A stretch of 64,000 nt of DNA, taken from Hydrogenophaga sp. Lineage in GTDB: Bacteria; Pseudomonadota; Gammaproteobacteria; Burkholderiales; Burkholderiaceae_C. Within the stretch, counting starts at the first letter, position 1. Every line of letters starts with the position of its first letter. The stretch is taken from the NCBI RefSeq assembly GCF_026125785.1, contig NZ_JAHCKL010000001.1:393373-457372 (forward strand), in the 5' to 3' direction. Under the pieces are notes generated by a model. The model was not told the DNA's origin. It made no database searches and was given only the letters and a program-made list of their open reading frames with translations. Positions 1 through 64,000 of this stretch are shown here, one piece after another. The position numbers were made by a program, and so were the translations under genes.

Positions 1-1
1 A

Positions 2-220
2 GCTGAGACAGGGGATCTGCAGGAAGATTTCAGAAGGGCATCCTGCCATTGGCTGAGACACACCTTTGCGCACGAAATCCTCAAGGCTTCGGGTGCCGAC
101 CTGCCGGTCACGCAGCAGTTGCTGGGGCATAAGAACATCAGCACCACCGGCATCTATCTCAAGGCCGACCTGGGGCAGCGCATTGAGGTCGTGGCGGCCT
201 TGCCGGATCATTTTCGATAA
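2..220 (+). CDS. Tyrosine recombinase, C-terminal end (partial at window edge)
   Basis: The frame is open from the first bases to TAA at 218-220 and gives 72 residues, so the gene starts outside the window. The segment CHWLRHTFAHEIL matches box II of phage-type integrases (H-x-L-R-H), and LLGHKNISTTGIYLKA carries the G-H and the catalytic tyrosine. This is the catalytic C-terminus of a site-specific recombinase that cuts and rejoins DNA through a phosphotyrosine bond. It precedes the helicase gene by 11 bases on the same strand. Whether it is the integrase of the ICE or an accessory recombinase cannot be told from the fragment. Confidence 0.85.
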   Translation, partial: AETGDLQEDFRRASCHWLRHTFAHEILKASGADLPVTQQLLGHKNISTTGIYLKADLGQRIEVVAALPDHFR

Positions 221-231
221 GTGGGAGAGCA

Positions 232-2169
232 GTGATGCTGTCGCCTGTGACCTTGAGGCCGCCGCCGCTGCTTATCCATGCGGTGAGCGACGGTCGGCGT
301 CTTGGCTTGCAGCTGCACAGCATTGCCGGCATGGGTCGGGCCCTGTCCAAGGCCGGGGCCTGGTGGGTGCCCGGCCGCCGGATGTGGGCCATCGAGCTGG
401 TGAACGTCGCGCGCAGCCTGGAGTGGCTCAGAACGCTTTACGCCGGGCAGCATGTCGAGCTGGACGATGCGCAGCGCATTTTGCAGTCTGCCATCGCGGC
501 GCCCGAGGGTGATTTCTTCACGCAGGTGCTGGACGTTCAGGTGTTTCCCTTGTCGCGGGGCGACCTGGCCCAGGGAGAGCATGCCGTCAGCTTTGCCTAC
601 GACCTGTTCTGTGTCCGTGCCATGCGGGCACTGCGAGGGAGTTTTCATAAGCCGGCCCTGGCCTGGCAGGTTGCAGGGGGCACTCAGCGCATTCTGGAGG
701 TACTGCGCGAACTCGCTGGCGTCGCGCCCGAATTCGCCTTTGTGCATGAGCATTCCGTGGTGCTCGAAGAGCTGATTGCGCCTGCACCCGATGTCTCACC
801 CATTCAGGTTCCAGGAGCATCGCCAGTTCCTGGCGATGCAGGCAGCGACGAGCGGGTCGGCAGCGGTTTCCTCTCTGCTGAGCTGTCCAGCGAGGCCCTG
901 GCAATCGACCAGGCCGCTTTGGCAGCGGAGGGCGTGCGTGCGGGCTTGCGTGATTACCAGCTCATCGGCGTGCGCCATCTGCTGGGTCAAACCGGCGCCT
1001 GCCTGGGCGATGACATGGGGTTGGGCAAGAGTCGCCAAACCGTGGTGGCTGCACGTCTGGCCGCGGGCGAGGGCAGGGTGTTGATCGTGTGCCCGGCTTC
1101 GCTGCGCATCAACTGGGAGCGCGAAATCCGCATGGTCTATCCCGACGCCATCGTCGGCATGGCTGGTGAGGATCGCATCTCTGCGCTGTATGGATGCCAC
1201 TGGGTCATCGCCAACTACGAACGCCTTGGCGGGCTGGTGCGTGAGATCGATCTCGAATTCCAGGTGATGGCCGTGGATGAGGCGCATTACCTGAAGGAAC
1301 ACCAGGCCGGACGCACACGCAATGCCTTTGTGATGGCCACGCGCATTCCACGCCGTTACGTCATTACCGGTACACCCTTGCTCAATCGGGAGATCGAGCT
1401 GCATACGCTGCTGCGGTTGACAGGCCATCCGATGGGGCAACTGCCAATGAAAGCGTTTCGCAAGGAATTTACGGGAACCGGTGAGAAGCGTGCGGCTCTG
1501 GCGGCGGCTTTGCGTGGCTGGATGCTGCGTCGGCGCAAGGACGTGCTCAAGGATCTGGGTGACAAGACACGCCAATTGCGTTGGGTTTCACTACCGGAAG
1601 GATTGGGTGGTTACAAGGAAATCCATGGCGATATGAGCCTGCAAACAATGCCCAAGATCACTCGTCTGCGGCAAAAGCTGGAAGCGCTCAAGACGCCATT
1701 TCTCATCGAAACAGTGGAAAGCCTTTCCGAGGGCGACAAGATCATTATTTTCTGCGAGTACATGGCGACTGTGGAGGCCATGCGGGATGCGTTTGCACAG
1801 GCCGGCATTGCCTGTGTCACGCTGGTGGGTGCAGACTCTGGCGCCAGGCGGCAAAAGGCGATTGACGCCTTTCAGAATGATCCGGCCGTCACGGTATTTA
1901 TTGGCACCACGTCAGCAGCTGGCGTGGGAATCACATTGACAGCGGCGAACCATGTGGCTTTCGCGTCCTTGCCCTGGACGCCGGCCTTGATGCGCCAGGC
2001 GGAAGATCGCGCCTATCGGCTGGGGCAACGACGCAATGTGCTGGTCATCGTGCCGCTGGTGGCCGGCTCGATTGATGAAGGTATATGGAGCCTGCTGCAG
2101 TCCAAGCAGGCCACGGAGCAGGATGTCGTGGAGGCTGTGAAATCCCGGCTCCCCGACAGCAACCCATGA
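232..2169 (+). CDS. SNF2-family DNA helicase/ATPase
   Basis: This 645-residue protein has the SF2 helicase motifs of the SNF2 family. Walker A is GDDMGLGKSRQT near residue 259, the DEAH box is VDEAHYLKE near 347, motif III is VITGTPLLN near 380, and the C-terminal lobe ends with motif VI, RQAEDRAYRLGQ. About 230 residues without an obvious domain precede the ATPase. The start is GTG at 232 or ATG at 235, behind GGGAGAG. SNF2 proteins translocate on duplex DNA and remodel protein-DNA complexes; the compact form resembles HARP/SMARCAL1-type annealing helicases. It follows a recombinase gene in an ICE, so a role in element maintenance is inferred. No nuclease or methylase partner that would make it a defence system is adjacent. 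Confidence 0.85.
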   Translation: MMLSPVTLRPPPLLIHAVSDGRRLGLQLHSIAGMGRALSKAGAWWVPGRRMWAIELVNVARSLEWLRTLYAGQHVELDDAQRILQSAIAAPEGDFFTQVLDVQVFPLSRGDLAQGEHAVSFAYDLFCVRAMRALRGSFHKPALAWQVAGGTQRILEVLRELAGVAPEFAFVHEHSVVLEELIAPAPDVSPIQVPGASPVPGDAGSDERVGSGFLSAELSSEALAIDQAALAAEGVRAGLRDYQLIGVRHLLGQTGACLGDDMGLGKSRQTVVAARLAAGEGRVLIVCPASLRINWEREIRMVYPDAIVGMAGEDRISALYGCHWVIANYERLGGLVREIDLEFQVMAVDEAHYLKEHQAGRTRNAFVMATRIPRRYVITGTPLLNREIELHTLLRLTGHPMGQLPMKAFRKEFTGTGEKRAALAAALRGWMLRRRKDVLKDLGDKTRQLRWVSLPEGLGGYKEIHGDMSLQTMPKITRLRQKLEALKTPFLIETVESLSEGDKIIIFCEYMATVEAMRDAFAQAGIACVTLVGADSGARRQKAIDAFQNDPAVTVFIGTTSAAGVGITLTAANHVAFASLPWTPALMRQAEDRAYRLGQRRNVLVIVPLVAGSIDEGIWSLLQSKQATEQDVVEAVKSRLPDSNP

Positions 2170-2195
2170 TGGCCGTCATTTTTTGGAGATAGACC

Positions 2196-2525
2196 ATGAC
2201 CGAAAATGCTGAACGCACCAGTCAGGAATCAGACAACTATGTCACGAGTTTCGAGACTGGCATCATGGCACGCGAGGGTGAATGGGTTGGCGTCTGCATC
2301 AAGTTTGCAATGTATGACCACCGTACCAGGCTCACGCATTGGCCACGTCGTTCCTTTACCTTGCTGATGAGGTCTCTGGCTGGCTATTGCAAGCAGCTTG
2401 GCAGCAATGCCTTCATGCTGCGTGCCAAAGCCGATCCCTCGCTGGTGGAGAACCTTGCCGAGAGGCACCCCTATCACACGCTGTTGACGGAAGTTGTTGA
2501 TTCATCAGCACAACTGAGCCAGTGA
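2196..2525 (+). CDS. Hypothetical protein, C-terminus rewritten by IS21 end
   Basis: 109 residues preceded by a good ribosome site (TTTGGAGATAG). No family is recognised. The reading frame is native only to about residue 99. The last ten residues (VDSSAQLSQ) are translated from the left end of the IS21-family element, which begins at 2495 with TGTTGATTC. The original protein was therefore longer or different at its C-terminus and may not work now. It lies 26 bases after the SNF2 gene and is probably co-transcribed with it. Confidence 0.6.
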   Translation: MTENAERTSQESDNYVTSFETGIMAREGEWVGVCIKFAMYDHRTRLTHWPRRSFTLLMRSLAGYCKQLGSNAFMLRAKADPSLVENLAERHPYHTLLTEVVDSSAQLSQ

Positions 2526-2562
2526 TCACGTCGAATATTGAGCCACTGGGTTGATAGATGTT

Positions 2563-3657
2563 GGCTCTTTTCGCGAAACGTATGGATAGGGTCTTTATTC
2601 CAGCCCGATAGCCCCCAGCTGTAGTGCATGGCGCACAAGCGTCTGCCAACGTACGGGAGCTGAACGTGAAGCAACCCAAACTCCATCGACTGATGCAGGC
2701 CATTGCCCAGTTGAGCTGGCGCCAGCGCAGGGTGCTGCAGGCCCAGCTGGCTGCGCTGCAAGCGCGAGAGGCCTCCATTGAAGCCATCGAATCGCAAGCG
2801 CCTGGCCGCTGCCCCCATTGCAGCGGCACGCACTTCGTCAAGAACGGCTTTGCCCGAGGCCTGCAGCGCTTTCTGTGCCGTGGCTGCACACGCACCTTCA
2901 ACGCCCTGACGGGCACGCCGCTGAGCAAGCTGCACCTGCGGAGCAAATGGCTGGCGTACGCACGGGCGCTCGACCAAGGCTTGAGCATTCCCCAGGTGGC
3001 CCGGCTGCTGGACGTGGCCTGGAGCACGGCGTTTCGCTGGCGCCACCGCTTCTTGCAGCTGCCCAGCCGGCGCCAGGCCTGCGCGCTGCACGGCATTGCC
3101 GAGGTCGACGAATCCTATTTCCTTGAGTCCTGCAAAGGCCAGCGGGCCCTGCTGCGCCAGGCGCGCCGGCGTGGCGGCAAGGCGAGCAAACGCGGTGTCA
3201 GCAAGGAACAAGTGCCCGTGCTCATGGCGCGCGACCGCGCGGGCGCCACGGCCAACATCATCGTGGCGCGCACCAGCGCCGCCGAGCTCAGCGCAGCGCT
3301 GGCGCCCCTGTTGCCCAAGGACACCGTGCTGTGCACTGACAGCAGCCCCTCGCTGGCGGCTGCGGCTCAGTTGCTGGGCGTGCAACACCACAGCATCAAC
3401 GTCAGCGCCGGCATTCGCGTCGATGGGCCTTGGCATGTGCAAAACGTCAACGCCTACGTCAGCCGCTTGCGCGGCTGGATGCGCCGCTTGCGCGGCTGGA
3501 TGCGCCGCTTCAAGGGCGTGGCCACCAAGTACCTGGCCTCTTACCTGGGCTGGTTTCGCATGCTTGACTGCGCCCCCGGGTCTGCCCCGCAGCCTGCATC
3601 GGTACTGGCTTTGGCTATCCATGGGTGAGTCCATCCATACGGTTCGCGAAAAGAGCC
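2563..3657 (+). mobile_element. IS1595-family insertion sequence (ISXO2-like)
   Basis: Terminal inverted repeats begin GGCTCTTTTCGCGAA at 2563 and, on the other strand, at 3657, and continue imperfectly for about 30 bases. The 8-base target duplication TAGATGTT is present on both sides (2555-2562 and 3658-3665), which is the length expected for IS1595. The element contains one transposase gene. It sits inside the left end of the IS21-family element and is therefore the younger insertion. Confidence 0.95.
2666..3628 (+). CDS. IS1595-family transposase
   Basis: About 320 residues. The N-terminus has a zinc ribbon (CPHCSGTHFVKNG ... FLCRGCTRTF), followed by the DDE-like core: VDESYFLE for the first aspartate and LCTDSSPSL for the second. 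The C-terminus is VATKYLASYLGW. GTG at 2666 behind GGGAGC is preferred; ATG at 2624 is an upstream alternative in the same frame. The stretch 3464-3505 is a perfect 21-base tandem duplication that repeats LRGWMRR just before the conserved C-terminal block. Family members carry this stretch once, so this copy may be impaired. It moves the element by cut-and-paste. Confidence 0.93.
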   Translation: MKQPKLHRLMQAIAQLSWRQRRVLQAQLAALQAREASIEAIESQAPGRCPHCSGTHFVKNGFARGLQRFLCRGCTRTFNALTGTPLSKLHLRSKWLAYARALDQGLSIPQVARLLDVAWSTAFRWRHRFLQLPSRRQACALHGIAEVDESYFLESCKGQRALLRQARRRGGKASKRGVSKEQVPVLMARDRAGATANIIVARTSAAELSAALAPLLPKDTVLCTDSSPSLAAAAQLLGVQHHSINVSAGIRVDGPWHVQNVNAYVSRLRGWMRRLRGWMRRFKGVATKYLASYLGWFRMLDCAPGSAPQPASVLALAIHG

Positions 3658-3669
3658 TAGATGTTTTGG

Positions 3670-4485
3670 CTATTCGGTTGTGGATAAGTCTATCGGGTCT
3701 GCTGTTTTTCGATCTCCTTTCTGAGCTTTGCTGCGCGGCTTGGGTGGCGCCGCGCCAGCGGCACTGGAATGCTTGAATCGCCAGCTTTCATTGCCTGTCT
3801 CCACGATGTGGCAGTGGTGCGTGAGGCGGTCGAGCAAAGCGGTGGTCATCTTGGCGTCGCCAAAGACACTGCTCCATTCTGAGAAGGTGAGGTTGGTGGT
3901 GATCACCACGCTCGTTCGCTCGTAGAGTTTGGAGAGCAGGTGGAACAGCATCGCACCGCCCGACTGCGTGAACGGCAGGTAGCCCAATTCATCGAGGATC
4001 ACCAGATCGACGTACATCAGCCGGTGCGCCATTTGCCCGGACTTGTTCTGCGCCTTCTCCATCTCCAGGGCGTTGACCAGGTCCACCGTGGAGAAGAAGC
4101 GCACCCGTTTGCCATGCATGCGGATGGCCTCGATCCCCATGGCTGTGGCCAGATGGGTCTTGCCCGTGCCGGGGCCACCGACCAGCACCACGTTGTGTGC
4201 CGAGTCCACGAAGCCCAGGGTGTGCAGATGGCGCACCAACGCCTCATCGATGGGCGTGTGGGCGAAGTCAAAGCCAGCGAGATCGCGGTGCGCCGGGAAC
4301 CGCGCCACGCGCATCTGGTACGCCATGGAGCGCACCTCGCGCTGCGCAGTCTCGGCCTTGATGAGTTGGTGCAACACGGCCTCGTGATCGAGCGACTTCA
4401 TGCGGGCAGTGCCCAGCACTTCTGGCCAGGCACTGGCCATGCCGTGCAGGCCCAGCGCCTTCAAAGCATCCATGACGTCATGCAT
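3670..4485 (-). CDS. istB: IS21-family transposition ATPase IstB
   Basis: About 271 residues. The AAA+ motifs are clear: Walker [14 protein letters not shown] about 100 residues in, and Walker [13 protein letters not shown]. IstB binds DNA and ATP, assembles as a decamer and helps IstA select targets and strand-transfer. The start chosen at 4485 ([13 protein letters not shown]) follows CAGGAG; an upstream ATG at 4509 lacks this. It overlaps the istA stop by a few bases, the usual arrangement in IS21. The C-terminal tail after the ATPase core is rich in basic residues. Confidence 0.95.
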
Positions 4486-6025
4486 GGCCGGACTCCTGTG
4501 ACGCCTCAAGAGGCGGGGCGTTGCGCAGCGCGTCGTAGCGCTGCAGGTTGGCCAGTGGCGGCGTGCTGAGCGTGAGCATGGTGGCCACCGGTGGCTCGGG
4601 CATGCGCTGCTCCTGCAGGCGCGAGAGCAGGTTGAGCACGTGCTCGGCGCTCACTCGCCCCGACTGCAGTGCCAGCTCCACGGCCACCAGCACGGCTTCG
4701 AGCCCGTGCAGGCTCACGCCCATGAGCACCTGCGCCATCACCTTGTCGCCACCGCTGTGGCGCAGCAACTGGCGCTGCAGCTCCTGCAGGGGTTCGGGTA
4801 TGGTCTTGAAGGGCGCGCCGTTGCGCAACGCGCCGGGCTTGCGCTCGATCAGCGCGATGTAGTGCATCCAGTCGTAGAGCGTCTGATCCCGCTCGAAGCT
4901 GCGCGCCAGGCGCACCTTTCGCCCGTCAGGCCCGACCACCAGCAGGCCATCCGCGTAGGCCCGCAGACTGACCACCGCATGGATCCACTCGCACGGCACG
5001 CTGTAGCGGTTGCGCTGGAAGTGAATCAGCGAGGTGGCAGAGACCCGCACCGGCTGCTCCACGTAGCCATCAAACGCCCGGGGGGTGGGCATGAGGCGAG
5101 CACGCTCGTCCTGCCAGACGTCGGCCACCGTGAGGTGTGCCCACTCAGGGTGAGCCATCTCGGCCCAGGCCTTCACACAGGCCTGCTGCAACCAGTCGTT
5201 GAGCTCGTCCAGCGATCCCCAGCGTCGCTCACTGGCCTCGCGCCAGATGTCCTTGCGCCGATCCTGGACGTTCTTCTCGACGACCCCCTTCTCCCAGCCG
5301 GCGGCCCGGTTGCAGAACTCCGGCTCGAACAGGTAGTGCCCGGTCATCGCCTCAAAGCGCGCATTGACGCTGCGTTGCTTGCCCTGGCCGACCTTGTCCA
5401 CCGCCGTCTTCATGTTGTCGTAGATGCCCCGGCGGGGCACGCCACCGAAGAGGGCGAACGCCCGTGCGTGCGCATCGAACAGCATCTCGTGCGCCTGGCT
5501 GTAGTACGCCACCAGGCAGAAGGCGCGACTGGCCGCCAGCTTGGTGTGTGCCACCTCCAGGCGGCGACGCAGCCCGCCAATGAAGAGGTACTCGCAGCTC
5601 CAGTCGAACTGGAACGCCTCGCCCAGTTCGAAGCTCAGCGGCACGAACCCTGCACCACGCGCCGCGTTGCCCTGCTCTTGCTGCCAGCGCTGGGCAAATG
5701 TGTACACCGGCCCTCGGCTGCCACTGTAGCCCTGCACCCGCAGCGCTTCAAACATGGCCTTGATACCGCGCCGATCGCGTTTGCTGCGATGGCTATCGGC
5801 TTTGAGCCACTGGCTCAACTGCTCCTTGTACGGATCCAGGATGCTGGGGCCCGAGACCCGCTGCGGGTATCGGGGCTCGACCATCTGCTCGTCTTTGAGC
5901 CACTTGGTGGCTGTGTTGCGCGAGATGCCCAGCCGCCGGCTGGCCTCGCGCACCGACACGTCCTGCCTCAGCACGAGGCGGCGTAACTTGCTCAATGTGC
6001 TCACGTTAATCACTCCTGCTCCCAC
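4478..6025 (-). CDS. istA: IS21-family transposase IstA
   Basis: About 515 residues. The N-terminus has a helix-turn-helix ([19 protein letters not shown]). The integrase-catalytic core has the D,D,E fold; [10 protein letters not shown] and YDNMKTAV supply the two aspartate motifs. ATG at 6025 is the longest start, and GTG at 6004 behind GGGAGCAGGAG fits the ribosome site better. IstA binds the element ends and performs cleavage and strand transfer with IstB. No frameshift is visible, so the IS21 genes look intact even though the left end of the element is split by an IS1595 insertion. Confidence 0.94.
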
Positions 6026-6321
6026 GTGCTGAAAAATTCAGCACGATAGAGCCGCAACGTGGCTCAGATTTCAGCGTGAACGCGTCCCGAAATGGCCCAG
6101 TTTTGGAAATGAATCAACACCGGGTGCATTGGTGTAGCTCTGCAGGCCCTTGGCCTGCAATCTACGGCATCGCAGGAGTCGGGCCGCCCGAGTTCGCGAA
6201 GCCATTCTGTCTAGCCTGCCTGATGTAGTTTGGAGGAAGGCGGCAATAGAGTTGCCACACACCAGGAAGCAAGTCACACCTGCGCGGAGCACTTGCCGAT
6301 GCAGCGAGGGGCGTCGCCTTC

Positions 6322-6654
6322 TCATTCAAGGATCGTGGCCAGCTTTGCCAAAACATCATCCATGATGTAGCCAGGCACGCTTTCCACCTTGCGGCCGCCG
6401 CGGGCGAGCACATCCAGCGCGCGTGGCTGGGCGCACACGACAACGCCCGTTGTTCGAGTGCCTGCGCCCATCAGGGAGACGGCGAAACCGGCCATGCGGG
6501 TGAAGGCGCCGCCGCTGGTGATCGGTAGCACCACGGGCGTCTTCGTCAGGCGGTTGAACGCGCCTGGCGAGACGATGAGCACTGGGCGGGTGCCCTGCTG
6601 CTCATGGCCGGAGGTGGGATCGAGCGAGACGAAATAAATGTCCCCGCGCTCCAT
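6322..6654 (-). CDS. MazF/ChpB-type endoribonuclease toxin
   Basis: 110 residues with the PemK/MazF fold signatures MERGDIYFVSLDPTSGHEQ near the start and GTRPVLIVSPGAFN next, then ALDVLARGG and the C-terminal VLAKLATILE. Members cleave single-stranded RNA and stop translation until neutralised. The ATG at 6654 shares one base with the stop of the antitoxin gene (TGATG), so the two are translationally coupled, antitoxin first. It looks full length and intact. It lies just right of the IS21 element, with about 200 bases of unassigned DNA between. Confidence 0.93.
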   Translation of the reverse strand: MERGDIYFVSLDPTSGHEQQGTRPVLIVSPGAFNRLTKTPVVLPITSGGAFTRMAGFAVSLMGAGTRTTGVVVCAQPRALDVLARGGRKVESVPGYIMDDVLAKLATILE

Positions 6655-6911
6655 CACAGCAACTCACGGCCGATGGCGGGGGTATCCAGCCATTCTTTTT
6701 CCTCGACGCTCGGATCGCCCGAGGGGTCACACTGGGCCAGCAGTTCATCAAGCGTGTAGTGAGGCCGCGGCTTGGGTTCGATGACCAGGCGACCATGATC
6801 GATAGCCAAGCCAACCGTGGTGCCAGCCGCCAGGTGCAATTGATCGAGAAAGGCGGGCGGGACGGCCAGCATGACCGAGCCGCCGACTTTGCGTAGGTTC
6901 GTGGTGTGCAT
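6654..6911 (-). CDS. MazE/ChpS-type antitoxin (AbrB-like)
   Basis: 85 residues. The N-terminal half (LRKVGGSVMLAVPPAFLDQL) is a SpoVT/AbrB swapped-hairpin DNA-binding domain. The acidic C-terminus (DPSGDPSVEEKEWL) is the toxin-binding tail. It forms one operon with the MazF-like toxin and would repress its own promoter in the AT-rich stretch 6912-6960, where AAGTTATACGAAAATATAAC lies just upstream of the start. Confidence 0.92.
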   Translation of the reverse strand: MHTTNLRKVGGSVMLAVPPAFLDQLHLAAGTTVGLAIDHGRLVIEPKPRPHYTLDELLAQCDPSGDPSVEEKEWLDTPAIGRELL

Positions 6912-6996
6912 TTGAGGCCCGCATTGGTTAAGTTATACGAAAATATAACATGACTCAATGAAACATGCCAACGGCTTCGACTCGTGCTGATGAGTG

Positions 6997-7425
6997 TCAT
7001 GTTTTCTCGGGGAGAAATTCCCAGGGGTTGACCAGCTGAACCCCGGTGGCCTCGAAATGCTTGATGTTGCGCGTGACCACGGCCGCACCATGGACGAGGC
7101 CCGTTGCGGCAATCAACGGATCACGGTAGTCCCTGGAATCAGCCCACTGCAATTTCGCCGCCTGTCGGGCGACGACGTGATCGATGGGCAGGATGCGGCC
7201 GGCAAAAGCCGGCAGCACCATTTTCTCAAGCCAGTGATTGAAAACCCCCGCCTGCGCCGCGTCCCCGCGCTGCTCGGCCAGGCTGATGCCGCGCTGGATC
7301 TCCAGCACGGTGATGGCGGTGATGAATAGCTGGTCGGTGCTCTGGGCGGCCAACCAGGCTTGCACATTCGAGGCGCAGGTGCTCTTGCGAGCCTCGGAAA
7401 CGACGTTGGTGTCCAGGATCAGCAT
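6997..7425 (-). CDS. vapC: VapC-type PIN-domain ribonuclease toxin
   Basis: 142 residues. PIN-domain acidic residues are visible in LDTNVVSEARK (first Asp), VLEIQRG (Glu) and DYRDPLIAATG (third and fourth acids). It is FitB-like in length and sequence. VapC toxins are Mg-dependent RNases that cut initiator tRNA or rRNA. ATG at 7425 lies behind GGGAGAAG. The antitoxin gene ends 33 bases upstream in the same operon. It appears intact. Confidence 0.93.
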   Translation of the reverse strand: MLILDTNVVSEARKSTCASNVQAWLAAQSTDQLFITAITVLEIQRGISLAEQRGDAAQAGVFNHWLEKMVLPAFAGRILPIDHVVARQAAKLQWADSRDYRDPLIAATGLVHGAAVVTRNIKHFEATGVQLVNPWEFLPEKT

Positions 7426-7458
7426 CACATCACTTCTCCCTGCCGTTGCTGGTGGGCG

Positions 7459-7722
7459 TCATGCGTCCAAATCCTTGGCGTCGATGCGGATGGGTTCAAC
7501 GTCGAAATCGTAGGCGTCGGCTTCGGGCATGCGCAGCAGCTCCACGAGGCTCTTGTCGGTCTTTGTGAGGCGGCGGTATTCGGCGATGGGGATGAGCGCG
7601 AGGGAAGGCTCGCCGCGGTCTGTGATGATCACGGTGTCCCCCTCGGATGCGGCGCGCTTAGCCGCGCTGACGTTATGCACGAACTCTCGGCTCGTGACGG
7701 TTCGCACTTGTGCCTGTCCCAT
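7459..7722 (-). CDS. Phd/YefM-type antitoxin (VapB role)
   Basis: 87 residues starting MGQAQVRTVTSREF behind AAGGAAAG; an ATG 15 bases further up has no ribosome site. The N-terminal half matches the Phd/YefM antitoxin fold (VTSREFVHNVSAAKRAA ... VIITDRGEPSLALIP), and the acidic C-terminus would wrap the PIN toxin. It is the first gene of the operon with the VapC-like gene. Family members repress their own operon as dimers. Confidence 0.9.
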   Translation of the reverse strand: MGQAQVRTVTSREFVHNVSAAKRAASEGDTVIITDRGEPSLALIPIAEYRRLTKTDKSLVELLRMPEADAYDFDVEPIRIDAKDLDA

Positions 7723-7751
7723 GATCTTTCCTTTCAATCCACTTGATGATG

Positions 7752-7873
7752 TTAGTCACGTTGCCAACATTGGTCAAGAATGATCGTATCGCTGTAGGCT
7801 GCAATCTTCTTGTCATGCGTCAGCAGCCGCATGGGCTCCACCAGGGCCTGGGTCATCAGCGTCCGATCACCTT
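7752..7873 (-). pseudogene. vapC remnant (C-terminal PIN-domain fragment)
   Basis: On the minus strand an open frame reads DRTLMTQALVEPMRLLTHD, then KKIAAYSDTIILDQ, and ends at TAA (7752-7754). This is the conserved end of a PIN toxin of the large VapC group (MRLLTHD ... AAYSD). No start or N-terminal half is present; the frame is closed by a stop just upstream. It is a relic of a second, different VapBC module next to the intact one. Confidence 0.65.
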
Positions 7874-7954
7874 AAACCAGGGTCGCTATCGCTCCACGTT
7901 GTTGCGAATAACATCCTCCGTTTGCTGCGATCGTGCTCTGCAGAACGGTTAAAA

Positions 7955-8015
7955 AACACTTGCATATCGTAGCGCTATCATATATCGTATCTGTATTGTA
8001 ATTAATGGATATGAT
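7955..8015 (+). promoter_or_regulatory. Probable kfrA promoter and operator
   Basis: An AT-rich stretch upstream of the KfrA-like gene has TTGCAT (7960-7965), a 17-base spacer and TATCGT (7983-7988). The near-palindrome around TAGCGCTA (7969-7976) and repeats of ATATCGTA and GATATGATATG overlap the promoter. KfrA proteins repress their own promoters by binding such repeats, so autoregulation is inferred. Confidence 0.45.
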
Positions 8016-8633
8016 ATGTCTCGCCCAGGAATTTCCGCCGCCCATGTCGCAGCAGCCGCCGAGGCGCTGCAGGCCGAGGGTCAGCAACCCACTATCCGCG
8101 CCGTGCGCGAGCGCCTGGGCGACACCGGTAGCCCGAACACCATCCAGCGGCACCTGGCCGCGTGGCGCAAATCGCGCCCGGCAGCTATACCAGGGCAGGA
8201 GCTACCGAAGGCGCTGGCCGCTGCCATCGCCGCCGAGCTGGCAGGCGCTGCAACCGCAGCGCGTGAAGCGGCTCAGGCCGAAATAGACCAGGCGCAGGCC
8301 GAGGCCGCCGAACTGGCAGTAGCCGGTGAGGCACTGGAAACCGCCCGCGACGACCTGTCAGTACTGGCGCAGGCGCTGCGCGGTGAGCGTGACACTCTTG
8401 CAGGCCGGGTGGATGCCCTGCAGGCCGAGAACGAGCGTCTGCGCGTTGCACTGGACGCAGGGCGGGAGCAGGCACAGACGGCGCAGCAGGCAGCTGCCGT
8501 GGCCCAGGCCCAAGTCCAGGCGGCGCTGGAGCGCGCAACGCGTGCGGAAACACTGGCAGCGCAGCAGGCCCAGGAGCTGACCAGGGCCCAGCAGGAAGCC
8601 GCGCACCTGCGGGGACGCATGGAGGCCACCTGA
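8016..8633 (+). CDS. KfrA-like DNA-binding coiled-coil protein
   Basis: 205 residues. Residues 1-60 match the KfrA N-terminal DNA-binding domain (GISAAHVAAAAEALQAEGQ then PTIRAVRERLGDTGSPNTIQ). The remaining 140 residues are a nearly unbroken Ala/Gln/Glu-rich coiled coil. Plasmid KfrA proteins are autorepressors that form long fibres and support partition and stable maintenance. ATG at 8016 comes directly after an AT-rich promoter region with no strong ribosome site. It sits between TA modules, in keeping with a stability role for the element. Confidence 0.88.
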   Translation: MSRPGISAAHVAAAAEALQAEGQQPTIRAVRERLGDTGSPNTIQRHLAAWRKSRPAAIPGQELPKALAAAIAAELAGAATAAREAAQAEIDQAQAEAAELAVAGEALETARDDLSVLAQALRGERDTLAGRVDALQAENERLRVALDAGREQAQTAQQAAAVAQAQVQAALERATRAETLAAQQAQELTRAQQEAAHLRGRMEAT

Positions 8634-8766
8634 CCGCTCAAGCCGTCGCATGTAACGTCCCGGATTCCCGACCCGGTGGCACACAAGGCAAGCGAGATTC
8701 AGCAGGCGCCGAAAGATGACATTGGGCGTCGGACAACATTGATCTGTCAGATGTGCGGCGCGGTAA

Positions 8767-8793
8767 GTACCAACAATTAATATAAAATGGTAC
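8767..8793. promoter_or_regulatory. Putative ParD operator over the parDE promoter
   Basis: The inverted repeat GTACC (8767-8771) / GGTAC (8789-8793) flanks an AT-rich core with TATAAA (8781-8786), 20 bases upstream of the antitoxin start. ParD-type antitoxins bind such repeats to repress their own operon. The promoter -35 is weak. Confidence 0.4.
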
Positions 8794-8812
8794 GCAGCCA
8801 AGGAGAGCATCC

Positions 8813-9058
8813 ATGCGAAATACATCCGTATCCCTCGGGCAGCACTTCACCAGTTTCATTGATTCCCAAGTGCAGGGCGGACGCTATGGCTCCGCAAGCG
8901 ATGTAGTCCGGGCAGGGCTGCGACTGCTGGAGGAGCATGAAACCAGGGTAAAGGCGCTGCAAGATGCGTTGAATGTCGGCCTTGCATCCGGTGAACCGCG
9001 TCCGTTCGACTTCGAGGCTTTTAAGGCCCGTAAGCGTGCAGGGTTTCCAGCGCCATGA
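8813..9058 (+). CDS. parD: ParD-type antitoxin
   Basis: 81 residues beginning MRNTSVSLGQHFTSFIDSQV, a ribbon-helix-helix DNA-binding domain with the typical SASDVVRAGLRLLEEHE segment. The C-terminal 35 residues bind toxin. A strong ribosome site (AAGGAGAG) precedes ATG. The gene overlaps the toxin start by four bases (ATGA), so the pair is coupled. It probably autorepresses through the palindrome just upstream. Confidence 0.94.
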   Translation: MRNTSVSLGQHFTSFIDSQVQGGRYGSASDVVRAGLRLLEEHETRVKALQDALNVGLASGEPRPFDFEAFKARKRAGFPAP

Positions 9059-9339
9059 AAGCCATTGCGTTTTCGCCAGCGGCGGAGGCGGACATTGGCG
9101 AGATTTGGGACTACAGCGCGGACAGGTGGGGGCCAGACCAGGCCGACAGCTACACCGACACAATTCGGGATGCCTGCTATGCGCTAGCCCGAGGAACAAA
9201 GCAAGGCCGCCCCTCCGTGCTGCCGAACCTGCAGAAATACCTATGCGGCTCGCATGTGGTCTATTTCCTCGATTTCCCAGACCACCTGAACGTGATCCGC
9301 GTGCTGCACCAACGGCAAGACGTTGAGCGGCACCTATAG
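9055..9339 (+). CDS. parE: ParE-type toxin
   Basis: 94 residues of the RelE/ParE superfamily: FSPAAEADIGEIWDYSADRW at the N-terminus and VVYFLDFPDHLNVIRVLHQRQD at the C-terminus. ParE members poison DNA gyrase. The complete frame, normal length and overlap with parD suggest a working module. Confidence 0.94.
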   Translation: MKAIAFSPAAEADIGEIWDYSADRWGPDQADSYTDTIRDACYALARGTKQGRPSVLPNLQKYLCGSHVVYFLDFPDHLNVIRVLHQRQDVERHL

Positions 9340-9679
9340 GTCAAAGAAACTCTCTGCTGCCTTGAGTGCGGCGCGACAGCCGGCTTCGGTGTCACTGTTG
9401 ATGGGGTGCAGGGTGCGGTTCATAGTGTGGCTTCCACGGTGTGGGCGTCGATGACGACTATTGACATCGCTCCCCGAACCATATAGCTTTCGTCCTGTGA
9501 CATGCCGCAAGGCACCACGCAGCGCCTCAACTCTTGAAAGGCGCACGCACTGACTCCCAAGGTCGGTGCCAGAGTATTTTCGTTGCAACCCGGACAGGGA
9601 TTTTGCGTATCCCTGTCCTCGGCCTCACGGTCGGTGTCGGGCTGCGTGATCTCCTAAGTCCATTCTTTTGGAGATCATG
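9340..9679. other. Non-coding stretch with leader hairpin before the DUF3577 gene
   Basis: No gene is supported across these 340 bases; a 29-residue minus-strand frame (9340-9426) is too short to call. Near the right end a perfect 10-bp hairpin, GGACAGGGAT (9592-9601) with ATCCCTGTCC (9609-9618), follows the string TTTTCGTTGCAACCC. The same arrangement (U-rich tract, CAACCC, GGA-rich stem) recurs before other genes up to 14.1 kb, so it is probably a 5' leader RNA element. Rfam lists a DUF3577 RNA motif upstream of this gene family; whether this is that motif needs a covariance search. Confidence 0.55.
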
Positions 9680-10396
9680 ATGACTGCTTCCGCACAAACC
9701 AACCATTTCAACCTGCATGTCAATGGCGTCGGATACGTGAACCGTGTCCGCTGGGTTGAACCTCGTCGCAACGCCGGCCGCCGTGCCGAACCCTTCCTTG
9801 CCTGTTCCGTGTCTGCCATTCGTGGCAATGCGGAGAGTCCTGACTACACCTACTTCGACCTGCGGGTCAGTGGCAGCGAGGCCATCGAGATGGTCGAGCG
9901 CCTGAAGGTGGATGTTGAGAACAAGCGCAAGGTGTTCATCGCATTCCGCATTGGGGACATTTATCCCCACATGTACGAACGCGATGTACGGCGCGATGGT
10001 AGTAAGACTGGCGAGAAGGAGATGGCAGCACTCATCAAGGGTCGCCTGCTCCTGATCAACAGTATCACCATCGACGGTGAAAACGTGTACCGGCGTGATC
10101 CCGAAGCCGACCAGCCCGTTGACGACCTGCAACCCGCTCCCCAGGAGTTGGAGCAGGGTTCGCCAGCGGCGCAACCGGTCGAACAGGGTGAAGAGCTGCA
10201 ACGCGATACTGCGCCGCAGGTGGCCGAGGGTGAACCTCGACGCCAGCGTCCCGAGCGCATCCAGGAACGTGTCCAGCCGGCTGCTCGTCCGCCGCAAGCA
10301 CGTCCTGCCAGCCAGCGTCCCGCCTACAACGGTGGATACGCTGCCGGTCGTACCGTCCGTCAGGGCGCCGACTATGTTGCTCGTGCCGTAGCCTGA
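9680..10396 (+). CDS. DUF3577 family ICE protein (STY4534-like)
   Basis: About 238 residues. Residues 1-120 match the DUF3577 family carried by GI-type ICEs (FNLHVNGVGYVNRVRWVEP, YFDLRVSG, KVFIAFRIGDIYPHMYE). After that comes a long Gln/Pro/Arg-rich tail that is probably disordered. The family is found next to single-strand-binding and replication genes on these elements, and a role in element DNA processing is inferred only from that. ATG at 9680 (or 9677) follows TTTTGGAGATC. Confidence 0.8.
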   Translation: MTASAQTNHFNLHVNGVGYVNRVRWVEPRRNAGRRAEPFLACSVSAIRGNAESPDYTYFDLRVSGSEAIEMVERLKVDVENKRKVFIAFRIGDIYPHMYERDVRRDGSKTGEKEMAALIKGRLLLINSITIDGENVYRRDPEADQPVDDLQPAPQELEQGSPAAQPVEQGEELQRDTAPQVAEGEPRRQRPERIQERVQPAARPPQARPASQRPAYNGGYAAGRTVRQGADYVARAVA

Positions 10397-10412
10397 AACT
10401 CAGCGCCACGAC

Positions 10413-10458
10413 CAGACCCCTCGCATTCGCCTTCGTGGCGGATCGAGGGGTTTGCTTT
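10413..10458 (+). terminator. Hairpin with T-tract between the DUF3577 gene and the next gene
   Basis: ACCCCTCG (10415-10422) pairs with CGAGGGGT (10443-10450), with an inner CGCC/GGCG stem around TTCGT, followed by TTGCTTTTT. It has the form of an intrinsic terminator, but it also lies in the leader of the next gene (start 10480), so it could be an attenuator. Confidence 0.55.
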
Positions 10459-10479
10459 TTGAAGCGAACGGAGTACCAG

Positions 10480-10707
10480 ATGACAGAGTTACAACACCCA
10501 CAGACCCCTGCGCATGGCCTTTTGGCCCGGCGGTATTGCGACAAGTGCCTGCCACTGCAGGTGCTGCGGTCGCGGGCGGGCTACTACCTTGGCACTTGCG
10601 ATCAGGATGGGCCAGTGTCCCGCGAGTCGGTGGAGTATTTCCTGACCGCTGACCAGGCGCATGCAGCGCATCGCAGCCGCGCATGGACGCAACGCATGGA
10701 ACCCTAG
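10480..10707 (+). CDS. Hypothetical small ICE protein with CxxC pair
   Basis: 75 residues from ATG at 10480, behind CGGAG. An upstream in-frame ATG would run through the hairpin and is rejected. The protein has CDKC near residue 22 and a second cysteine at YYLGTCDQDG, which hints at a small metal-binding or zinc-ribbon-like unit, but no family is recognised. It follows the DUF3577 gene in the ICE accessory block, with a hairpin and T-tract in between. Confidence 0.55.
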   Translation: MTELQHPQTPAHGLLARRYCDKCLPLQVLRSRAGYYLGTCDQDGPVSRESVEYFLTADQAHAAHRSRAWTQRMEP

Positions 10708-11092
10708 CGTTACCGTGCGTGCAGCCAGTCAGTCTTGATTTTCTGATGCCCAGCGCATATCCTTAGAGTGCTTTGCGAGTGTTTACTGGTGTCACTTGAA
10801 TAACCAGGGCCAGCACTGCTGGCGTATGAGGCCCATCAACCCCTGAAGTGGGCACGCGCGCAAGCGTCGGGGTACCCTCGGCACGCTTCCTCGAACTGCA
10901 CACACACTCGCTGTTGCGTCGCCAGAACTGCCAGGTCGCAAGCCTGTCAGTAACTTCAAGCCTCGGAGAGCCCAGGCCGCGCAAGCGGTCTGGGTATCTT
11001 CTAATTTTTTTCAACCTCACGGGACAACCCTCATGTCCCGCGAGGGGCGTGGGTGGAGTGCTTCCGTGTTTTTTCACCAGGAGCACACCACC
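10708..11092. other. 385-base intergenic leader region of the DUF3275 gene
   Basis: No convincing frame. The right part has CGGGACA (11020-11026) pairing with TGTCCCG (11034-11040) after a T-rich tract and CAACCTCA, matching the leader pattern seen before 9680, 12890, 13395 and 14149. Another hairpin, CCAGGCCGC/GCGGTCTGG, lies at about 10970-10993. A long 5' UTR with regulatory structure is likely; a separate promoter cannot be fixed. Confidence 0.45.
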
Positions 11093-11692
11093 ATGATCAC
11101 CGTCAAAAATGCCACCCTGCGCGTCAAGCGCATCAACGGCCGCAATGGCCCGTTTTGTATTGCTGACCTGTCCACCGATTTCGGTGAGTTCAAGGTCAAG
11201 GAATCACTGCTCGACCAGTTCGACGAGGGCACCTACGAGGCGACCGTGTGGATCGACGAGATCTACATGGGCCAGTATGTCGCCTACGGGAAGGCCGTCA
11301 CGGAGATTCGGGCACGCCTGCGCGATGTGCAGGTGCTGACCGAAGATCAACGCCCGGTGTCCGAGGAAATCGTTGAACCCGATCCCCTGGAAGAGCAGCC
11401 GCAGCCGGCACCCGCCATCCAGAAGCCACCCGTCCAGGAAGAGCCCCGCGACAAGCGCTGGGACAAGTTCAAGAAGTCCAAGGAGGAAGCCGCACCCGTA
11501 CAGGACGCGGATGAATCTGAACCTGCAAACGATCTGTTCGATGAAGAAACCTGGTCGGCCATGGAGCGGGCCATGCCCGTCAAGCTCGATGCCTCCGTGG
11601 ATCGGGCCTTGTTGAGACAGCAGGCAGGAATGCTTAGGCAGCGTGGCTATCGCTTCGATGCCAAGCAGCAGATCTGGCTCTTTACCAGTTGA
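11093..11692 (+). CDS. DUF3275 family ICE protein
   Basis: 199 residues. The N-terminal 95 residues (TLRVKRINGRNGPFCIADL, FGEFKVKESLLDQFDEGTYE, VWIDEIYMGQY) match the DUF3275 family carried by ICEclc-like elements. Next comes an acidic and proline-rich linker and a C-terminal conserved block ending RGYRFDAKQQIWLF. ATG at 11093 has a strong ribosome site (CCAGGAG); an upstream start at 11033 would read through the leader hairpin. Function unknown; such genes travel with the DUF3577 and RadC-like genes. Confidence 0.8.
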   Translation: MITVKNATLRVKRINGRNGPFCIADLSTDFGEFKVKESLLDQFDEGTYEATVWIDEIYMGQYVAYGKAVTEIRARLRDVQVLTEDQRPVSEEIVEPDPLEEQPQPAPAIQKPPVQEEPRDKRWDKFKKSKEEAAPVQDADESEPANDLFDEETWSAMERAMPVKLDASVDRALLRQQAGMLRQRGYRFDAKQQIWLFTS

Positions 11693-12004
11693 CAGGAAGG
11701 GGAGCCCGCAAGGGTTCCGCCTCCAGCCCGCCTGACGGTGGGTTGACCTCTACATCACGCATTGGGTGTAGAGGCCAGCCTCCCGGCATGCCGCGGGAAG
11801 ATGTCCTAGCAGGGTGGCGGCGACCTCATGCGTCCGCAGCTTTGCGAATGGGCGGTGTGCGGTGAAAGCCAAGCCGCACCGTTGACCCTCGCGCCTTTTA
11901 TTGGTCACCTCGACCCCCGCTTTCGGTGATCCACCTGCCGCCCCAGCTCTTCGGAGCGATGGCGGGCCGCAGTGAGGGGGTGCAGTTCAAGCAATCGTAT
12001 CTAG
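11693..12004. other. Highly structured non-coding region upstream of RNA copy 1
   Basis: No gene. Several hairpins are visible: GGAGCCC/GGGTTCC at 11701-11718, CCTCTACA (11747-11754) with TGTAGAGG (11767-11774), and CGGTGTGCGG with CCGCACCG at about 11853-11882. It may be the 5' part of a longer non-coding transcript that continues into the structured RNA at 12005, but copy 2 of that RNA lacks this upstream part. Confidence 0.4.
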
Positions 12005-12121
12005 CCCGGAACCCGATGGGTTCCCCGAGTGCCCGCAGCGTGGCGGACACTGGGGGAAACCATCTGACCCGAACCGATGATGGTCTCAAGGCGTGTTCAA
12101 CCCTGAAAACACGCAGGCCGG
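12005..12121 (+). ncRNA. Structured RNA, copy 1 (four stems closed by CCGG/CCGG)
   Basis: Stems read directly: GGAACCC (12008-12014)/GGGTTCC (12018-12024); CCCC (12023-12026)/GGGG (12052-12055) continued by AGTGCCCGC/GCGGACACT; ACCATC (12059-12064)/GATGGT (12079-12084); GCGTGTT (12091-12097)/AACACGC (12108-12114). CCGG at 12006-12009 and 12118-12121 can close the whole. Copy 2 at 13925 has the same order of stems with compensatory base changes. P1 and P2 share two bases at 12023-12024, so they compete or slide. Strand is inferred from gene direction. The RNA family is not known to me. Confidence 0.75.
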
Positions 12122-12219
12122 CGCAAGCCTACCGGGTACAACTGTGATTTCCATCAAGCCTTGCGGGCGCCTGTCCGCAAGAGCCAGGCCCTGCATTTTT
12201 CGATGCAAGGAGTAGACTG

Positions 12220-12516
12220 ATGAGCGTGTCTCATTCGACTGTTTACGGTTCGTTGTCGCGAGCGGGCATCCCCTCCGATAACGCCAACGAGGTGGAGCAA
12301 GCCATGAAACAGATGGTCGATAACGGCGTCGAAGGCGTGCGCGGCGATGTTCGGGATTTGCGAGAGCAAGTTCTGAGCAAAGCGGACGGGCAAGTGCTTC
12401 GGGCCGAAATCGTGACCGAGCTTCACAAGACCATCAGCGACCTCACGATCAAGATGTTCGGTGCAATGCTGGCTTCGACCGGCATCATCATCGCTGTGGT
12501 GATCAAGCTGGCGTGA
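12220..12516 (+). CDS. Small coiled-coil protein with C-terminal membrane helix
   Basis: 98 residues. The first 70 form amphipathic helices (VEQAMKQMVDNGVEGVRGDV ... LREQVLSKADGQVLRAEIV), and residues 76-97 are one transmembrane helix (MFGAMLASTGIIIAVVIKLA). The layout is like the DUF1640/CCDC90 type of membrane-anchored coiled coil. ATG follows AAGGAGTAG. It ends one base before the next gene, so the two form an operon. The N-terminal motif STVYGSLSRAGIPSDNANEVE resembles that of its neighbour (KTLVAAGKPHDAAYKVD), so the pair may be related. Function unknown. Confidence 0.7.
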   Translation: MSVSHSTVYGSLSRAGIPSDNANEVEQAMKQMVDNGVEGVRGDVRDLREQVLSKADGQVLRAEIVTELHKTISDLTIKMFGAMLASTGIIIAVVIKLA

Positions 12517-12517
12517 C

Positions 12518-12787
12518 ATGGCTGGCGATTTCTACAAAACCCTGGTGGCAGCCGGCAAGCCCCACGATGCAGCCTACAAGGTGGACAGGGCACTTCATGA
12601 AGTGCTCGACTATCTGAGGCCCGTCATGCTCAGGCGCGAGATGCCCTGGCCTGAGCTGCACATCTTCGAGGCGTTTACCGAGTTGGGCACACCACCCGAC
12701 ATGGCCAACAAGCTCGAAGGCGAGTTTCAGAAACTGCTCTGGGACTTGCGTGAAGAAGGCTGGGAACACCGACTGCGTTCCCGCTGA
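12518..12787 (+). CDS. Hypothetical protein paired with the upstream coiled-coil gene
   Basis: 89 residues from ATG one base after the previous stop. The N-terminus (YKTLVAAGKPHDAAYKVDRA) and the middle (FEAFTELGTPPDMANKLEGE) carry the same short helix pattern G-x-P-x-x-x-A-x-K/E seen in the upstream gene, so this may be a tandem of one small helical module. No membrane segment. No family recognised; probably co-expressed with the membrane partner. Confidence 0.6.
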   Translation: MAGDFYKTLVAAGKPHDAAYKVDRALHEVLDYLRPVMLRREMPWPELHIFEAFTELGTPPDMANKLEGEFQKLLWDLREEGWEHRLRSR

Positions 12788-12811
12788 GTTCGTCCGGCAC
12801 TGCAGCCGGAA

Positions 12812-12889
12812 TGCATTTTCATCAACCCCCTGGGGACAGCCGATCCCCGCGCGGGGTAGGTCGTCCCCGTTTTTCTCATGGAGACGTCG
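12812..12889 (+). promoter_or_regulatory. Leader hairpin before the gene at 12890
   Basis: After TTTTCATCAACCCC comes GGGGAC pairing with GTCCCC about 30 bases later, with an inner CCCCGCGCGGGG hairpin, then a T-tract and the ribosome site GGAGACG. It has the same layout as the leaders before 9680, 11093, 13395 and 14149. It could act as attenuator or protein-binding element. Confidence 0.5.
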
Positions 12890-13171
12890 ATGACCTTCAA
12901 CAACCTTTCTGTTACCAACGACGACCAGGAGCGCAGGCTGTTTCACAGCATCTTCAATGAATGGGTGATGGCCCATGCCAGCGAAGACGACTGGCTGCAA
13001 CTGGAGCAGGCGCGCGAGCACTTTGCTCCCAACGAAGTGTGCTCAGCCGTCAGGCTGGTGCGCCGCTGTCTGGCTCGCCAGGAACTGGTGCAGGAGCTTC
13101 CACTGTCCCTGCGTCAACTACTGCAAGAACGGAATTGGCCGCAGGTTTGCGACGGCGCGATAGCGCCCTGA
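12890..13171 (+). CDS. Hypothetical ICE accessory protein
   Basis: 93 residues from the ATG at 12890 (MTFNNLSVTNDDQERRLFHS), behind GGAGACG; an in-frame ATG at 12878 would place the ribosome site inside the gene. Mostly alpha-helical, with a basic middle (AVRLVRRCLARQELVQELP). No family is recognised. It lies between two structured leaders in the ICE accessory block upstream of the RadC-like gene. Confidence 0.55.
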   Translation: MTFNNLSVTNDDQERRLFHSIFNEWVMAHASEDDWLQLEQAREHFAPNEVCSAVRLVRRCLARQELVQELPLSLRQLLQERNWPQVCDGAIAP

Positions 13172-13319
13172 GCCTGGGCAGCGCCTGCCTCAAGTCCATG
13201 TCCTCCAGCAGTTCGGTCAGATCGACCTGCTGGGCGGCATTGCCACCCTGGATGGAAATCAGTTTCGTGCGATCGGCCATGGCCGTTAGTGTGCCATCGC
13301 ACGGGCTGATTCCCGTATC

Positions 13320-13394
13320 ACTCATTTCAACAACCCGGATGGGGCGACGCTCCTACCGGGGGTGTTCTCCGTCCATTTTTGACTGGAGAGCACC
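13320..13394 (+). promoter_or_regulatory. Leader element before the RadC-like gene
   Basis: CATTTCAACAACCCGGATGG followed by CGACGCTCCTACCGGGGG and TCTCCGTCC gives a CCCGG/CCGGGG stem inside a GGA/TCC closure, ending in a T-rich tract 15 bases before the ATG. Rfam describes a radC RNA motif upstream of such genes; a match here is plausible but untested. Confidence 0.5.
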
Positions 13395-13916
13395 ATGTTC
13401 ATCAATCCGATTGACTCTCGCGCACGCGAAGAAAACTCGCCACTGCTGGTGGCCGAGGCCGGTGGCTGCTACAGGCCGGCATCGGACGTTGAGATCCTGA
13501 ACGCCGCTGAGCTGCGGTTGCTGGCCAGGGTGCATCACGGCCCGGCCCTGCAGACGCCGACGGCGGTCAAGGAATACCTGCGGATTCGCATGGGCACCTT
13601 GCCACATGAGGAATTCGCGGTGTTGTACCTGGATAGCCACCACCGACTGCTGCATGCTGAAACGCTGTTTCGCGGCACCTTGGGACAGACCTCTGTGTAT
13701 CCGCGCGAGCTTGCCATCGGGGCGCTACGCCACGAAGCAGCGGCCGTCATGGTGGCTCACAACCACCCCAGTGGCGATCCAACTCCGTCACGCGCCGATG
13801 AGGTGCTGACGCAGACCCTCAAAACTGCCCTGGCGATGCTGGACATCCGGCTGCTCGATCACTTCATCGTCACGCCGATGCAGGTATTGAGCCTGGCCGA
13901 GCAAGGCTTGGTCTAA
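13395..13916 (+). CDS. RadC-like JAB/MPN domain protein
   Basis: 173 residues. The JAMM zinc motif is complete: [14 protein letters not shown] at about residue 120, with the upstream acid in [16 protein letters not shown]. The C-terminus [19 protein letters not shown] is typical of the RadC family. ATG follows TGGAGAG. Mobile-element RadC proteins (YeeS type) have an unproven biochemical role; despite the name, a DNA repair function is not established. It is embedded in the ICE accessory block. Confidence 0.93.
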
Positions 13917-13924
13917 GCCTCAAC

Positions 13925-14054
13925 CCGGAACCCACCCACGGATGGGTTCCCACAGCGTCAGGCCTGCACATAGGCAGAGCAGGGCGCTGTGGGAAACCAT
14001 CCCTCCAACCGAAAGATGGTTTTGCGCTGTGTTCAGCCTTGTAAACACAGCCGG
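13925..14054 (+). ncRNA. Structured RNA, copy 2
   Basis: Stems: GAACCCA (13928-13934)/TGGGTTC (13943-13949); CCCACAGCG (13949-13957)/CGCTGTGGG (13985-13993) with an inner GCCT/AGGC hairpin; AAACCATC (13994-14001)/GATGGTTT (14015-14022); GCTGTGTT (14026-14033)/AACACAGC (14044-14051). CCGG at 13925-13928 and 14051-14054 can close it. Compared with copy 1, the second and fourth stems differ in sequence but still pair, while GGGAAACCATC and the loop CAACC/GAAC segments are conserved. It begins just after the RadC-like stop codon and ends before the leader of the next gene. Confidence 0.78.
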
Positions 14055-14083
14055 TCGCCATGGCGATCGAGGCATTCGTCATT

Positions 14084-14148
14084 TCATCAACCCGGACGGG
14101 CTGGCCCCTGCGGGTCTCCTGTCCACCACCTGTTCAAGGAGGTGTTTT
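14084..14148 (+). promoter_or_regulatory. Leader with ribosome-site-sequestering hairpin
   Basis: TTTCATCAACCCGGACGGG begins a leader like those before 12890 and 13395. Immediately before the start codon, CACCACCT (14124-14131) pairs with AGGAGGTG (14137-14144) across a 5-base loop, with one mismatch. This hides the complete ribosome-binding site of the gene at 14149. Translation would need the stem to be opened, which suggests a translational switch. Confidence 0.6.
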
Positions 14149-14397
14149 ATGGCACTTGCACTGTGCATGCCGGCCTATACTGGCCCCATGCAAAAGCCCT
14201 ATCTCATTCACGCCGAATGGGACGACGAGGCGGGCGTTTGGGTGGCAACCTCGGACGATGTTCCGGGTCTTGCCACCGAAAGCGCCTCACTCGAAGCCCT
14301 GGCAGAGAAGCTCCAGCACCTGGTGCCTGAGCTGCTCGAAGCCAATGGCGTAGCGATGGATGATGCGGTTACTTCCCGACCGACGGGGAGACCTTGA
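14149..14397 (+). CDS. DUF1902/HicB-like antitoxin-type protein, C-terminus altered
   Basis: 82 residues from ATG 14149, which has a near-perfect ribosome site locked in a hairpin; MQKPY at 14188 is an internal alternative. The segment YLIHAEWDDEAGVWVATSDD followed by VPGLATESASLEALAEKL is a DUF1902 / HicB half-RNase-H-like fold. The last residues (DDAVTSRPTGRP) are translated from DNA that in another frame encodes GYFPTDGETL of the DUF6094 protein. The native C-terminus therefore appears lost at a junction near 14360. No HicA-like toxin is adjacent. Confidence 0.7.
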   Translation: MALALCMPAYTGPMQKPYLIHAEWDDEAGVWVATSDDVPGLATESASLEALAEKLQHLVPELLEANGVAMDDAVTSRPTGRP

Positions 14398-15431
14398 GCC
14401 GCATCCTCCCCATGCTCATTCCCGATCTGTCGGGTGGTGTGCCATGTGAGGGGCGGACGATCCGCATGCTCGATCCCTGTTGCGGCGAGGGCGCTGCCCT
14501 GGCTGACCTGTGTCAGGGCCTGTGCAACAGCTGGCCCAACGGGCCATTCATCGAAACCTACGGTGTCGAGTTTGACCAGGAACGTGCCTGGCACGCGAAA
14601 ACCATCGTGCAGAGCGTGATCCATTCGGACATCCATGACGTGGTGATCAAGCCGAGAACGGTGGGCCTGCTGTTCCTGAATCCGCCCTATGGGTTTGGAT
14701 TGAAGGACAACGCCACTGGAGCCGTGGCTTCGGACACCAACGAGCGGGCCGAACGGCTGGAGCGCACTTTCCTGAAGAAAACCGCACCGCTGTTGATGAT
14801 CGGCGGGGTGTTGGTGTACATCATTCCGCACTATGCCCTGGACGATGAAATCCGCACCTACCTGGCGCGCAATTTCACCGACCTGCGGTTTTTCATGGCG
14901 CCCGAGCAGCAATTCAAGCAATGCGTCATCGTGGGAACCAAGTGCAAGCCTGGGCACCCCCGAAAGGACGTGCTGGACATGCTGACACGCGCCCAGGCCG
15001 GCGAGCTGAACGACCAGGAGCTGCCCAGGCAGTGGACGCAGGAGCGCTATGTGGTTCCATCGGTGGCCTATGGCTCGGAGTTCGACTTCCGTGCCATCCG
15101 TCTCGATGGGCCGCAGCTCGCGCAAGAGCTCGACCGGTGGCAAAACAGCCTCTTGTGGACGGGGTTCGACACCACGTTCAGCCAGGCCAAATCGGAGCAC
15201 CGCAGGCCCCTGCGCGATATGACCAAGTGGCACCTGGCCCTGGCGCTTGCCGCCGGACAGGTCACTGGCCGCATCGAGAGCAAGGACGGCCGTGTGTTTC
15301 TGATCAAGGGCGACACCTTCAAAAAGAAGGAGCGCACGGTGGCCACCCAGGTCGATGACAACGGCAACGTGACGGAGACCCGGGCCTCCGTGATGCGCGG
15401 TGGTTGGGACACGGCGAGGGTTTCGCTGTAG
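14394..15431 (+). CDS. DUF6094 family methyltransferase-like protein, ends altered
   Basis: 345 residues from TTG 14394, which overlaps the upstream stop. SAM-binding motif I is LDPCCGEGAALADL and the catalytic-type motif IV is NPPYGFG, as in amino-methyltransferases. The nucleotides upstream of TTG still encode GYFPTDGETL in frame, a conserved N-terminal block of this family, but a TGA two codons further up shows that the original start was lost when it was joined to the DUF1902 gene. The C-terminus (GGWDTARVSL) also meets a broken minus-strand gene. DNA modification is a guess; the family is carried by ICEs. Confidence 0.75.
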   Translation: MSRILPMLIPDLSGGVPCEGRTIRMLDPCCGEGAALADLCQGLCNSWPNGPFIETYGVEFDQERAWHAKTIVQSVIHSDIHDVVIKPRTVGLLFLNPPYGFGLKDNATGAVASDTNERAERLERTFLKKTAPLLMIGGVLVYIIPHYALDDEIRTYLARNFTDLRFFMAPEQQFKQCVIVGTKCKPGHPRKDVLDMLTRAQAGELNDQELPRQWTQERYVVPSVAYGSEFDFRAIRLDGPQLAQELDRWQNSLLWTGFDTTFSQAKSEHRRPLRDMTKWHLALALAAGQVTGRIESKDGRVFLIKGDTFKKKERTVATQVDDNGNVTETRASVMRGGWDTARVSL

Positions 15432-15646
15432 TCCCCATTGCCGCGGGTTCCAAAGCGGAAGGCCAGGATGCCGTTCTCGCGCGTGTGACAGGTCGCGCAA
15501 CTCGCCAGGCCGTGCTCGTTCTGGCGCTTCTCGGTGATGATGCGCAGCACCTGGTTGTTGCCCATCTCGATCAGGGACAGGCCCGTCCAGCCATAGGCGG
15601 TGCGGTAGTAGGACGTTTGAACTTGTTGAACCGGTTGAACTTGCAT
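15420..15646 (-). pseudogene. N-terminal part of an unidentified gene with CxxCH motif
   Basis: ATG at 15646 follows CAAGGAGAG, so translation once began here. The first 75 residues (YYRTAYGWTGLSLIEMGN ... GLASCATCHTRENG) look coding and include one CATCH motif, which resembles a heme or zinc site. The frame then runs into the 3' end of the convergent DUF6094 gene, where a genuine continuation is unlikely. It is probably a truncated gene; family not recognised. Confidence 0.5.
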
Positions 15647-15674
15647 GGTGACTCTCCTTGGATTGCAGGCGAAG

Positions 15675-15862
15675 TCAACTGATCTTCACGATCTGCCCGA
15701 GCCGGTCGCCCGGCGTGAAGTCGATCGCGTTGATCACAGGCACAAACCTGTCGAGCATGGTGATGGTCAGCGTCCACAAGGCGCTGCCGCAATGGCTGCA
15801 CTTGAGACGCCGGTCGCCTAGCGTGGCCTGCGCAAACTCGGACGACACGGGCAAAGCTTCTG
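15675..15862 (-). pseudogene. C-terminal fragment of an unidentified zinc-ribbon-like gene
   Basis: The minus frame ending at 15675 reads SEFAQATLGDRRLKCSHCGS ... VINAIDFTPGDRLGQIVKIS. This has the look of a conserved small protein, with KCSHCG as half of a zinc site. Upstream of about 15862 the frame enters the recombinase module, so the 5' half was removed by insertion of that module. It is directly upstream of the broken gene that starts at 15646. Confidence 0.5.
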
Positions 15863-15876
15863 AAAGACATGGGTCT

Positions 15877-16431
15877 ATGAGGCTTGTCTTGGCCACGGCT
15901 GATCTCATGGTTGAAGGCCGATCGTTTGAGGGCTTCCCATTGCTGCTGGCCGATGACGGCTGGCCTTTGGAACCAGCACAATCGTTCCTGTGGCACGCCT
16001 TGGTCACCCAAGGAAGCATTGAAAGCAAGCTCACATGGGAAGCATATGGCCGCAGGCTTTATGACTACTTTGCGTTCTTGTCTGCCAACGGCCTGGCCTG
16101 GGATGAAGACCCAAAGCCGCACGGACTCAGCGTTGTGGCAAGGTATCGCGACTGGTCGCTCGGAGAGCTGGGCTTGAATCCCAACACTGTGAACAAGCGG
16201 TTGAATCTGGTGGTCCGGTTTTACGATTGGTGCAAACGCCAGGGGCACATCACTTACCTACCGTTTGGCGTGCGCGATGTTCGCACGCCATCGCATCAGG
16301 GCTTTCTTGCCCATGTGGATCGCGCGGGCGGCGTCGTTTCAAAACCGACGGTGATGGCGCGCGAGCGCAAGGCAACGATCAAATTCCTGACCAAAGAGCA
16401 GGTTAGGCAATGCCTTGGCGCGAGGCTTGAC
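15877..16431 (+). pseudogene. First recombinase of the module, N-terminal half only
   Basis: From ATG 15877 about 180 residues read as the SAM-like core-binding domain of a tyrosine recombinase (LTWEAYGRRLYDYFAFLSAN; LNPNTVNKRLNLVVRFYDWC) up to [17 protein letters not shown]. The frame then enters IS256-derived sequence and stops at 16440. The catalytic R-H-R-Y half is missing. It would have acted with the two following recombinases. Confidence 0.75.
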
Positions 16432-17094
16432 CACCTGTAGCCAGAACTTGGCACCCTCGGTCTGGGCCAGCCACAGGCCCAGCACCTCCTTGTCGCCCGT
16501 CATGGTGATGCCGATGGCCAGGTACACCGCCTTGACCCGCACCGCGCCCTCGCGCACCTTCACATGGATGCAGTCCAGGTAGACGATGGGGTAAATCGGC
16601 TCCAGCGGTCTGGCCTGCCAGGCCTTGACCTCGTCGGCCACGGCGTCCGTCACCGAGGAAATCAGACTGGGCGAAACTTCGGTGCCGTACATCTCTTCGA
16701 GGTGAGCCTGTATCTCGCGCACCGTCATGCCACGGGCGTACAGCGAGATGATTTTGTCGTCGAAGCCGGCCCAGCGGGTCTGGTGCTTGGGGATGAGCTG
16801 GGGCTCGAAGCTGCCATGGCGGTCGCGGGGCACCTCAATGGGCAACTCGCCGAAATCGCCCTTGAGGGTCTTCTTGCTCTTGCCGTTGCGGGTGTTCCCG
16901 CTGGGGTTGGCCACTGCCTCGTTGCGTTCATGGCCCAGGTGCTCAGTCAGCTCAGCGTCCAAAGCTCGCTCGACCAGCAGCTTGGTCAACTGCTTGAGCA
17001 GTCCGTTCTCGCCAATCAGGTCTTCGGGCTTCTTGTAGCTGGCCAGCAGGCCAGACAGCAGTTCTTCGGGTACGTCGTGTTTCTTGGTACTCAT
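16432..17094 (-). pseudogene. IS256-family (Mutator-type) transposase, N-terminal part
   Basis: About 220 of the usual 400 residues. [17 protein letters not shown], the block [20 protein letters not shown] and the core [17 protein letters not shown] (first catalytic Asp) are present. After [12 protein letters not shown] the sequence leaves the family. The second Asp and the Glu of the DDE triad are missing, so the enzyme is dead. Confidence 0.88.
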
Positions 17095-17163
17095 GGTGCT
17101 TACGGACAGGCCGACTTGCGTCGGCGTTGGATTGTCCGTTTACACAAAATTCTGCACACCCTC
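16432..17163 (-). mobile_element. IS256-family remnant (one end retained)
   Basis: The end at 17130-17163 has the typical form TTACACAAAATTCTGCACA-CCCTC; the opposite end is absent. The junction at about 16430 joins transposase codons directly to the recombinase gene. The insertion was therefore followed by a deletion that removed the rest of the transposase together with the 3' part of recombinase 1 and the 5' part of recombinase 2. Confidence 0.75.
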
Positions 17164-17165
17164 GC

Positions 17166-18149
17166 ATGCGTTCGGGCATCAACACCACTCCGCTCCTTGA
17201 AATGAAGCGGGATTGCTTGGGTCCACACCCCTTTATGCCCAACTTGATGCTGGTCAGAACTTTCAAGCGCAGAGGAAAAGGTGCGCAATTAACGTCACTG
17301 CGGCAAACTCATATCCACGACCTTGCAGCGTCGATCCCCATGGATGGCGTCGCGGTGCTAAAAATGGTGCTGGGAATGACGCAGAACCTCGTCGCCGAGG
17401 CACCAGACGGCATCAAAGATCGTGTTTGGCTCTACCGCTCATCACAACGCGGTGACCTCAAGGGGCAAACACTTTGTCTGAATATGGGCCGCGTTCACGA
17501 AAATACCAAAGCAATAGTTCACCGCCACGGGTTGTTCGCCGATGACGGCTCAGTGTTGCGAGTCACACTTGGACGCCTACGAAAGACCATGGAAAACCGT
17601 CTATGGAAGCTCAGCGATGGCGACCTGCTTGCCGTGTCCGCAGTGATGGGCCATTCCCCCCAGGTCGCAGACAACCACTACTTGCACCTTGATGAGCGCA
17701 CCAAGGCCGAGGGTGCCAAATTCATTGGCGAGGCGTTGCCAGGCAAACTCAGGGGGCACGACCTCGTGCCCACCCCCACGGGTAGTTGCAAGGACAGCTT
17801 GCAAGGCGCGCTCGCTCCGAAGGACGGCTCAACACATTGCGCGGAGTTCACGCATTGCCTAGGGTGTCCGAGCTATGCCATTGTGGGGACGGTCAAGGAT
17901 CTGCACCGGCTCTTCAGTTTTCAGCGCTTCCTGATGTCGGAGGTAGGCTACTACGCCACGGACGAGTGGAGTGAGTGGCGCCTTCACCATCAGGACCTCA
18001 TTGCAAGAATCGACCAAATTGCATACGACAACTTCATCCCGGAAATGGTGGCGCAAGCCAAGGCGCTTGCCGAGAAAAATCCCCATCCCTTCTGGGCGAT
18101 ACGCATGCGCCAGTCGCAACTGAGTCGAGAGGCACGCTATGGCCGGTAA
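17166..18149 (+). pseudogene. Second recombinase of the module, C-terminal part
   Basis: About 325 residues remain after the IS256 end. LGRLRKTMENRLWKLS, AVMGHSPQVADNHYLHLDER carry the catalytic Arg, the G-H-S and the Tyr. The C-terminal extension has a cysteine cluster (HCAEFTHCLGCPSY) typical of these large island recombinases. The N-terminal domain is deleted. The stop overlaps the next start by 11 bases, the native coupling. Confidence 0.75.
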
Positions 18150-19995
18150 CGCGATTGCATTGCAGCCGCCAAAGGCCTACGACCTCTTGGCTGCCCAGCC
18201 CGCTTCATCCAAAGGGCTGTCGGAATCCGAGAAATCCAATATCGTGGTCAGTGCGGTGGCTGACATGGACGGCAGCAACCACGTTCTGTCCCGATTTGGT
18301 GATCCGGTGTGGGACTTCAGGCCCTACTTTGAGCAATCCAATGTGGCCGATGGTCAGAAATACATTCCCTGGCCTGAGGACTGCTCGCAAGAGTTGGTCG
18401 ACGACTGCAAGGTTGTTCTGTATGTATGGTTCAAGCGAGGCCTGCCAGGCTCCAAGCCTCCGGTGGCAATGGGCATCTGCCAGACTGCCATCGCATCCGC
18501 GATTCCGATGATGCGTTGGCTGACTGCGTTGAACATCAAGAGATTCGACCAGGTCAGACCCATACACGTCGCGAACTACGTCCATCACACCAAAGCCCGC
18601 CTGACCCGCAATGCGCATAGCGTCTACGACAGCTTGCGCATCCTGGACTTCTTATGGGTGTTTCGCAACGAGACTTCATCTCCGCTTGCTGCATGTCCAT
18701 GGGGCGAGAGCTCACTGTGGCGGGTCAGCGGATTGGCAAAGCAACCCGGAAACCAATTTGGGCGAACTGAAACCGGGAAAACGCCCATCATTCCTGCTGA
18801 TGTTCAGGCCAAGGTGTTCAACTATTGTGAAGAGGTTCTTGCAGCGGCACCGGAAATTCTGAACGAGCGCGATGCCGGGAGGTTGGGGTTTAGAAATCCT
18901 GCGTTGATCCGCATTCGGGATGCTGCACTTTACGTCCTGTCGATAACCAGTGGCATGCGCAATGAGGAGGCGATTGGGGTCGAGTCTGGGTCATGGCGAA
19001 GCGAAGTGCGAGACGGCGTTCAATTCCACTGGGTCGCTACCACCGAGCATAAGACAGGAAAAGGCAAGGTCGAATTCTTGATCCCCGAACTCACAGTCAA
19101 AGTCTTGGATCTGATGAACCGCTATGCAAAGCCGCTTCAAGAAAAGATGGCTCTTGAAGTTGCGGAACTGGAGTGCAATCCACCACCTCAGGATTTGACG
19201 AATCGGATGCTGCGATTGGCAAAGGCAAAGCGAGACGTCAGAAAGCTTTTTCTATGCACCAGCATGTCTGGCCAGAGTGAATCGGCTGGATACCACGTTG
19301 ATGCGCTATCCAATGGTGGATCAAAGGTCTCATTCCGACGATTGGCCATGGCTGCCGGAACGGACTGGCAGTTGGCACCGCACCAATGCCGTAGAACTTA
19401 CGCGCGCAACATTGTGGAGTCGCGCATGGGGCGCTCCTCGCTTGTATTCCTCAAATGGCAGTTCAAACATTCCAGCATGAGCATGACCCAGTTGTATGCG
19501 TCCAACCCAATGCAGGATGCATCGCTGTTCGATGAAGTTCTGGAGGAGATGACCAACTTCAAGGTGGACTTGATTGAGTCTTGGCTTGGGGATCAGCCTT
19601 TGAGCGGCGGAGCCGGGCACGAAATCAAAAAGGTGCGCGCGATTGCCTTGAAAAGTCGCACGGCATTGTTGGCGGAGACGGCGCCTCAAGTTCACATCCG
19701 TGCTACCGGCCACGGGTGGTGCTTGGCCCAGGAAAAAGGATGCGGAGGCGCGGGATTGTATGAAACAACCCGATGTGTGGGATGTAAGAACGGTGTGATT
19801 GATCAGTCGTTTGCGGACGTCTGGAGAGGTATCTATGACCAACAAAACGAATTGCTGGCCATTGACGATGCGGGACCAGCGGTCAAGCAACGGGCTGAGC
19901 GTGACGTTCAATGGGCGCGCCAGGTTATGGTGGATCTCGGGGTGCTCCCACAAGCGTCGTGTGCGTCAAATTTGAGCGGAGCTTCAAATGAATGA
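18139..19995 (+). CDS. Third recombinase of the module (TnpB-like tyrosine recombinase)
   Basis: 618 residues, the length of Tn554 TnpB-type enzymes. Catalytic residues can be placed: Arg in SGMRNEEAIG near residue 272, HQCRR near 415, the KHSSMSMTQLYAS block with the Tyr near 453. The C-terminal 150 residues include a Cys-rich zinc-like stretch (GGAGLYETTRCVGCKNG). It is complete. Together with its two partners it would insert the module at specific sites; with those partners truncated, the module is probably immobile. Confidence 0.88.
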   Translation: MAGNAIALQPPKAYDLLAAQPASSKGLSESEKSNIVVSAVADMDGSNHVLSRFGDPVWDFRPYFEQSNVADGQKYIPWPEDCSQELVDDCKVVLYVWFKRGLPGSKPPVAMGICQTAIASAIPMMRWLTALNIKRFDQVRPIHVANYVHHTKARLTRNAHSVYDSLRILDFLWVFRNETSSPLAACPWGESSLWRVSGLAKQPGNQFGRTETGKTPIIPADVQAKVFNYCEEVLAAAPEILNERDAGRLGFRNPALIRIRDAALYVLSITSGMRNEEAIGVESGSWRSEVRDGVQFHWVATTEHKTGKGKVEFLIPELTVKVLDLMNRYAKPLQEKMALEVAELECNPPPQDLTNRMLRLAKAKRDVRKLFLCTSMSGQSESAGYHVDALSNGGSKVSFRRLAMAAGTDWQLAPHQCRRTYARNIVESRMGRSSLVFLKWQFKHSSMSMTQLYASNPMQDASLFDEVLEEMTNFKVDLIESWLGDQPLSGGAGHEIKKVRAIALKSRTALLAETAPQVHIRATGHGWCLAQEKGCGGAGLYETTRCVGCKNGVIDQSFADVWRGIYDQQNELLAIDDAGPAVKQRAERDVQWARQVMVDLGVLPQASCASNLSGASNE

Positions 19996-20389
19996 TCCCA
20001 AGGCTCGTAGTCGAAAGAAAACTGTTGATGAAATTCAACGGGCCATTGTGCAATTGCAGGCTGACCAAGGCAAGCTGTCCATCTCTGCGGTTGCCAAGTT
20101 GGCTGAAGTCACCCCTGGACTGATTCACAACACATACCCTGACCTCGCCGAGAAAATTCGAGGCCTGGTGGGCAAGGCGACGCGCGCCCAGCGCGACGCC
20201 AAGCATGACGCACTGGTTCATGAGCGCGAGGTAAACCGCGCTCTAAGGCAGGAACTCGCTGAGACGCGTGCGGACTTGTCAAAGCTTGCGTCGATCAATC
20301 AAGTGCTTGTCCATGAAGTGGCCTTGCTCAAGGGCATGGCCACGGGGAAGGTGGTCTCGATTCTTCAACCCAAAGGCACAGGCATTTAG
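19988..20389 (+). CDS. Small helical protein of the recombinase module (TnpC-like)
   Basis: 133 residues overlapping the third recombinase by 8 bases. The N-terminus has a helix-turn-helix-like segment (ISAVAKLAEVTPGLIHNTYP), and residues 60-125 form a coiled coil (REVNRALRQELAETRADLSK). Tn554 TnpC and the fourth gene of island recombinase modules have this size and layout and assist integration and orientation. Function inferred from position. Confidence 0.75.
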   Translation: MNDPKARSRKKTVDEIQRAIVQLQADQGKLSISAVAKLAEVTPGLIHNTYPDLAEKIRGLVGKATRAQRDAKHDALVHEREVNRALRQELAETRADLSKLASINQVLVHEVALLKGMATGKVVSILQPKGTGI

Positions 20390-20566
20390 TCATGTTCGCT
20401 CTGGTTGGTGGCAATAATTTTTACGTTAGTTGGTCTTGACCTATGAGATGGGAGACTGCACTCGGCCAGGAGCCGTCACTGGCCACCCCATTCGGATAGC
20501 GGTCATCCGGGCGACGCGGTATGCTAGCTGCCTATAACTTCATGAACATGTTAGAGGGCAGGTTCT

Positions 20567-21454
20567 TTGGCAACACTAGAAATCCGCCATGAGGTCGACC
20601 GCTTCGTCCTCTACTTCGATACCCCGCGCAGAGAGATCAGCGCTTATGCCCTTGCGACAGCCCTTGTGGGGTTGGCTGACGCGGTCCGGGAAGCGAACGC
20701 GATAGTCAATCCTGGCTATGTCGTTGAAGTTGTAGTGGAGGCGCTGTCAGACGGCAGCTTCAAAGCCACGGTCCGGACGATCTTCACCAAAGCCAAGAAT
20801 CTCTTCTCGCACCAGGCCGTACAAGCTGTGATTTGGGGCATCGTCGCGACCCACATCTACGAGAAGGCCATAAAGACCGAAGTTCCTCCAAATATCACGG
20901 TGACGGACACCCTCGTCACAATCGAGATTGGAAACGAGAAGATCATTGTTCCAAAGGACGTCTACGAGGCAAAGAAGCAAGTCGAACGCTCTGAACGCTT
21001 CAACAATGCATTGGGAAAGGTGTTCGATGCGGCAGCATCTGACCCGAATGTCGAAGGCATTGCCATAGTCGACGATACCGGACCGCAGCGTCCTCCACTA
21101 ATCGTTCCAAGAGAGAAGTTCGCGCTGTTTCAGACCGAACAGCCCGTGGACGAATCCACCCGTGAAATCGTGGAGATCACACACGTTGAGATCTCCCGTG
21201 CAATTCTTGAACGTGGCAAGCGACGTTGGGAATTTTTCTGGCGAGGGGTAAGAATTGCCGCGCCCGTGCTCGATCAAAAGTTTTTTGACAGATTCTTCGC
21301 ACACGAGATCATGATCGCGCCCGGGGACTCGCTTGAAGTCGCTCTTCGCATCGTCCAAGAAAAAAAGCCAGACTCGGGGATCTACGTAAACGTCAGGTAC
21401 GAGATTGTTGAGGTCTTTCAGCACCTACCCCGTTTGACGCAGCATGCCCTCTAG
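20567..21454 (+). CDS. Unknown protein in lower-GC island
   Basis: 295 residues from TTG 20567 (next Met is far inside). No family can be named. The N-terminal 90 residues look like a mixed alpha/beta domain (VVVEALSDGSFKATVRTIF), followed by one possible membrane or buried helix (VQAVIWGIVATHIYEKA), a short beta-rich segment (VTIEIGNEKIIVPKDVYEAK) and a C-terminal half with GKRRWEFFWRGVRIAAPVL. It precedes the receiver/kinase pair by 70 bases on the same strand. Whether it belongs with them is open. Confidence 0.65.
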   Translation: MATLEIRHEVDRFVLYFDTPRREISAYALATALVGLADAVREANAIVNPGYVVEVVVEALSDGSFKATVRTIFTKAKNLFSHQAVQAVIWGIVATHIYEKAIKTEVPPNITVTDTLVTIEIGNEKIIVPKDVYEAKKQVERSERFNNALGKVFDAAASDPNVEGIAIVDDTGPQRPPLIVPREKFALFQTEQPVDESTREIVEITHVEISRAILERGKRRWEFFWRGVRIAAPVLDQKFFDRFFAHEIMIAPGDSLEVALRIVQEKKPDSGIYVNVRYEIVEVFQHLPRLTQHAL

Positions 21455-21524
21455 CAGGTCGTTGAAGGGCTACTTACCGGGTAGCTGCAATATCGCAACC
21501 ATCAGGATATAAAGAGTCATCTCA

Positions 21525-22199
21525 ATGTTTATTCAGCTTGGAACCCCGGAGAGGTTAAGCTCGATAGGTCAAGAAACCATTGACCTGAAGGAAGCAAAAT
21601 CAAAAATAGAAATTGCCGTCCTAGACGACAAACCATTCGCTCCAAAAGATTCGCTAGTTTCGCATGGTTTCAGAATTAGGGAGCTCGGTCCAGATATCAG
21701 ATCAACCGACATGATATCCTCATATCCGATTGTTATTTGTGATGTGCGTGGTGTTGGCAAAGCATTTGGAAGTTCTTTAGAAGGCGCTCACCTCGTCTCC
21801 GAGATTCGCAAAGACTATCCTGATAAATATATTGTCTCGTATACGGGCGAGACCTATAGCCTACCGTTAACCAATGCTCTAGCAGCCGCAGACAAGAGGT
21901 TGGCGAAAGACGACAGCATTGATGTGTGGATAAAAACACTTGAGTCAGGCTTAAATGAAGTATCCAATCCAAGGAACAGATGGATTCGGTTGCGCACTGC
22001 CTTGCTATCAAGGGGGGTCGAGTTACATCACGTATTCAATCTGGAGCAGGCGTTAATTAAAGCCGTTCACGCAGGAAAACCAGAAATACTAAATAACAAA
22101 GCCACAAGTGCCGAGATTAGCGCCGAGGCAAAAGACCTGGTCATTAAATTCTCAGCAACCGCACTGGCCACACTTATTGGTAGTGCACTGGGAATATAA
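21525..22199 (+). CDS. Receiver-like protein with C-terminal membrane helix
   Basis: 224 residues. Residues 25-135 fit a response-regulator receiver fold: acidic pair at IAVLDD (D34, D35), phospho-acceptor candidate D73 in VICDVRGVG, Thr in IVSYTG and a Lys in DKRLAKDD. There is no DNA-binding output domain; instead a helical region leads to a probable membrane helix (FSATALATLIGSALGI) at the very C-terminus. The kinase gene starts on the next base, so the pair is an operon. The DNA is AT-richer than the ICE core. This is an unusual receiver; its output may act at the membrane. Confidence 0.65.
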   Translation: MFIQLGTPERLSSIGQETIDLKEAKSKIEIAVLDDKPFAPKDSLVSHGFRIRELGPDIRSTDMISSYPIVICDVRGVGKAFGSSLEGAHLVSEIRKDYPDKYIVSYTGETYSLPLTNALAAADKRLAKDDSIDVWIKTLESGLNEVSNPRNRWIRLRTALLSRGVELHHVFNLEQALIKAVHAGKPEILNNKATSAEISAEAKDLVIKFSATALATLIGSALGI

Positions 22200-22976
22200 A
22201 TGAGATACGACAAACAAAACAAGAGAATCGAAAACCTTAGCCAGCAGGTAACCGATTTAATTAGACAAAACGCAGTTCTGAAAAATGAGGTCGACTCAAC
22301 ACGGGAAATTTTGAACAACACCCTACACGAAATAAGAAGGTTTAGTGCTCAACTATCGAAGTTCTGCGAGCGCATTAGCCGAGATACACAGAGCGATCCC
22401 GGCCTGAACCAAGCCGCACTTTCGGCATTTTATACAGCAGGCATGATTTCATCTCGGCTTGCGTATACGGACATCGAGCTCAACCCCAAGGCGATTGAAA
22501 GCCAGACGCCTTTACGGTCCGGTATCTTTAAGAAGTTTGACAAAACAAAGAGGATTCTTGCGGAAGAGGCCAAAAACCGCAATGTCACCATAAGCCTAAT
22601 CGGGGAGTCGCGCACCGAAATTGATGCTTTGCCCGTATTTGAATTGCTACCCTTCGTGATTTTAGAGAATGCGGTAAAGTATTCTCCGCAGAATCAAACA
22701 ATCGAAATCATATTCGAGAGTTTTTCTGGAAGACAACAGGTTACTGTCAAATCGTACGGTCCAGATGTAGAAGATGACGAGTTGCCAAGACTTTTTGAAA
22801 AGGGGTTTCGTGGAGCTTTAACCAAGACAATGCCTGGCGAAGGCTTAGGCTTATTTCTTGCTAAACGGGTCTGCGATTTTCATGGAATATCCATTTTTGC
22901 TGAAGTTCGTAACAGAAAAAAATTCATTTTTAATGGTATTGGCTACTCTGAATTTTTAATTCAAGTGCGATTCTAA
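22200..22976 (+). CDS. Cytosolic histidine-kinase-like ATPase
   Basis: 258 residues. An N-terminal coiled coil (KRIENLSQQVTDLIRQNAVL) leads to a phospho-acceptor candidate H43 in NTLHEIRRF. The HATPase domain follows, with N box LENAVKYSP near residue 155, F-like box LPRLFEKGFRG and G box GEGLGLFLAKRVCDFHG. There is no sensor or membrane domain, so the signal is probably cytoplasmic or comes through the coiled coil. It directly follows the receiver gene and is followed within 30 bases by an attC-like hairpin. Confidence 0.78.
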   Translation: MRYDKQNKRIENLSQQVTDLIRQNAVLKNEVDSTREILNNTLHEIRRFSAQLSKFCERISRDTQSDPGLNQAALSAFYTAGMISSRLAYTDIELNPKAIESQTPLRSGIFKKFDKTKRILAEEAKNRNVTISLIGESRTEIDALPVFELLPFVILENAVKYSPQNQTIEIIFESFSGRQQVTVKSYGPDVEDDELPRLFEKGFRGALTKTMPGEGLGLFLAKRVCDFHGISIFAEVRNRKKFIFNGIGYSEFLIQVRF

Positions 22977-23003
22977 GCGTAAAACGCTTGCGCAATAACA
23001 TGA

Positions 23004-23071
23004 CGCTCAACACCGGCGCCCTACAGCAAGCCTCGCTTGCTGTAGGGCGCCGGTTAGCTCTACGTTGAGCG
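23004..23071 (+). other. attC-like recombination site (integron cassette end)
   Basis: CGCTCAAC (23004-23011) and GTTGAGCG (23064-23071) fit the R'' (RYYYAAC) and R' (GTTRRRY) boxes of attC. Between them a perfect 20-bp stem (23012-23031 with 23035-23054) has a 3-base loop. The right side has TTAGCTCTAC before R', like the L' region of many attC sites. It lies 28 bases after the kinase stop, as attC does in gene cassettes. The unusual perfection of the stem and the missing left spacer leave doubt; a rho-independent terminator is excluded by lack of a T-tract. Confidence 0.55.
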
Positions 23072-23637
23072 GCAGCTTTCCTCAAAAATCTACGGCGGCA
23101 TTGGGTCGGCTGCACTCGATGGCGTCCGGCAGCTTTCGGGATGCGAAACTTGAGCGGCCGGTTTCCGGCGCCGAACTAAGAAGGTTGCTCGCCGCGTCCC
23201 GACCCGTAGCAGTCGGTGGGCATCGCGGGCCTGCTCTCGCGGAGCGGTCTGTAGGCGCTTCAAGCCCTGGGCCCACCTCGGCATCGTCGAGCGCCGGCCA
23301 TCCAACGGCCAAGCAGGCCGCGCCCTGCCTAGACCTGGCTGCGGGCCGCCACGCTGGCCTCGCCCTCGCTGGCCGGCCTGGGCGGTGTCTGGTCGAAAAG
23401 TGGGAAGGCTTGGCCATCAACCCGCGCATGGCGCTGGTCGGGACGGAAAACGACTACTCGGTGCATCAGGACGTAGGACGCGTGCAGCTGGCAGCGCGAC
23501 GTGCCCTTCAAGCCGCTGTCTGCCGACGGTGTCAGCCGCATCCGCTGTGACATCGACACATTCACCAACTGCCTGAGTTCGCATCAGCTCACAGAGCCCT
23601 ACACTCCGACTGCTTTTAATTGCGTCACACTCTCTCA
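23072..23637. other. Intergenic DNA without recognised gene
   Basis: GC-rich and without a convincing frame; overlapping open frames on both strands (23065-23550 plus, 23082-23429 minus) have no family features and look like compositional artefacts. Short repeats of GGCAGCTTTC occur at 23072 and about 23130. It may be decayed cassette or genomic-island DNA. Confidence 0.4.
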
Positions 23638-24183
23638 ATGAGCATCAATTGGCAGCAGTATCCGGTGGTCGCGTTCATCGACTCAAACGTCGCCCTTGAG
23701 TGTTCCGCACTCGGCGGGCTCCCATGGAAAGAGATCAGTGCAACCGGCCCCATCCTAGTTCTGGTGGTACCGACGGTAATGCAAGAGGTGGACTCCAAGA
23801 AGAACCACGCGCGGCTTGCGGATCACGCCCGACGCTTCAATCGGACGTTGCGGCCCTTGCTTGAAGGCCAGTCCACCGTCCTAGTCCGAGAGTCGCCGGC
23901 ACCTCGGGTAGAGATCGCGCTGGCCGACTGCACCCGCGTTGATTGGGAGGAGTACGCGGATGAATTCTGCATTGACGCCGTCGTCACGGCGGCGAACCTG
24001 TACGGCGAAGCCAAGACATCTATCGTGGTGCCGAGAAACGTCAAAGACAGCTCGGTCGCAGACTTGATCGACATGGGCACGATGCGCTTCAAACAACCGC
24101 CTGACGTAGACGGCCATCTTAAAAAGGCAATCAGTGCAAGTGACTTCTCGGCCTTTGAATTCGATGGATCCCGGGACGATTGA
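23638..24183 (+). CDS. PIN-domain protein
   Basis: 181 residues from ATG 23638 (MSINWQQYPVVAFIDSN). PIN-fold acids are placed at FIDSN, VMQEVDSKKN and the FCIDAVVTAA segment, so it is a probable Mg-dependent RNase. It is longer than VapC toxins and no small antitoxin gene is adjacent, so it may be a stand-alone or effector nuclease. It follows the attC-like site by about 570 bases. Confidence 0.7.
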   Translation: MSINWQQYPVVAFIDSNVALECSALGGLPWKEISATGPILVLVVPTVMQEVDSKKNHARLADHARRFNRTLRPLLEGQSTVLVRESPAPRVEIALADCTRVDWEEYADEFCIDAVVTAANLYGEAKTSIVVPRNVKDSSVADLIDMGTMRFKQPPDVDGHLKKAISASDFSAFEFDGSRDD

Positions 24184-24449
24184 GCGAAGGTGCTCACAAA
24201 GCTGACAGAACGTGCCCAGGGGCTAGACCGGAACGCCTTCAGCACCTTCAGCTGTGGTTTGCTCCGTTGCTCTCTGCACAGCACGCTAATTGAACTGCCG
24301 GTCGTCAAACGCCGAACACGCACGTGAGCGCGTTCTCCGTCGGTGTCCATCGAAGAAGACAGTCCGTTTTCCTAAAAGCGGACGTTTGGCGTCAACCGCT
24401 GCTGGGCGGTTGAACTGCTGACTGTCGGCTTCCTGGTGCAGCTAAGAAT
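24184..24449. other. Intergenic DNA without recognised gene
   Basis: No supported gene; the text looks like decayed genomic-island sequence, with short near-repeats of the type CGAACGC and CCGTT. Confidence 0.3.
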
Positions 24450-24887
24450 TCATCCTCCCGGCCAAGAGCGACCAACTGATGTGAGAACCCGAGCGGCAGT
24501 TTGAGGCTGATTGCCGCCCGTCAGGTTTGACCATCGAACGGCAGGTTCCGGCGTCACCTGCCATTCGCCATCCACGCGGGCGTCGGGCATCACCGTTCCG
24601 CTATATCGGACGTGAAACACGAGCGCAGTCAGGACTAACTCGCGGTTCTTGTCACCGCTGCTGTGAAGGACGTACCGGACGCCGCTCTCGTGCGGCCATG
24701 TCTCGGCACGCTTAAAGTTTCCGTGCGCCTTGGCAACAGCGTCGATGCCGGTGAGGACGGTCAAGGTCTCGGTGCCGCGATTGAAAACGAAGATCGCCGT
24801 CGTGCCATCGCACGAGCTGATTCCACTTCCCAGGTTCCTCTCGAACGCCGAGCTTTGGTCGATGGCGTCGGAGCTTGACCTGGGCAA
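24450..24887 (-). CDS. Hypothetical protein (weak)
   Basis: A 145-codon minus-strand frame with a reasonably protein-like middle (TTAIFVFNRGTETLTVLTGI and GVRYVLHSSGDKNRELVLTA). No family and no clear ribosome site. It could be a real small gene or a decayed fragment next to the acyl-CoA cluster. Overlapping plus-strand frames are less protein-like. Confidence 0.35.
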   Translation of the reverse strand: MPRSSSDAIDQSSAFERNLGSGISSCDGTTAIFVFNRGTETLTVLTGIDAVAKAHGNFKRAETWPHESGVRYVLHSSGDKNRELVLTALVFHVRYSGTVMPDARVDGEWQVTPEPAVRWSNLTGGNQPQTAARVLTSVGRSWPGG

Positions 24888-24904
24888 CTCAGAGGGCGCA
24901 ACGC

Positions 24905-26065
24905 CTAAAGCGTGGCCTGCGTGCCGAGGATGACCGTGCTTTGGGCCGAAAGCGTGCCGCCATTGCCGTGCGCGATGGCGGTGTTACACCCCGCCACCTG
25001 CCGACGACCGGCCTCACCGCGGAGTTGGCGCACGGCCTCGATCAGCACGAAGATGCCGAACATGCCTGGATGGCAATAAGACAGACCGCCGCCGCTGGTG
25101 TTGACGGGAAGCTGCCCCCCTGGGGCGATGGCACCGTCCGCGACGAAGCGGCCGCCCTCGCCCTTGGGGCAGAAGCCCAGATCTTCCAGGAACAGCAGCG
25201 TCGTGATGGTGAAGGCGTCGTAGACCTGTACCACGTCGATGTCTGCGGGCTTCAATCCTGCCATCGCATACGCGGCTGCTCCGGAGCGCACGGCGCCGGT
25301 CACGGTGAGGTCCGGCATGTTGCTGATGCTGTAGTGGCCGAGATCCTCGCCGACCCCCAGCACGTAGGCCGGACGCTTCCTGAGCGTCTTCGCCCGCTCC
25401 GCCGAGGTGATGATGATCGCCCCGCCGCCGTCCGTCACCAGGCAGCAGTCGCGCACCGTCAGCGGCGTGCTGACCATGCGCGAGCCCAGCACGTCCGCCA
25501 CGGTCAGCGGCTCCTTCTCCCACGCCTGCGGGTTGAGCAGCGCCCATTCGCGCGCGGCCACCGCCACCTGCGCGAGCTGCTCGCGCGTGGTGCCGTACTC
25601 GTGCATGTGGCGCGACGCCGCGAGCGCGTACGAGCTCGCTGTGTACAGGGGCCGGTAAGGCGACTCGTAGGGATTGACATCGGGCGCCGCGACGTTGGCC
25701 CGGCCCAGGCTGCGCTGCGTACTGGCATAGGCGATCAGCGCGACCTCGCACAGCCCCGCCTGGATGGCCGCCTGTGCGTGCGCCACCATCGACATGAAGC
25801 TGCAGCCCCCGATGTTGGTGCCGTCGTGGTAGCGCGGCCGGATCCCGAGGTACTCGGCCAGCGCCAAGGTCGGCATGCGGCTCTGCGAGGTGGTGGCGAA
25901 CAGGCCATCGACGTCGCGCAGCGACAGGCCCGCATCGGCCAGGGCGCGCTGCGCCGCCTGCCCCATGAGGTCCAGGGGCGACAGGCCGGCAGCCACTTCC
26001 CCCAGGTCGGATTCGGCGACGCCTGCAATAGCGCAGGCGCCGCGTTTCAGGCCATGCTGTGTCAT
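24905..26065 (-). CDS. SCP-x/acetyl-CoA acetyltransferase-type thiolase
   Basis: 386 residues from ATG 26065, which overlaps the stop of the upstream gene. Thiolase-fold motifs of the lipid-transfer (SCP-x) group are present: active-site Cys in NIGGCSFMSMVAHAQAA, SGGGLSYCHPGMFG and CNTAIAHGNGG near the C-terminus. These enzymes cleave or condense 3-ketoacyl-CoA thioesters, typically with an OB-fold partner, which is the next gene upstream. The longer frame extending to 26308 is an artefact inside that partner. It is the last gene of the minus-strand operon. Confidence 0.88.
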   Translation of the reverse strand: MTQHGLKRGACAIAGVAESDLGEVAAGLSPLDLMGQAAQRALADAGLSLRDVDGLFATTSQSRMPTLALAEYLGIRPRYHDGTNIGGCSFMSMVAHAQAAIQAGLCEVALIAYASTQRSLGRANVAAPDVNPYESPYRPLYTASSYALAASRHMHEYGTTREQLAQVAVAAREWALLNPQAWEKEPLTVADVLGSRMVSTPLTVRDCCLVTDGGGAIIITSAERAKTLRKRPAYVLGVGEDLGHYSISNMPDLTVTGAVRSGAAAYAMAGLKPADIDVVQVYDAFTITTLLFLEDLGFCPKGEGGRFVADGAIAPGGQLPVNTSGGGLSYCHPGMFGIFVLIEAVRQLRGEAGRRQVAGCNTAIAHGNGGTLSAQSTVILGTQATL

Positions 26066-26463
26066 GCGGCCTCCGGCACGAAGACGACGTAAGGCGCGGC
26101 GCCGTCGCCGTCGCCGTCGCCGGGGGTGTGGACGCGCGAGCGCACGCGCATGCCGATGCGCACCGCATCGGCGGGCACCTCCTCGACGCGGCTCATGAGG
26201 CGGAAGCCCTCGTCCATGTCCACCAGCACCACGTTGTACGGCGGCTCGCCGCGCGGGCTGATCACCGTCGCGGCGTGAACGGCGCCCTTGCCCCCGCTCA
26301 CGCGCCATTCAACGGCGTTGCCTGTGCCGGGAGCGATCACCCGTGGAAAGAACACCGGCTGGCCGGAGGCGGCGTCGAACTGGTACGCCAGTTCCCCGCG
26401 CTGAAGGTAGTCGCGGAAGAGCGCGAGCGGCGAAGCGCCCGCGGCAATCGTGTTGAGGCTCAT
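26062..26463 (-). CDS. DUF35-type OB-fold partner of the thiolase
   Basis: 133 residues. The C-terminal half is an OB fold (VHAATVISPRGEPPYNVVLV ... IGMRVRSRVH). The rubredoxin-like zinc ribbon usual in this family is not supported by cysteines here. Such proteins form a complex with SCP-x thiolases and help hold acyl-CoA. It overlaps the thiolase gene by four bases (ATGA). Confidence 0.82.
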   Translation of the reverse strand: MSLNTIAAGASPLALFRDYLQRGELAYQFDAASGQPVFFPRVIAPGTGNAVEWRVSGGKGAVHAATVISPRGEPPYNVVLVDMDEGFRLMSRVEEVPADAVRIGMRVRSRVHTPGDGDGDGAAPYVVFVPEAA

Positions 26464-26468
26464 GGGAT

Positions 26469-27722
26469 TCAGATAATGCGGTTGGCGCGATGGCGCGCGA
26501 TTTCTTCACTGCTCAGCCCGAGCAGGCTGCCTAGGACGTCCTCTGTCGCGTCGCCCAGCGTCGGCGGCGCGCGGTCGTACACCGGCGGTGTGCCTTGCAG
26601 ACGCAGCGGACTGGCAATCGTGGACACTATGCTGCCGTCCGGGCGCTGCAGGTCCACCCGCAGCTTGCGGTGCTGCACCTGCGCGTCCTCGAAGACCTGC
26701 CGGTAGTTGTTGATGGGACCGCAGGGCACGCCACGGGACTCCAGCCGCTCCAGCCACTCGGCGCGTGTGCGAGTGAGCATAGTGCGGGCTAGTTCGGGCA
26801 CAAGTTCATCCCGACCGGTGATGCGGCCGGTGACCTTGGTCCAGCGCGGGTCGGCGCCCAGGTCCGACCGCTCGATGGCCGCGCAGTACTGCTGCCACTG
26901 GCCGTCGTTGCCGACTGCCACGACGATCTCGCCGTCGGCCACTACGAACACCTGGTAGGGCACGAGGCTCGCGTGTGCGTTGCCGAACCGGCCCGGGACC
27001 TTGTCACTTGCGAAGTAACCCGTCACTTGGTTGCCGCCGAGGGCCACGATGCAGTCGAGCAGCGCCATGTCGATGTACTGGCCGCGGCCCGACACCGAGC
27101 GATGCTCCAGCGCCGAGAGGATCGCGATCGTCGCGTACATCCCGGTCATAACGTCGGCGATCGCGATGCCTGCCTTCTGCGGCCCGCCGCCCGGCAGGTC
27201 GTCGCGCTCGCCGGTGATGCTCATGAGCCCGCCCATGGCCTGGAAGACGAAGTCGTACCCGGGCTTGTGCGCGCTCGGTCCTTCTTGGCCATAGCCGGTG
27301 ATCGAGCAGTAGACCAGACGCGGGTTCAGGGCCGACAGCGCGGCGTAGTCAAGACCGTAGCGCTTGAGGTCCCCGACCTTGTAGTTCTCGATCACGACGT
27401 CGCTGACCGCGGCCAACTTGCGGATCATCTCTTGCCCTTCGGGGCGCGAGATGTCCATGGTGATCGACTTCTTGCCGCGGTTGGCCGCAGCGTAGTACGT
27501 CGAGTCCGCGCCGGCCCCCGCCTGCGCGCCCTCGACCCAAGGCGGGCCCCAGCCGCGTGTGTCGTCGCCGGCGCCGGGGCGTTCCACCTTGATCACGTCC
27601 GCGCCCATGTCGGCGAGGTTCTGGCTGCACCACGGGCCCGCCAGCACCCGGGACAGGTCCAGCACGCGCAGGTGCGAAAGGGCGCCCGGTCCGCCGGGCC
27701 GCTCCATCGTCGTGTCAGGCAT
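26469..27722 (-). CDS. Family III CoA-transferase (CaiB/BaiF)
   Basis: 417 residues, the full family length. LRVLDLSRVLAGPWCSQNLA and DMGADVIKVERPGAGDDTRG are the N-terminal signature, and KAGIAIADVMTGMYA carries the catalytic Asp. Family III enzymes move CoA between acyl groups through an aspartyl-CoA intermediate. It probably activates the carboxylate that this cluster degrades. It sits between the solute receptor and thiolase genes in one minus-strand operon. Confidence 0.93.
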   Translation of the reverse strand: MPDTTMERPGGPGALSHLRVLDLSRVLAGPWCSQNLADMGADVIKVERPGAGDDTRGWGPPWVEGAQAGAGADSTYYAAANRGKKSITMDISRPEGQEMIRKLAAVSDVVIENYKVGDLKRYGLDYAALSALNPRLVYCSITGYGQEGPSAHKPGYDFVFQAMGGLMSITGERDDLPGGGPQKAGIAIADVMTGMYATIAILSALEHRSVSGRGQYIDMALLDCIVALGGNQVTGYFASDKVPGRFGNAHASLVPYQVFVVADGEIVVAVGNDGQWQQYCAAIERSDLGADPRWTKVTGRITGRDELVPELARTMLTRTRAEWLERLESRGVPCGPINNYRQVFEDAQVQHRKLRVDLQRPDGSIVSTIASPLRLQGTPPVYDRAPPTLGDATEDVLGSLLGLSSEEIARHRANRII

Positions 27723-27731
27723 GTAGCGCTC

Positions 27732-28721
27732 CTAGTCGATCTTGACGTTGGCGTCGCTGATCACCTTGACCCACTTGGTCAGCTCGGCGTCGACGAACGA
27801 AGTGAACTGGGCTTGCGTCATGGAGCCCGGCTCGGCGCCGAGGGCGGCGAACTGCGAGCGGATGTTGGCGCTTTGCAGCACCTGCCGCACGTCGCCTGCA
27901 AGCTTCTCGCGCAGCTTGGGGTCCATGCGTCCGGGGGCGTAGAGGCCGAACCAGGCGGTGGCCTCGAAGCCCTTCAGACCGGCCTCATCGATGGTCGGAA
28001 CGTTCGGCAGCGCAGGTGAGCGCTTGAGCGACGTCACGCCCAGGGCCAGCAGCTTGCCCGACTGGATGTGCTGCAGCACGCCCGGCACCGAGTCGAACAT
28101 CATCGGTATCTGGCCGCCCAGCAGGTCGGTTAGCGCGGTCGCGGCGCCCTTATAAGGCACGTGGACCATTTCCACGCCCGCCATCAACTTGAACAGCTCG
28201 CCGGAGAGATGGTTAGCTCCGCCCGTCCCGGAAGAGCCGAAGTTCACCTTGCCCGGATTTGCCTTGGCGTAAGCCACCAGTTGCTGCACCGTCTTAGGTG
28301 GGAAAGACGGGTGCACCACCAGCACGTTGGGCACGGCCGCGACCTGCGCGAGCGGCGTGAAGTCGGTGCGCGTGTCGTACTTGAGGTTCTTGTACAGGCC
28401 TGGATTTATCACGTGGTGCGTGGCGGTGAGCATGAGCGTGTGGCCGTCCGGCGGCATGCGCGCCAGTTGCTCTGAGAAAATGGTGCCGCTGGCACCCGCC
28501 TTGTTGTCAACGATGACGGGCTTGCCCCAGCGCTCCCCCAGCTCCTTGGCCAGCTGTCGCGCAAGGATGTCGGTGGTGCCGCCGGCCGGGAACGGCACGA
28601 CGATCTTCACGGGGTGCGTGGGAAAATCCTGTGCGTGCGCCGCGAGCGGCGCTGCCGCTGCGCACAGGATGCCAAGCGCCGCTGCGGTCAGCCGCGCCTT
28701 GTAGTTCTTAAGGATCTGCAT
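27732..28721 (-). CDS. Bug/TctC-type periplasmic solute-binding protein
   Basis: 329 residues. The N-terminus is a signal peptide (RLTAAALGILCAAAAPLAAH, cleavage before AQDFP). The Bug-family signatures VKIVVPFPAGGTTDILARQL and NFGSSGTGGANHLSGELFK follow. Bug receptors bind carboxylates in the periplasm for TctAB-type transport or sensing; no tctAB genes are here. Such receptors are very abundant in Comamonadaceae and Alcaligenaceae, in line with the host guess. Its ligand is probably the substrate of the cluster. Confidence 0.92.
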   Translation of the reverse strand: MQILKNYKARLTAAALGILCAAAAPLAAHAQDFPTHPVKIVVPFPAGGTTDILARQLAKELGERWGKPVIVDNKAGASGTIFSEQLARMPPDGHTLMLTATHHVINPGLYKNLKYDTRTDFTPLAQVAAVPNVLVVHPSFPPKTVQQLVAYAKANPGKVNFGSSGTGGANHLSGELFKLMAGVEMVHVPYKGAATALTDLLGGQIPMMFDSVPGVLQHIQSGKLLALGVTSLKRSPALPNVPTIDEAGLKGFEATAWFGLYAPGRMDPKLREKLAGDVRQVLQSANIRSQFAALGAEPGSMTQAQFTSFVDAELTKWVKVISDANVKID

Positions 28722-28769
28722 GGATGTCTCCTGGGTTTCTGGGGCGGGGCTGCCGGCGGCAGCGGGGCG

Positions 28770-29207
28770 TCAGCTAGCGAGCGGGATTTCGACCATCGCT
28801 TCGCCGACGGCCACGACTTCGCCGCGCTGGTTCTGCACCTGCACGTCCAGCATGAACCAGCGGCCGGTCTGCGTGTCCTTACCCGCCTTGACCACCGCGC
28901 TCGGGGTGATGGTGTCGCCCGGCTTCACGGGCATCTTCCAGCGGGTCTCGAGGCGCCGCTGCACGCCGCCGTGGGCGTAGATCCAGTCGGTCAGCATCTT
29001 GGTGATGACACCGAAGTTGTTCATGCCGTGCATGATGATGCCGCCGAAGTTCGTCTTGCCGAAGTCACCCTTCATGTACTCGTCGTCGAGGTGCAGCGGG
29101 TTGAAGTCAAGCGAGGCTTCGCAGAAAGCACGGATCGTTTCCCGCGTGGGCGAGAAGGGGGTGCCGGTGATCTTGTGGCCGGCTTCGAATTGGGTAGTGG
29201 TCGTCAT
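28770..29207 (-). CDS. MaoC-type enoyl-CoA hydratase
   Basis: 145 residues with the hydratase-2 motif: ASLDFNPLHLDDEYMKGDFG includes the catalytic Asp/Asn/His, then GGIIMHGMN. The C-terminal hotdog strands follow. It hydrates trans-2-enoyl-CoA. Next to it is a second hotdog gene lacking the catalytic pattern, and such pairs usually form a heteromer in which one subunit is catalytic. Confidence 0.88.
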   Translation of the reverse strand: MTTTTQFEAGHKITGTPFSPTRETIRAFCEASLDFNPLHLDDEYMKGDFGKTNFGGIIMHGMNNFGVITKMLTDWIYAHGGVQRRLETRWKMPVKPGDTITPSAVVKAGKDTQTGRWFMLDVQVQNQRGEVVAVGEAMVEIPLAS

Positions 29208-29221
29208 GTCGTGGATCCTTC

Positions 29222-29695
29222 TTAGGCCGGGCGGATGGTCTGGCCTCGGCCGGAGCAGATAACCTGGTTGTGCTGGTTGAAGAAGACGTTGTCGTGGACG
29301 ACGAACAGCCGGTCTTTCTTGATGAACTTGTCCAGTGCGCGCGCTTCCAGGCGGATGGTGTCGCCGGGGCGCGCGGGGATGTTGTAGCTCCAGGACTGGC
29401 CCGCGTTGACGGTGCCGGGGCTGCGCATCCAGTCGTCCGCCGGGGTGCAGGCGAACATCAACAGGATGTGGATGGTGGGAGGAGCGATGAGGCCCTTATA
29501 CGGCGTGGTCTTGGCGTATTCCTCGTCGAAGTACAGCGGATGGGTGTCGCCCACCACGCGGCAGTACTTCTGGATCGCTTCGAGCGTCAGCGTGTACGGG
29601 ATTGTCTTGCGCGGTTCACCGGGAACGATCTGTTCCCAGGTCTTGCGCAGCTCGTTGTCCTTCCAGAAATCGGTTTCGAAGGTTTGTGCGGTCAT
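29222..29695 (-). CDS. MaoC-like/FAS1-type hotdog partner subunit
   Basis: 157 residues. The N-terminal hotdog domain reads YCRVVGDTHPLYFDEEYAKT, where the catalytic Asn and His of MaoC are replaced by His and Tyr, followed by GLIAPPT. It is likely the non-catalytic, substrate-binding partner of the neighbouring hydratase. It is the promoter-proximal gene of the operon, divergent from the IclR regulator. Confidence 0.85.
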   Translation of the reverse strand: MTAQTFETDFWKDNELRKTWEQIVPGEPRKTIPYTLTLEAIQKYCRVVGDTHPLYFDEEYAKTTPYKGLIAPPTIHILLMFACTPADDWMRSPGTVNAGQSWSYNIPARPGDTIRLEARALDKFIKKDRLFVVHDNVFFNQHNQVICSGRGQTIRPA

Positions 29696-29714
29696 GGCTT
29701 ACAAGTTGAGGTTG

Positions 29715-29816
29715 AAAAATTCGGCGAATCGTCTACAATATCCGCCTGGCGGTCATTGGTAACCGCCTAGAGATCATTATTAGCCGGTAAGCGGCTGTTG
29801 TCAACTTGAAGAACTT
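29715..29816. promoter_or_regulatory. Divergent promoter with IclR operator candidates
   Basis: Between the operon and iclR-type gene lie CCGCCTGGCGG (29741-29751), ATTGGTAACCGCC and AGCCGGTAAGCGGCT (29781-29795), all palindromic or near-palindromic and repeating a GCCGG/CCGC core. IclR regulators bind such sites to control the divergent operon. Promoter boxes are not clear. Confidence 0.5.
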
Positions 29817-30581
29817 ATGGCCACCCCTGAAAGCGAATCCTTCGTCCGCACGTTTGCGCGCGGACTAAAAGTCATTGAGGTACTGGGCCTACGTCCCGGC
29901 GGGCTTACCCTGGCCGAGGTGGCGGACGGTGTAGCACTGCCGCGCACGGCAGTGCGCAGGTTCCTGCTAACGCTGGTTGATCTGGCATTCGTTCGAACCG
30001 ACGGCAAGCGCTATTGGCTCACACCACGCGTTTTGCGCCTTGGTCTTTCCTACCTCTCCACGCTTCCTTACTGGCGCGATGCGCAGCCTGCGCTGGAGGA
30101 GCTGTGCGCGCGGGTGCAGCAGTCCTGCGCACTGTCCGTGCTGGACGGCGAAGAACTCGTCTATGTGCAGCGGCAGCACGCCAAGCGCATCCTCCCCATG
30201 AGCCCTACCGTCGGCAGCCGGCTGCCCGCGCATGCGGTGTCGATGGGCCGCGTGCTGCTCGCAGGGCTTACAGACGAGGAACTGGAGCAATATCTCGAAT
30301 CCGCCGAGCTCGTCGCACTGACGCCCGCAACGCTGACGGATCGCGATCAGATGCACAAAGCCATCCTCGCAATCCGGCAGCGTGGCTGGGCTTGGGTGGA
30401 TGGCGAGCTAGACGAATCGATCTGTGGTCTCGCGGTGCCAGTCAGGGATCGCAGAGGCGCCACGATCGCCGCGCTGAATGTCAGCTTGCCGTCTGGAGAG
30501 TTCACGCAAGAACAGGCCGTGGAGCGGTTCCTGGGCGAACTGCGAGTCGCAGCGTCGCGGCTGCGCGCGAGCGATCGATAG
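29817..30581 (+). CDS. IclR-family transcriptional regulator (PcaR/PobR-like)
   Basis: 254 residues. Residues 8-70 are the winged helix (FARGLKVIEVLGLRPGGLTL, AEVADGVALPRTAVRRFLLT). The effector domain has LSYLSTLPYWRDAQPALEEL, MGRVLLAGLTDEEL, and the VDGELDESICGLAVPVRD signature of aromatic-acid IclR regulators. It is transcribed divergently from the acyl-CoA operon and so is its likely regulator, responding to the substrate or a CoA intermediate. Confidence 0.93.
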   Translation: MATPESESFVRTFARGLKVIEVLGLRPGGLTLAEVADGVALPRTAVRRFLLTLVDLAFVRTDGKRYWLTPRVLRLGLSYLSTLPYWRDAQPALEELCARVQQSCALSVLDGEELVYVQRQHAKRILPMSPTVGSRLPAHAVSMGRVLLAGLTDEELEQYLESAELVALTPATLTDRDQMHKAILAIRQRGWAWVDGELDESICGLAVPVRDRRGATIAALNVSLPSGEFTQEQAVERFLGELRVAASRLRASDR

Positions 30582-30605
30582 CCTATCGCCACACTCGATG
30601 CGCAG

Positions 30606-30740
30606 GCCAAGGCGACGCTGATCTACAGGCGGACCAAAAACCTACGTGCCTTGCAACTGCTTCTGGGGCACTTCAAGCTTGAGTCGACCGTGAGAGCGGG
30701 ACCGCTGCGCCCCTGCTGGCAGCCTAAAGACATCGATTGA
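30606..30740 (+). pseudogene. Integrase C-terminal remnant
   Basis: The frame AKATLIYRRTKNLRALQLLL followed by GHFKLESTVR is the last conserved block of a tyrosine recombinase (LLLGHxKLESTVRY), after which it degenerates and stops at 30738. No start. It marks the scar of a former integrase at the right edge of the catabolic cluster. Confidence 0.7.
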
Positions 30741-31011
30741 CGCGCGTGGCGATGGCCGCTATGCGGTAGGTAGCGTGAGTTCGGATATACCAATCGAACG
30801 GCAGCAAACGCTGCACTGCCGGCGCTTGACCAGAAATTCTGAGCGGCTCTTGAGGGTCGTCCTGCGTCGATCAGGGTGGCGCTGGGCCTCCTACTTCAAC
30901 GACTCAGAGCGTGCTCGAATTGAGCCTTATTACGTACAAAACTGTTAGTCTTGATTCTTGTTGAAGAATCAACGACTAAATACCTACTAACAGTTAGGGT
31001 CATTCAGAAAC
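30741..31011. other. Intergenic DNA with nested inverted repeat
   Basis: No gene. ACTGTTAG (30941-30948) and CTAACAGT (30987-30994) form an outer pair, and TTGATTCTT (30951-30959) / AAGAATCAA (30964-30972) an inner perfect hairpin. It ends at the truncated umuC gene and may be a mobile-element end or a recombination site. Confidence 0.45.
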
Positions 31012-32202
31012 AACGATGGCTGTGCCATTGCGCGCAGCGACGAGGCAAAGGCGCTGGGCGTGAAGATGGGTCAACCCATCCACCAGGTGCCGGCCGCCAT
31101 TCGCCGTCAACTCGTCATCCGATCGGCCAATTTCACGCTGTATGGCGATCTCTCGGCACGCATCAACACCATCCTGCGAGCGGCCGTGCCACGTGTCGAG
31201 AGTTACAGCATCGACGAATGTTTCCTCGATCTGGACGGCATCCGCGACCGCGAGGCGCTCGTATGGGAGCTGCGCGCGCGTGTGGAGCGTTGGACGGGAA
31301 TTCCCAACGGCATAGGCATAGGCAGCACCAAGACCCTGGCCAAGCTGGCCAATCATGTCGCCAAGAGTGCGCAGCGCAAACCCGGTAGCTACCCCGATGC
31401 CTATGCCGGTGTGGCGGATCTCGCGAGTCTTTCGCCGGCAGTCCTGGTGGATGTGCTGGCTGCCACCCCGGTAGGCGAAGTTTGGGGCGTTGGCCGGCGC
31501 TGGTCAGACAAGCTGCAGGCCCAGGGCATTCATACCGCCCTGCAGCTTCGAGATGCGCCCAGGGGTCAGGTTTTGCAGGACTTTGGCGTGACGCTGGCCC
31601 GCACCCAGCGTGAGCTGGCCGGTTTGGCCTGCATGGGGTTGGAGGATGTGGAGCCGGATCGGCAGCAAATCATGGTCAGCCGCAGTTTTGGCGCAAGGGT
31701 GTATGACCATGATGCGGTGCGCGAAGCCCTTGTCAGTTTCGCCGTCCGCGCCTGCGAAAAGCTGCGCCAGCGCAATCTCGTGGCGTCGGCCGTCGGCATT
31801 TTTGCGAGTACCGACGCGTTCGATCGGGAGGCCATCCAACACCATCCACAGCGCGCAGCGAACCTGCCGGGAGCCACTAGTGATTCACGCCTGGTGGCAG
31901 CGACCGTGGCACAACTGAGCAGGCGTTTTCTGAAGCAGGGCCTGGCGTACAAGAAGGCAGGGGTGTGGCTCATGGACTTGGCGCGCCCTGTGGATCTGCA
32001 GCCAGAACTGTTCGGCCCGGCCACCGCCGGCAACGAACGATTGATGGAAGTCGTCGATGCCATCAACCGCCGCCATGGGCGTGGTGCGATCGGACTGGGA
32101 GCCACGGGTTGGCAATCAACGCCTCATTGGGGAATGCGGCAGGAACACCTCTCGCCGCGGTTCACCACCGCCTTCAGTGACCTGCCAGTCGCATATTGCT
32201 GA
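31012..32202 (+). pseudogene. umuC: umuC/dinB-type DNA polymerase V subunit, 5' end missing
   Basis: From 31012 the frame reads NDGCAIARSDEAKALGVKMG, the normal segment near residue 40 of UmuC, so the first 35-40 residues (first catalytic Asp block) are missing. The remainder is intact to the end: SIDECFLDLDG (catalytic Asp/Glu), NGIGIGSTKTLAKLANHVAK, and a full little-finger domain. An internal ATG at 31060 opens a 380-residue frame, but the polymerase would lack an essential metal ligand. No umuD is adjacent. Confidence 0.85.
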
Positions 32203-32210
32203 CGCTCCTG

Positions 32211-32747
32211 TTAACAGCCATAGCGCTTTGATCCGTCTGGCAGCAATTGATACCGGCCGCCCTTGGGGCCGGTGACGCAATCCGTGGCATCAGCCGACTT
32301 GAGGCGGTTGCTTTGCCGAAACTCCCATGGAGCCATAGGGGGCGCTGCGGTTCCCTGCGTGCTCCACAGCCCGACACGCGCCACGCGTGCTGCCTGCTCG
32401 GCCTCGGGAAATGCCGCATCTATCTGGTACCTGGTGTAGGCCCAGGCCAAGCCTGCCTTGACTTGTTCCAGATTGGCATCCTTACCGCGGCATTCGACCC
32501 TGGCCACCGTGCGGCCATAGCGATCCGTGGCTGTCGGCCTGATCGTCGCATCCGCCTTGAAGCATAGATCGGACAGGTGGCGCTTGCTGCGCTGGCCGAA
32601 GGCCTGGCGGCTCTCTGGCGCATCGATCTCGGCGAGGCGCACGCGTACTTGCTGATAGGGATGGGCTGGATCAGCTGCGGGGCAGCGGGTCGTCAGGGTA
32701 TCGCCGTCGGATATTCCGACGATCAGGCAAAGCAGGGCGGCAAGCAT
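32211..32747 (-). CDS. Staphylococcal-nuclease-like exported nuclease
   Basis: 178 residues. A short hydrophobic N-terminus (MLAALLCLIVGI) serves as signal peptide. The SNase motifs VRVRLAEIDAPESRQ (catalytic Arg and Glu region) and DRYGRTVARVEC are present, and the C-terminus carries a small Arg/Tyr-rich extension (GGRYQLLPDGSKRYGC). Such thermonuclease-like proteins are common on GI-type ICEs and plasmids. It runs convergent with umuC and opposite to the recombinase gene at 32849. Confidence 0.9.
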   Translation of the reverse strand: MLAALLCLIVGISDGDTLTTRCPAADPAHPYQQVRVRLAEIDAPESRQAFGQRSKRHLSDLCFKADATIRPTATDRYGRTVARVECRGKDANLEQVKAGLAWAYTRYQIDAAFPEAEQAARVARVGLWSTQGTAAPPMAPWEFRQSNRLKSADATDCVTGPKGGRYQLLPDGSKRYGC

Positions 32748-32848
32748 GCGCGATTGACTTCAATAAGGGACGCTGAGGATACTGGCATGCCGGAAACCTC
32801 CATGGGTTCTTGGGCCTTCCAACAACGTTGAACAACGAGGTGGGGCCA

Positions 32849-33901
32849 ATGATCCAGCAACGCTGCTCAGCATCGGCATGGATGGACGCGTTCCTTGATG
32901 AGCGCATGCATCTGCATGGCCTGACGTTTTCGTCAATCCACACCATGCGGATCGAACTCAATGGCTGGTTGCGCTGGCTCAACGCCAGGGGTATTGCGTG
33001 GGATGGGGTCACACCCTCGGACATCCGGCTATGGCTAGGGCACTATCGAGAGTACGCCGATTCGACGATGCAGAAAAAGACCGCAATTCTGCGCAGCCTG
33101 TACCGATGGGCGCGGGCGCACGAGCTCGTCGAATCCGACCCCTGGCAGCCTATCGTTCGTGTATGCAACAACAGACCATGGCGCCCACGTTTCACGCCCT
33201 CTATCCGCGCCGTTGATCTGCTGCTTTCCCAACCCGACGTTACCACCATGATCGGCGTGCGCGACCGCGCCATCCTGGAGCTGTTGTATGCGACGGGTCT
33301 GCGCGCGGCCGAGTTGCTTGGCCTGGCCTGCCATCAGGTCGCCAGCGGAGACTCCGACCGGATCATTGCGGTGATGGGAAAGGGTCAGAAGGAACGCATC
33401 GTGATCTACGGGCGAACCGCACAGACATGGCTGCGCTACTACCTCCGTGTGGCCAGGCCGCAACTGCTCGCCAGAGCCGAAATCCCCGCTGGTCGGGTAA
33501 CTCAGTTCTTTGTTCATCCCGGGTACATGGGGAGCCTGTCCTATCAGAACTTTCGGCGCATGGTTCGGGATTACGCGGATGCTGCCGGGCTACCCCTGTT
33601 GACCGCCCATTCGCTGCGCCACGCATTTGCCACCCACCTCTATCAGGGCGGCGCCAACCTGAGGGTCATCCAGGAACTGCTCGGCCATAGTCATCTGGCA
33701 ACGACCTGCATCTATGCCCGGCCAGCGCCAGAGTTGATGCTGGCATTCATTGAGCGCTTTCATCCGCGCGGTATCCACTACGATCGATCTCAACGCTGCC
33801 AACCCCGGGACACGTTGATCCGCCCCGTCACATCGTTGCGACCCGTGCAGAAAGATCACCTCGCTTTGTTTGATCGCTGGCTTGTCAAAACAGCGACATG
33901 A
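32849..33901 (+). CDS. XerC/D-like tyrosine recombinase
   Basis: 350 residues from ATG 32849, behind GAGGTGGGG; a frame extending to 32810 has no ribosome site. The N-terminal SAM-like domain (WMDAFLDERMHLHG) is followed by the catalytic half: Arg in TGLRAAELLG near 149, HSLRHAFATHL near 254, GHSHLATTCIYAR with Tyr near 290. Residues 305-350 are an extension whose last codons lie in a 27-bp direct repeat. Two other integrase fragments exist in the window; this is the only intact single recombinase. Confidence 0.9.
   Translation: MIQQRCSASAWMDAFLDERMHLHGLTFSSIHTMRIELNGWLRWLNARGIAWDGVTPSDIRLWLGHYREYADSTMQKKTAILRSLYRWARAHELVESDPWQPIVRVCNNRPWRPRFTPSIRAVDLLLSQPDVTTMIGVRDRAILELLYATGLRAAELLGLACHQVASGDSDRIIAVMGKGQKERIVIYGRTAQTWLRYYLRVARPQLLARAEIPAGRVTQFFVHPGYMGSLSYQNFRRMVRDYADAAGLPLLTAHSLRHAFATHLYQGGANLRVIQELLGHSHLATTCIYARPAPELMLAFIERFHPRGIHYDRSQRCQPRDTLIRPVTSLRPVQKDHLALFDRWLVKTAT
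33875..33901 (+). repeat. 27-bp direct repeat, left copy
   Basis: Identical to 35438-35464; begins CGCTGGCTTG and ends GCGACATGA. It encodes the last residues of the recombinase (RWLVKTAT) and, on the opposite strand, the last residues of the gene at 35448 (MSLF). The two copies bracket the TA island. Confidence 0.9.
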
Positions 33902-33962
33902 ACGCCAGTGTGGCCGGGGTATTCTCCATTCTCCGGGCTATGAACGGCGAGATTCGAGAAGG

Positions 33963-34370
33963 TCAAGCGGTCTTGACCTCGTTGAGAAGGTCGGGGTGAC
34001 GATCCAGCAGCTTGAACAGCTTGACCAAGGCCAGGGGCGGCTTGGTCTTGCCGTTCTCGTAGCGCGAGAAGGCATTGATACCGCCACCGAAGATTTCGGC
34101 GGCCTCGCGTTGGCCGAGGTCGAGCTTCTTGCGCACGTTGACGATGAAGGCGGGGTCAACGATGGCCGCATTCACCTGCTTGTTGAACGCCTGCATCTCA
34201 CGCATGACGCGCTCGGTCTCAAGCATATCGGTGATGGACTCATCGCACGCCGGGCAAAAGTCAGCCGTCACCGCAGGAATCACCGTGGTTTCGCCCTTGT
34301 AGGTATAGGGCAGGTCGCGGGTGTCGTGGATCAGTTCCGCCGCGCCGCAAACAGGACATTTCATGGTCAT
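33963..34370 (-). CDS. mqsA: MqsA-type antitoxin
   Basis: 135 residues. The N-terminal zinc domain has CPVCG and FCPACDE; the C-terminal XRE-like helix-turn-helix follows (LDLGQREAAEIFGGGINAFS). ATG at 34370 overlaps the stop of the MqsR remnant (ATGA); ATG 34364 (MKCPVCG) is equally possible and has AAGGAG at better spacing. MqsA represses its own operon and neutralises the RNase MqsR. Its toxin is truncated here, so it is an orphan antitoxin. Confidence 0.93.
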   Translation of the reverse strand: MTMKCPVCGAAELIHDTRDLPYTYKGETTVIPAVTADFCPACDESITDMLETERVMREMQAFNKQVNAAIVDPAFIVNVRKKLDLGQREAAEIFGGGINAFSRYENGKTKPPLALVKLFKLLDRHPDLLNEVKTA

Positions 34371-34480
34371 AGCTCCTTGTAAGACACGATCAGCACGTCA
34401 TCAATGACCGTCAACTTCAGGTACAGGTCGCCCGCCGGCGTGCTTGTGCGGTACACGTCCTGCCATACCTTGTACTGAAT
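34367..34480 (-). pseudogene. mqsR: mqsR toxin remnant, C-terminal third
   Basis: The last 37 residues read IQYKVWQDVYRTSTPAGDLY then LKLTVIDDVLIVSYKEL, matching the end of MqsR (IWQDVY ... VYLKITVI). Upstream of about 34480 the frame enters a fragment of a different TA module. The N-terminal two thirds of the RNase are missing. Confidence 0.85.
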
Positions 34481-34493
34481 TTGCTGACACCCG

Positions 34494-34690
34494 GCGACCT
34501 GCCGCCGAAGTTCCGTGCCAAGGTGCTCGCTGAGGCGCAACCGGTATGAGCGCGAACCACCGACGGCCGGATTACCTTGACCACATCCAGCAGGCCGCGA
34601 CCGATGCATGCAGCTTCGTGGAAGGGCTGACCGAGGACGACTTCCAGGCCGACAAGCGCACCCAACCCAGCAGGCCGTCATGAGCCTCCA
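34494..34690 (+). pseudogene. MntA C-terminus and frameshifted HepT N-terminus
   Basis: On the plus strand DLPPKFRAKVLAEAQPV ends with TGA overlapping ATG 34546, as in MntA/HepT pairs. The following frame reads YLDHIQQAATDACSFVEGLT, the start of a HepT (DUF86) toxin. A tandem duplication of ACCCA at about 34660 shifts the frame; without it the text would continue TQQAVMSL as in the family. Both genes are truncated by neighbouring TA genes. Confidence 0.75.
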
Positions 34691-34704
34691 CTTTACCGCT
34701 GGCG

Positions 34705-34986
34705 TCAACCGAAAAGCTCGCTGTGTGAGCCACGCCGCGCCAACCGCAGGGTGTCGGCACCGGATTTGCGGTAGATCAGCAGCAGGTCTGGCTTGACATG
34801 GCATTCACGGTAACCCGCCCAATTGCCGGACAGGTCGTGGTCTCGGTGACGCGCATCGAGGGGCTGGTCGGTCGCCAGCGCGACCAGTATCGGTTTGAGC
34901 TCGTCATCGAGTGTGGCACGGTGCTGGCCCTTGGCTTCGCGCTTGTAGTCGCGCTTGAACGCTGAGGATCGATCAATCGTCCGCAC
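34705..34986 (-). CDS. yafQ: YafQ/RelE-type toxin
   Basis: 93 residues: RSSAFKRDYKREAKG, the core LKPILVALATDQPLDARHRD and HVKPDLLLIYRKSGADTLRL, with LARRGSHSELFG at the end. This is the YafQ branch of RelE toxins, ribosome-dependent mRNA interferases; the catalytic His equivalents (HRDHDL, GSHSELF) are present. It overlaps the upstream antitoxin gene by 14 bases. Appears intact. Confidence 0.93.
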   Translation of the reverse strand: MRTIDRSSAFKRDYKREAKGQHRATLDDELKPILVALATDQPLDARHRDHDLSGNWAGYRECHVKPDLLLIYRKSGADTLRLARRGSHSELFG

Positions 34987-35242
34987 GCAGATCCACCATC
35001 AGATCGTCCACGGTGGCGAACTTTTTGCCCTTGCCGGCTTCTAGCTCAGCGATGGCCTTCTTCGTGGTGGCGTTGGGCACCTTCACCTCGAAGGGCAGGC
35101 GGTGCTCGTCGGCTATGCGCAGCATCAGCAGGCGGATGGCGTCGGAAATCGACAGGCCCATTGCTTCGAGAGCAGTGGCTGCGCGCTCCTTGGTGTCGGA
35201 GTCAATACGGGCGCGGACATAGGTGTCGGCGGTTGTGCTCAT
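34973..35242 (-). CDS. dinJ: DinJ/RelB-type antitoxin
   Basis: 89 residues. Ribbon-helix-helix N-terminus (TYVRARIDSDTKERAATALE, MGLSISDAIRLLMLRIADE) and the FEVKVPNATT toxin-binding region typical of DinJ. It is first in the operon with the YafQ-like toxin. A run of TTGTAGTC / GACTACAA (35277-35297, imperfect palindrome) upstream may be its operator. Confidence 0.93.
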   Translation of the reverse strand: MSTTADTYVRARIDSDTKERAATALEAMGLSISDAIRLLMLRIADEHRLPFEVKVPNATTKKAIAELEAGKGKKFATVDDLMVDLRADD

Positions 35243-35437
35243 GGCAGTTATCCGGGAACGGTTCAGACATGCACATTGTAGTCACAACAAGACTACAAAT
35301 CGCCAACTCATTGATGCCACAAGACGTGACGGGTGCGATGCTTCGTTGCCCCTGCAGAGCGCACCGCACTACGCCAGGGCACCATGACCCGCCGTATCAC
35401 GTGGCTGCAGCTGCCAGCACAGTCCCCCCTGGTGGAA

Positions 35438-35464
35438 CGCTGGCTTGTCAAAACAGCGACATGA
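35438..35464 (+). repeat. 27-bp direct repeat, right copy
   Basis: Second copy of the repeat at 33875-33901. Just upstream the plus frame ITWLQLPAQSPLVERWLV resembles, but is not identical to, the C-terminus of the recombinase at 32849 (PVTSLRPVQ-...-FDRWLV), so this copy is the 3' end of a diverged version of the same gene. Confidence 0.85.
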
Positions 35465-36359
35465 CCACGAACACCATGCAGACCACGATCAACCCCCGCT
35501 TCATGTACAGCAGCAGATCGGCCGTGGCGATCACGCCCCTGGCGTAGCGCTGCCAGACACCCAGCATCGCGCTGCCGACCACAAGCAGAGTGACCACCAC
35601 CAGCAGCATCTGGTTGATGGAGCGCAGCTTTGCCATGCTGATGCCAGAGCCCGACTGGAAGCCCGCCGCTATGGCCGCGTTCATGCTCATGCATCCGCCG
35701 CTGCCGTCGCGCACGCAACTCGACGGCGTCCAGGACGGGTTGTAGCTTGTCCCGGTTCCCGCTATGGGGGGTGAACCCGGACTGGGCGCCGGGCCAGAGC
35801 TACCGCCCGTCATCTTGTCGGCCATGGTGCAGATCGTCGTGCCGTTGATGTCGGCAAAGCCCGTGCATTTGCCCGAGTTGATCATCGTTTGGCAGTTGCC
35901 GACACCGAGCTGAACGCACGACAGCACCAGGTTGCCATCGACCGTGCGGCCGTCAAACTTGCCCAGGGCGACCAGCGACGCGGGCGGCTTAGTGGCCAGC
36001 ATCTGCGTGGTCAGCTTCGACCACGCATCGACCTGTTGCTGCAGGCTCCAGGTCTGGAATACCGCTGGCTCAACCTTGGCGAACTCCTTGACGTTCTGCG
36101 TGTTCAATTGCAGTACGCCAAAACAGCATGAGCCGTTGTAGATCCCCAGCCGGCCGCCGCTCTCGAACATGGCCAGGTTGCCCACGGCGTCCGCGTTGGC
36201 GCGCAGCCATGGGCTGGCATGGGGCGAGTTGCGCACGGCGTTCGCCACATCCGCCGCCGTAACCCGATCCTGGGCATGTGACTGCCTGGCCAGCATGAGT
36301 GTCGCCACGGCCAGCAGGGCGATGATCAGCCAGCGAAGGGTGGAGGGCAGGGCCGTCAT
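35448..36359 (-). CDS. Lysozyme-like protein fused to a small ICE membrane domain
   Basis: 303 residues from ATG 36359 (MTALPSTLRWLIIALLAVAT, a signal peptide). The middle part LAMFESGGRLGIYNGSCCFG then VLQLN has the E-S-G-G and Q-L patterns of lytic transglycosylase-like proteins. The C-terminal 80 residues (GFQSGSGISMAKLRSINQML, two membrane helices) closely resemble the small conserved ICE protein at 52180-52410 (AFQSGSGIDPLVL). It would open peptidoglycan for the conjugation channel and may sit in the membrane. Last gene of its minus-strand operon. Confidence 0.75.
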   Translation of the reverse strand: MTALPSTLRWLIIALLAVATLMLARQSHAQDRVTAADVANAVRNSPHASPWLRANADAVGNLAMFESGGRLGIYNGSCCFGVLQLNTQNVKEFAKVEPAVFQTWSLQQQVDAWSKLTTQMLATKPPASLVALGKFDGRTVDGNLVLSCVQLGVGNCQTMINSGKCTGFADINGTTICTMADKMTGGSSGPAPSPGSPPIAGTGTSYNPSWTPSSCVRDGSGGCMSMNAAIAAGFQSGSGISMAKLRSINQMLLVVVTLLVVGSAMLGVWQRYARGVIATADLLLYMKRGLIVVCMVFVVMSLF

Positions 36360-36379
36360 GAGGTCGCCTCGGCTGCGGC

Positions 36380-36985
36380 TCAGGGCAGCTTGATTGCCCG
36401 GTTGCATTCCGGCGCCGGCTTGCCGTACTGCACCACGCGGACATAGGCCATCCTGTTCTTCGCATCAAACGCGACCTGCTCGTAGTTGCGCGACTTGGGC
36501 TGAAACTGGTCGTTCGAGGTGATGTTGCAGTAGCGCGGAAAGTCCTGCTGCGTGGCCTGTCCACCCGATAGGCTTTGGATCACCACGCGCATCGGGCATA
36601 TGGCATAGATGGGGGTGTTGATGGCGCTGCTGTTGGGCGGGTCTTCACACTGCGGATAGACCAGCGATGCGGCGCTCAGGATGGTGAAGATGTACCGATT
36701 GCCACCTGACTCGAATGCAGCAATGTTCACGAATGCGGGGTATTTGCCTCCGCTTTCATGCGGCGGAAGACCCTCCAGTGTCGGCGCCCAGATCGCGGCG
36801 GCGAGCTTTCTGGATTCAGGTGTGCCCTCATAGCCGGGGAAGTTGAAATCGAAGGCCAGCATATCCATGGTTTGCCACTGCAGGCCCTTCGGGAACTCCA
36901 CCTTCTTGCCCTGGGCCTGGGCGCCCACGGCCAGTGACAGGCCCAGGGCCAGGACGGAAACCGTCTTGCGAAACTGCATATTCAT
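36380..36985 (-). CDS. Exported hypothetical ICE protein
   Basis: 201 residues with signal peptide (VSVLALGLSLAVGAQAQG). Two cysteines in QCEDPPNSSAINTPIYAICP and later ones could form disulphides, consistent with the thiol isomerase gene directly upstream. The segment YPAFVNIAAFESGGNRYIFT echoes the E-S-G-G motif of the downstream lysozyme-like protein. No named family; co-transcribed with the dsbC-like gene. Confidence 0.65.
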   Translation of the reverse strand: MNMQFRKTVSVLALGLSLAVGAQAQGKKVEFPKGLQWQTMDMLAFDFNFPGYEGTPESRKLAAAIWAPTLEGLPPHESGGKYPAFVNIAAFESGGNRYIFTILSAASLVYPQCEDPPNSSAINTPIYAICPMRVVIQSLSGGQATQQDFPRYCNITSNDQFQPKSRNYEQVAFDAKNRMAYVRVVQYGKPAPECNRAIKLP

Positions 36986-37012
36986 CACTCCTGCTGCGTC
37001 TTTACTGGGCCG

Positions 37013-37738
37013 CTATTGCGCCTTGCCGCTGGCATCGAGCTCGGCCACGAACTGCTCAGGCGGGGTGGCTCCCACCAGGCGCTTGCCATTGCCGAGGAAT
37101 ACCGTGGGCGTGTTCTGGATGCGGTGTTTTTCACCGAACTTGAGGATTTCCACCAGGCCCGACACGTCGCAGTCCTGGTTGCCGGTCGGGCGCCGGCCCG
37201 CCATGATGGCCTTCCAGGTGCCGGCCCGGTCAGGAGAGCACCAGGCCGTGCGCGCCAGCGCCTGCGAGCTCGGGTCAATGACCGGTAACATGAAGCGGTA
37301 CACGGTCACGTCATCGAGCTGATCGACGAACTTGGTGAACACCCTGCAGATGGGGCAGTTGGGATCTTCAAAGAGGGCGACCTTGCGGCTGCCGTTGCCA
37401 TGCACCTCCTTGATCGCATGCTTGAGCGGCAGGCTGGAGAACGGCACCGAGGTCAGCCGGTTCATGGTGTCCGCCGTCAGATCCTGCCGGGTCTGCATGT
37501 CGAGCATCGTGCCGCCGATGATGCCGAAGCGCCCGCTGGCGTCGGTGTAGAACACCTCGCCGTCAGAAATCACCTGGTAGATGCCAGGGGCAGGCGTCGC
37601 CTGAATCTGATCGACCTTGACCTTGCCGCCTGTCAGGCGCTCGATGTTTGCCTTGATGGTGGCGGGCGATTGGGCCAGGGCGCTGCCGCTGGCAAACAGT
37701 GCCGCCAGCGTGATGGCGAGGATGTGCCTGGGTATCAT
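37013..37738 (-). CDS. dsbC: DsbC/G-type thiol:disulphide isomerase
   Basis: 241 residues from ATG 37738 (MIPRHILAITLAALFASG, signal peptide). The N-terminal dimerisation domain (VDQIQATPAPGIYQVISDGE) is followed by the thioredoxin fold with active site PNCPICR and cis-Pro loop NTPTVFLGNGKRLVG. ICEs of this type carry their own isomerase to fold cysteine-rich pilus and channel proteins such as the TraU- and TraH-like ones encoded at 41-44 kb. Confidence 0.92.
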   Translation of the reverse strand: MIPRHILAITLAALFASGSALAQSPATIKANIERLTGGKVKVDQIQATPAPGIYQVISDGEVFYTDASGRFGIIGGTMLDMQTRQDLTADTMNRLTSVPFSSLPLKHAIKEVHGNGSRKVALFEDPNCPICRVFTKFVDQLDDVTVYRFMLPVIDPSSQALARTAWCSPDRAGTWKAIMAGRRPTGNQDCDVSGLVEILKFGEKHRIQNTPTVFLGNGKRLVGATPPEQFVAELDASGKAQ

Positions 37739-37754
37739 GCAACGGGACTCCCTG

Positions 37755-38261
37755 TCAGTAGTCGAAGGCCCGCACGCCCTTGGCAGCGCGGCAGGTTTCG
37801 ATGGTGTTGCGAATGAGCTGTGACACATCCATCGCGTTCGGGATGGCGTTGATCAGCAGCGTGGGGCACGAGGCATCTGTCGTGTGCAGAGTGATCCGGT
37901 CGCGGCCAAAGATGGTCTGCATCAGCGTGCTGCCGATGGACATGTCCTTGACCCGGTAGAGCTCCAGGGACTCCACCCGTTTGACGATGATCCCGGACTC
38001 CACCAGCAGCCGCTGGTCGGTCAGTGTGTAGCGGTGATTCGCCGTGGCCAGGTAGCGGTACAAGGCCCAGGCCACGGGAAACAGCAGCCAGAAGCAGAAC
38101 AGGGCAAACACAAACACCGCGGCGTTCACCACCTGTCCCTCCGAGGCCGACCACAGCACATGCACTTCGGGCGTCGCGTTGATACCGGAGTGAACCGGCA
38201 TCGCCGCTGACTCCAGGGCCGTCCTGCTCGCTGGTGCTGCTGAAGTAGGGTCTGTGTGCAT
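37755..38261 (-). CDS. Membrane protein with bacterial PH-like domain
   Basis: 168 residues from ATG 38261 (MHTDPTSAAPASR). Two or three membrane segments (VNAAVFVFALFCFWLLFPVA) precede a bPH2 domain (HRYTLTDQRLLVESGIIVKR, LELYRVKDMSIG, RITLHTTDASCPTLLI). Such YdbS-like proteins occur widely with unknown function. It is first in the dsbC operon, just below the regulatory motif at 38308. Confidence 0.82.
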   Translation of the reverse strand: MHTDPTSAAPASRTALESAAMPVHSGINATPEVHVLWSASEGQVVNAAVFVFALFCFWLLFPVAWALYRYLATANHRYTLTDQRLLVESGIIVKRVESLELYRVKDMSIGSTLMQTIFGRDRITLHTTDASCPTLLINAIPNAMDVSQLIRNTIETCRAAKGVRAFDY

Positions 38262-38354
38262 GGGATCAGAATAGATGGGCGGTTGAAGGCTGTCAGCACG
38301 CAAGCCTGGGTTACGTGACGGAGGGTAAGCGCTTGACGCTATCTGAAAAACATG
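38262..38354. promoter_or_regulatory. Divergent promoter region with motif copy 1
   Basis: GGGTTACGTGACGGAGG (38308-38324) is followed by TTGACG, 17 bases and TATTCA (plus strand). The minus strand has CTGACA, 17 bases and TATTCT leading to the PH-domain operon. The same upstream block and spacing occurs at 59774 and 60202. A regulator binding directly upstream of the -35 box is inferred. Confidence 0.55.
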
Positions 38355-38597
38355 CTATTCATGGCGCGCGTCATCCTTGTAGTTTTCGGCCTCTCGCTGG
38401 AGCGCTATGCGTAGCGCTTCGTCCTCGATCGTAGCCTCGACCCGCATGTAGTCGTCGCTCATCCAGGTGTAGGCCGCACCTTCTTCGACAGATTGCACCG
38501 TGCCATCGGGCCACACCCGGTAGCTGACCGTGGCATCTGGGTCGCCCACGCACGGGGCAGGCTGCGGGCCGATCGATGTTGTTGCTGATCGGCTCAT
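38355..38597 (-). CDS. Hypothetical protein
   Basis: 80 residues from MSRSATTSIGPQPAP, with a conserved-looking core (VSYRVWPDGTVQSVEEGAAY, WMSDDYMRVEATIEDEAL). The C-terminus is charged. No family recognised. It lies upstream of the motif-bearing promoter and downstream of a small divergent gene. The start is uncertain because the upstream bases lack a strong ribosome site; a longer frame reaches 38654. Confidence 0.55.
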   Translation of the reverse strand: MSRSATTSIGPQPAPCVGDPDATVSYRVWPDGTVQSVEEGAAYTWMSDDYMRVEATIEDEALRIALQREAENYKDDARHE

Positions 38598-38665
38598 GGC
38601 GATTGACGGACAGGAGCTGTCCCATTCATCATGGGACGCAGGGGAACGAACCACAGGAGTAAAAA

Positions 38666-38920
38666 ATGAACCATGTTGACTACCTCAAGCGGCTGGGCCT
38701 GCAAGGCGGCAGGCTGGTGTGGCGCGTGCTCATGATCCTGGGGCCGGTGGTTGGATATTCGATTTGGCAAAGCATGAGATCCATGTTCACAGCTGCGGAT
38801 CAGCTGCATAACAGCAGCAAAGAGGAATATGGCGAGTTTCCCGATGGAACGCCATGGGTTGAGAATATCGAGCATGAGGCATGGGAATCTGTGTACGGAA
38901 AGGACGCGCGACGAATTTGA
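38666..38920 (+). CDS. Small hypothetical protein with one membrane helix
   Basis: 84 residues behind AGGAGTAAAAA. It has a hydrophobic stretch (GGRLVWRVLMILGPVVGYSI) and an acidic C-terminal half (EEYGEFPDGTPWVENIEHEA). No family recognised. It is the only plus-strand gene in the transfer region, converging on the TraG-like gene with no gap. It is close to the plus-strand promoter at 38308, which may read into it. Confidence 0.6.
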   Translation: MNHVDYLKRLGLQGGRLVWRVLMILGPVVGYSIWQSMRSMFTAADQLHNSSKEEYGEFPDGTPWVENIEHEAWESVYGKDARRI

Positions 38921-40558
38921 TTAGCGTTTGCCGCGAGTCACAAACGACGTTGAAGTCTTTGCGGATGATTGCGCTGTTGACTCAGCGCTACCCATTAGCT
39001 TTCCTAGTCCACCACCGATATTCACTCCGATCCATGTCATCATCGCTGTCCAAATAACTGGCAGTCCGATGAATAAGGTCAGCAGCAATATGTTCAGGAT
39101 CATCCGCTTGTATCCCTGCGGCGTTGACCCACTGGCGAGGTGCGTCAGTTCCTGAATCAACATATTGCCCTGGCCCCCGGGGTACATGGCGCTGATCAGG
39201 CGCGCGTCTATCCACTGAGCAATGAACCACATCGCGGCCCAGAGCTTCACCGTAAAAATGGCCACAGCGCCGTAAAACATCGCGCGCAGATCGAATCCGC
39301 TCAGAAATACCACCAGCGGCAGGAACATATAGATGCCCATGAGCACCAGCGCCTGCATCATCGGCAACGCCGTGATGAGGGGCGTGAAGGCCACACCCGC
39401 AACCGCTGCGGCCGAGCCAACACCAATGGTGCTCAGGGCGCCCCCGGCGATGCGCCCAATGCTGGTCGCCACGTCATAGTCCGACCCGGAAATCCGATCC
39501 TGATCGACAAAGCTGGGATTGGCCTTGGCCTGTGCCAGCCTGGCAAAGGAGTCCTTACGCTGGTCATTGCTGCCCCAGGTCATGGCGCTGGCACCGACGT
39601 TCAGTAGCTGCTGCCACGTTGATGAGTGAGAAATCATCTGCTCGCGCACGCCCTGCGTGGAATCCTCCCACCACTCCTTGCAGGTGGGGCGCCCCCAGGC
39701 GGGATTGATCACGCCGGGATTGGGCGGCGGCAGGCCGCTGCTGGGGTTGTAGTAGTCCGTGTCCCGCGTGAAATCCACCACGAACCCAGGCACCGGGTTG
39801 TAGCTGCGCATATGGGCGTAGAACCCCGGTTCGGTGCGGAACAGCTGGCTGCCCATCCAATCCACGTCGGTCGGGCCATAGGCCTTGTTGGTGGGGTCAA
39901 GGACGGTCTGGCCTGCCGGAGAAATATCCCCCGCGGTCAGCGTCAGGTAGCGGCTGCGGGCTGGAACAAAGCATTCGCTGTAGAAGCGCTGAACGGAGTT
40001 GAGCACTTTCGGATCTTCGATGGTGGCGGTGCGCGCCAGGTCTTCGACCATGCGGATCGAACTGCCGGAATTGTTCAGGCCGTTGCGCACGGCGTTGTTC
40101 ACGCCCGAACTGATGGCCATTACCGAATACCACCAGGCCGGCACATAGGACAGATTGCCGGTACCGCTCATCGAACCATCGACACTGTCATGCATGGCGC
40201 TGTCGAAGCCCGAGCCCGTGCCGCCATCGCGCGAGCCCTGCACCGGGCTGGGAGCCAGCGGCGTGGCCGGCGGCATGTAGGCGAGATTGGTGTGGTGCAG
40301 CGACGTGATCAGCGTGGTCGCAAAACATACCGACATCACGAACAGCGCAATGATCAGGCGCGTCATCGCGCGCTCCAGCAGGGCCAGCACGCCCGAACTC
40401 TCCAGACCCTGCTCCTTGGCCTCGCGCCAGCTCTGGAAGATGATGATGGCGAACGGAATGATCACCAGGCCAGTGCCGGTGATGACTTCGCTAATGATGT
40501 TGGCGAAGGCCCAGCCGTACATGGTCGTGAAAATCTCCAGGTAGCTGTCGAGCTGCAT
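38921..40558 (-). CDS. TraG-N-type conjugation membrane protein
   Basis: 545 residues. N-terminal helices (LVIIPFAIIIFQSWREAKEQ, MTRLIIALFVMSVCFATTLI) match the TraG N-terminal domain of conjugative elements, followed by a periplasmic region rich in aromatic residues and several C-terminal helices (ITALPMMQALVLMGIYMFLP). It is the largest membrane component of mating-pair stabilisation and channel assembly in GI-type systems. It is at the distal end of the transfer operon. Length and order match PFGI-1/ICEclc. Confidence 0.9.
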   Translation of the reverse strand: MQLDSYLEIFTTMYGWAFANIISEVITGTGLVIIPFAIIIFQSWREAKEQGLESSGVLALLERAMTRLIIALFVMSVCFATTLITSLHHTNLAYMPPATPLAPSPVQGSRDGGTGSGFDSAMHDSVDGSMSGTGNLSYVPAWWYSVMAISSGVNNAVRNGLNNSGSSIRMVEDLARTATIEDPKVLNSVQRFYSECFVPARSRYLTLTAGDISPAGQTVLDPTNKAYGPTDVDWMGSQLFRTEPGFYAHMRSYNPVPGFVVDFTRDTDYYNPSSGLPPPNPGVINPAWGRPTCKEWWEDSTQGVREQMISHSSTWQQLLNVGASAMTWGSNDQRKDSFARLAQAKANPSFVDQDRISGSDYDVATSIGRIAGGALSTIGVGSAAAVAGVAFTPLITALPMMQALVLMGIYMFLPLVVFLSGFDLRAMFYGAVAIFTVKLWAAMWFIAQWIDARLISAMYPGGQGNMLIQELTHLASGSTPQGYKRMILNILLLTLFIGLPVIWTAMMTWIGVNIGGGLGKLMGSAESTAQSSAKTSTSFVTRGKR

Positions 40559-40599
40559 GATCGTTGCCTTTCTTCATTCACGGGCGGTGCCTGCCGGCC

Positions 40600-41055
40600 T
40601 CACCCTCCCAAGCCCAGGTAGCGCCACAGGGTCGTCGGCCCTATGGGCACCAGCAGCAGGTAGGCCACGCCCAGCGCCAGCACGGCCGGGCGCAGGCGCA
40701 GCACGCGGGCCAGCTCGTGGGTCTTGACGATGTTGCGGGCATGGCCCCAGGCCACGATGCGCTGCCACCAGATGCCTATGGCCGCCAGGGCCAGGCATTG
40801 CGCGAACAGGCCCCAGCGCTTGATGCTGGCCGCCAGCTGCAGCCAGTCCTGCAGGGTCTGCTGGCTGACCTGGGAGCGTGCGGCCAGCGAGGCCAGTAAT
40901 GCCGCGACCAGCACACAGATCAGAACGAGCAGCGCCAGGCGCAGCACCAGCCGTCCGATGCCGCGCGCCTGCTGTGCGCGAGACTTCGTGCTGTCGGCCT
41001 GGAGCGGTGTCCGCTCGCTCTTGGGCGACTCGGGAGGTGGCGTGTGCTGCGTCAT
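40600..41055 (-). CDS. Hypothetical membrane protein of the transfer operon
   Basis: About 151 residues starting MTQHTPPPESP behind TGGAGC; an ATG 18 bases up has no ribosome site. Two membrane segments (LVLRLALLVLICVLVAALLA; WGLFAQCLALAAIGIWW) and a third near the C-terminus (ALGVAYLLLVPIGPTTLW). The same position in related ICEs holds a small membrane gene. Function unknown, presumably accessory to the channel. Confidence 0.7.
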   Translation of the reverse strand: MTQHTPPPESPKSERTPLQADSTKSRAQQARGIGRLVLRLALLVLICVLVAALLASLAARSQVSQQTLQDWLQLAASIKRWGLFAQCLALAAIGIWWQRIVAWGHARNIVKTHELARVLRLRPAVLALGVAYLLLVPIGPTTLWRYLGLGG

Positions 41056-41069
41056 GTTCCGCTCCAGGC

Positions 41070-42464
41070 TCATGGCTTGACGCGACCGTTGTCCAGCGGC
41101 GCGGGGTCGGGCCTGCGGCCATCCGGTACGCGCATCGCCTGGGTATCGGCCTGCAGCTGGCCGCCCATGATGGCCAGCGCCGTCTCGGCCGTCAGCTCCT
41201 TGCGGATGCGTGACTCGTACATCAGGTCGTCGATGTAGCGCGTCAGGCGGTTGATGGTTTCCTGGGTGTCGCGGATGGCGTCGCCGGCCCCGGCCACCTC
41301 GGGCAGGCTGATGCCGGTCAGCAGGGCCGCGCGCGCCACCAGCGCCTTGTCGATCACGCGGTGCATGGCCAGCTCCTGGGACAGGCGATTCACTGCGATG
41401 CTGCGCGTCTCCACCGGCAGGCGGCGCAGCGCATCGAGCAGCTGCGGGCTCACGGCCATGCCGGGCGCGGCGATGGTCTGAAGCTCCGCATAGGTGGCAG
41501 GTGTTCCCGCCCCCGTGCCGGAACTGGCGAGGACATTCAGCTTTGGCGCCACCAGGTTGTACTCGTCCTCGTACTTAGGGCCCAGGCCCGTGGCCGTGGT
41601 CACGGTGGTCGGGGTGGGACAGCCGGATGTACCTTCCGTGCAGGTGTAGATGCGCTTGTCGCCCAGCACCTCGGTGGTGAACTTGGCCAGGTCGTTGGGC
41701 GTGGGGAAGGCCCGCACCAGGCGGGCATCCTTTTCCAGGGCACTTGCGGAATAGTTGGTGGTCGGCGATGCCGTGGCCGGCTTGTTCAACGTGACGTTGT
41801 AGCCCGCGATCGAGATGTCATGGATGGGAGAGATGGGCCTCGAAGAGGCGCCGCCGGCGAGCCCGCCGAACCAGGGTATGCCGCGGATATGGGCCTGGTC
41901 GTTTTTGGTCAGGTCGAGCTTGGCCTGTACCACGTCCCCCCCGGCCGTGGCCTTGATCTTCCACAGGTCGCCCTGGGCCATCTTCACCCAATCCTCATAC
42001 GGATTCTGACCCTGGCGGATGACGGCCTCCATCTCCTCGCAGGTCTTGAGCGCGGCGCCGATCATGGTGTCGGCCTTGAGCGAGTAGTTCTGGAAAAGCT
42101 GGTAGAGGCCCGGCTGGGCACGTTGCAGCACATACAGCGGCAGCGAGGCGATGCCGGCCTTCACCGCATTGCTGACCTGCGTGCCCAGGCTGCTGAACCC
42201 GTTCATCAGGTTCGACCAGGACAGGCCGATGTCGAACTTGCCGCAGGAGTAATTCAACCGCAAGTTGCCCTGTATGCCCAGAGTGTTGGCCAGCTGCCCG
42301 CGGTAGGCCGCCGCGCCACCCGGCGAGCCGCCGCCCATGCGGTAATAGAGCGATGAGTTGTTCACCGGCTGAGCCTGCGCCGGGGCATGGCACAGCAGGA
42401 CGCCCATGACGGCCGCCGACAGCAGGCGCAAGGCTGGGGGATAGGTGTGTGACAAAGCAGGCAT
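41070..42464 (-). CDS. TraH-like transfer protein (PFL_4711 family)
   Basis: 464 residues with signal peptide (LLSAAVMGVLLCHAPAQAQ). Conserved segments NYSCGKFDIGLSWSNLMNGF, the CEEMEAVIRQGQNPYEDWVK block and the C-terminal helical region ETINRLTRYIDDLMYESR identify the integrating-conjugative-element family next to the TraU-like protein. It is periplasmic and probably takes part in pilus assembly and stability. Second of the distal group VirB4-TraU-TraH-TraG. Confidence 0.88.
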   Translation of the reverse strand: MPALSHTYPPALRLLSAAVMGVLLCHAPAQAQPVNNSSLYYRMGGGSPGGAAAYRGQLANTLGIQGNLRLNYSCGKFDIGLSWSNLMNGFSSLGTQVSNAVKAGIASLPLYVLQRAQPGLYQLFQNYSLKADTMIGAALKTCEEMEAVIRQGQNPYEDWVKMAQGDLWKIKATAGGDVVQAKLDLTKNDQAHIRGIPWFGGLAGGASSRPISPIHDISIAGYNVTLNKPATASPTTNYSASALEKDARLVRAFPTPNDLAKFTTEVLGDKRIYTCTEGTSGCPTPTTVTTATGLGPKYEDEYNLVAPKLNVLASSGTGAGTPATYAELQTIAAPGMAVSPQLLDALRRLPVETRSIAVNRLSQELAMHRVIDKALVARAALLTGISLPEVAGAGDAIRDTQETINRLTRYIDDLMYESRIRKELTAETALAIMGGQLQADTQAMRVPDGRRPDPAPLDNGRVKP

Positions 42465-42479
42465 TGCCTTACTCCGTGG

Positions 42480-43838
42480 TCAGGGAACCGAGAAAAGGTA
42501 GATGCCACGGCGCTGGCAGCAGTCGTAGTTGTGCCAGAGGTTCCAGACATAGCCGTCCGTGGAGCTGGTCTTGAAGTCGCCGAATGAGGCCAGTGACAAC
42601 GAGTCGTTGTCACCGAACTCGATGCAGGAGGTGCTGGAGGGCGACAGCATCTGCCAGCGCCTGCCACTGAACTGCGAGAAATACTTGAAACCACCGCCAG
42701 GCGACAGCGGCGCGTAGATATGCGGCTGGGCGCTTCTGGTGATGATGGATGCCACCCGTTCGGCATACACCGCCGAGGCCTTGACCGGGTGCGACTGCAC
42801 CAGTTTTCCGGTGCGCGGATAGCGTCCGCCCCAGGTGCTGAGTGCAGGCGACTTGCTGACCTCTTGCATCGTGGGAATCCAGCTTGCCGGGTAGAGCATT
42901 TCTACGGGAATCAGCTCACGCCAGAACAGCGAATCCAGATCCGACTGGAAATGCAGCGTGAAGGCCGATGCCGAGCCGGGACAGAACAGTGAACCGAGCG
43001 GGTAGCCGCCGCCACTGGCGACCTGGGCGATCTGCATGACGCTCTGCAGCGGCCCCAGATCCACCCCCGTCAGCTTGGAAACCGTGATGCCCAGATCGCC
43101 TAGCTTCATGCCCGCGTTCATGAGGCTGCCGACATTGCCGACGGCCGACTGCAGCTTGCCCAGATAGCCGGGAACGGCGCCAATCTTGCCCAGGATGTCG
43201 GCAGGCGCCTTGGCCAGGCTGGCGGCGCCGGCCAGGACGTTGTTGGTGAGCGTCCCCGGCACGGACAGCCATTGCTGCTGGATGCTGGGCAGCTCCTGAT
43301 AGGGGAATTTCATCAGCTCGCCGACCCCTGGCACGCCAAAGGCACTGGGCAGATCGGGCAGGGTGCCGCTGGCGAGCGTGGCCAGGATCATGCCTGCAGG
43401 GTTGCCGATGGCGTCCACGCTCTTGAACGTGGCCATTTCCCGGTGCTCGCGCGCCGAGCTGGACGAGGCATCGACCGGCATGCCCATCATCGCCGCGCCG
43501 ACGGCACTCATGGTCGCCGCCAGTGGCTTGCCGATGTCCAGCCAGGGGTGGGTCAGAGGCTCGTGGTAGCTGCTGACGATCGCATCGGGCACATAGTGGC
43601 TGATGCGTATCGACGTGCGAATGGTGCAGCCCTTGAGGGTGCAGTACAGGAAGAAGCAAATGCCCTTGACCCGGTAGCTGAGGCAGCTGGGCATGGCGGC
43701 GATGGTCTTGGTGAGGATCATCGGCGTGGTGATGGTGTCTGCCCGCGCAGGCAACGCCATGGAACAGGCCAGGGCCAACACCAATGGGGCCAGCAGGCAG
43801 CGACGGGCCAGCTGCTGCAGGGCCGTGCGGATGGTCAT
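42480..43838 (-). CDS. TraU-like transfer protein (PFL_4710 family)
   Basis: 452 residues from ATG 43838 with a signal peptide (CLLAPLVLALACSMALPARA). Cysteine-rich N-terminal segment (MPSCLSYRVKGICFFLYCTL) and C-terminal HNYDCCQRRGIYLFSVP are typical of TraU-family periplasmic proteins, which need disulphide isomerase. TraU proteins function in DNA transfer more than in pilus assembly. The start overlaps the upstream gene (ATGA), showing coupling. The longer frame to 44279 is an artefact. Confidence 0.9.
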   Translation of the reverse strand: MTIRTALQQLARRCLLAPLVLALACSMALPARADTITTPMILTKTIAAMPSCLSYRVKGICFFLYCTLKGCTIRTSIRISHYVPDAIVSSYHEPLTHPWLDIGKPLAATMSAVGAAMMGMPVDASSSSAREHREMATFKSVDAIGNPAGMILATLASGTLPDLPSAFGVPGVGELMKFPYQELPSIQQQWLSVPGTLTNNVLAGAASLAKAPADILGKIGAVPGYLGKLQSAVGNVGSLMNAGMKLGDLGITVSKLTGVDLGPLQSVMQIAQVASGGGYPLGSLFCPGSASAFTLHFQSDLDSLFWRELIPVEMLYPASWIPTMQEVSKSPALSTWGGRYPRTGKLVQSHPVKASAVYAERVASIITRSAQPHIYAPLSPGGGFKYFSQFSGRRWQMLSPSSTSCIEFGDNDSLSLASFGDFKTSSTDGYVWNLWHNYDCCQRRGIYLFSVP

Positions 43839-44284
43839 GGCTTGCCTCCCGGCTGGCGGCGCGCCAGCTCCAGGGCCTGGTGCACGTCCGTGATGCCATA
43901 GACCACGGTCTTGCGGTTGATGACGATGGCCGGAATGCGGCTGAGCCGGTAGTTGGCGGCCAGCGTGAGGCCCTGGGCGGCCGATTCCACCTGCGGCTGC
44001 ACCTGGCGGCGGATGCGCGCCTCGTTGGCCGCTATCCACTGCTGCGCCTCGGCCTCGGTCTGGGGCAGGTTCTGGTTGATCGCGGCCTCGATGTTGCGCA
44101 TGGCATCGAGCCGGTACACCTTGAGCTGGTAGGGCAGGGCGGGCGATGGCTCGGGCGTGACCAGCATCGCCGAGTTGGCGAACACCTCCACCGTCATGAC
44201 CCCTGCCGCACCACCCTGGGCATGAGCGGCGCCGGCCAGCAGCAGGGCGGCAAGCGTGCATGCGAGCCGGTGGTGGCATGTCAT
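43835..44284 (-). CDS. TIGR03757-type integrating conjugative element protein
   Basis: 149 residues with signal peptide (LACTLAALLLAGAAHAQG). The region VEVFANSAMLVTP, the central LPQTEAEAQQWIAANEARIR and the end YRLSRIPAIVINRKTVVYGI identify the family; the IPAIVINRKTVVYG part is reminiscent of TrbC-type thioredoxin-like domains. It is periplasmic. ATG at 44284 overlaps the VirB4 stop, TCATGA read on the minus strand. Confidence 0.85.
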   Translation of the reverse strand: MTCHHRLACTLAALLLAGAAHAQGGAAGVMTVEVFANSAMLVTPEPSPALPYQLKVYRLDAMRNIEAAINQNLPQTEAEAQQWIAANEARIRRQVQPQVESAAQGLTLAANYRLSRIPAIVINRKTVVYGITDVHQALELARRQPGGKP

Positions 44285-47200
44285 GAGCGTGTCCTCGCCA
44301 GTTCGCGCGCCACCATCATGGCGGCCTCCATCTCGGTGCAGCCATGCTGCTCCATGAGACGCCTGCGCTGGGCTTTTTCGTGACCCTCGGTCATCGCCAG
44401 TGCAATCGGCAGGGCCGGTGGCACGTTCCTGAACAGGAACTGGCCGGTCGCGGAAATCATCACCCCTTCGGTGTACTTGGGCGGCTCCTTGCGCGCCGAT
44501 TCCATCAGCTTGCGCTGCTCGGGCGTCAGAGTTCGGAAGCGCGTGACCTCCTCGATCTCCGACTTGTCCATGGTCAGCAGCATCCAGTATTCGCACATGG
44601 ACAGCACGCGATCCATGCTGCCGGGGAAGTCCTTCAGGTTCTGCGTCGCCAGCCAGAACCAGATGTTCAGCTTGCGCCACATCTTCGTGCCCTTGGCAAT
44701 CTTCGGGCCGAGCAGGTCGTTGGTCGTGATCAGGTGGCCCTCGTCGGTGAGGAAGATGATGGGCCTGTCCTCGGCCACGAAGCGCTCACCACGCGACTGC
44801 ACCGAATCGAGCAGGCTGGTGTAGGCCACGGCCAGGGCGTCGCCATAGCCGTCCTGGGTCAGCGTGCCCATTTCCACCAGGGTCACGTCTGCATCCGGCC
44901 AGTCCTGGCCTTCGCGGTTGAACAGCTTGCCGCGCAGGCCCTGGGTGAAGCTCATCATGGACTGGCCCATTTCCTCGGCACGGATCTGGCGCGGCCCGGA
45001 CAGGGTGGCGTCCTTGTGCATGCCCATGAGCTCAATCGCCACGTCATGCGCGAGCGGGTGCCGCCGACCTTCCTCGCGTGCGCGCGTCGCCGCGCGGATG
45101 ATGGCGCGCGAGATCAGGTAGCGGTCGGCACGGCCCATGCGCGCGGTTTCGCCGCTCTCGCCACCCGTGATCATCATGATGGCGGCGATCAGCATCTCGC
45201 CGAGCAGGTCGCGCTTGTCCGTGGCGGCCTGGTCGTCCTCGCCCTCGGATTGCTCCGGGTCTGAGTTCATTGCCGCACCGGGCTGCGCCGCATCGCTGTC
45301 GCCCAGCAGCGCGTCCATGACCGGTGCGTCGGGCAGGCCGGCGTTGATGCGCGCCTGGCGCTCGGCCGCATCGAAGGAGGTCATGATGTCCGCGTCATCG
45401 AGCAGGCGATTGGCATGCACGAAGGGCGGCAGCGACACGTCGGCCTCGCTGCTGAGCGTCACCGAATGGGTGGACAGGCCCATGGTGCGGAAATAGTCCA
45501 GCAGCAGGCCGAACGAGCGCCCGGCATCGACGATCACCAGGCGCGGCCGGTGGATGGCCATCATCATCATCGCCAGGTAGTTCAGCGTGGCCGATTTGCC
45601 TGCGCCGGTAGGCCCGAGCACCAGCATATGGGCGTTCTTCTTGCGGTCATGCTTGTTCAGCGGGTCGATCCAGATGGGCTCGCCGCCCCGGTTCCAGAAC
45701 CAGAAGCCCGGATGGTTCGTGCCGCGTGCCCGCCCATAGACGGGCAGCAGCGCCGCGATCTGTGAGGCAAAGGTCAGGCGCGAGCGGCGCAGGGCGCGGT
45801 TGTCGAAGGCCGGGTCGAAGTTGAACGGCAGGCCGCGCATGAAGCCGTCCAGCGGCACCAGATCCTGGCGTGGATGGACGAAGCGCAGGCCGGTGGGCAC
45901 CAGCAGGGCATTTGTCTGGGATACCGCCGTCTCCAGGGCTTCGCGGTTCGGCCCGGTCACATACAGCGTGACCATCATCGGAAACAGCTTGTCGCCCTCG
46001 ACCATGCGGTGCAACACCAGCTCGCATTCGCGGTGTGTCTCCATGGCCAGGGCATTGCGCGCACGCGAGGAGTCGCGGATGCGCTCAATATGGCGCTCCA
46101 GCTTGTACTGCGGCTCCACCGTGATCGAGATCGACAGCATGGAGCCGGCCGGCAGGCGGTCAAAGCGCGCGAAGGCCTCGTTGCCGCTTTGCAGCTCCGC
46201 TGAGAAATGCCCGATCTGCGGCGATGAACGCATGGACTGCAGTACCAGGGCCTTCACCGGCACGCCATCGAACTCGAACAGGCCATCCTGTACGTCCGAA
46301 TAGGGCTCCGACAGGGTGAGCAGCTCGGCCATGTCCCAGCCAAAGATGGGGGCCGCAGCGGCGCCGGCCATGCTGCCGGTCTGCCCGGCCTGCTGGGGAT
46401 CGTCGCCGGGGTAGGGCGCCAGGCGCATCAGGCCCGCATCGCTCTGCGCCCAGGGCACATCGCGGTTGAAGAAGGGCAGCAGCCATTCATAGAGGTCACG
46501 CCCGTTGCAACGGCGTGTTTTCACCCCGGCCTCGCTGAGCGTGGCGGTCAAGGTCACGGCGACGGCCTCGATCTGCGTGGTGGCGGGCGAGGGGTCTTCG
46601 GCCAGCGAGGCAAAGCGCTTGTAGAGACAGCAGCGCACGCGCCGCTGCTGGCCGCGCCAGACCTGGCCCGTCACCTGGGTATCGGTGAACAGGCCCTGCG
46701 GGCGCGATGCCAGATCGATATGTTCTGCCACCTCGGACAGCACCGAGCGCGTGAACGGGGACTGCAGGACGTTGCTGGCCCGCTCAGGGTAGCGGCCGTG
46801 CTGAGCGGCGATGTAGTCGCGCAGCGCGCCATTGAGGCCGTCGATGTTGCGGTCATCGTTGAGGAAGAACTGCACGATCCAGGGCGAGGCATCGGACTCG
46901 GGCAGGGCCTGCAACGCTTCCTGCACCTTGTTGGCGCGATCAACCAGGAAGTCCAGTGCCTGGGCCTCGGTGGGTACGGCGGTCAGCTCGAAGAATACGC
47001 CCAGGGTGGAGCCATCCTTGAGCACAAAAACCTGCTCGTCGCCGTCATAGGAGACATAGGGCAGCATGTCCGTGAACGATGGCGGGCGCATTGCCATGCG
47101 GCGGCGTTGCCCCACGGTTTCGCCACGCCCCGGCTTGGCGCTGCGCTGCTGGCTGTCGCTGCTGTCCCGCTCCTGCCGGGCCTCGCGGCCGCGCGCCCTG

Positions 47201-47286
47201 GCGTCGCCCTGCGCACCGCTGCCCGTGGATGCGCGCCGCGCACCCAGGCCGAACAGTCCCAGGCCGAGTTTCTGTATCAGTTCCAT
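44281..47286 (-). CDS. virB4: VirB4/TraC-type transfer ATPase
   Basis: 1001 residues. N-terminal CagE/TrbE-like domain (DGSTLGVFFELTAVPTEAQA), then Walker A LVLGPTGAGKSATLNYL near residue 555 and Walker B with FLTDEGHLITTND near 840. The linker between (about 640-700) is acidic and variable, as in the GI-type clade. It powers pilus biogenesis and DNA passage at the inner membrane. The first 60 residues are Arg/Ser/Gly-rich, unusual, and the start ATG follows AGGGAGAC. Confidence 0.96.
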   Translation of the reverse strand: MELIQKLGLGLFGLGARRASTGSGAQGDARARGREARQERDSSDSQQRSAKPGRGETVGQRRRMAMRPPSFTDMLPYVSYDGDEQVFVLKDGSTLGVFFELTAVPTEAQALDFLVDRANKVQEALQALPESDASPWIVQFFLNDDRNIDGLNGALRDYIAAQHGRYPERASNVLQSPFTRSVLSEVAEHIDLASRPQGLFTDTQVTGQVWRGQQRRVRCCLYKRFASLAEDPSPATTQIEAVAVTLTATLSEAGVKTRRCNGRDLYEWLLPFFNRDVPWAQSDAGLMRLAPYPGDDPQQAGQTGSMAGAAAAPIFGWDMAELLTLSEPYSDVQDGLFEFDGVPVKALVLQSMRSSPQIGHFSAELQSGNEAFARFDRLPAGSMLSISITVEPQYKLERHIERIRDSSRARNALAMETHRECELVLHRMVEGDKLFPMMVTLYVTGPNREALETAVSQTNALLVPTGLRFVHPRQDLVPLDGFMRGLPFNFDPAFDNRALRRSRLTFASQIAALLPVYGRARGTNHPGFWFWNRGGEPIWIDPLNKHDRKKNAHMLVLGPTGAGKSATLNYLAMMMMAIHRPRLVIVDAGRSFGLLLDYFRTMGLSTHSVTLSSEADVSLPPFVHANRLLDDADIMTSFDAAERQARINAGLPDAPVMDALLGDSDAAQPGAAMNSDPEQSEGEDDQAATDKRDLLGEMLIAAIMMITGGESGETARMGRADRYLISRAIIRAATRAREEGRRHPLAHDVAIELMGMHKDATLSGPRQIRAEEMGQSMMSFTQGLRGKLFNREGQDWPDADVTLVEMGTLTQDGYGDALAVAYTSLLDSVQSRGERFVAEDRPIIFLTDEGHLITTNDLLGPKIAKGTKMWRKLNIWFWLATQNLKDFPGSMDRVLSMCEYWMLLTMDKSEIEEVTRFRTLTPEQRKLMESARKEPPKYTEGVMISATGQFLFRNVPPALPIALAMTEGHEKAQRRRLMEQHGCTEMEAAMMVARELARTRS

Positions 47287-47321
47287 GCAAGTCTCCCTGT
47301 CTGTAGCTGTAGCAGCCCGGC

Positions 47322-47849
47322 TCAGGGCTGGCGCGGCGCCTTGGCGCTGGTGTTCTTGGCCGCAGTCTCGGAACCCTGGTAGCGGGCATGTCCGGCGATC
47401 AAGTCCTCGGCCACCTCACCGGGCAGCGCATACTGGGTCTGCTCGTACATCGGGAACACGGTCACATAGCCGGGCACCGGGTACTTGCCCTTGGCCAGAT
47501 GGGGATAGACCACCATCACCAGGTCGGGGTTGGGCACACGGGCAAAGCGCTGTTGCAGCGGCTCCAGGGCCGACCAGTAGCGCTGGGTGTTGCCGTCGCC
47601 GGCCGCGATCGGGCGCGCCTGGGACTGCGAGCGCAGCCGCTCCTGGGGCGCGGCCTCGCGCCTGGCGCCGTCTCCCTGTGTGCCGCCTTCGGTCTGCCCG
47701 CGATAGATGTCCACGACCGTGGGCGAGCCACGCGTGACCTCGTTGATGGGGGATTCGCGCGAGCCGGTGACCGAGCAGCCGGCCAGCAGCAGCGCGGCCA
47801 GCGCGCAAGGCAGGGTGGCGCCCAGGCGCCTCACATCATTCAAGACCAT
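47322..47849 (-). CDS. Conjugative transfer lipoprotein (TIGR03751)
   Basis: 175 residues from ATG 47849 behind GAGGAG. Lipobox LLLAGCSV places the mature Cys near residue 25. Conserved segments IYRGQTEGG, RVPNPDLVMVVYPHLAKGKY and PVPGYVTVFPMYEQTQYALP identify the family. This is an outer-membrane-type lipoprotein of the T4SS core, a VirB7 analogue. It overlaps the upstream gene by 14 bases. Confidence 0.9.
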   Translation of the reverse strand: MVLNDVRRLGATLPCALAALLLAGCSVTGSRESPINEVTRGSPTVVDIYRGQTEGGTQGDGARREAAPQERLRSQSQARPIAAGDGNTQRYWSALEPLQQRFARVPNPDLVMVVYPHLAKGKYPVPGYVTVFPMYEQTQYALPGEVAEDLIAGHARYQGSETAAKNTSAKAPRQP

Positions 47850-49341
47850 GGTGTTCTCCTCGGGCGAGCTGCAGGCCGCCCTGCTTGCGATGGATGAGCT
47901 TGCGTGCGTTGGGCGCCTTGTCGATCTGGATCTCCCTGTCCAGATGCACCACGAGCTGGTGGCCCGAGGGCGTGATGACAGCGTCAAAGCTGTTCTTCAG
48001 GCGCTGCAGCAGCCACTTGGAGACTTCGTTTGTGCCGCCGGCCACGGCCTGGCCCAGGGCGTAGCTGCCGGCACTGCCAGTAATCGTGCTGCTGCTGCCC
48101 TGCATGCCGCTGTAGGTGGTGCGCTGCGCCTCGGAATAGGCCTGGCCGGCCACGCCCAGCGCGCCCAGGCCGATCAGGTCGGTCAGATAGGCGGGCGCGT
48201 TGGTGACGAACTTGCCCGTGATGCAGGGATTGCCGTGGAGGTCGCTGATGAAACCCAAATCACTGTTGCTGCTGGCGCCGGCTCCGGTGTTGATGCTGCG
48301 CGAGCCTGCGCCACGCGCGGAGACGGTCTGTATGGAGCCGTCGTTGAACACAAAGGTCACCGAGCGCACCCGGCCTTCGCTGCACGACAGCGCCATGTCG
48401 CCAATGGCAACCCCCGTCACTATCATCCCGGACACATCCCCCGGCAGCTCGAAACCATTGGCGGCCAGGTTGTCGCGGCCGATCACGGCCTTGAACTGCA
48501 TCGGGTCGGTCACCCGTCCGTCGATGGGCACGCGGCCGATCAGCGCCGTCATGGCCGTGGCGCCGGCCAGCGTGGCGTTCTCCGGCAGCGTGAAATACGG
48601 CACCGGCTCGCGCCTGTCCTGGGCGGCACGCGCGGCCTGGGACGCCGGGCCATCGGCCGGCGCCGTTGTGGTGCCGGGGCCTTCGGTGTGCATGGTGCGC
48701 ACATAGCGCGTCATGGGCGGCGCGTTCGGGCCCTGGCCGCGTGCCGGCTCGGTCTGCACCGCATAGCCCATGGGCGGCAACACGCTGTAGCGCACGGCAC
48801 CCGCGGCCTCGGCGGTCGCCTCATCGGCCATGCCAGCGGTGCCGGCAGCGCCAGCGCCCGTTTGCGGGTTCTGGGTCTTGCCCTTGGCCGCATCCCGGCT
48901 GGGCAGGCCGAGCGTGAAGCTGTCGGCGGCCTGTGCCGCCGTGTCCAGCGCGCTATCCAGCGGTGAGCGCTCAGCCACTGGCGCCGGGGCCGCAGCGGGC
49001 GGCGCAGGCGCGGCGGCCTGGGCCGCGGCCCCGGCGGCACCGCCGCGCTCGCGTTCGCGCAGCTTCCTGTTCTCCTCGATCAGGTCGTTGTTGATCTTGA
49101 TGACCTTGGCCACTTCCGAGCGCAGCTCGGCGTTGCTGGTGGTCACCGTGCGCAGGGTTTCGGTGGGCGTGTCGTTGTCCGCGCCATCGGTCTTGGGCAG
49201 TTGCGGCGTGGGCACGGCGGTCATTTCGGCGCCTGCCTTGACGCTGCCGTCCCCTGCGAACTGCTTGTAGAGCACCACGCCGACGATGGTCATGCCGACG
49301 GCGGCGACGATGGGGATGAGCTTGTTGCTGGTGGTTGCCAT
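47836..49341 (-). CDS. TraB/VirB10-like transfer protein (TIGR03752)
   Basis: 501 residues from ATG 49341. One N-terminal membrane helix (LIPIVAAVGMTIVGVVLYKQ), a coiled coil (SNAELRSEVAKVIKINNDLI) and an Ala/Pro-rich linker, then a beta-rich C-terminal half (ATAMTALIGRVPIDGRVTDP) like TraB/VirB10. It spans the envelope and links inner and outer parts of the channel. Near the C-terminus a glycine-rich antenna-like segment occurs (SSSTITGSAGSYALGQAVAG). Confidence 0.9.
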   Translation of the reverse strand: MATTSNKLIPIVAAVGMTIVGVVLYKQFAGDGSVKAGAEMTAVPTPQLPKTDGADNDTPTETLRTVTTSNAELRSEVAKVIKINNDLIEENRKLRERERGGAAGAAAQAAAPAPPAAAPAPVAERSPLDSALDTAAQAADSFTLGLPSRDAAKGKTQNPQTGAGAAGTAGMADEATAEAAGAVRYSVLPPMGYAVQTEPARGQGPNAPPMTRYVRTMHTEGPGTTTAPADGPASQAARAAQDRREPVPYFTLPENATLAGATAMTALIGRVPIDGRVTDPMQFKAVIGRDNLAANGFELPGDVSGMIVTGVAIGDMALSCSEGRVRSVTFVFNDGSIQTVSARGAGSRSINTGAGASSNSDLGFISDLHGNPCITGKFVTNAPAYLTDLIGLGALGVAGQAYSEAQRTTYSGMQGSSSTITGSAGSYALGQAVAGGTNEVSKWLLQRLKNSFDAVITPSGHQLVVHLDREIQIDKAPNARKLIHRKQGGLQLARGEHHGLE

Positions 49342-49355
49342 GACGGGCCTCCTTG

Positions 49356-50399
49356 TCAGCGCAGGCAGGCCGCAAAGCTGCGGTCGCACACTAGGTACAG
49401 CGCCGTGGTGTCGGTGTCGCTGCCGCCCGGGCCGATACGGCCATGCTGGGCCGACGCCGCAAGCCAGCGCCCGCGAATGCCCTCCAGGGGAATCTCCAGC
49501 GGGCGGGCCGAACGGTTGGTAACGCGCACGGCGGTCACATACAGCTGCCCGCTGCGCCACTGACCAAGCGGTACGGTTTCGACGCGTGCGCCCGGTATCA
49601 GGCCATCCACGGGATCGGTGTTCAGTTCCACCTGCTGCACACCGGTCTGCGTCCAGGCCAGGCGCCGCGGTGCATACAGCTGGCGTGCCGCATGGCGGGT
49701 CAGCTCCACCATGTCGGCGGCAGGCTGCTCGGGTGCGGCATCGCTGCTGTCGTCGGCCGCGGCGCCGGCCTTGGCTGCGCGCGGGTTCGCGGGATCAACG
49801 ACGAACACCTCCAGCTCGGCCTGCGCATCTGCCGTGCTCTTGTCGGCCACCATGTCCATCGGCAGCTGCTGGCCGGTGTCGATCAGCTCGGCCACGATGC
49901 GAATGGGCGTGAACGGCACCAGGGCCGTGGCATAGATGGTGCGGTCGATGATCTCGATGCGTGCCACCCTGGCCATGTCGCTGGGCACATGCAGCGCCGC
50001 CGGGGCCGGCAGCGTGATGAGGCGCTCGCGTCCCACGGGCAGCGGCACCGCGACGGGCTGGCGCTCGAACACGGCGCGCTCGATGCCGGCGCGGGCGCTG
50101 GCCGCAGTCGCCGGGGGGCGGCGGGTACGCATGTCGCTCTTGCGTGCCGCGCTGGCCGCACGGCTGGCGGCGCCCGTGGCGGCGCCGGCGCCGGTGCCTG
50201 GCGAGCCAGGGGACGTGAGGCTCTGTCCCAGGTCGATGGCACCAGGCTGCGCGGCGGGCGCCGGCTCGATCATGTCGGCAGGCACGTTCTGCAGTGTGGC
50301 AACGGATACCTCCTGCGCCCAGGCGCCAGTGGCGCAGGACAGCAGCACGGCACATGCCAGGGCCGGGACTTGCCTGGGCTTTGAAGCAGTACGGGTCAT
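49356..50399 (-). CDS. TraK/VirB9-like transfer protein (TIGR03749)
   Basis: 347 residues from ATG 50399 with signal peptide (VPALACAVLLSCATGAWAQE). A low-complexity Ala/Thr-rich stretch follows and then beta-rich secretin-like segments (RIEIIDRTIYATALVPFTPI, RQLYAPRRLAWTQTGVQQVE). It corresponds to TraK/VirB9-type outer-membrane core proteins. Order VirB10-like, VirB9-like, VirB8-like is the standard GI-type layout. Confidence 0.87.
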   Translation of the reverse strand: MTRTASKPRQVPALACAVLLSCATGAWAQEVSVATLQNVPADMIEPAPAAQPGAIDLGQSLTSPGSPGTGAGAATGAASRAASAARKSDMRTRRPPATAASARAGIERAVFERQPVAVPLPVGRERLITLPAPAALHVPSDMARVARIEIIDRTIYATALVPFTPIRIVAELIDTGQQLPMDMVADKSTADAQAELEVFVVDPANPRAAKAGAAADDSSDAAPEQPAADMVELTRHAARQLYAPRRLAWTQTGVQQVELNTDPVDGLIPGARVETVPLGQWRSGQLYVTAVRVTNRSARPLEIPLEGIRGRWLAASAQHGRIGPGGSDTDTTALYLVCDRSFAACLR

Positions 50400-50425
50400 G
50401 GTGGTGTTTCCTCGCGGGATCGGGA

Positions 50426-51217
50426 TCACTGCGCCGATGCAGCGCTGTGCTGCAGGGGCGTGGCCGTGGGCGTGGCGTGGGGATCGACGGCATCGCCCGT
50501 GGTGCGTGGCAGCGCGGGCGGCGTCACGATGGAGGGGAGGCTGGCCTCGGTCTTGCCGCTGCTGGCGTCCTGCACATCGCGTACATCAAGCCGTTCGGGC
50601 CTGTGGCTGCCATAGCAGTCGATCGCCAGGCGCCAGGGATTGCGCTCCCTGTCCACGTCATAGCGCACCACACGGATCGGGTAGCGGATGAAGGCATCCT
50701 TGACGGGCTGGCCCCTGAAGGCCTCCATCAGCTGCATGTCCAGCAGCACCGTCCAGGCGGCCTGGCCATCGGGCAGCACCCGGTTGGCGGCGTAGCCCAG
50801 ACCGGGGATTTCCGTCATCTGGCGCGTGCGGGCGCGCAGCTCGCCGGCCTGGTAGCGGCTGTCCAGGTCGGCTTCGAGCTGCGCCCGGCAACTCGGCGTC
50901 ACATAGGCCTGGAAGCGGAATATCTGCGCGCCGTAGTCCGTGGCGCCATCGGCCTGCCAGCGGTTGATCTGCTGCCAGATGTAGTAGGCGAAGCCATACA
51001 CATTCACGTCCGGCACCACGGCCTGGCCGCCCTGGAAATGCACGGTATCGCCGGCCTTCATGTCGGTCGCCACATGCAGGTCTATGGACTTTGGCAGGGA
51101 ATGCGCGATGTACATGCCGACGCCACCGAGCAGGGCCACCAGCAGGATCATCTTGCGCAGCGTGGCGTTGTGGGAGCGCTCGGCGGCGAGCGCATCGAGT
51201 TGTTGCTTGCTGCTCAT
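50426..51217 (-). CDS. TraE/VirB8-like transfer protein (TIGR03746)
   Basis: 263 residues from ATG 51217. One N-terminal membrane helix (LRKMILLVALLGGVGMYIAH), then a periplasmic NTF2-like domain (YGFAYYIWQQINRWQADGAT, YVTPSCRAQLEADLDSRYQA). It ends with a Pro/Thr-rich tail. VirB8-type proteins are inner-membrane nucleation factors for the channel. The start codon overlaps the upstream stop (ATGA). Confidence 0.88.
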   Translation of the reverse strand: MSSKQQLDALAAERSHNATLRKMILLVALLGGVGMYIAHSLPKSIDLHVATDMKAGDTVHFQGGQAVVPDVNVYGFAYYIWQQINRWQADGATDYGAQIFRFQAYVTPSCRAQLEADLDSRYQAGELRARTRQMTEIPGLGYAANRVLPDGQAAWTVLLDMQLMEAFRGQPVKDAFIRYPIRVVRYDVDRERNPWRLAIDCYGSHRPERLDVRDVQDASSGKTEASLPSIVTPPALPRTTGDAVDPHATPTATPLQHSAASAQ

Positions 51218-51660
51218 GGCTTGGTCGATTCCTGGGGTGGTTCGAGAGGACTGGCGAGCGACAGGTCGAACGAGCGACCCAGCGACCACCAGCCGTGGTA
51301 GGTAATGAACCTGGGCTTGGCGAGGCTGCGCTGGGCAAGCCACAGGTGGATGGCCTGGGTGTAGTAGGCGTCGGGCCGGCCGCGCTTGATGCGCGCCAGG
51401 TACAGCGAGCCGAACCACAGCGCCAGGGTCGGCCCGATCAGCGACAGCAGCAGCCAGACCTGCCACAGTCGGGTGACCGAGAAGACCAGGCCGCCGATGA
51501 TCAGGAACACCACGAGCGACACCGCGCCTATGACCTGGGCCTCGGGCATGTTCATGCCGTTGAGGATGGAGGGCTCGACGTTCACGCGATCGGTGACCGG
51601 CGCCTTGTGGCGCACGGCCTCGATATCGGCTGCGGCCTGGGAGCGGGTGCGGGTGCTCAT
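51214..51660 (-). CDS. VirB3/TraL-like inner-membrane protein (TIGR03750)
   Basis: 148 residues. Two membrane helices (VIGAVSLVVFLIIGGLVFSV, LWQVWLLLSLIGPTLALWFG), a basic patch LARIKRGRPDAYYTQAIHL, consistent with VirB3/TraL-type proteins that pair with VirB4. ATG overlap with the downstream VirB8-like gene shows coupling. Function assigned by order and size. Confidence 0.85.
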   Translation of the reverse strand: MSTRTRSQAAADIEAVRHKAPVTDRVNVEPSILNGMNMPEAQVIGAVSLVVFLIIGGLVFSVTRLWQVWLLLSLIGPTLALWFGSLYLARIKRGRPDAYYTQAIHLWLAQRSLAKPRFITYHGWWSLGRSFDLSLASPLEPPQESTKP

Positions 51661-51685
51661 GGCTTGATTCCTGGGGGCGGGCCGG

Positions 51686-52081
51686 TCAGGTCAGGATCTG
51701 CAGCGAGTAGGTGACCATGATCACCAGGAACACGCCGAGCACGGCGGCCATGATGAAATACTCCTTGAGGTCGGCGATTTCCGCACGGCCCATGGAGTAG
51801 GCGCGCCACTTTCCAAGCGCGCCCATGACCACGTAAATGAAGCCCAGGGCGGCGAGCACCAGGCCGAGGATGGTCACGCCGGCCTTGAACCAGGCGCCCA
51901 TGGCGCCCAGCCAGTCGCCGCTGGCGACGGAGCCGCCGCCGATGGCCTGGCCGGGGGTGGGCATGGTCGGCAGGGCGGCGAAGGCCGGGCTGCACAGCAG
52001 GGCCACGGCGGGCGCCAGCATCAGGCGGGCGGACTTGTCCCGGGCGCGGGCAGCGAGATTTTTGAGAGAGAGCTGTTTCAC
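51686..52081 (-). CDS. VirB2-like pilin / membrane subunit (TIGR03745)
   Basis: 131 residues from GTG 52081, positioned 8 bases after AAGGAG; longer frames upstream have no ribosome site. Signal or membrane segment LMLAPAVALLCSPAFAALPT then two helices (AGVTILGLVLAALGFIYVVM; YFIMAAVLGVFLVIMVTYSL). Size and position fit the pilin-like subunit of GI-type systems. In frame with a hydrophobic C-terminus as in VirB2/TraA. Confidence 0.85.
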   Translation of the reverse strand: MKQLSLKNLAARARDKSARLMLAPAVALLCSPAFAALPTMPTPGQAIGGGSVASGDWLGAMGAWFKAGVTILGLVLAALGFIYVVMGALGKWRAYSMGRAEIADLKEYFIMAAVLGVFLVIMVTYSLQILT

Positions 52082-52179
52082 GAGAGGTTCTCCTTGGAAG
52101 TGGGAGGGTTGCGAAAGCACTTGAAGTCGGGTTCTGTGGTGTTGGGATGTGGTGTTGGGTTGGCTGCGGCTGTCCTCCC

Positions 52180-52410
52180 TCAAACGATGACGAACACAAC
52201 CAGCGCGACCAGGATCAGCAATCGCACCGAACCAAGAACCATGTCGCCCGTGGTCAGCCTGTCGTCGCGGTAGGCGTCGATGAGCTGCACCACGAACCAG
52301 CCGGCGACCACGAGGATGAGCGCCACCGCGATCAGGCCCAGCGTGGACTTGAGAACCAGGGGGTCGATGCCCGATCCCGACTGGAATGCACTGCGCATGG
52401 CTGGGTTCAT
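52180..52410 (-). CDS. Small membrane protein of the transfer operon (TIGR03758)
   Basis: 76 residues from ATG 52410. Conserved N-terminal block MRSAFQSGSGIDPLVLKSTL and two helices. The same block recurs as the C-terminal domain of the protein at 35448-36359. It is probably a pilin-like or small channel subunit. It precedes the pilin-like gene by about 100 bases on the same strand. Confidence 0.87.
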   Translation of the reverse strand: MNPAMRSAFQSGSGIDPLVLKSTLGLIAVALILVVAGWFVVQLIDAYRDDRLTTGDMVLGSVRLLILVALVVFVIV

Positions 52411-52429
52411 GTGTTGTCTCCGCGTGCCA

Positions 52430-52786
52430 TCACTGGCGGTAGTCGCCGCGCAGCGGCGGCACGGGACGCGGCTGGCGCGCGGCATCGGCGTGGCGTTCCA
52501 CGCCCTCGCGCAGCATCTGCAGGTCGCGCTGCAGCCAGTCGTAGCGGAACTTCACGCGCTGCCCTGTCGGCGCGTCCTGGGCGGCGGCAGACACCTGTGC
52601 CTGCAGGCGAGCAATCTCGTGCGCGATGCGCGCCAGGTTCTCGCGCTCGCTGTCATCGTCGCCGGCCTGCGCGCCCTGCGCGGCCAGGCCCGCGGCCACG
52701 AACAGGGCCAGCAGCCAGGCGCGGCGCACTCGGGCACCGGCACTGGCGCCGGGCTGGCCTGCGTTGGTAGGAATCGCTTGGGACAT
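52430..52786 (-). CDS. RAQPRD-family ICE protein
   Basis: 118 residues with signal peptide (AWLLALFVAAGLAAQGAQAG). The conserved helix ENLARIAHEIARLQAQV and the KFRYDWLQRDLQMLREGVER block are the RAQPRD family signature, a periplasmic ICE protein of unknown role found between the TraD and pilin genes in PFGI-1-type elements. It is coded with typical spacing to both neighbours. Confidence 0.88.
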   Translation of the reverse strand: MSQAIPTNAGQPGASAGARVRRAWLLALFVAAGLAAQGAQAGDDDSERENLARIAHEIARLQAQVSAAAQDAPTGQRVKFRYDWLQRDLQMLREGVERHADAARQPRPVPPLRGDYRQ

Positions 52787-52818
52787 GGTGGGTTCTCCTT
52801 GCTGGAAATCTGCTTGCG

Positions 52819-53604
52819 TCAGACGTATTTCTTGAAACTCCCCACCGTGGTGGAGAGGGTGGCGGCCACGAGCACGGTGAACACCAGCACCATGTATGCC
52901 GGGTTGAAGCCGCCGAAGGGCCAGGTCAGGTACAGGCCGAAGCCGCCCGTCAGCGCCCAGCCCGTGTAGCGCTTGGCGTGGTGATAGACAAAGGAGCTTT
53001 CGCGCCCGCCCTGCCAGCGGCGCAGGTCGCGGCGCACCAGGCCATCGACGATGCCGACGATGCAGGCCAGGGCGAAGGCGGGCAGGGCGAACAGGGCCAC
53101 CGACAGGCGCAGCAGCACGTCCTGCGCCACATGCATGGAAACGACAGCCCAGTAGCTGGCGGTCTTGCCGATGGAGCGCGTGGCGCTTTGCAGGCCCAGG
53201 CCGAGCTGCTGCGGCGCCGACGCCTTGCGCTGGCTGGCAGGCGCCGCCGGCTCCTGGCCCGGCGCATGCGTGCGGCCGTACCAGGCCAGCACCCCCAGGC
53301 GCTCATAGGGCCAGGCGGCCCAGCCGTTGAGCCGGTGGGCGAAGCCTTCGGTGTCGTCGATCAGCAGGCTGCGCGGCGCCGCCGCGATGTAGCCCATGTC
53401 CTGCGCCACGATGCGCTGCGAATGCGCCAGGGCGCCTTCTTCCTTCCACAGAACGTAATGCCCGGCGAGTTCGATCATGACGCCGATGAACCAGGCAAAC
53501 AGCGAGACGAAGATCAGGCCGAACGCCACTTCCAGCGTCAGCTCGACCGGGCCACGGGTGCGGGCGCGCACCGGAGCGCCGCCTTGGGTGGGGCGCGGCG
53601 TCAT
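52819..53604 (-). CDS. ICE membrane protein (TIGR03747)
   Basis: 261 residues with four to five membrane helices (ELTLEVAFGLIFVSLFAWFI; LLRLSVALFALPAFALACIV; YMVLVFTVLVAATLSTTVGS) and a conserved YHHAKRYTGWALTGGFGLYL segment. It overlaps the TraD start by four bases and probably partners the coupling protein at the inner membrane. Family is restricted to GI-type ICEs. Confidence 0.88.
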   Translation of the reverse strand: MTPRPTQGGAPVRARTRGPVELTLEVAFGLIFVSLFAWFIGVMIELAGHYVLWKEEGALAHSQRIVAQDMGYIAAAPRSLLIDDTEGFAHRLNGWAAWPYERLGVLAWYGRTHAPGQEPAAPASQRKASAPQQLGLGLQSATRSIGKTASYWAVVSMHVAQDVLLRLSVALFALPAFALACIVGIVDGLVRRDLRRWQGGRESSFVYHHAKRYTGWALTGGFGLYLTWPFGGFNPAYMVLVFTVLVAATLSTTVGSFKKYV

Positions 53605-55883
53605 GCGGAACGCTCCATGATCTGGCCGAGCACGCCCGAATCGCCCAGCGCCCCGGACGGGCCATCGTCGCCGGCCCTGGGCCGGGCACCGGCCTCATCG
53701 GCATCGGCCAGGGTGGTGTCGATCACGCCGATACCGGCATCGCCCAGGGGTTGGCCGGCCAGCCAGCCGCCGGTCTGCCCGAGCCAGTCGGTTTCCCTGG
53801 CCCATTGCTCGCTCGTGCGGTAGCGCTGCTTCATGTCCGAAGCCACCTTCTTGAGCGAGTCGGGCACGAAGGGATCGCCGCGCGAATCCGCCAGCGGGAT
53901 GCGGATCTTGTAGCGCCGGTTGCCCTCCAGCAACGCAAAGGCCTGGCCCTGGGGCAGCTCCAGGATGTCGGCGGCCTCGATCATGGGCGCCTTGGTCTTG
54001 GTGACGATGTCGTCATTGCGGCTGGTGAAGTCCACGCCTGTGCCCTGTGCCGCCGTGTCGGTGACACCGGACATGGGCGTCAGATGCACCACGTCCACCT
54101 GCGGCACCTGTTCGGCCAGCAGATTCGCCGTGGTCACGCTGCGCACGCGCAGCATCACCAGATGGTTGAAGTTGTCCAGAATCTGGCCGGCCTTGGCCCT
54201 GTCACCGACCCTGGCCTCGATGTCGAACATGGACTGCGTGTAGGCCGTGATCCGAAACCCCGAGCCACCCAGCTTGTTCACCATGGGCACGAACTCCGGG
54301 CCGGCAATCTCGTTGACCTCATCGAAATGGCAGCAGACCTCGGGCAGCTTGAGCTTGCCCTCGGGGTCATGCGGATCAAGCCCGCTCTTGTAGAGCTTGC
54401 CGCCCACGCTCACCAGGTCGGCCAGCATGGAGTTGCCCACGGCCGAGGACACCACGGCGTCCGAGAGCGCATCCAGACCCACATAGACGATGCCGCCCTG
54501 GCGCATCACGGTCATCCAGTCGAAGATCGGGCGCTTGTCCTCGGGATCGAAGTAGTCCGGGCTGATGAGCTTGCCCACGGCGCCCGTGGTGAGCTTCTCC
54601 AGGAACGGGCCGAGGCTGGCGATGATTTTTTCGTAAAAGCTGCGCTCGTAGCTGAAGGCCGCGGCCAGGCCGGTGAGCACCTTGTCATCGAGCCGGGTTT
54701 CCTTGATCCACAGGAACATGGCCACCAGTTCGGCCGGCCTGTCCTGCAGGCTGCGCGGCACCGGAATGCCGCCCTTGACGCCAATTTGCGCCTGCAGCAT
54801 GGTCACGCGCTCCTGCCAATCGGGAAAGCGCCCCTGGGCCGCAAGACCCTCGAACACCATGGTGGCGTAGTCCAGGAACAGGCCATCGATGCCGGTCACA
54901 TCCTTGAGCAGCGACTCATAGGTCGGCACCCGGCCCAGGGCCACCTGGGCCTGGGCGACGATGTTGGAAAAGCGCCAGGAAAACTCCTTGAACGCGGCCG
55001 AGTTGCCCGACGAGGGCAGGGCATTGGTGGCGCGCGTGGCCACCTCGGTGATGCGCGCGAAATTGCCGATGCCGTTGTAGCGCGCAGAAATATCCGGGTA
55101 GCCCAGGTGGAACAGGTAGAAGCGATCCAGGCGCCCGGCACGCTTGGCCTCGGCATACATGCGCAGCATCAGGTCGGCATCGCCCTTGGGGTCGATGACG
55201 ATGGTCACCTTGCCCGCGTGGATGTCCTGCGTCGCCAGCATCTCCAGCAGCCGCGTCTTGCCCACGCGCGTCGTGCCCATGACGATCATGTGCCCGGTGC
55301 GCGCAGACTGGCGCAGGGCCACCGGAACCTCCTGCGGGGCGCCCACGCCGTGCAGGATGGGCGAACCGCCCAGGTCGGGATAGGCGCGAAACGGGTTCAG
55401 CCAGCTGTCCACCCCGGCCAGCGCCCCCAGGGCGCGCACCATAGGCCGGGCCTCGGGCTGGCCTGCCGCCTCCTGCCATGCGGCGCCGCGCCGGCGCAGA
55501 GACTGTTCCAGCCGCCCTGGCCGCACGAAGGGCTTGGCGTCCACTTGAATTGCGTCACGCTTGCGCTGCGTGTGCTGCTGCGTCCACTCAAAGCCCTGGC
55601 CCAGGTACAGCAGCTCCTGACTCACCGGCAGCTTGGAGGGCGCCACGCGCGTGACCTTGTAGAACTTCATGCCATGCTGGTAGTGCATGACTTCCAGGGC
55701 CTGGCGCGTGCGTACCCAGGCAAAGCCACCGGCAATGGCGGCGGCGCCCCAGCCCAGGACAGGCGGCATCATCAAGGCCCAGGGCGCCGCCGCGGCGACC
55801 ACGGCCACGCCGCCGGCCACGCCTGCGCTGTAGAGCTCGATGGGCGGGCGCAGCAGGCCCTCCAGGACGGCATGGTTTTTCAT
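53601..55883 (-). CDS. traD: TraD-type coupling protein (T4CP)
   Basis: 760 residues. Two N-terminal helices, then Walker A GTTRVGKTRLLEML near residue 205 and Walker B region with ICHFDEVNEIAG-type CCHFDEVNEIAGPEF near residue 515. RIPLADSRGDPFVPDSLKKV lies near the C-terminus. It binds the relaxosome and pumps DNA into the channel. It is coupled to both neighbours by short overlaps. Confidence 0.95.
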   Translation of the reverse strand: MKNHAVLEGLLRPPIELYSAGVAGGVAVVAAAAPWALMMPPVLGWGAAAIAGGFAWVRTRQALEVMHYQHGMKFYKVTRVAPSKLPVSQELLYLGQGFEWTQQHTQRKRDAIQVDAKPFVRPGRLEQSLRRRGAAWQEAAGQPEARPMVRALGALAGVDSWLNPFRAYPDLGGSPILHGVGAPQEVPVALRQSARTGHMIVMGTTRVGKTRLLEMLATQDIHAGKVTIVIDPKGDADLMLRMYAEAKRAGRLDRFYLFHLGYPDISARYNGIGNFARITEVATRATNALPSSGNSAAFKEFSWRFSNIVAQAQVALGRVPTYESLLKDVTGIDGLFLDYATMVFEGLAAQGRFPDWQERVTMLQAQIGVKGGIPVPRSLQDRPAELVAMFLWIKETRLDDKVLTGLAAAFSYERSFYEKIIASLGPFLEKLTTGAVGKLISPDYFDPEDKRPIFDWMTVMRQGGIVYVGLDALSDAVVSSAVGNSMLADLVSVGGKLYKSGLDPHDPEGKLKLPEVCCHFDEVNEIAGPEFVPMVNKLGGSGFRITAYTQSMFDIEARVGDRAKAGQILDNFNHLVMLRVRSVTTANLLAEQVPQVDVVHLTPMSGVTDTAAQGTGVDFTSRNDDIVTKTKAPMIEAADILELPQGQAFALLEGNRRYKIRIPLADSRGDPFVPDSLKKVASDMKQRYRTSEQWARETDWLGQTGGWLAGQPLGDAGIGVIDTTLADADEAGARPRAGDDGPSGALGDSGVLGQIMERSA

Positions 55884-56431
55884 GGGGTGGGCTCCTGGGT
55901 GGCATGGCCGTCGAGCAGGATCAACACGGGTAGGACGCCGGCGTTACGGGCCAGCAGGCGCTCTTCCAGCCAGCGATCCGGGCCATGCGTAATCGGCAGG
56001 CTGTGCTCATTGGCCAGCTGCTGCACGCGCTTGAAAGCCGTGGCGTCCTGCGCCGCCAGCACCACACCGCTGGCGCCGAGACGGCGCAGTGCATCGGCGT
56101 GGCGGGCGAGCCAGGCCATGGATGCCTCGTCGGAGCCAATCACAAACACCGGCTCGGTGAGCCAGCGGCTATCGAGCACCGGGCCGAGCCCGGTCTTGAG
56201 GCGGCCCGGCTTGAGGCGTGAGACCAGCGGAAACTCCACGCCCACGAGCGGCTGGTCTTGCCCTGCCAGCAGGTGGCTCAGATAGGGCGCCACGGGAACG
56301 GCGGGGCCGGCGTTGATTTCCTGCAGCGGCTGGCCTGAATTGCCGGGGCCGGCCAACGCCGGCCAGGGCAGGCACAGCATGCCGGCCAGGCCCGCCGCCA
56401 GGATGCCGAGGATGTGCGTGGACTTAGCCAT
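55880..56431 (-). CDS. Periplasmic ICE protein (TIGR03765 type)
   Basis: 183 residues from ATG 56431 with signal peptide (LGILAAGLAGMLCLPWPALA). VGVEFPLVSRLKPGRLKTGL and PVFVIGSDEASMAWLARHAD are conserved in the family that directly precedes traD in these ICEs; the fold is alpha/beta, and similar to thioredoxin-like or Rossmann-like domains. Start overlaps the upstream stop by 8 bases. Confidence 0.85.
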   Translation of the reverse strand: MAKSTHILGILAAGLAGMLCLPWPALAGPGNSGQPLQEINAGPAVPVAPYLSHLLAGQDQPLVGVEFPLVSRLKPGRLKTGLGPVLDSRWLTEPVFVIGSDEASMAWLARHADALRRLGASGVVLAAQDATAFKRVQQLANEHSLPITHGPDRWLEERLLARNAGVLPVLILLDGHATQEPTP

Positions 56432-57242
56432 GGCGACCTCCCGCGATCGCAGCGGCATGGCGCACACCCAGGCGCTCCAGCCTGGCCAGGGTCTGCGCGG
56501 CATAGCGTTCGCCCCGCTGGCGCGTCTCCACCGTGGCGTCGGAACCCGTGTGGTAGAGCGCAATCGCGCGGCGCCAGTCGCCACGCGCGTCATAGTGTCC
56601 GCGCAGAATCTGCGCGCCCACGCTGAGATTCGGGTACGGGTCGAGGGCGCGCTCGAAGCTGCCCAGCCTGTCGGCATGCCAGCGCCAGTTGACCTGCATG
56701 GCACCGCAATCGACGTTCGTCACGCCCCGGCCCACATAGCCCTTGAGGGCGGCCAGGGTTTCGCCATAGCCGGCATAGCGCAGGCCCCGGCCGCGCACGC
56801 ACAGCGTCCATGGATAGGGCAGGGTGCGCGCGCCGAACTTGAGCTGCGATTCCTGGAGCGCTACGCCGTAGAGCAACCAGGGATCAACACGGTATTGGCG
56901 TGCGATGCGCACGTAGGCGCCGGGCGGCTGCAGGCCAGGTGTAGTTGTGGCGCTGGCCTTGCCAGGACGATGTACGGATGGATGGAACGCGGCAGGCTGA
57001 GAGTCGGTGATGACCGGATCGATGCGCAGCGTCCCGGATGCGGTGCCGTGATGCGCCTCGCCCGACAGCCTGGGCTCCAGGCGCTGAACCTGATCCGCCC
57101 GATATGGCAACCAGTCGCTGACGCGGGCCTGAGCCGGCCAGGCCACGGCGCCCGCGAGCAGGGCCGCAGCGCGCACCAGCAGGCCGCGGCGCTGTGTCAG
57201 CGCTGCGCCGCATGGCTGGGAGGGGCAGGGGTGGGCGATCAT
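56424..57242 (-). CDS. Lytic transglycosylase (SLT domain)
   Basis: 272 residues from ATG 57242. Tat- or Sec-like N-terminus (RRGLLVRAAALLAGAVAWPA). The catalytic segment VDPWLLYGVALQESQLKFGA has the Glu of SLT enzymes, followed by YVGRGVTNVDCGAMQVNWRW and NLSVGAQILRGHYDARGDW. It cleaves peptidoglycan to open a path for the transfer apparatus. It is complete, in the operon upstream of traD. Confidence 0.92.
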   Translation of the reverse strand: MIAHPCPSQPCGAALTQRRGLLVRAAALLAGAVAWPAQARVSDWLPYRADQVQRLEPRLSGEAHHGTASGTLRIDPVITDSQPAAFHPSVHRPGKASATTTPGLQPPGAYVRIARQYRVDPWLLYGVALQESQLKFGARTLPYPWTLCVRGRGLRYAGYGETLAALKGYVGRGVTNVDCGAMQVNWRWHADRLGSFERALDPYPNLSVGAQILRGHYDARGDWRRAIALYHTGSDATVETRQRGERYAAQTLARLERLGVRHAAAIAGGRHG

Positions 57243-57264
57243 GGCGGTGCCTGTGCTGTGGTGC

Positions 57265-57840
57265 TCAGCGCTTGCTCGCGGGACGCGGGCGTGGCTGGGC
57301 CGATGGCGACTGATCAATCACCAGGCTGCGCGGCACGCCCAGTGCATCGGCGGCGCCCACGGGCGCGGCCACCGGCGTGCCTCCCGAGTAGTCGATGATG
57401 GGCTCGTTGGGGTAGAGGCGCCCCATGGCCTCGGTGAATGCCTGGTTCCAGGCCAGCGAGCGTTCCACATCCGCATGGAAGGCGCGGGCGAACATCTCGG
57501 CGTACTTGCGCCGCTCGGCGTCGGTGCGTGCGTGAATGCCCAACGCTTCCACGGGCGAGAGGTTCTCCACGGAAAAGCTCTTGCGCGGCCCCTCCAGCAG
57601 CACCTTGGCACGCGTCATCTCTTCGTTCGACAGGCCCCAGATTTGTCCCAGCAGTCGATCACGGTCGCTCAGGGTCGTGTAGCTGTTCTGCGAGCCGGCC
57701 TCCTGGGTACGCTGCTGCTCGGTACGGGCCACGCTCTGTGCATGCGCCAGGCCCGATCCCATCAGCGCTGCCACCAGCACCAGGGCGATGGCCCAGGCCA
57801 GGTCAACCATGGCCGTTGGCGTGCGTGCGGGGTGCTTCAT
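57265..57840 (-). CDS. ICE protein (TIGR03759, PFL_4693 family)
   Basis: 191 residues with a hydrophobic start (LAWAIALVLVAALMGSGLAH). Family signature LSDRDRLLGQIWGLSNEEMT and SVENLSPVEALGIHARTDAE followed by RRKYAEMFARAFHADVERSL. It is a periplasmic protein found only in these ICEs, located between the pilL-like and transglycosylase genes. Overlaps the upstream stop by four bases. Confidence 0.88.
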   Translation of the reverse strand: MKHPARTPTAMVDLAWAIALVLVAALMGSGLAHAQSVARTEQQRTQEAGSQNSYTTLSDRDRLLGQIWGLSNEEMTRAKVLLEGPRKSFSVENLSPVEALGIHARTDAERRKYAEMFARAFHADVERSLAWNQAFTEAMGRLYPNEPIIDYSGGTPVAAPVGAADALGVPRSLVIDQSPSAQPRPRPASKR

Positions 57841-59060
57841 TGGGTGGCCTCGTGCAGTTCCAGCGTGAACGACTTGCCCCCAGCAGCCGAGAAGGTGGCA
57901 CTGCCTGCCTGCACATTGACCGACTGCAGGCTAATGCCGTTGAAGGACTCGCCGGGCTGCAGCACGCGCACGCGCTGGTCACCGGGCATGCCGGTGCCCA
58001 CGACGACCGAAGGGCGGCCGTCCCAGCTATCGATCGCCAGCAGCTGCCCCTGAGCCGCAGGTGCTGGTGCTGGCGTGGCTCTTGGTGCCGCGGCCACGGG
58101 TCTGGTCGGCGTCTGCGCTGCTGCTGCGCGCGGGTACTGCCCGGCGGGGCGGACGTTGGCAGGGGCCGGCCGTGGGTTTGCTTGCTGGCCTTGCAGCTGC
58201 TGCTCCAGGTGGGCCACGCGCTGCTCCAGGGCCTGTATCTGTTCCCTTTGGGCGTCGGGCGCCGCAGGCGCTGCACCAACACTTGTGGTGTCGGAACGTG
58301 CCGGCTTTGCATCAGCTGTGACTACGGTCGCGGGAGCCTGCGCAGGCCCGGCCGGCGTGGCGGCTACTGTGGCGGCTGGTGCCAGATCGTCGGGCGCATC
58401 GGCGGGTTCCGGCAGGGCAACGGGCGGCTTCGCTGCCACGGGCTCGGCTTGCCGTGGCTCGGCATGGCCTGGCGCCTGCACGACGGCGGGACGGGAATCT
58501 CGGGGTTCTGCCAGCGGCAATGCGGGCGCAGTCCTGGCCTCGCTGGCGACCGCTGCAGGCTGGTCGTCGGCCTGGCCGTTCAAGAAGCGGTAGCCGACAA
58601 AACTTGCGCCAGCGGCCAGGAGCAGCGCAACGACCACGAAACCGACGCCAAGACCCGTGCCACCGGTCGAGCTGGTGGATTCCTGAGCTACGGGCCGATC
58701 TTGATCATCATCAGCCTCGGCGTCCTCGCCGTCCTGGTCGCCGTCAACGTCCTTTTTCTGGATGCGGCGCTTGAACCAGCCGGATGTGGCGGAACGAGGT
58801 TCTTGCTGCTCCTCTTCCTGTGCCTGCTGCTCAGGGGCACTGACGCCATTCACAGTCTGGGCTGCAGCCTTGGCCCCCCGATCCACGCGGGGCTCTTCGG
58901 CGCGTTGGCGCTGCTCCAGCAGGCGCTGTTCCTCGCGCTCCTGATCTTCCAGCAGCTGCTGGTGCTCTTGCCTGCGCTGTTGCTCGGCACGTTGCAGGCG
59001 CCGCAGTTGCTCGGCCTGTTGCTCCTGTATCAGGAGTTGATCGTTCGGGTCTGTGTGCAT
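57837..59060 (-). CDS. Large disordered membrane protein of the transfer operon
   Basis: 407 residues starting at MHTDPNDQLLIQEQQAEQLR. The first 90 residues are an uninterrupted Gln/Glu/Arg coiled coil; one membrane helix lies near residue 145 (GLGVGFVVVALLLAAGASFV); then a long Ala/Pro-rich linker with a short coiled coil (REQIQALEQRVAHLEQQLQG); and a small beta domain at the C-terminus (LLAIDSWDGRPSVVVGTGMP). This bridge-like architecture suggests an envelope-spanning tether. The C-terminal domain resembles PilP-like small beta domains, but I cannot assign it with certainty. Confidence 0.72.
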   Translation of the reverse strand: MHTDPNDQLLIQEQQAEQLRRLQRAEQQRRQEHQQLLEDQEREEQRLLEQRQRAEEPRVDRGAKAAAQTVNGVSAPEQQAQEEEQQEPRSATSGWFKRRIQKKDVDGDQDGEDAEADDDQDRPVAQESTSSTGGTGLGVGFVVVALLLAAGASFVGYRFLNGQADDQPAAVASEARTAPALPLAEPRDSRPAVVQAPGHAEPRQAEPVAAKPPVALPEPADAPDDLAPAATVAATPAGPAQAPATVVTADAKPARSDTTSVGAAPAAPDAQREQIQALEQRVAHLEQQLQGQQANPRPAPANVRPAGQYPRAAAAQTPTRPVAAAPRATPAPAPAAQGQLLAIDSWDGRPSVVVGTGMPGDQRVRVLQPGESFNGISLQSVNVQAGSATFSAAGGKSFTLELHEATQ

Positions 59061-59075
59061 GAGTTCCACCCTGTC

Positions 59076-59582
59076 TCAGTACGCGGCGTGCGCATCGGTG
59101 GTCGCCGCCACGGGCGCCGTGGCCTGCTCGAACCACACCAGGCGCTGAATCGGGTCTTCATGCCAGCGCCAGCTCGGGCCGGTAAGTACCTCCAAAATTG
59201 CGCGGGCCTTGTAGGGGCCGAGCTGACGCTGTGATTCCGGCAGTGGCAGGCCCAGCAGATGTGCTGCCTGCGGCGTGAGCGCGTTGCTCTCCACCAGGCG
59301 CCAGCCAGTGCGCAGCAGCGTGTGGCGCAGCGCGTCCCCCACGGTGCTCACGGTCTGGCGCGGATAGCTCAGGCGCACGAACACATCCAGCGGGTCGGCC
59401 GCCTGGCCTGCAGGGGTCGCCACCGTCGTGGTGTAGCGGCCGACCTGCATCTGACCGCCGGCCAGGATAACACCCAGGGGGAGTTCCGCACTACCAGGCG
59501 GTTCGGTGATTCCCACAGGCTGCGCCATGGCGCTGGTGCAGGCGGTGCAGGCCAGGGCGGTCAGAAAGCGTGCAAGTGTCAT
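59076..59582 (-). CDS. PilL-N-terminal-like ICE protein (TIGR03748)
   Basis: 168 residues from ATG 59582 with signal peptide (MTLARFLTALACTACTSAMA). VFVRLSYPRQTVSTVGDALR, LLRTGWRLVE and GPYKARAILEVLTGPSWRWH identify the PilL N-terminal family that begins the transfer operon in PFGI-1-type ICEs. It is the promoter-proximal gene of the minus-strand operon. Confidence 0.87.
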   Translation of the reverse strand: MTLARFLTALACTACTSAMAQPVGITEPPGSAELPLGVILAGGQMQVGRYTTTVATPAGQAADPLDVFVRLSYPRQTVSTVGDALRHTLLRTGWRLVESNALTPQAAHLLGLPLPESQRQLGPYKARAILEVLTGPSWRWHEDPIQRLVWFEQATAPVAATTDAHAAY

Positions 59583-59773
59583 GGGGTCACCCGAATAGAA
59601 AGACCCGGCCAGCACCGTTTCCAGTGCTGTGACAGCGCGAACCAAAGCCAAGGGAGGGAACAGTCAAGAGGGTTCAAGCCGTTGTCACCGGGCAAAAGAC
59701 ACTTCGGACAAGCCAGAAGCGTCGCCAGTGAGAAAAGTGTTGCCGCGATGGCCTGACGAAACCAGCGCTTGCC

Positions 59774-59827
59774 CTCGGTTACGTGACGGAGGCTAAGCGC
59801 TTGACAGACGCATCAAAACATGCTTGC
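59774..59827 (+). promoter_or_regulatory. Motif copy 2 with promoter-like boxes
   Basis: CTCGGTTACGTGACGGAGG (59774-59792) followed by TAAGCGC and a -35-like TTGACA (59801-59806); the -10 at the expected distance (TTGCAA) is weak. AGCGCTT and AAGCGCT flank the block as an inverted repeat. The block is almost identical to copy 1. Confidence 0.5.
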
Positions 59828-60201
59828 AAATCAAGATGCCGCATCCTGGGCAGGCATCGTTGATCACCTGCCGTGCCAAAAGGCCCATGCAAAATGGCAA
59901 ACGGCAGGGCCAGCCGGGGCGGCTGGCCGACGGGTAAACGGCCTTCTACTGGTTAAGGGCCCAATCCAAAGGGCCGCGCGTGCTCCTAAAGTCGTCGCAC
60001 GCGCGGGAAATGGCCTACGGGGACGGGAAAGGGCGTTTTACGGGCTATCGGTCAGCACCCGCGCGAGGCGCTCGGGCGCTGACGGCCCTGCCGCAGGGCG
60101 ACAAATCGCGTGGCGGGGCGCAGAGCGCGCGCGACCCTTCGATGAGCCAATCGTCTGACGCTGGGCCTAGCACATACCCGACCCGCTTGCAAGCGCTAAC
60201 C

Positions 60202-60257
60202 CTCGGTCACGTTTCCGAGGCTAGTCGGCTGACAGCAGGCCAGGCCATCGGCAGTAT
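60202..60257 (+). promoter_or_regulatory. Motif copy 3 with promoter boxes facing traI
   Basis: CTCGGTCACGTTTCCGAGG (60202-60220) is a related block with an inner CTCGG/CCGAG palindrome. CTGACA, 17 bases and CAGTAT follow on the plus strand, pointing to the genes at 60300-63569. Same order and spacing as the other two copies. Confidence 0.5.
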
Positions 60258-60299
60258 CGAAAGGGCCATGTTGACCAAGCCTTTGAGAGAGACTGATCC

Positions 60300-60452
60300 A
60301 TGCTGAGTCCGCAACCGAAACTGCCGTTGCACACCAAGCTGGTGATTGACCTGTGCGCAGGCGGCGGAGGTGCGAGTTGCGGCATGGAGCAGGCAATAGG
60401 CACGCATGCGGCCTGCCACCGCGAACCGGCACAGCTGCGCATGGCAGCGTAA
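60300..60452 (+). pseudogene. DNA cytosine methyltransferase remnant, N-terminus only
   Basis: ATG 60300 opens a 50-residue frame whose centre, LVIDLCAGGGGASCGMEQAI, is motif I of C5-cytosine methyltransferases (DLFAGGGG-SxG). The frame ends after HREPAQLRMAA at TAA 60450-60452. The catalytic PCQ motif and the rest are absent. In related ICEs a full methyltransferase often lies near the relaxase, so this copy is a deletion relic. Confidence 0.75.
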
Positions 60453-60601
60453 CGCCACCTGCGCGTATGACGATTGGGCTCTTGAACTGTTCTGCTGGCA
60501 TGGGGCGGTTCCATCGCGCCGATTGCGCGCACGCAGCCTGGTCAACAGTGATCCAGCGATTTGTAGATGCGACGGCCCTTGCAGGGCAGGGAGGTGCTGC
60601 C

Positions 60602-61147
60602 ATGGGCGACGAACCGGAGACACCCAAGGCGCTCAGCCAGCATGAACCACACCGCAGCAACCCGGAGTTTCCGCACTGGGGGCGCGATGAACTCGATCAC
60701 AGCCATGCCATCTTTGCGATCGCGGCGCACCTGCACAGCCTGGCGCTGGAGCACTGGACGCCGCGCATGGTGCGCTGGCTGTCCTTCTATGACGGCATCG
60801 AGCGCTGGGTCGATCCGGGACAAGAACCCTGCCTGTGCGTGCGCGATCTCCTGGCGACCTACGTGCTGCGCTTCAGCGGCGCAGACAGGCCGCGCAAGGC
60901 CAATGCAGGCCAGCTCAAGCAGTGCATCATTGACGATCTGCTGCGCCTCGACTTCCTGCGCTACCGCGCCTACTGGAGCCGCAGGATGTCTCAGGATGGC
61001 AATACCCTGGTCTGGGTGCCGCTGCAACAGTCCTGGCTGTCCTTCGTGGAACTTGCGCGCCCAGGCGATGAGCTGATGGTCTATCTGACCGACTGCCGGA
61101 TCACACCTCCGCTTGAGACACATCGCGTGTTTCTGAATCTGGAGTAG
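60602..61147 (+). CDS. Conserved hypothetical protein upstream of traI
   Basis: 181 residues from ATG 60602 behind GGGAGGTG. Tryptophan-rich alpha-helical segments (DELDHSHAIFAIAAHLHSLA, MVRWLSFYDGIERWVDPGQE). No catalytic motif seen. It ends four bases before the relaxase start, so the two are one transcript. A transfer accessory role is inferred from position. Confidence 0.7.
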   Translation: MGDEPETPKALSQHEPHRSNPEFPHWGRDELDHSHAIFAIAAHLHSLALEHWTPRMVRWLSFYDGIERWVDPGQEPCLCVRDLLATYVLRFSGADRPRKANAGQLKQCIIDDLLRLDFLRYRAYWSRRMSQDGNTLVWVPLQQSWLSFVELARPGDELMVYLTDCRITPPLETHRVFLNLE

Positions 61148-61151
61148 GGCA

Positions 61152-63569
61152 ATGATGCGGCGCTGGATCGCTGGTTACCGTGCCCTGCTGCACCGCAGCA
61201 GCAGCCAGCGCGCCGCAGGCCCTCAACAGGCCAGGCCAACGACCGACACCACGGCGCCCGGTCGCCCTGCGACTGTGGAGGGCACGGCCCAGGGCTGGAT
61301 CAGGGTGCTCGATGCCGAGGCACTGCTGGCGCAATTGCATGCGCAATCGGCGCTCGACGCCACCTGGCGGCAGTCACGCCTGGCTGCGCCCGTCTGGGAG
61401 CGCGACCTGTTGGGCTCCATCCATCGGTTTGCCGACTATGTGCAGCTGATGCCAGCCTCGGAATCGCACCACCATGCACACGCCGGCGGGCTGCTCGCGC
61501 ATACGCTGGAGATGGTGCTGGCGGCCGTAACCTGGCGCAACGGGCATTTCCTGCCCTCGGGTGCCCAGATAGAGCAGATTGACGCAGAGCGCGATGTGTG
61601 GACTTATGTGGTGTTCTACGCCGCCCTGCTGCATGACATTGCCAAGCCACTCACGGATCTGCGCATCCAGTGGCGCGCTTCCGGCATGGGTGAGACGCTG
61701 CGCTGGACGCCAGTGGCAGGCAACCTGGTGCAGCTGACCCAGGGCAGGGCGCAGGCTGAATATCGCGTGGAGTTCACGCCGAAGTCCTTGCGCGACTATG
61801 GCGCGCACAGCAAGCTCGCCCTGACTCTGCTCGGCCAGATTGCACCACCCTCGGCCTTGGCTTTCTTGGCTGGCACGCCGCAGGCCATGGATGCCCTGAC
61901 GCAATACCTGTCCGGCCAGGACAAAACCAGCCTGGTTGCGCGCATTGTGAGCCGCGCCGATCAGACCTCGACAGCCAAGGCACTCCTGGCGGGCAGCCGC
62001 GCACGTTTCGACACCGCAAGCAGCGTGCCCTTGATCGAGCTGCTGATGGGGGCCATCCGCGCCATGCTGGCCAGCGGCACCGCGCTGCCGCTGAACCGTT
62101 CCGGAGCTGCGGGCTGGGTGCATGACGGGTCGGTATGGTTTGTCGCAAAACGCCTGGCGGACGCGGTGCGCACCTGGCTGCGCGAACATGCGCCCGAGGA
62201 GAGCATTCCCGGCGACAGCAAGAACGATCGCCTGTTCGACACCTGGCAGGAATATGGCTGCATCCAGCCCAATCCACACACCGGCCAAGCGGTCTGGTAT
62301 GTGGTGGTACAGGGCAATGCCAGTGCGCCGCAGGGCGAGGGCGGTGCAGCCGCTGACGAAGCGGCCGGCTACTCGCACCAACTCACCATGCTCCGGTTTC
62401 CGCTGGCGCGTCTCTATGACGATGCAACCCGGTACCCGCCGGTGATGACTGGGCGCATCGAAGTCAGGGACAAGCGGCCGAAGGAAGATCCGTCCGCTCA
62501 GGCAAGCGCCGATGAGGCTGCAACAGCCACGTCCCTGGAGCCTGTGCCACGCACTCTGGAGCCGGAAACTGAAGCAGAACCAACCGCACCGCAGGAAGCT
62601 GCAACAGCTGCGCCCATCCAAGGCAAAAAGCCTGCTGCAGCTGCTGGAACCCAGCTGCGTGCGCCAGCATTCAACAAGCCCAAGGCTGGCGCAGAACCTG
62701 CGGGCAAGAATTCCAAGCATGCTGCAGGGCCGGGCCAGCGCCAGGCCACACCAGCTGTGTCGAAATCTTCCCGGACTGTGCCAACCGGTGAAATCACCGT
62801 TGGCGGGGGTGTCGATGGCTGTGATGCGGACGATGGTCTGCTGGGCGATGACGATGATGTGCGGCAACTGCCCGACAAGCACGTGACGGCGCCAGGCCCG
62901 TCCCATGCCGGCCAGAGCGCCAAACCACGGCAGAACGGCCATCAGCATGCGGCACAACCCGCGCCCAAGGCACAAAAATCTGCGCCAGGCACACCGCGCG
63001 AAGGGCAAACAGCTGCACCAGCAGCCCAACAGCACCAAACTGCAGCAATTGCCTCGACGCCAGTGCGTGCCAAGCCGCATCTCGTCCAGCCCATGTTTGG
63101 CCCGGCAGAACCCGGCCCGGTGCTACTGGCGCCCCAGTTGCCCGAGTTGCCGCAGGAGGCCGCAGCGCGCAAGGCCGAGCCCAGCCAGATGGCGTTGGCC
63201 TTCATGCAGTGGCTGCAGCAAGGCCTTGCCAGCCGGCAAATCAAATACAACGAAGCTGGTGCGCCGGTTCATTTCACGGCCGAGGGCATGGCGCTGGTGT
63301 CACCGCTGATTTTCAAGCTGTATGCCAGCGAAACCGGCCCCCAGTCGCAGGTCGATACCGATGGCCTGCAGGTGCAGCGCGAGGTCATCAAGGCCGGCTG
63401 GCACCGCATGACCAGTGCCCAGGGCAGCGGCCGACTCAACATCCTGCGCTATGCGGTGCTGGGCCGCGGCGGTGTCGCGGTGGGTAAGATTTCTGCGGTC
63501 GTGCTCACCGAACCCGATCGCTGGGTCATGCCTGTGCCGCCCGCCAACCCGGTGTTGCAACTGGCATGA
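61152..63569 (+). CDS. traI: MOBH-family relaxase TraI
   Basis: 805 residues. The MOBH relaxase core (TraI_2 domain) has the HD-type metal motif: HHHAHAGGLLAHTLEMV near residue 108 and LLHDIAKP near 160, with VWFVAKRLADAVR. Residues 440-660 are a low-complexity Ala/Pro/Gln-rich linker. The C-terminal domain QMALAFMQWLQQGLASRQIK ... FHFTAEGMAL-type sequence (VHFTAEGMALVSPLIFKLYA) is the TraI_2_C domain. It nicks oriT and pilots the DNA. ATG at 61152 or 61155. Confidence 0.95.
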   Translation: MMRRWIAGYRALLHRSSSQRAAGPQQARPTTDTTAPGRPATVEGTAQGWIRVLDAEALLAQLHAQSALDATWRQSRLAAPVWERDLLGSIHRFADYVQLMPASESHHHAHAGGLLAHTLEMVLAAVTWRNGHFLPSGAQIEQIDAERDVWTYVVFYAALLHDIAKPLTDLRIQWRASGMGETLRWTPVAGNLVQLTQGRAQAEYRVEFTPKSLRDYGAHSKLALTLLGQIAPPSALAFLAGTPQAMDALTQYLSGQDKTSLVARIVSRADQTSTAKALLAGSRARFDTASSVPLIELLMGAIRAMLASGTALPLNRSGAAGWVHDGSVWFVAKRLADAVRTWLREHAPEESIPGDSKNDRLFDTWQEYGCIQPNPHTGQAVWYVVVQGNASAPQGEGGAAADEAAGYSHQLTMLRFPLARLYDDATRYPPVMTGRIEVRDKRPKEDPSAQASADEAATATSLEPVPRTLEPETEAEPTAPQEAATAAPIQGKKPAAAAGTQLRAPAFNKPKAGAEPAGKNSKHAAGPGQRQATPAVSKSSRTVPTGEITVGGGVDGCDADDGLLGDDDDVRQLPDKHVTAPGPSHAGQSAKPRQNGHQHAAQPAPKAQKSAPGTPREGQTAAPAAQQHQTAAIASTPVRAKPHLVQPMFGPAEPGPVLLAPQLPELPQEAAARKAEPSQMALAFMQWLQQGLASRQIKYNEAGAPVHFTAEGMALVSPLIFKLYASETGPQSQVDTDGLQVQREVIKAGWHRMTSAQGSGRLNILRYAVLGRGGVAVGKISAVVLTEPDRWVMPVPPANPVLQLA

Positions 63570-63725
63570 GGAGGTACACATCAAGGTGCTCGTCGATCCC
63601 GGTCGGCGTGCGGATTCGTCCACATCGGTTGACACACACCAAGGGCGTGGCTAGAGTGCGGAGCGTGTGCAGTTCAGTGAGGATCAAGGCAGCAACACAG
63701 CGAGCGGCGCAGGTAGGTGACTAGG

Positions 63726-63750
63726 AAAGGCTTGACGGCCTTTTTTCTTT
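63726..63750 (+). terminator. Intrinsic terminator after traI
   Basis: AAAGGC (63726-63731) pairs with GCCTTT (63738-63743), with a 6-base loop and a T-rich tail, about 155 bases after the traI stop. Confidence 0.7.
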
Positions 63751-63907
63751 ACCCACCAATAAGAGACAATGTATATTATGTAAAATTAAAGAGGCGCAGA
63801 AACCCGGCCCACAACTTGCTCCATGGCTGTTGACACAAGTGAGGTCTGCCAACGTCACTGCTTTTGCCTGCCAACAAGCACAAGTTGGGCGTGCCAACGA
63901 GCCTCAG

Positions 63908-64000
63908 ATGGTCCGAATGCCCAAAACAGTCAAGTTGCCTCAGCTCAACGATGAAATTCAGGCTGTTATCTGGGCGAATCGACGTGGCGTACCGTTCACC
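63908..64000 (+). CDS. Start of an unidentified gene (partial)
   Basis: From ATG 63908 or 63917 the frame reads MPKTVKLPQLNDEIQAVIWA to the window end. Too short to identify. The upstream region 63751-63907 is AT-rich (TATATTATG) and could hold a promoter. There is no clear ribosome site before either ATG. Confidence 0.4.
   Translation, partial: MVRMPKTVKLPQLNDEIQAVIWANRRGVPFT

Follow-up and report, generated by a model that had tools for sequence, protein, structure and literature searches.

An ICE of the PFGI-1 class in the window (the whole 64,000-nucleotide stretch of Hydrogenophaga sp. DNA analysed here) carries in its accessory block two copies, el1 and el2, of a structured element with conserved pairing and a pseudoknot, which occurs in multiple copies and keeps a consistent orientation and position relative to the genes that follow it. 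From sequence comparison and structural modelling, we consider it likely that this element is a cis-acting intercistronic or leader RNA, cotranscribed with the next gene and imposing a fold-set, post-initiation control within the ICE accessory operon. Modelling further indicates that the element is probably a fold switch.

Both copies lie on the + strand. The full model match of el1 spans 12001-12152 (130.2 bits with R1 and 119.4 bits with R2, covariance models built here), with its structured part at about 12008-12137; that of el2 spans 13927-14088 (111.4 and 102.8 bits), with its structured part at about 13927-14073. A preliminary description had placed two structured RNAs here, and both are present, with long hairpins that fold far better than shuffled sequence: fold z is -5.29 for el1 (12013-12066) and -8.82 for el2 (13938-14003), and none of 200 shuffles matches either value. 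For whole elements, z is -3.20 for el1 (3 of 200 shuffles as good) and -5.22 for el2 (0 of 200). The family architecture consists of a long hairpin, a small hairpin, P4, P5, and a pseudoknot that the P4 loop forms with the strand directly 3' of P5. In el1 it comprises segment 1 (12008-12014), the long hairpin P2 (12015-12064, with segment 2 at 12015-12025, an inner stem, and segment 3 at 12054-12064), segment 4 (12079-12087), P4 (12091-12114) and an imperfect P5 (12116-12133, two of its pairs unformed), and the pseudoknot joins ACCC in the P4 loop (12100-12103) to GGGT at 12134-12137. The corresponding parts of el2 are segment 1 (13927-13933), P2 (13941-14001, with segment 2 at 13941-13951, an inner stem, and segment 3 at 13991-14001), segment 4 (14015-14022), P4 (14026-14051), P5 (14053-14068; helix 5 of the family), and the pseudoknot strands GCCTT (14036-14040, four of the five letters within the counted helix) and GAGGC (14069-14073). 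Because P5 and the 3' strand of the pseudoknot belong to the element, it extends 3' to about 12137 and 14073, beyond the ends first proposed at 12121 and 14054.

Covariation supports this architecture throughout the family. Across the aligned copies, 92.7% of 2156 modelled cells (38 pairs) are paired, and double compensatory changes occur at 30 of the 38 pairs, exceeding shuffled and slid controls: 385 cells carry double changes, against 118.4 in shuffles and 28-79 in slid alignments, and 0 of 500 shuffles score as high. These changes fall in 14 of the 19 pairs of the long hairpin (helix 1) and in 6 of the 7 pairs of P4, whose loop is conserved among copies and whose cells are paired in 99.2% of cases; the pseudoknot is 97.4% paired, with a covariation score of 0.641. 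P4 is the stem 4 of the preliminary description (GCGTGTT/AACACGC in one copy and GCTGTGTT/AACACAGC in the other), and the accompanying statement that pairing persists despite base changes is borne out by nine modelled pairs altered on both sides between el1 and el2. The proposal of a functional structured RNA with true covariation is likewise supported, also by the covariance search that it called for, which returned 60 copies with the same pairing. Other parts of the original four-stem model do not survive: the CCGG/CCGG stem said to close the structure lacks conservation, both boxes being present in 4 of 57 copies; its mean helix does not clearly exceed that obtained when partners are swapped, since 35 of 300 swaps reach the same height; and GGGAAACCATC, taken as a joining segment, is a paired strand. 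Conserved secondary structure with covariation, as expected of a cis-regulatory structured RNA, is a property of the family.

The four 5' segments are predicted to pair in two ways, as fold A (1:2 with 3:4) or fold B (2:3), at similar energies. The median difference is 1.0 kcal/mol, with 44 of 57 copies within 5 kcal/mol, in a comparison that has no matched null and in which the near-equality arises partly because complementarity is repeated among the segments. The 1:2 helix has a mean run of 7.3 bp and scores 18.5, against 15.5 with swapped partners (57 copies; 0 of 500 as high), and columns 17, 85 and 110 read T-A-T in 34 of 57 copies and C-G-C in 11 of 57. The weakest helix is 3:4, with 88.5% of cells paired versus 85.4% in shuffles; its covariation is 0.122 versus 0.087 when shuffled and at most 0.088 when slid, its count of double-change pairs is unremarkable (141 of 500 shuffles), and a small local hairpin (helix 2) competes for the 3:4 strand. 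The minimum-energy (free) fold of el2 is 1:2 with 3:4; folds forced to A (-64.3) or B (-65.0) are less clear than this free fold. The 2:3 helix is damaged in some copies, for example L216_11489. A conserved break in the long stem fits the additional pairing of segment 2 with segment 1 and of segment 3 with segment 4. Segments 1-4 are near-palindromic, and the most conserved letters lie in segments 2-4, features that would also suit double-stranded DNA operators, palindromes bound by an ICE regulator; we regard this as exceedingly improbable, since it leaves unexplained both the covariation that P4, P5 and the pseudoknot show and the asymmetry of the strands.

That asymmetry is seen in the imperfect pairs. 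G-U outnumbers A-C by 139 to 61 overall and by 16 to 1 in P4 (none of 1000 shuffles reached such a skew in either case, in a control that ignores the relatedness of copies), and the skew is weaker in the inner long stem alone (28 of 1000). These counts point to an element that acts as RNA of the gene-sense strand. They also argue against a promoter or priming site formed by single-stranded DNA, comparable to Frpo or ssi, that would serve early expression of establishment genes from the transferred strand. Frpo, according to PMC11541004, has strong hairpins upstream of establishment genes in conjugative elements, and the ICE element is likewise a structured sequence upstream of genes on a conjugative-type element, near ICE replication-type and RadC-like genes. 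However, -35/-10-like pairs occur in it no more often than in shuffled sequence (coding strand 7 of 57, expected 10.6; template strand 10 of 57, expected 10.7), so that promoter hexamers are not enriched, and we hold this explanation to be very unlikely.

The position of the element is as consistent as its strand. A same-strand ORF starts 33-110 nt downstream in 58 of the 60 copies (ORFs were called with a loose SD filter, and two copies had no call), and for 48 of the 60 the distance is 53-76 nt. Measured outward from the 5' end along the opposite strand, 13 of 60 copies have a start within 110 nt and none at 53-76 nt. A cis-regulatory RNA should lie, as this element does, at a consistent distance before coding sequences and on their strand. 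The element had been judged not to be a simple leader; its structure does go beyond that of a plain leader, but it is located where a leader or intercistronic sequence would be. In 29 of 59 copies it starts at most 40 nt past the stop of the preceding ORF. Within the window, the stop of a radC-like gene (13395-13916, + strand, Pfam PF04002) lies about 10 nt before el2, which precedes a DUF1902 gene (14149-14397, + strand, Pfam PF08972, E 1.6e-24), and el1 precedes a 98-aa ORF (12220-12516, + strand, no Pfam or NCBIfam match) that groups with seven other ORFs found downstream of copies elsewhere. A separate conserved structured block (11740-12000, + strand, 17 loci aligned) follows the DUF3275 gene and precedes el1. 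The passages of PMC6561031 consulted for the placement of oriT gave none.

The earlier claim that the RNAs match no coding frame stands in that no SD-led ORF of at least 60 aa runs across el1 or el2 on the + strand, but an open frame (13942-14397) crosses el2 and shares the phase of the DUF1902 gene that follows. All three forward frames contain stops in just 10 of 57 cores, so stops alone cannot exclude coding, and the case against it consists of the covariation and the lack of a spanning SD-led ORF.

Terminator-like sites are frequent in this region, with eight in 11690-14160 versus 2.2 in shuffles; several lie directly before gene starts, and one follows el2 at 14127-14144. A run of at least five T occurs in 19 of 58 leaders (a count made without a null), so a terminator is not general. 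Terminator-like leaders do leave more room for a discrete RNA, whose end such sites could form, and hence for a trans-acting small RNA, processed from the operon or transcribed apart from it, that acts on other RNAs or proteins; its compact, highly structured form, conserved P4 loop and many near-equivalent copies would agree with this. We nevertheless think a trans-acting RNA improbable: the search for promoters in 11690-14160, which covered the sigma-70-like type, found none (0.4 expected), about half of the copies (29 of 59) closely follow the stop of the preceding ORF, and the narrow spacing to the next ORF would be needless for action in trans.

Under the cis-acting interpretation that we favour, the element would be transcribed together with the following gene in the ICE accessory operon, and the segments of its 5' switch region would alternate between 1:2 with 3:4 and 2:3 around a constant inner stem. 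P4 would follow, its loop forming a pseudoknot with the strand directly after P5, and then a short leader that stops at the next gene's ribosome-binding site. Duplication of copies before many unrelated genes would bring these cistrons under one type of post-initiation control, which may act on continuation of the transcript through a terminator-like leader or on translation of the next gene, and which may be set by the fold adopted in the cell or by a bound factor, such as a ligand or a protein. More tentatively, the element could be an ICE-borne, reiterated, bistable and pseudoknotted intercistronic switch, copied in front of unrelated establishment genes, through which one signal from the ICE or the host adjusts all cistrons of the block at the level of RNA. 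It might do so by antitermination at the terminator-like leaders, with different homogenised versions in different lineages; we offer this as a possibility about which we have considerable doubt. To our knowledge, the timing of replication and establishment gene expression in ICEs is poorly understood. A strongly covarying RNA with two competing folds before many such genes provides a handle on it, in that one helix can be mutated and several genes read, and the covariance model marks the accessory block in genomes where its proteins are small and unnamed.

Bistable cis-regulatory leaders, including attenuators, riboswitches and antiterminator RNAs, use mutually exclusive pairings upstream of a gene. 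The ICE element resembles them in its exclusive 1:2 with 3:4 and 2:3 pairings and in the terminator-like leaders of some copies, but its terminator-like hairpin lies outside the alternating segments, and one element recurs in front of unrelated genes within a single block. A 2017 study reportedly lists 224 candidate RNAs, and we do not assert that the motif is unpublished. At gathering score, no Rfam family matches the window, and the radC RNA motif, which the preliminary description suggested together with a DUF3577 motif, finds no support there. At E<=10, positions 9300-15700 gave six matches, none of them RF01754 and none relevant; miRNA matches in this lax search fell far below gathering scores and were taken as chance. 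A strict Rfam search of seven related loci returned only anti-hemB. The radC RNA motif (RF01754), a proteobacterial candidate RNA according to PMC2864571, carries the name of the gene that precedes el2, but the ICE element precedes many kinds of gene and has no match to that covariance model. PMC2864571 also describes STAXI (RF01728) as an Enterobacteriales motif near single-stranded-DNA-binding, antirestriction and integrase genes, in which a pseudoknot is repeated at least twice and usually three times. As far as that description goes, STAXI and the ICE element are both structured and pseudoknotted, but the latter has one pseudoknot per copy, with copies 0.5-3.7 kb apart and not in tandem, and the STAXI covariance model matched neither the window nor the seven related loci.

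To call the element duplicated understates what is a multi-copy family: of 27 sources searched with the covariance models built here, 22 (about 20 genomes) hold 60 full-length copies between them, with up to six per genome and all copies within any one source on one strand. Diaphorobacter nitroreducens DSM 15985, for example, carries five. R2 found the same 60, and no others at >=60 bits, in 29 sources. The 60 exclude opposite-strand matches at these sites, which merely mirror the hairpins. Copies measure 139-166 nt (model length), start 498-3699 bases apart, and have a median identity of 0.52 between different genomes and gene groups. By eye, 16 of 44 candidate stretches (17 elements) were kept and 28 dropped as other inverted repeats, the latter scoring at most 31.0 bits with R1. 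The downstream genes form nine groups with at least two members each, and RadC-like proteins occur in one of these. A Pfam scan of ten downstream proteins left seven unmatched and gave one sub-threshold match and two RadC-like proteins; no common metabolite is evident.

Multiple copies in one block, between short variable genes, would also be expected of a selfish or recombination repeat, whether a mobile repeat or an attC-like site folded as single-stranded DNA, that lies between genes by chance. In a Diaphorobacter relative, an extra small gene, absent from the window, lies between el2 and DUF1902, as such a repeat might allow, but homology between the short leaders can explain this difference. 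Against a repeat of this kind, the entire own genome holds just two copies, the narrow same-strand spacing to gene starts is missing on the other side, and each source uses one strand; we give it little credence.

Searches with R1 or R2 of order (399 genomes), family (399) and class (321) samples, drawn with strict filters and possibly overlapping, found respectively the own genome strong with three others at 20-22 bits, 11 strong genomes including the own with three at 19-28 bits, and the own genome only; such samples can miss copies, because those of G021 and G005 emerged by another route. Two of four other DUF3275 loci in relatives (G003 and G028) have no copy within the 19-20 kb searched. 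BLASTN of el2 against 197 relatives gave, outside G000 and G076, just three matches of 25-31 bases, at loci with no element by eye. Against plasmids, BLASTN matched neither el1 (taken together with the region upstream of it) nor el2 nor one relative; a second relative gave one match, on a Rhizobium plasmid and in the leader part only. Among 80 viral-contig loci listed for a loose pattern, the 52 searched with R1 (L060-L111) yielded one match at E<=0.1, of 11.3 bits, and a tighter pattern picked out one stretch. Locus L232 carries a possible second version of the element.

Both stretches of the duplicated RNA proposed in the preliminary description are present and fold as described in outline, and the closing CCGG/CCGG stem assigned to them failed when tested. 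The two copies, el1 (12001-12152) and el2 (13927-14088), lie on the forward strand, with long hairpins that fold at z scores of -5.29 and -8.82, respectively. Rfam gave no match at gathering score across the whole 64 kb window, and a lax search of 9300-15700 returned six matches, all far under their gathering scores.

When el2 was compared by BLASTN with 197 related genomes, one good relative was found (G076, 93% identity). We then built a degenerate pattern from the two strands of the long hairpin that are conserved and ran it on one genome per species (84,980 species), yielding 44 stretches, of which 16, judged by their 3' hairpins, were kept as 17 elements. These come from Pseudorhodoferax, Comamonas, Hydrogenophaga, Ottowia, Paracidovorax, Corticibacter, Xylophilus and Diaphorobacter, as well as a Comamonadaceae bacterium, a betaproteobacterial MAG and a Desulfovibrionaceae MAG; the named genera we take to be Comamonadaceae. 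Aligned with el1 and el2 (19 sequences), the 17 elements support 31 predicted pairs; double compensatory changes occur at least once in 21 of them.

The covariance-model search that had been proposed at the outset recovers 60 full-length copies in 22 of 27 sources searched together (E up to 1e-14, 47.6 to 136.7 bits). A refined model finds the same 60, all at 64.9 bits or more, and its next match is a mirror image at 44.2 bits. By contig, the 22 sources reduce to about 20 genomes, each holding between one and six copies. In a family sample the first model is strong in 11 of 399 genomes (own included) and weak (19-28 bits) in three more; in an order sample of 399 it is strong in the own genome only and weak in three others, and the refined model matches the own genome only in a class sample of 321. 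Within the own genome, the two copies are followed by a chance-level match of 12.4 bits, mirror images set aside. Copies within any one source share a single strand and start 498-3699 bases apart. A repeat serving recombination is one rival reading of the element.

We then examined the alignment of the 60 copies (57 distinct), which was fitted to the first model and holds 38 modelled pairs, including a four-pair pseudoknot between the loop of the 3' hairpin P4 and the strand just after hairpin P5. Of 2156 cells, 92.7% are paired, and double changes occur in 30 of the 38 pairs. Double-change cells number 385, compared with a shuffled mean of 118.4 and with 28-79 after a shift of the partners by 1-3 columns; none of five pairing measures was reached by shuffles (0/500). 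The first model includes the other helices and not the pseudoknot, which taken alone is paired in 97.4% of 228 cells (ACCC/GGGT in el1, GCCT/AGGC in el2) and has a covariation score of 0.641 versus 0.330 shuffled and no more than 0.176 with shifted partners. For double-change pairs and pair types, the pseudoknot does not exceed shuffles (452/500 and 500/500), because few letters are in play.

The 5' region can adopt two folds. Segment 2 (GATGGGTTCCC) has two possible partners, segment 1 shortly before it and segment 3 (GGGAAACCATC), which can in turn pair with segment 4 (GATGGTTTC); fold A thus combines 1:2 with 3:4, and fold B is 2:3. The 1:2 run averages 7.3 bp and beats both partners swapped among copies and shuffled upstream letters (0/500 each). 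Where segment 2 has changed (17 copies), the run keeps at least six pairs in 12 and four or five in the other 5. Support for 3:4, whose competitor is a small local hairpin (helix 2), is below that for 1:2: 88.5% of cells are paired versus 85.4% shuffled, with 20 double-change cells versus 10.6, and the number of double-change pairs (3) is not unusual (141/500 shuffles). Columns 17, 85 and 110 read T-A-T in 34 of 57 copies and C-G-C in 11, a joint change that keeps both 2:3 and 3:4; since the C-G-C copies may be related, it may represent few events. As raw energies, the forced folds differ by a median of 1.0 kcal/mol and lie within 5 of each other in 44 of 57 copies, with A lower in 21. The minimum-energy fold is B for el1 and A-like for el2, unlike the latter's forced folds (A -64.3, B -65.0). 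The element is probably a fold switch; this, like the level at which it would exert control, is an inference.

On the gene strand, G-U outnumbers A-C among the modelled pairs (139 versus 61; in P4, 16 versus 1). Column shuffles, which ignore relatedness, matched this skew in 0 of 1000 trials for the full set of pairs, for P4 alone, and for P4, P5 and the pseudoknot together; the inner long stem was matched in 28 of 1000. Such an excess is to be expected of a gene-sense RNA. It speaks against two DNA-level rivals, a single-stranded DNA promoter and a duplex operator.

Most copies stand at a similar distance from the next gene. In 58 of 60 copies an ORF on the same strand, of at least 45 aa and with an SD-like sequence, begins 33-110 nt past the model end (48 at 53-76 nt); on the opposite strand, measured from the 5' end, 13 of 60 copies have an ORF at up to 110 nt and none has one at 53-76 nt. 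The core starts at most 40 nt past the preceding stop in 29 of 59 copies and more than 200 nt past it in 24, 17 of which come after an ORF of 205-225 aa (DUF3275 in the window). Downstream proteins form nine blastp groups of two or more plus eight singletons; among ten scanned against Pfam, two are RadC-like (one group), one has a sub-threshold match only and seven have no match. The gene after el2 encodes DUF1902. Between 11690 and 14160, terminator-like sites number eight where shuffles give 2.2, and promoter-like sites are absent against an expectation of 0.4. By raw count, 19 of 58 leaders carry a T-run of at least five ahead of the start, each beside the end of a hairpin of -10 kcal/mol or below. 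We consider it fairly likely that the element is a cis-acting intercistronic or leader RNA, a small RNA acting in trans being another of the rivals.

Short leaders at 12140-12220, 12814-12877, 13322-13394 and 14079-14148 lie ahead of genes whether or not these carry the element. They often comprise TTTCATCAACCC, a GC hairpin and sometimes a T-run before the SD, and a similar match occurs on Rhizobium plasmid CP021372.1. In a Diaphorobacter relative (L004, 1670-2033), el2 and the DUF1902 gene are separated by one more small gene and one more leader; window 14073-14150 has neither, as if two leaders had recombined.

The window also encodes a MobH relaxase of the PFGI-1 class, TraU-like, TraG_N-like, DUF3275 and RadC-like proteins, and a DUF3577 protein that matches the STY4534 ICE replication family at E 1.1e-34 yet falls under the family cut-off. 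At 14394-19995, a DUF6094 gene (partial profile match, positions 155-312 of 344) is followed by tyrosine-recombinase-like genes, and an opposite-strand ORF at 16339-17094 is presumably transposase-like. At 3670-6025, a Mu-transpos_C_2 transposase gene adjoins an ORF resembling its ATPase partner, a pair we assume to be IS21-like. The nearest described motifs are the STAXI and radC RNA motifs (PMC2864571), neither of which the element matches. The string 'conjugati' is absent from the main texts of two large motif-search papers (PMC11109978, PMC8632094).

A second structured, covarying block is conserved in the longer gap behind the 205-225 aa ORFs, in the window at 11740-12000 between the DUF3275 gene and el1; 17 aligned loci give 37 predicted pairs, 19 with double changes, and a near-invariant hairpin, GGGTGGC(G/T)GC..CCT..TG.G...GC.GC.TTTGCG. 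By eye, a candidate sister element with similar 5' hairpins and a different 3' half occurs five times in 20 kb of L232, a locus of genome G676 (around 806, 6892, 9535, 16989 and 19130, plus strand). It scores only 17-29 bits with the refined model, three copies fold at z -4.20, -3.14 and -1.94, and BLASTN adds two short matches in G518. In another related genome, an anti-hemB small RNA (RF02837, 51.8 bits) lies at 16561-16644 of locus L228.
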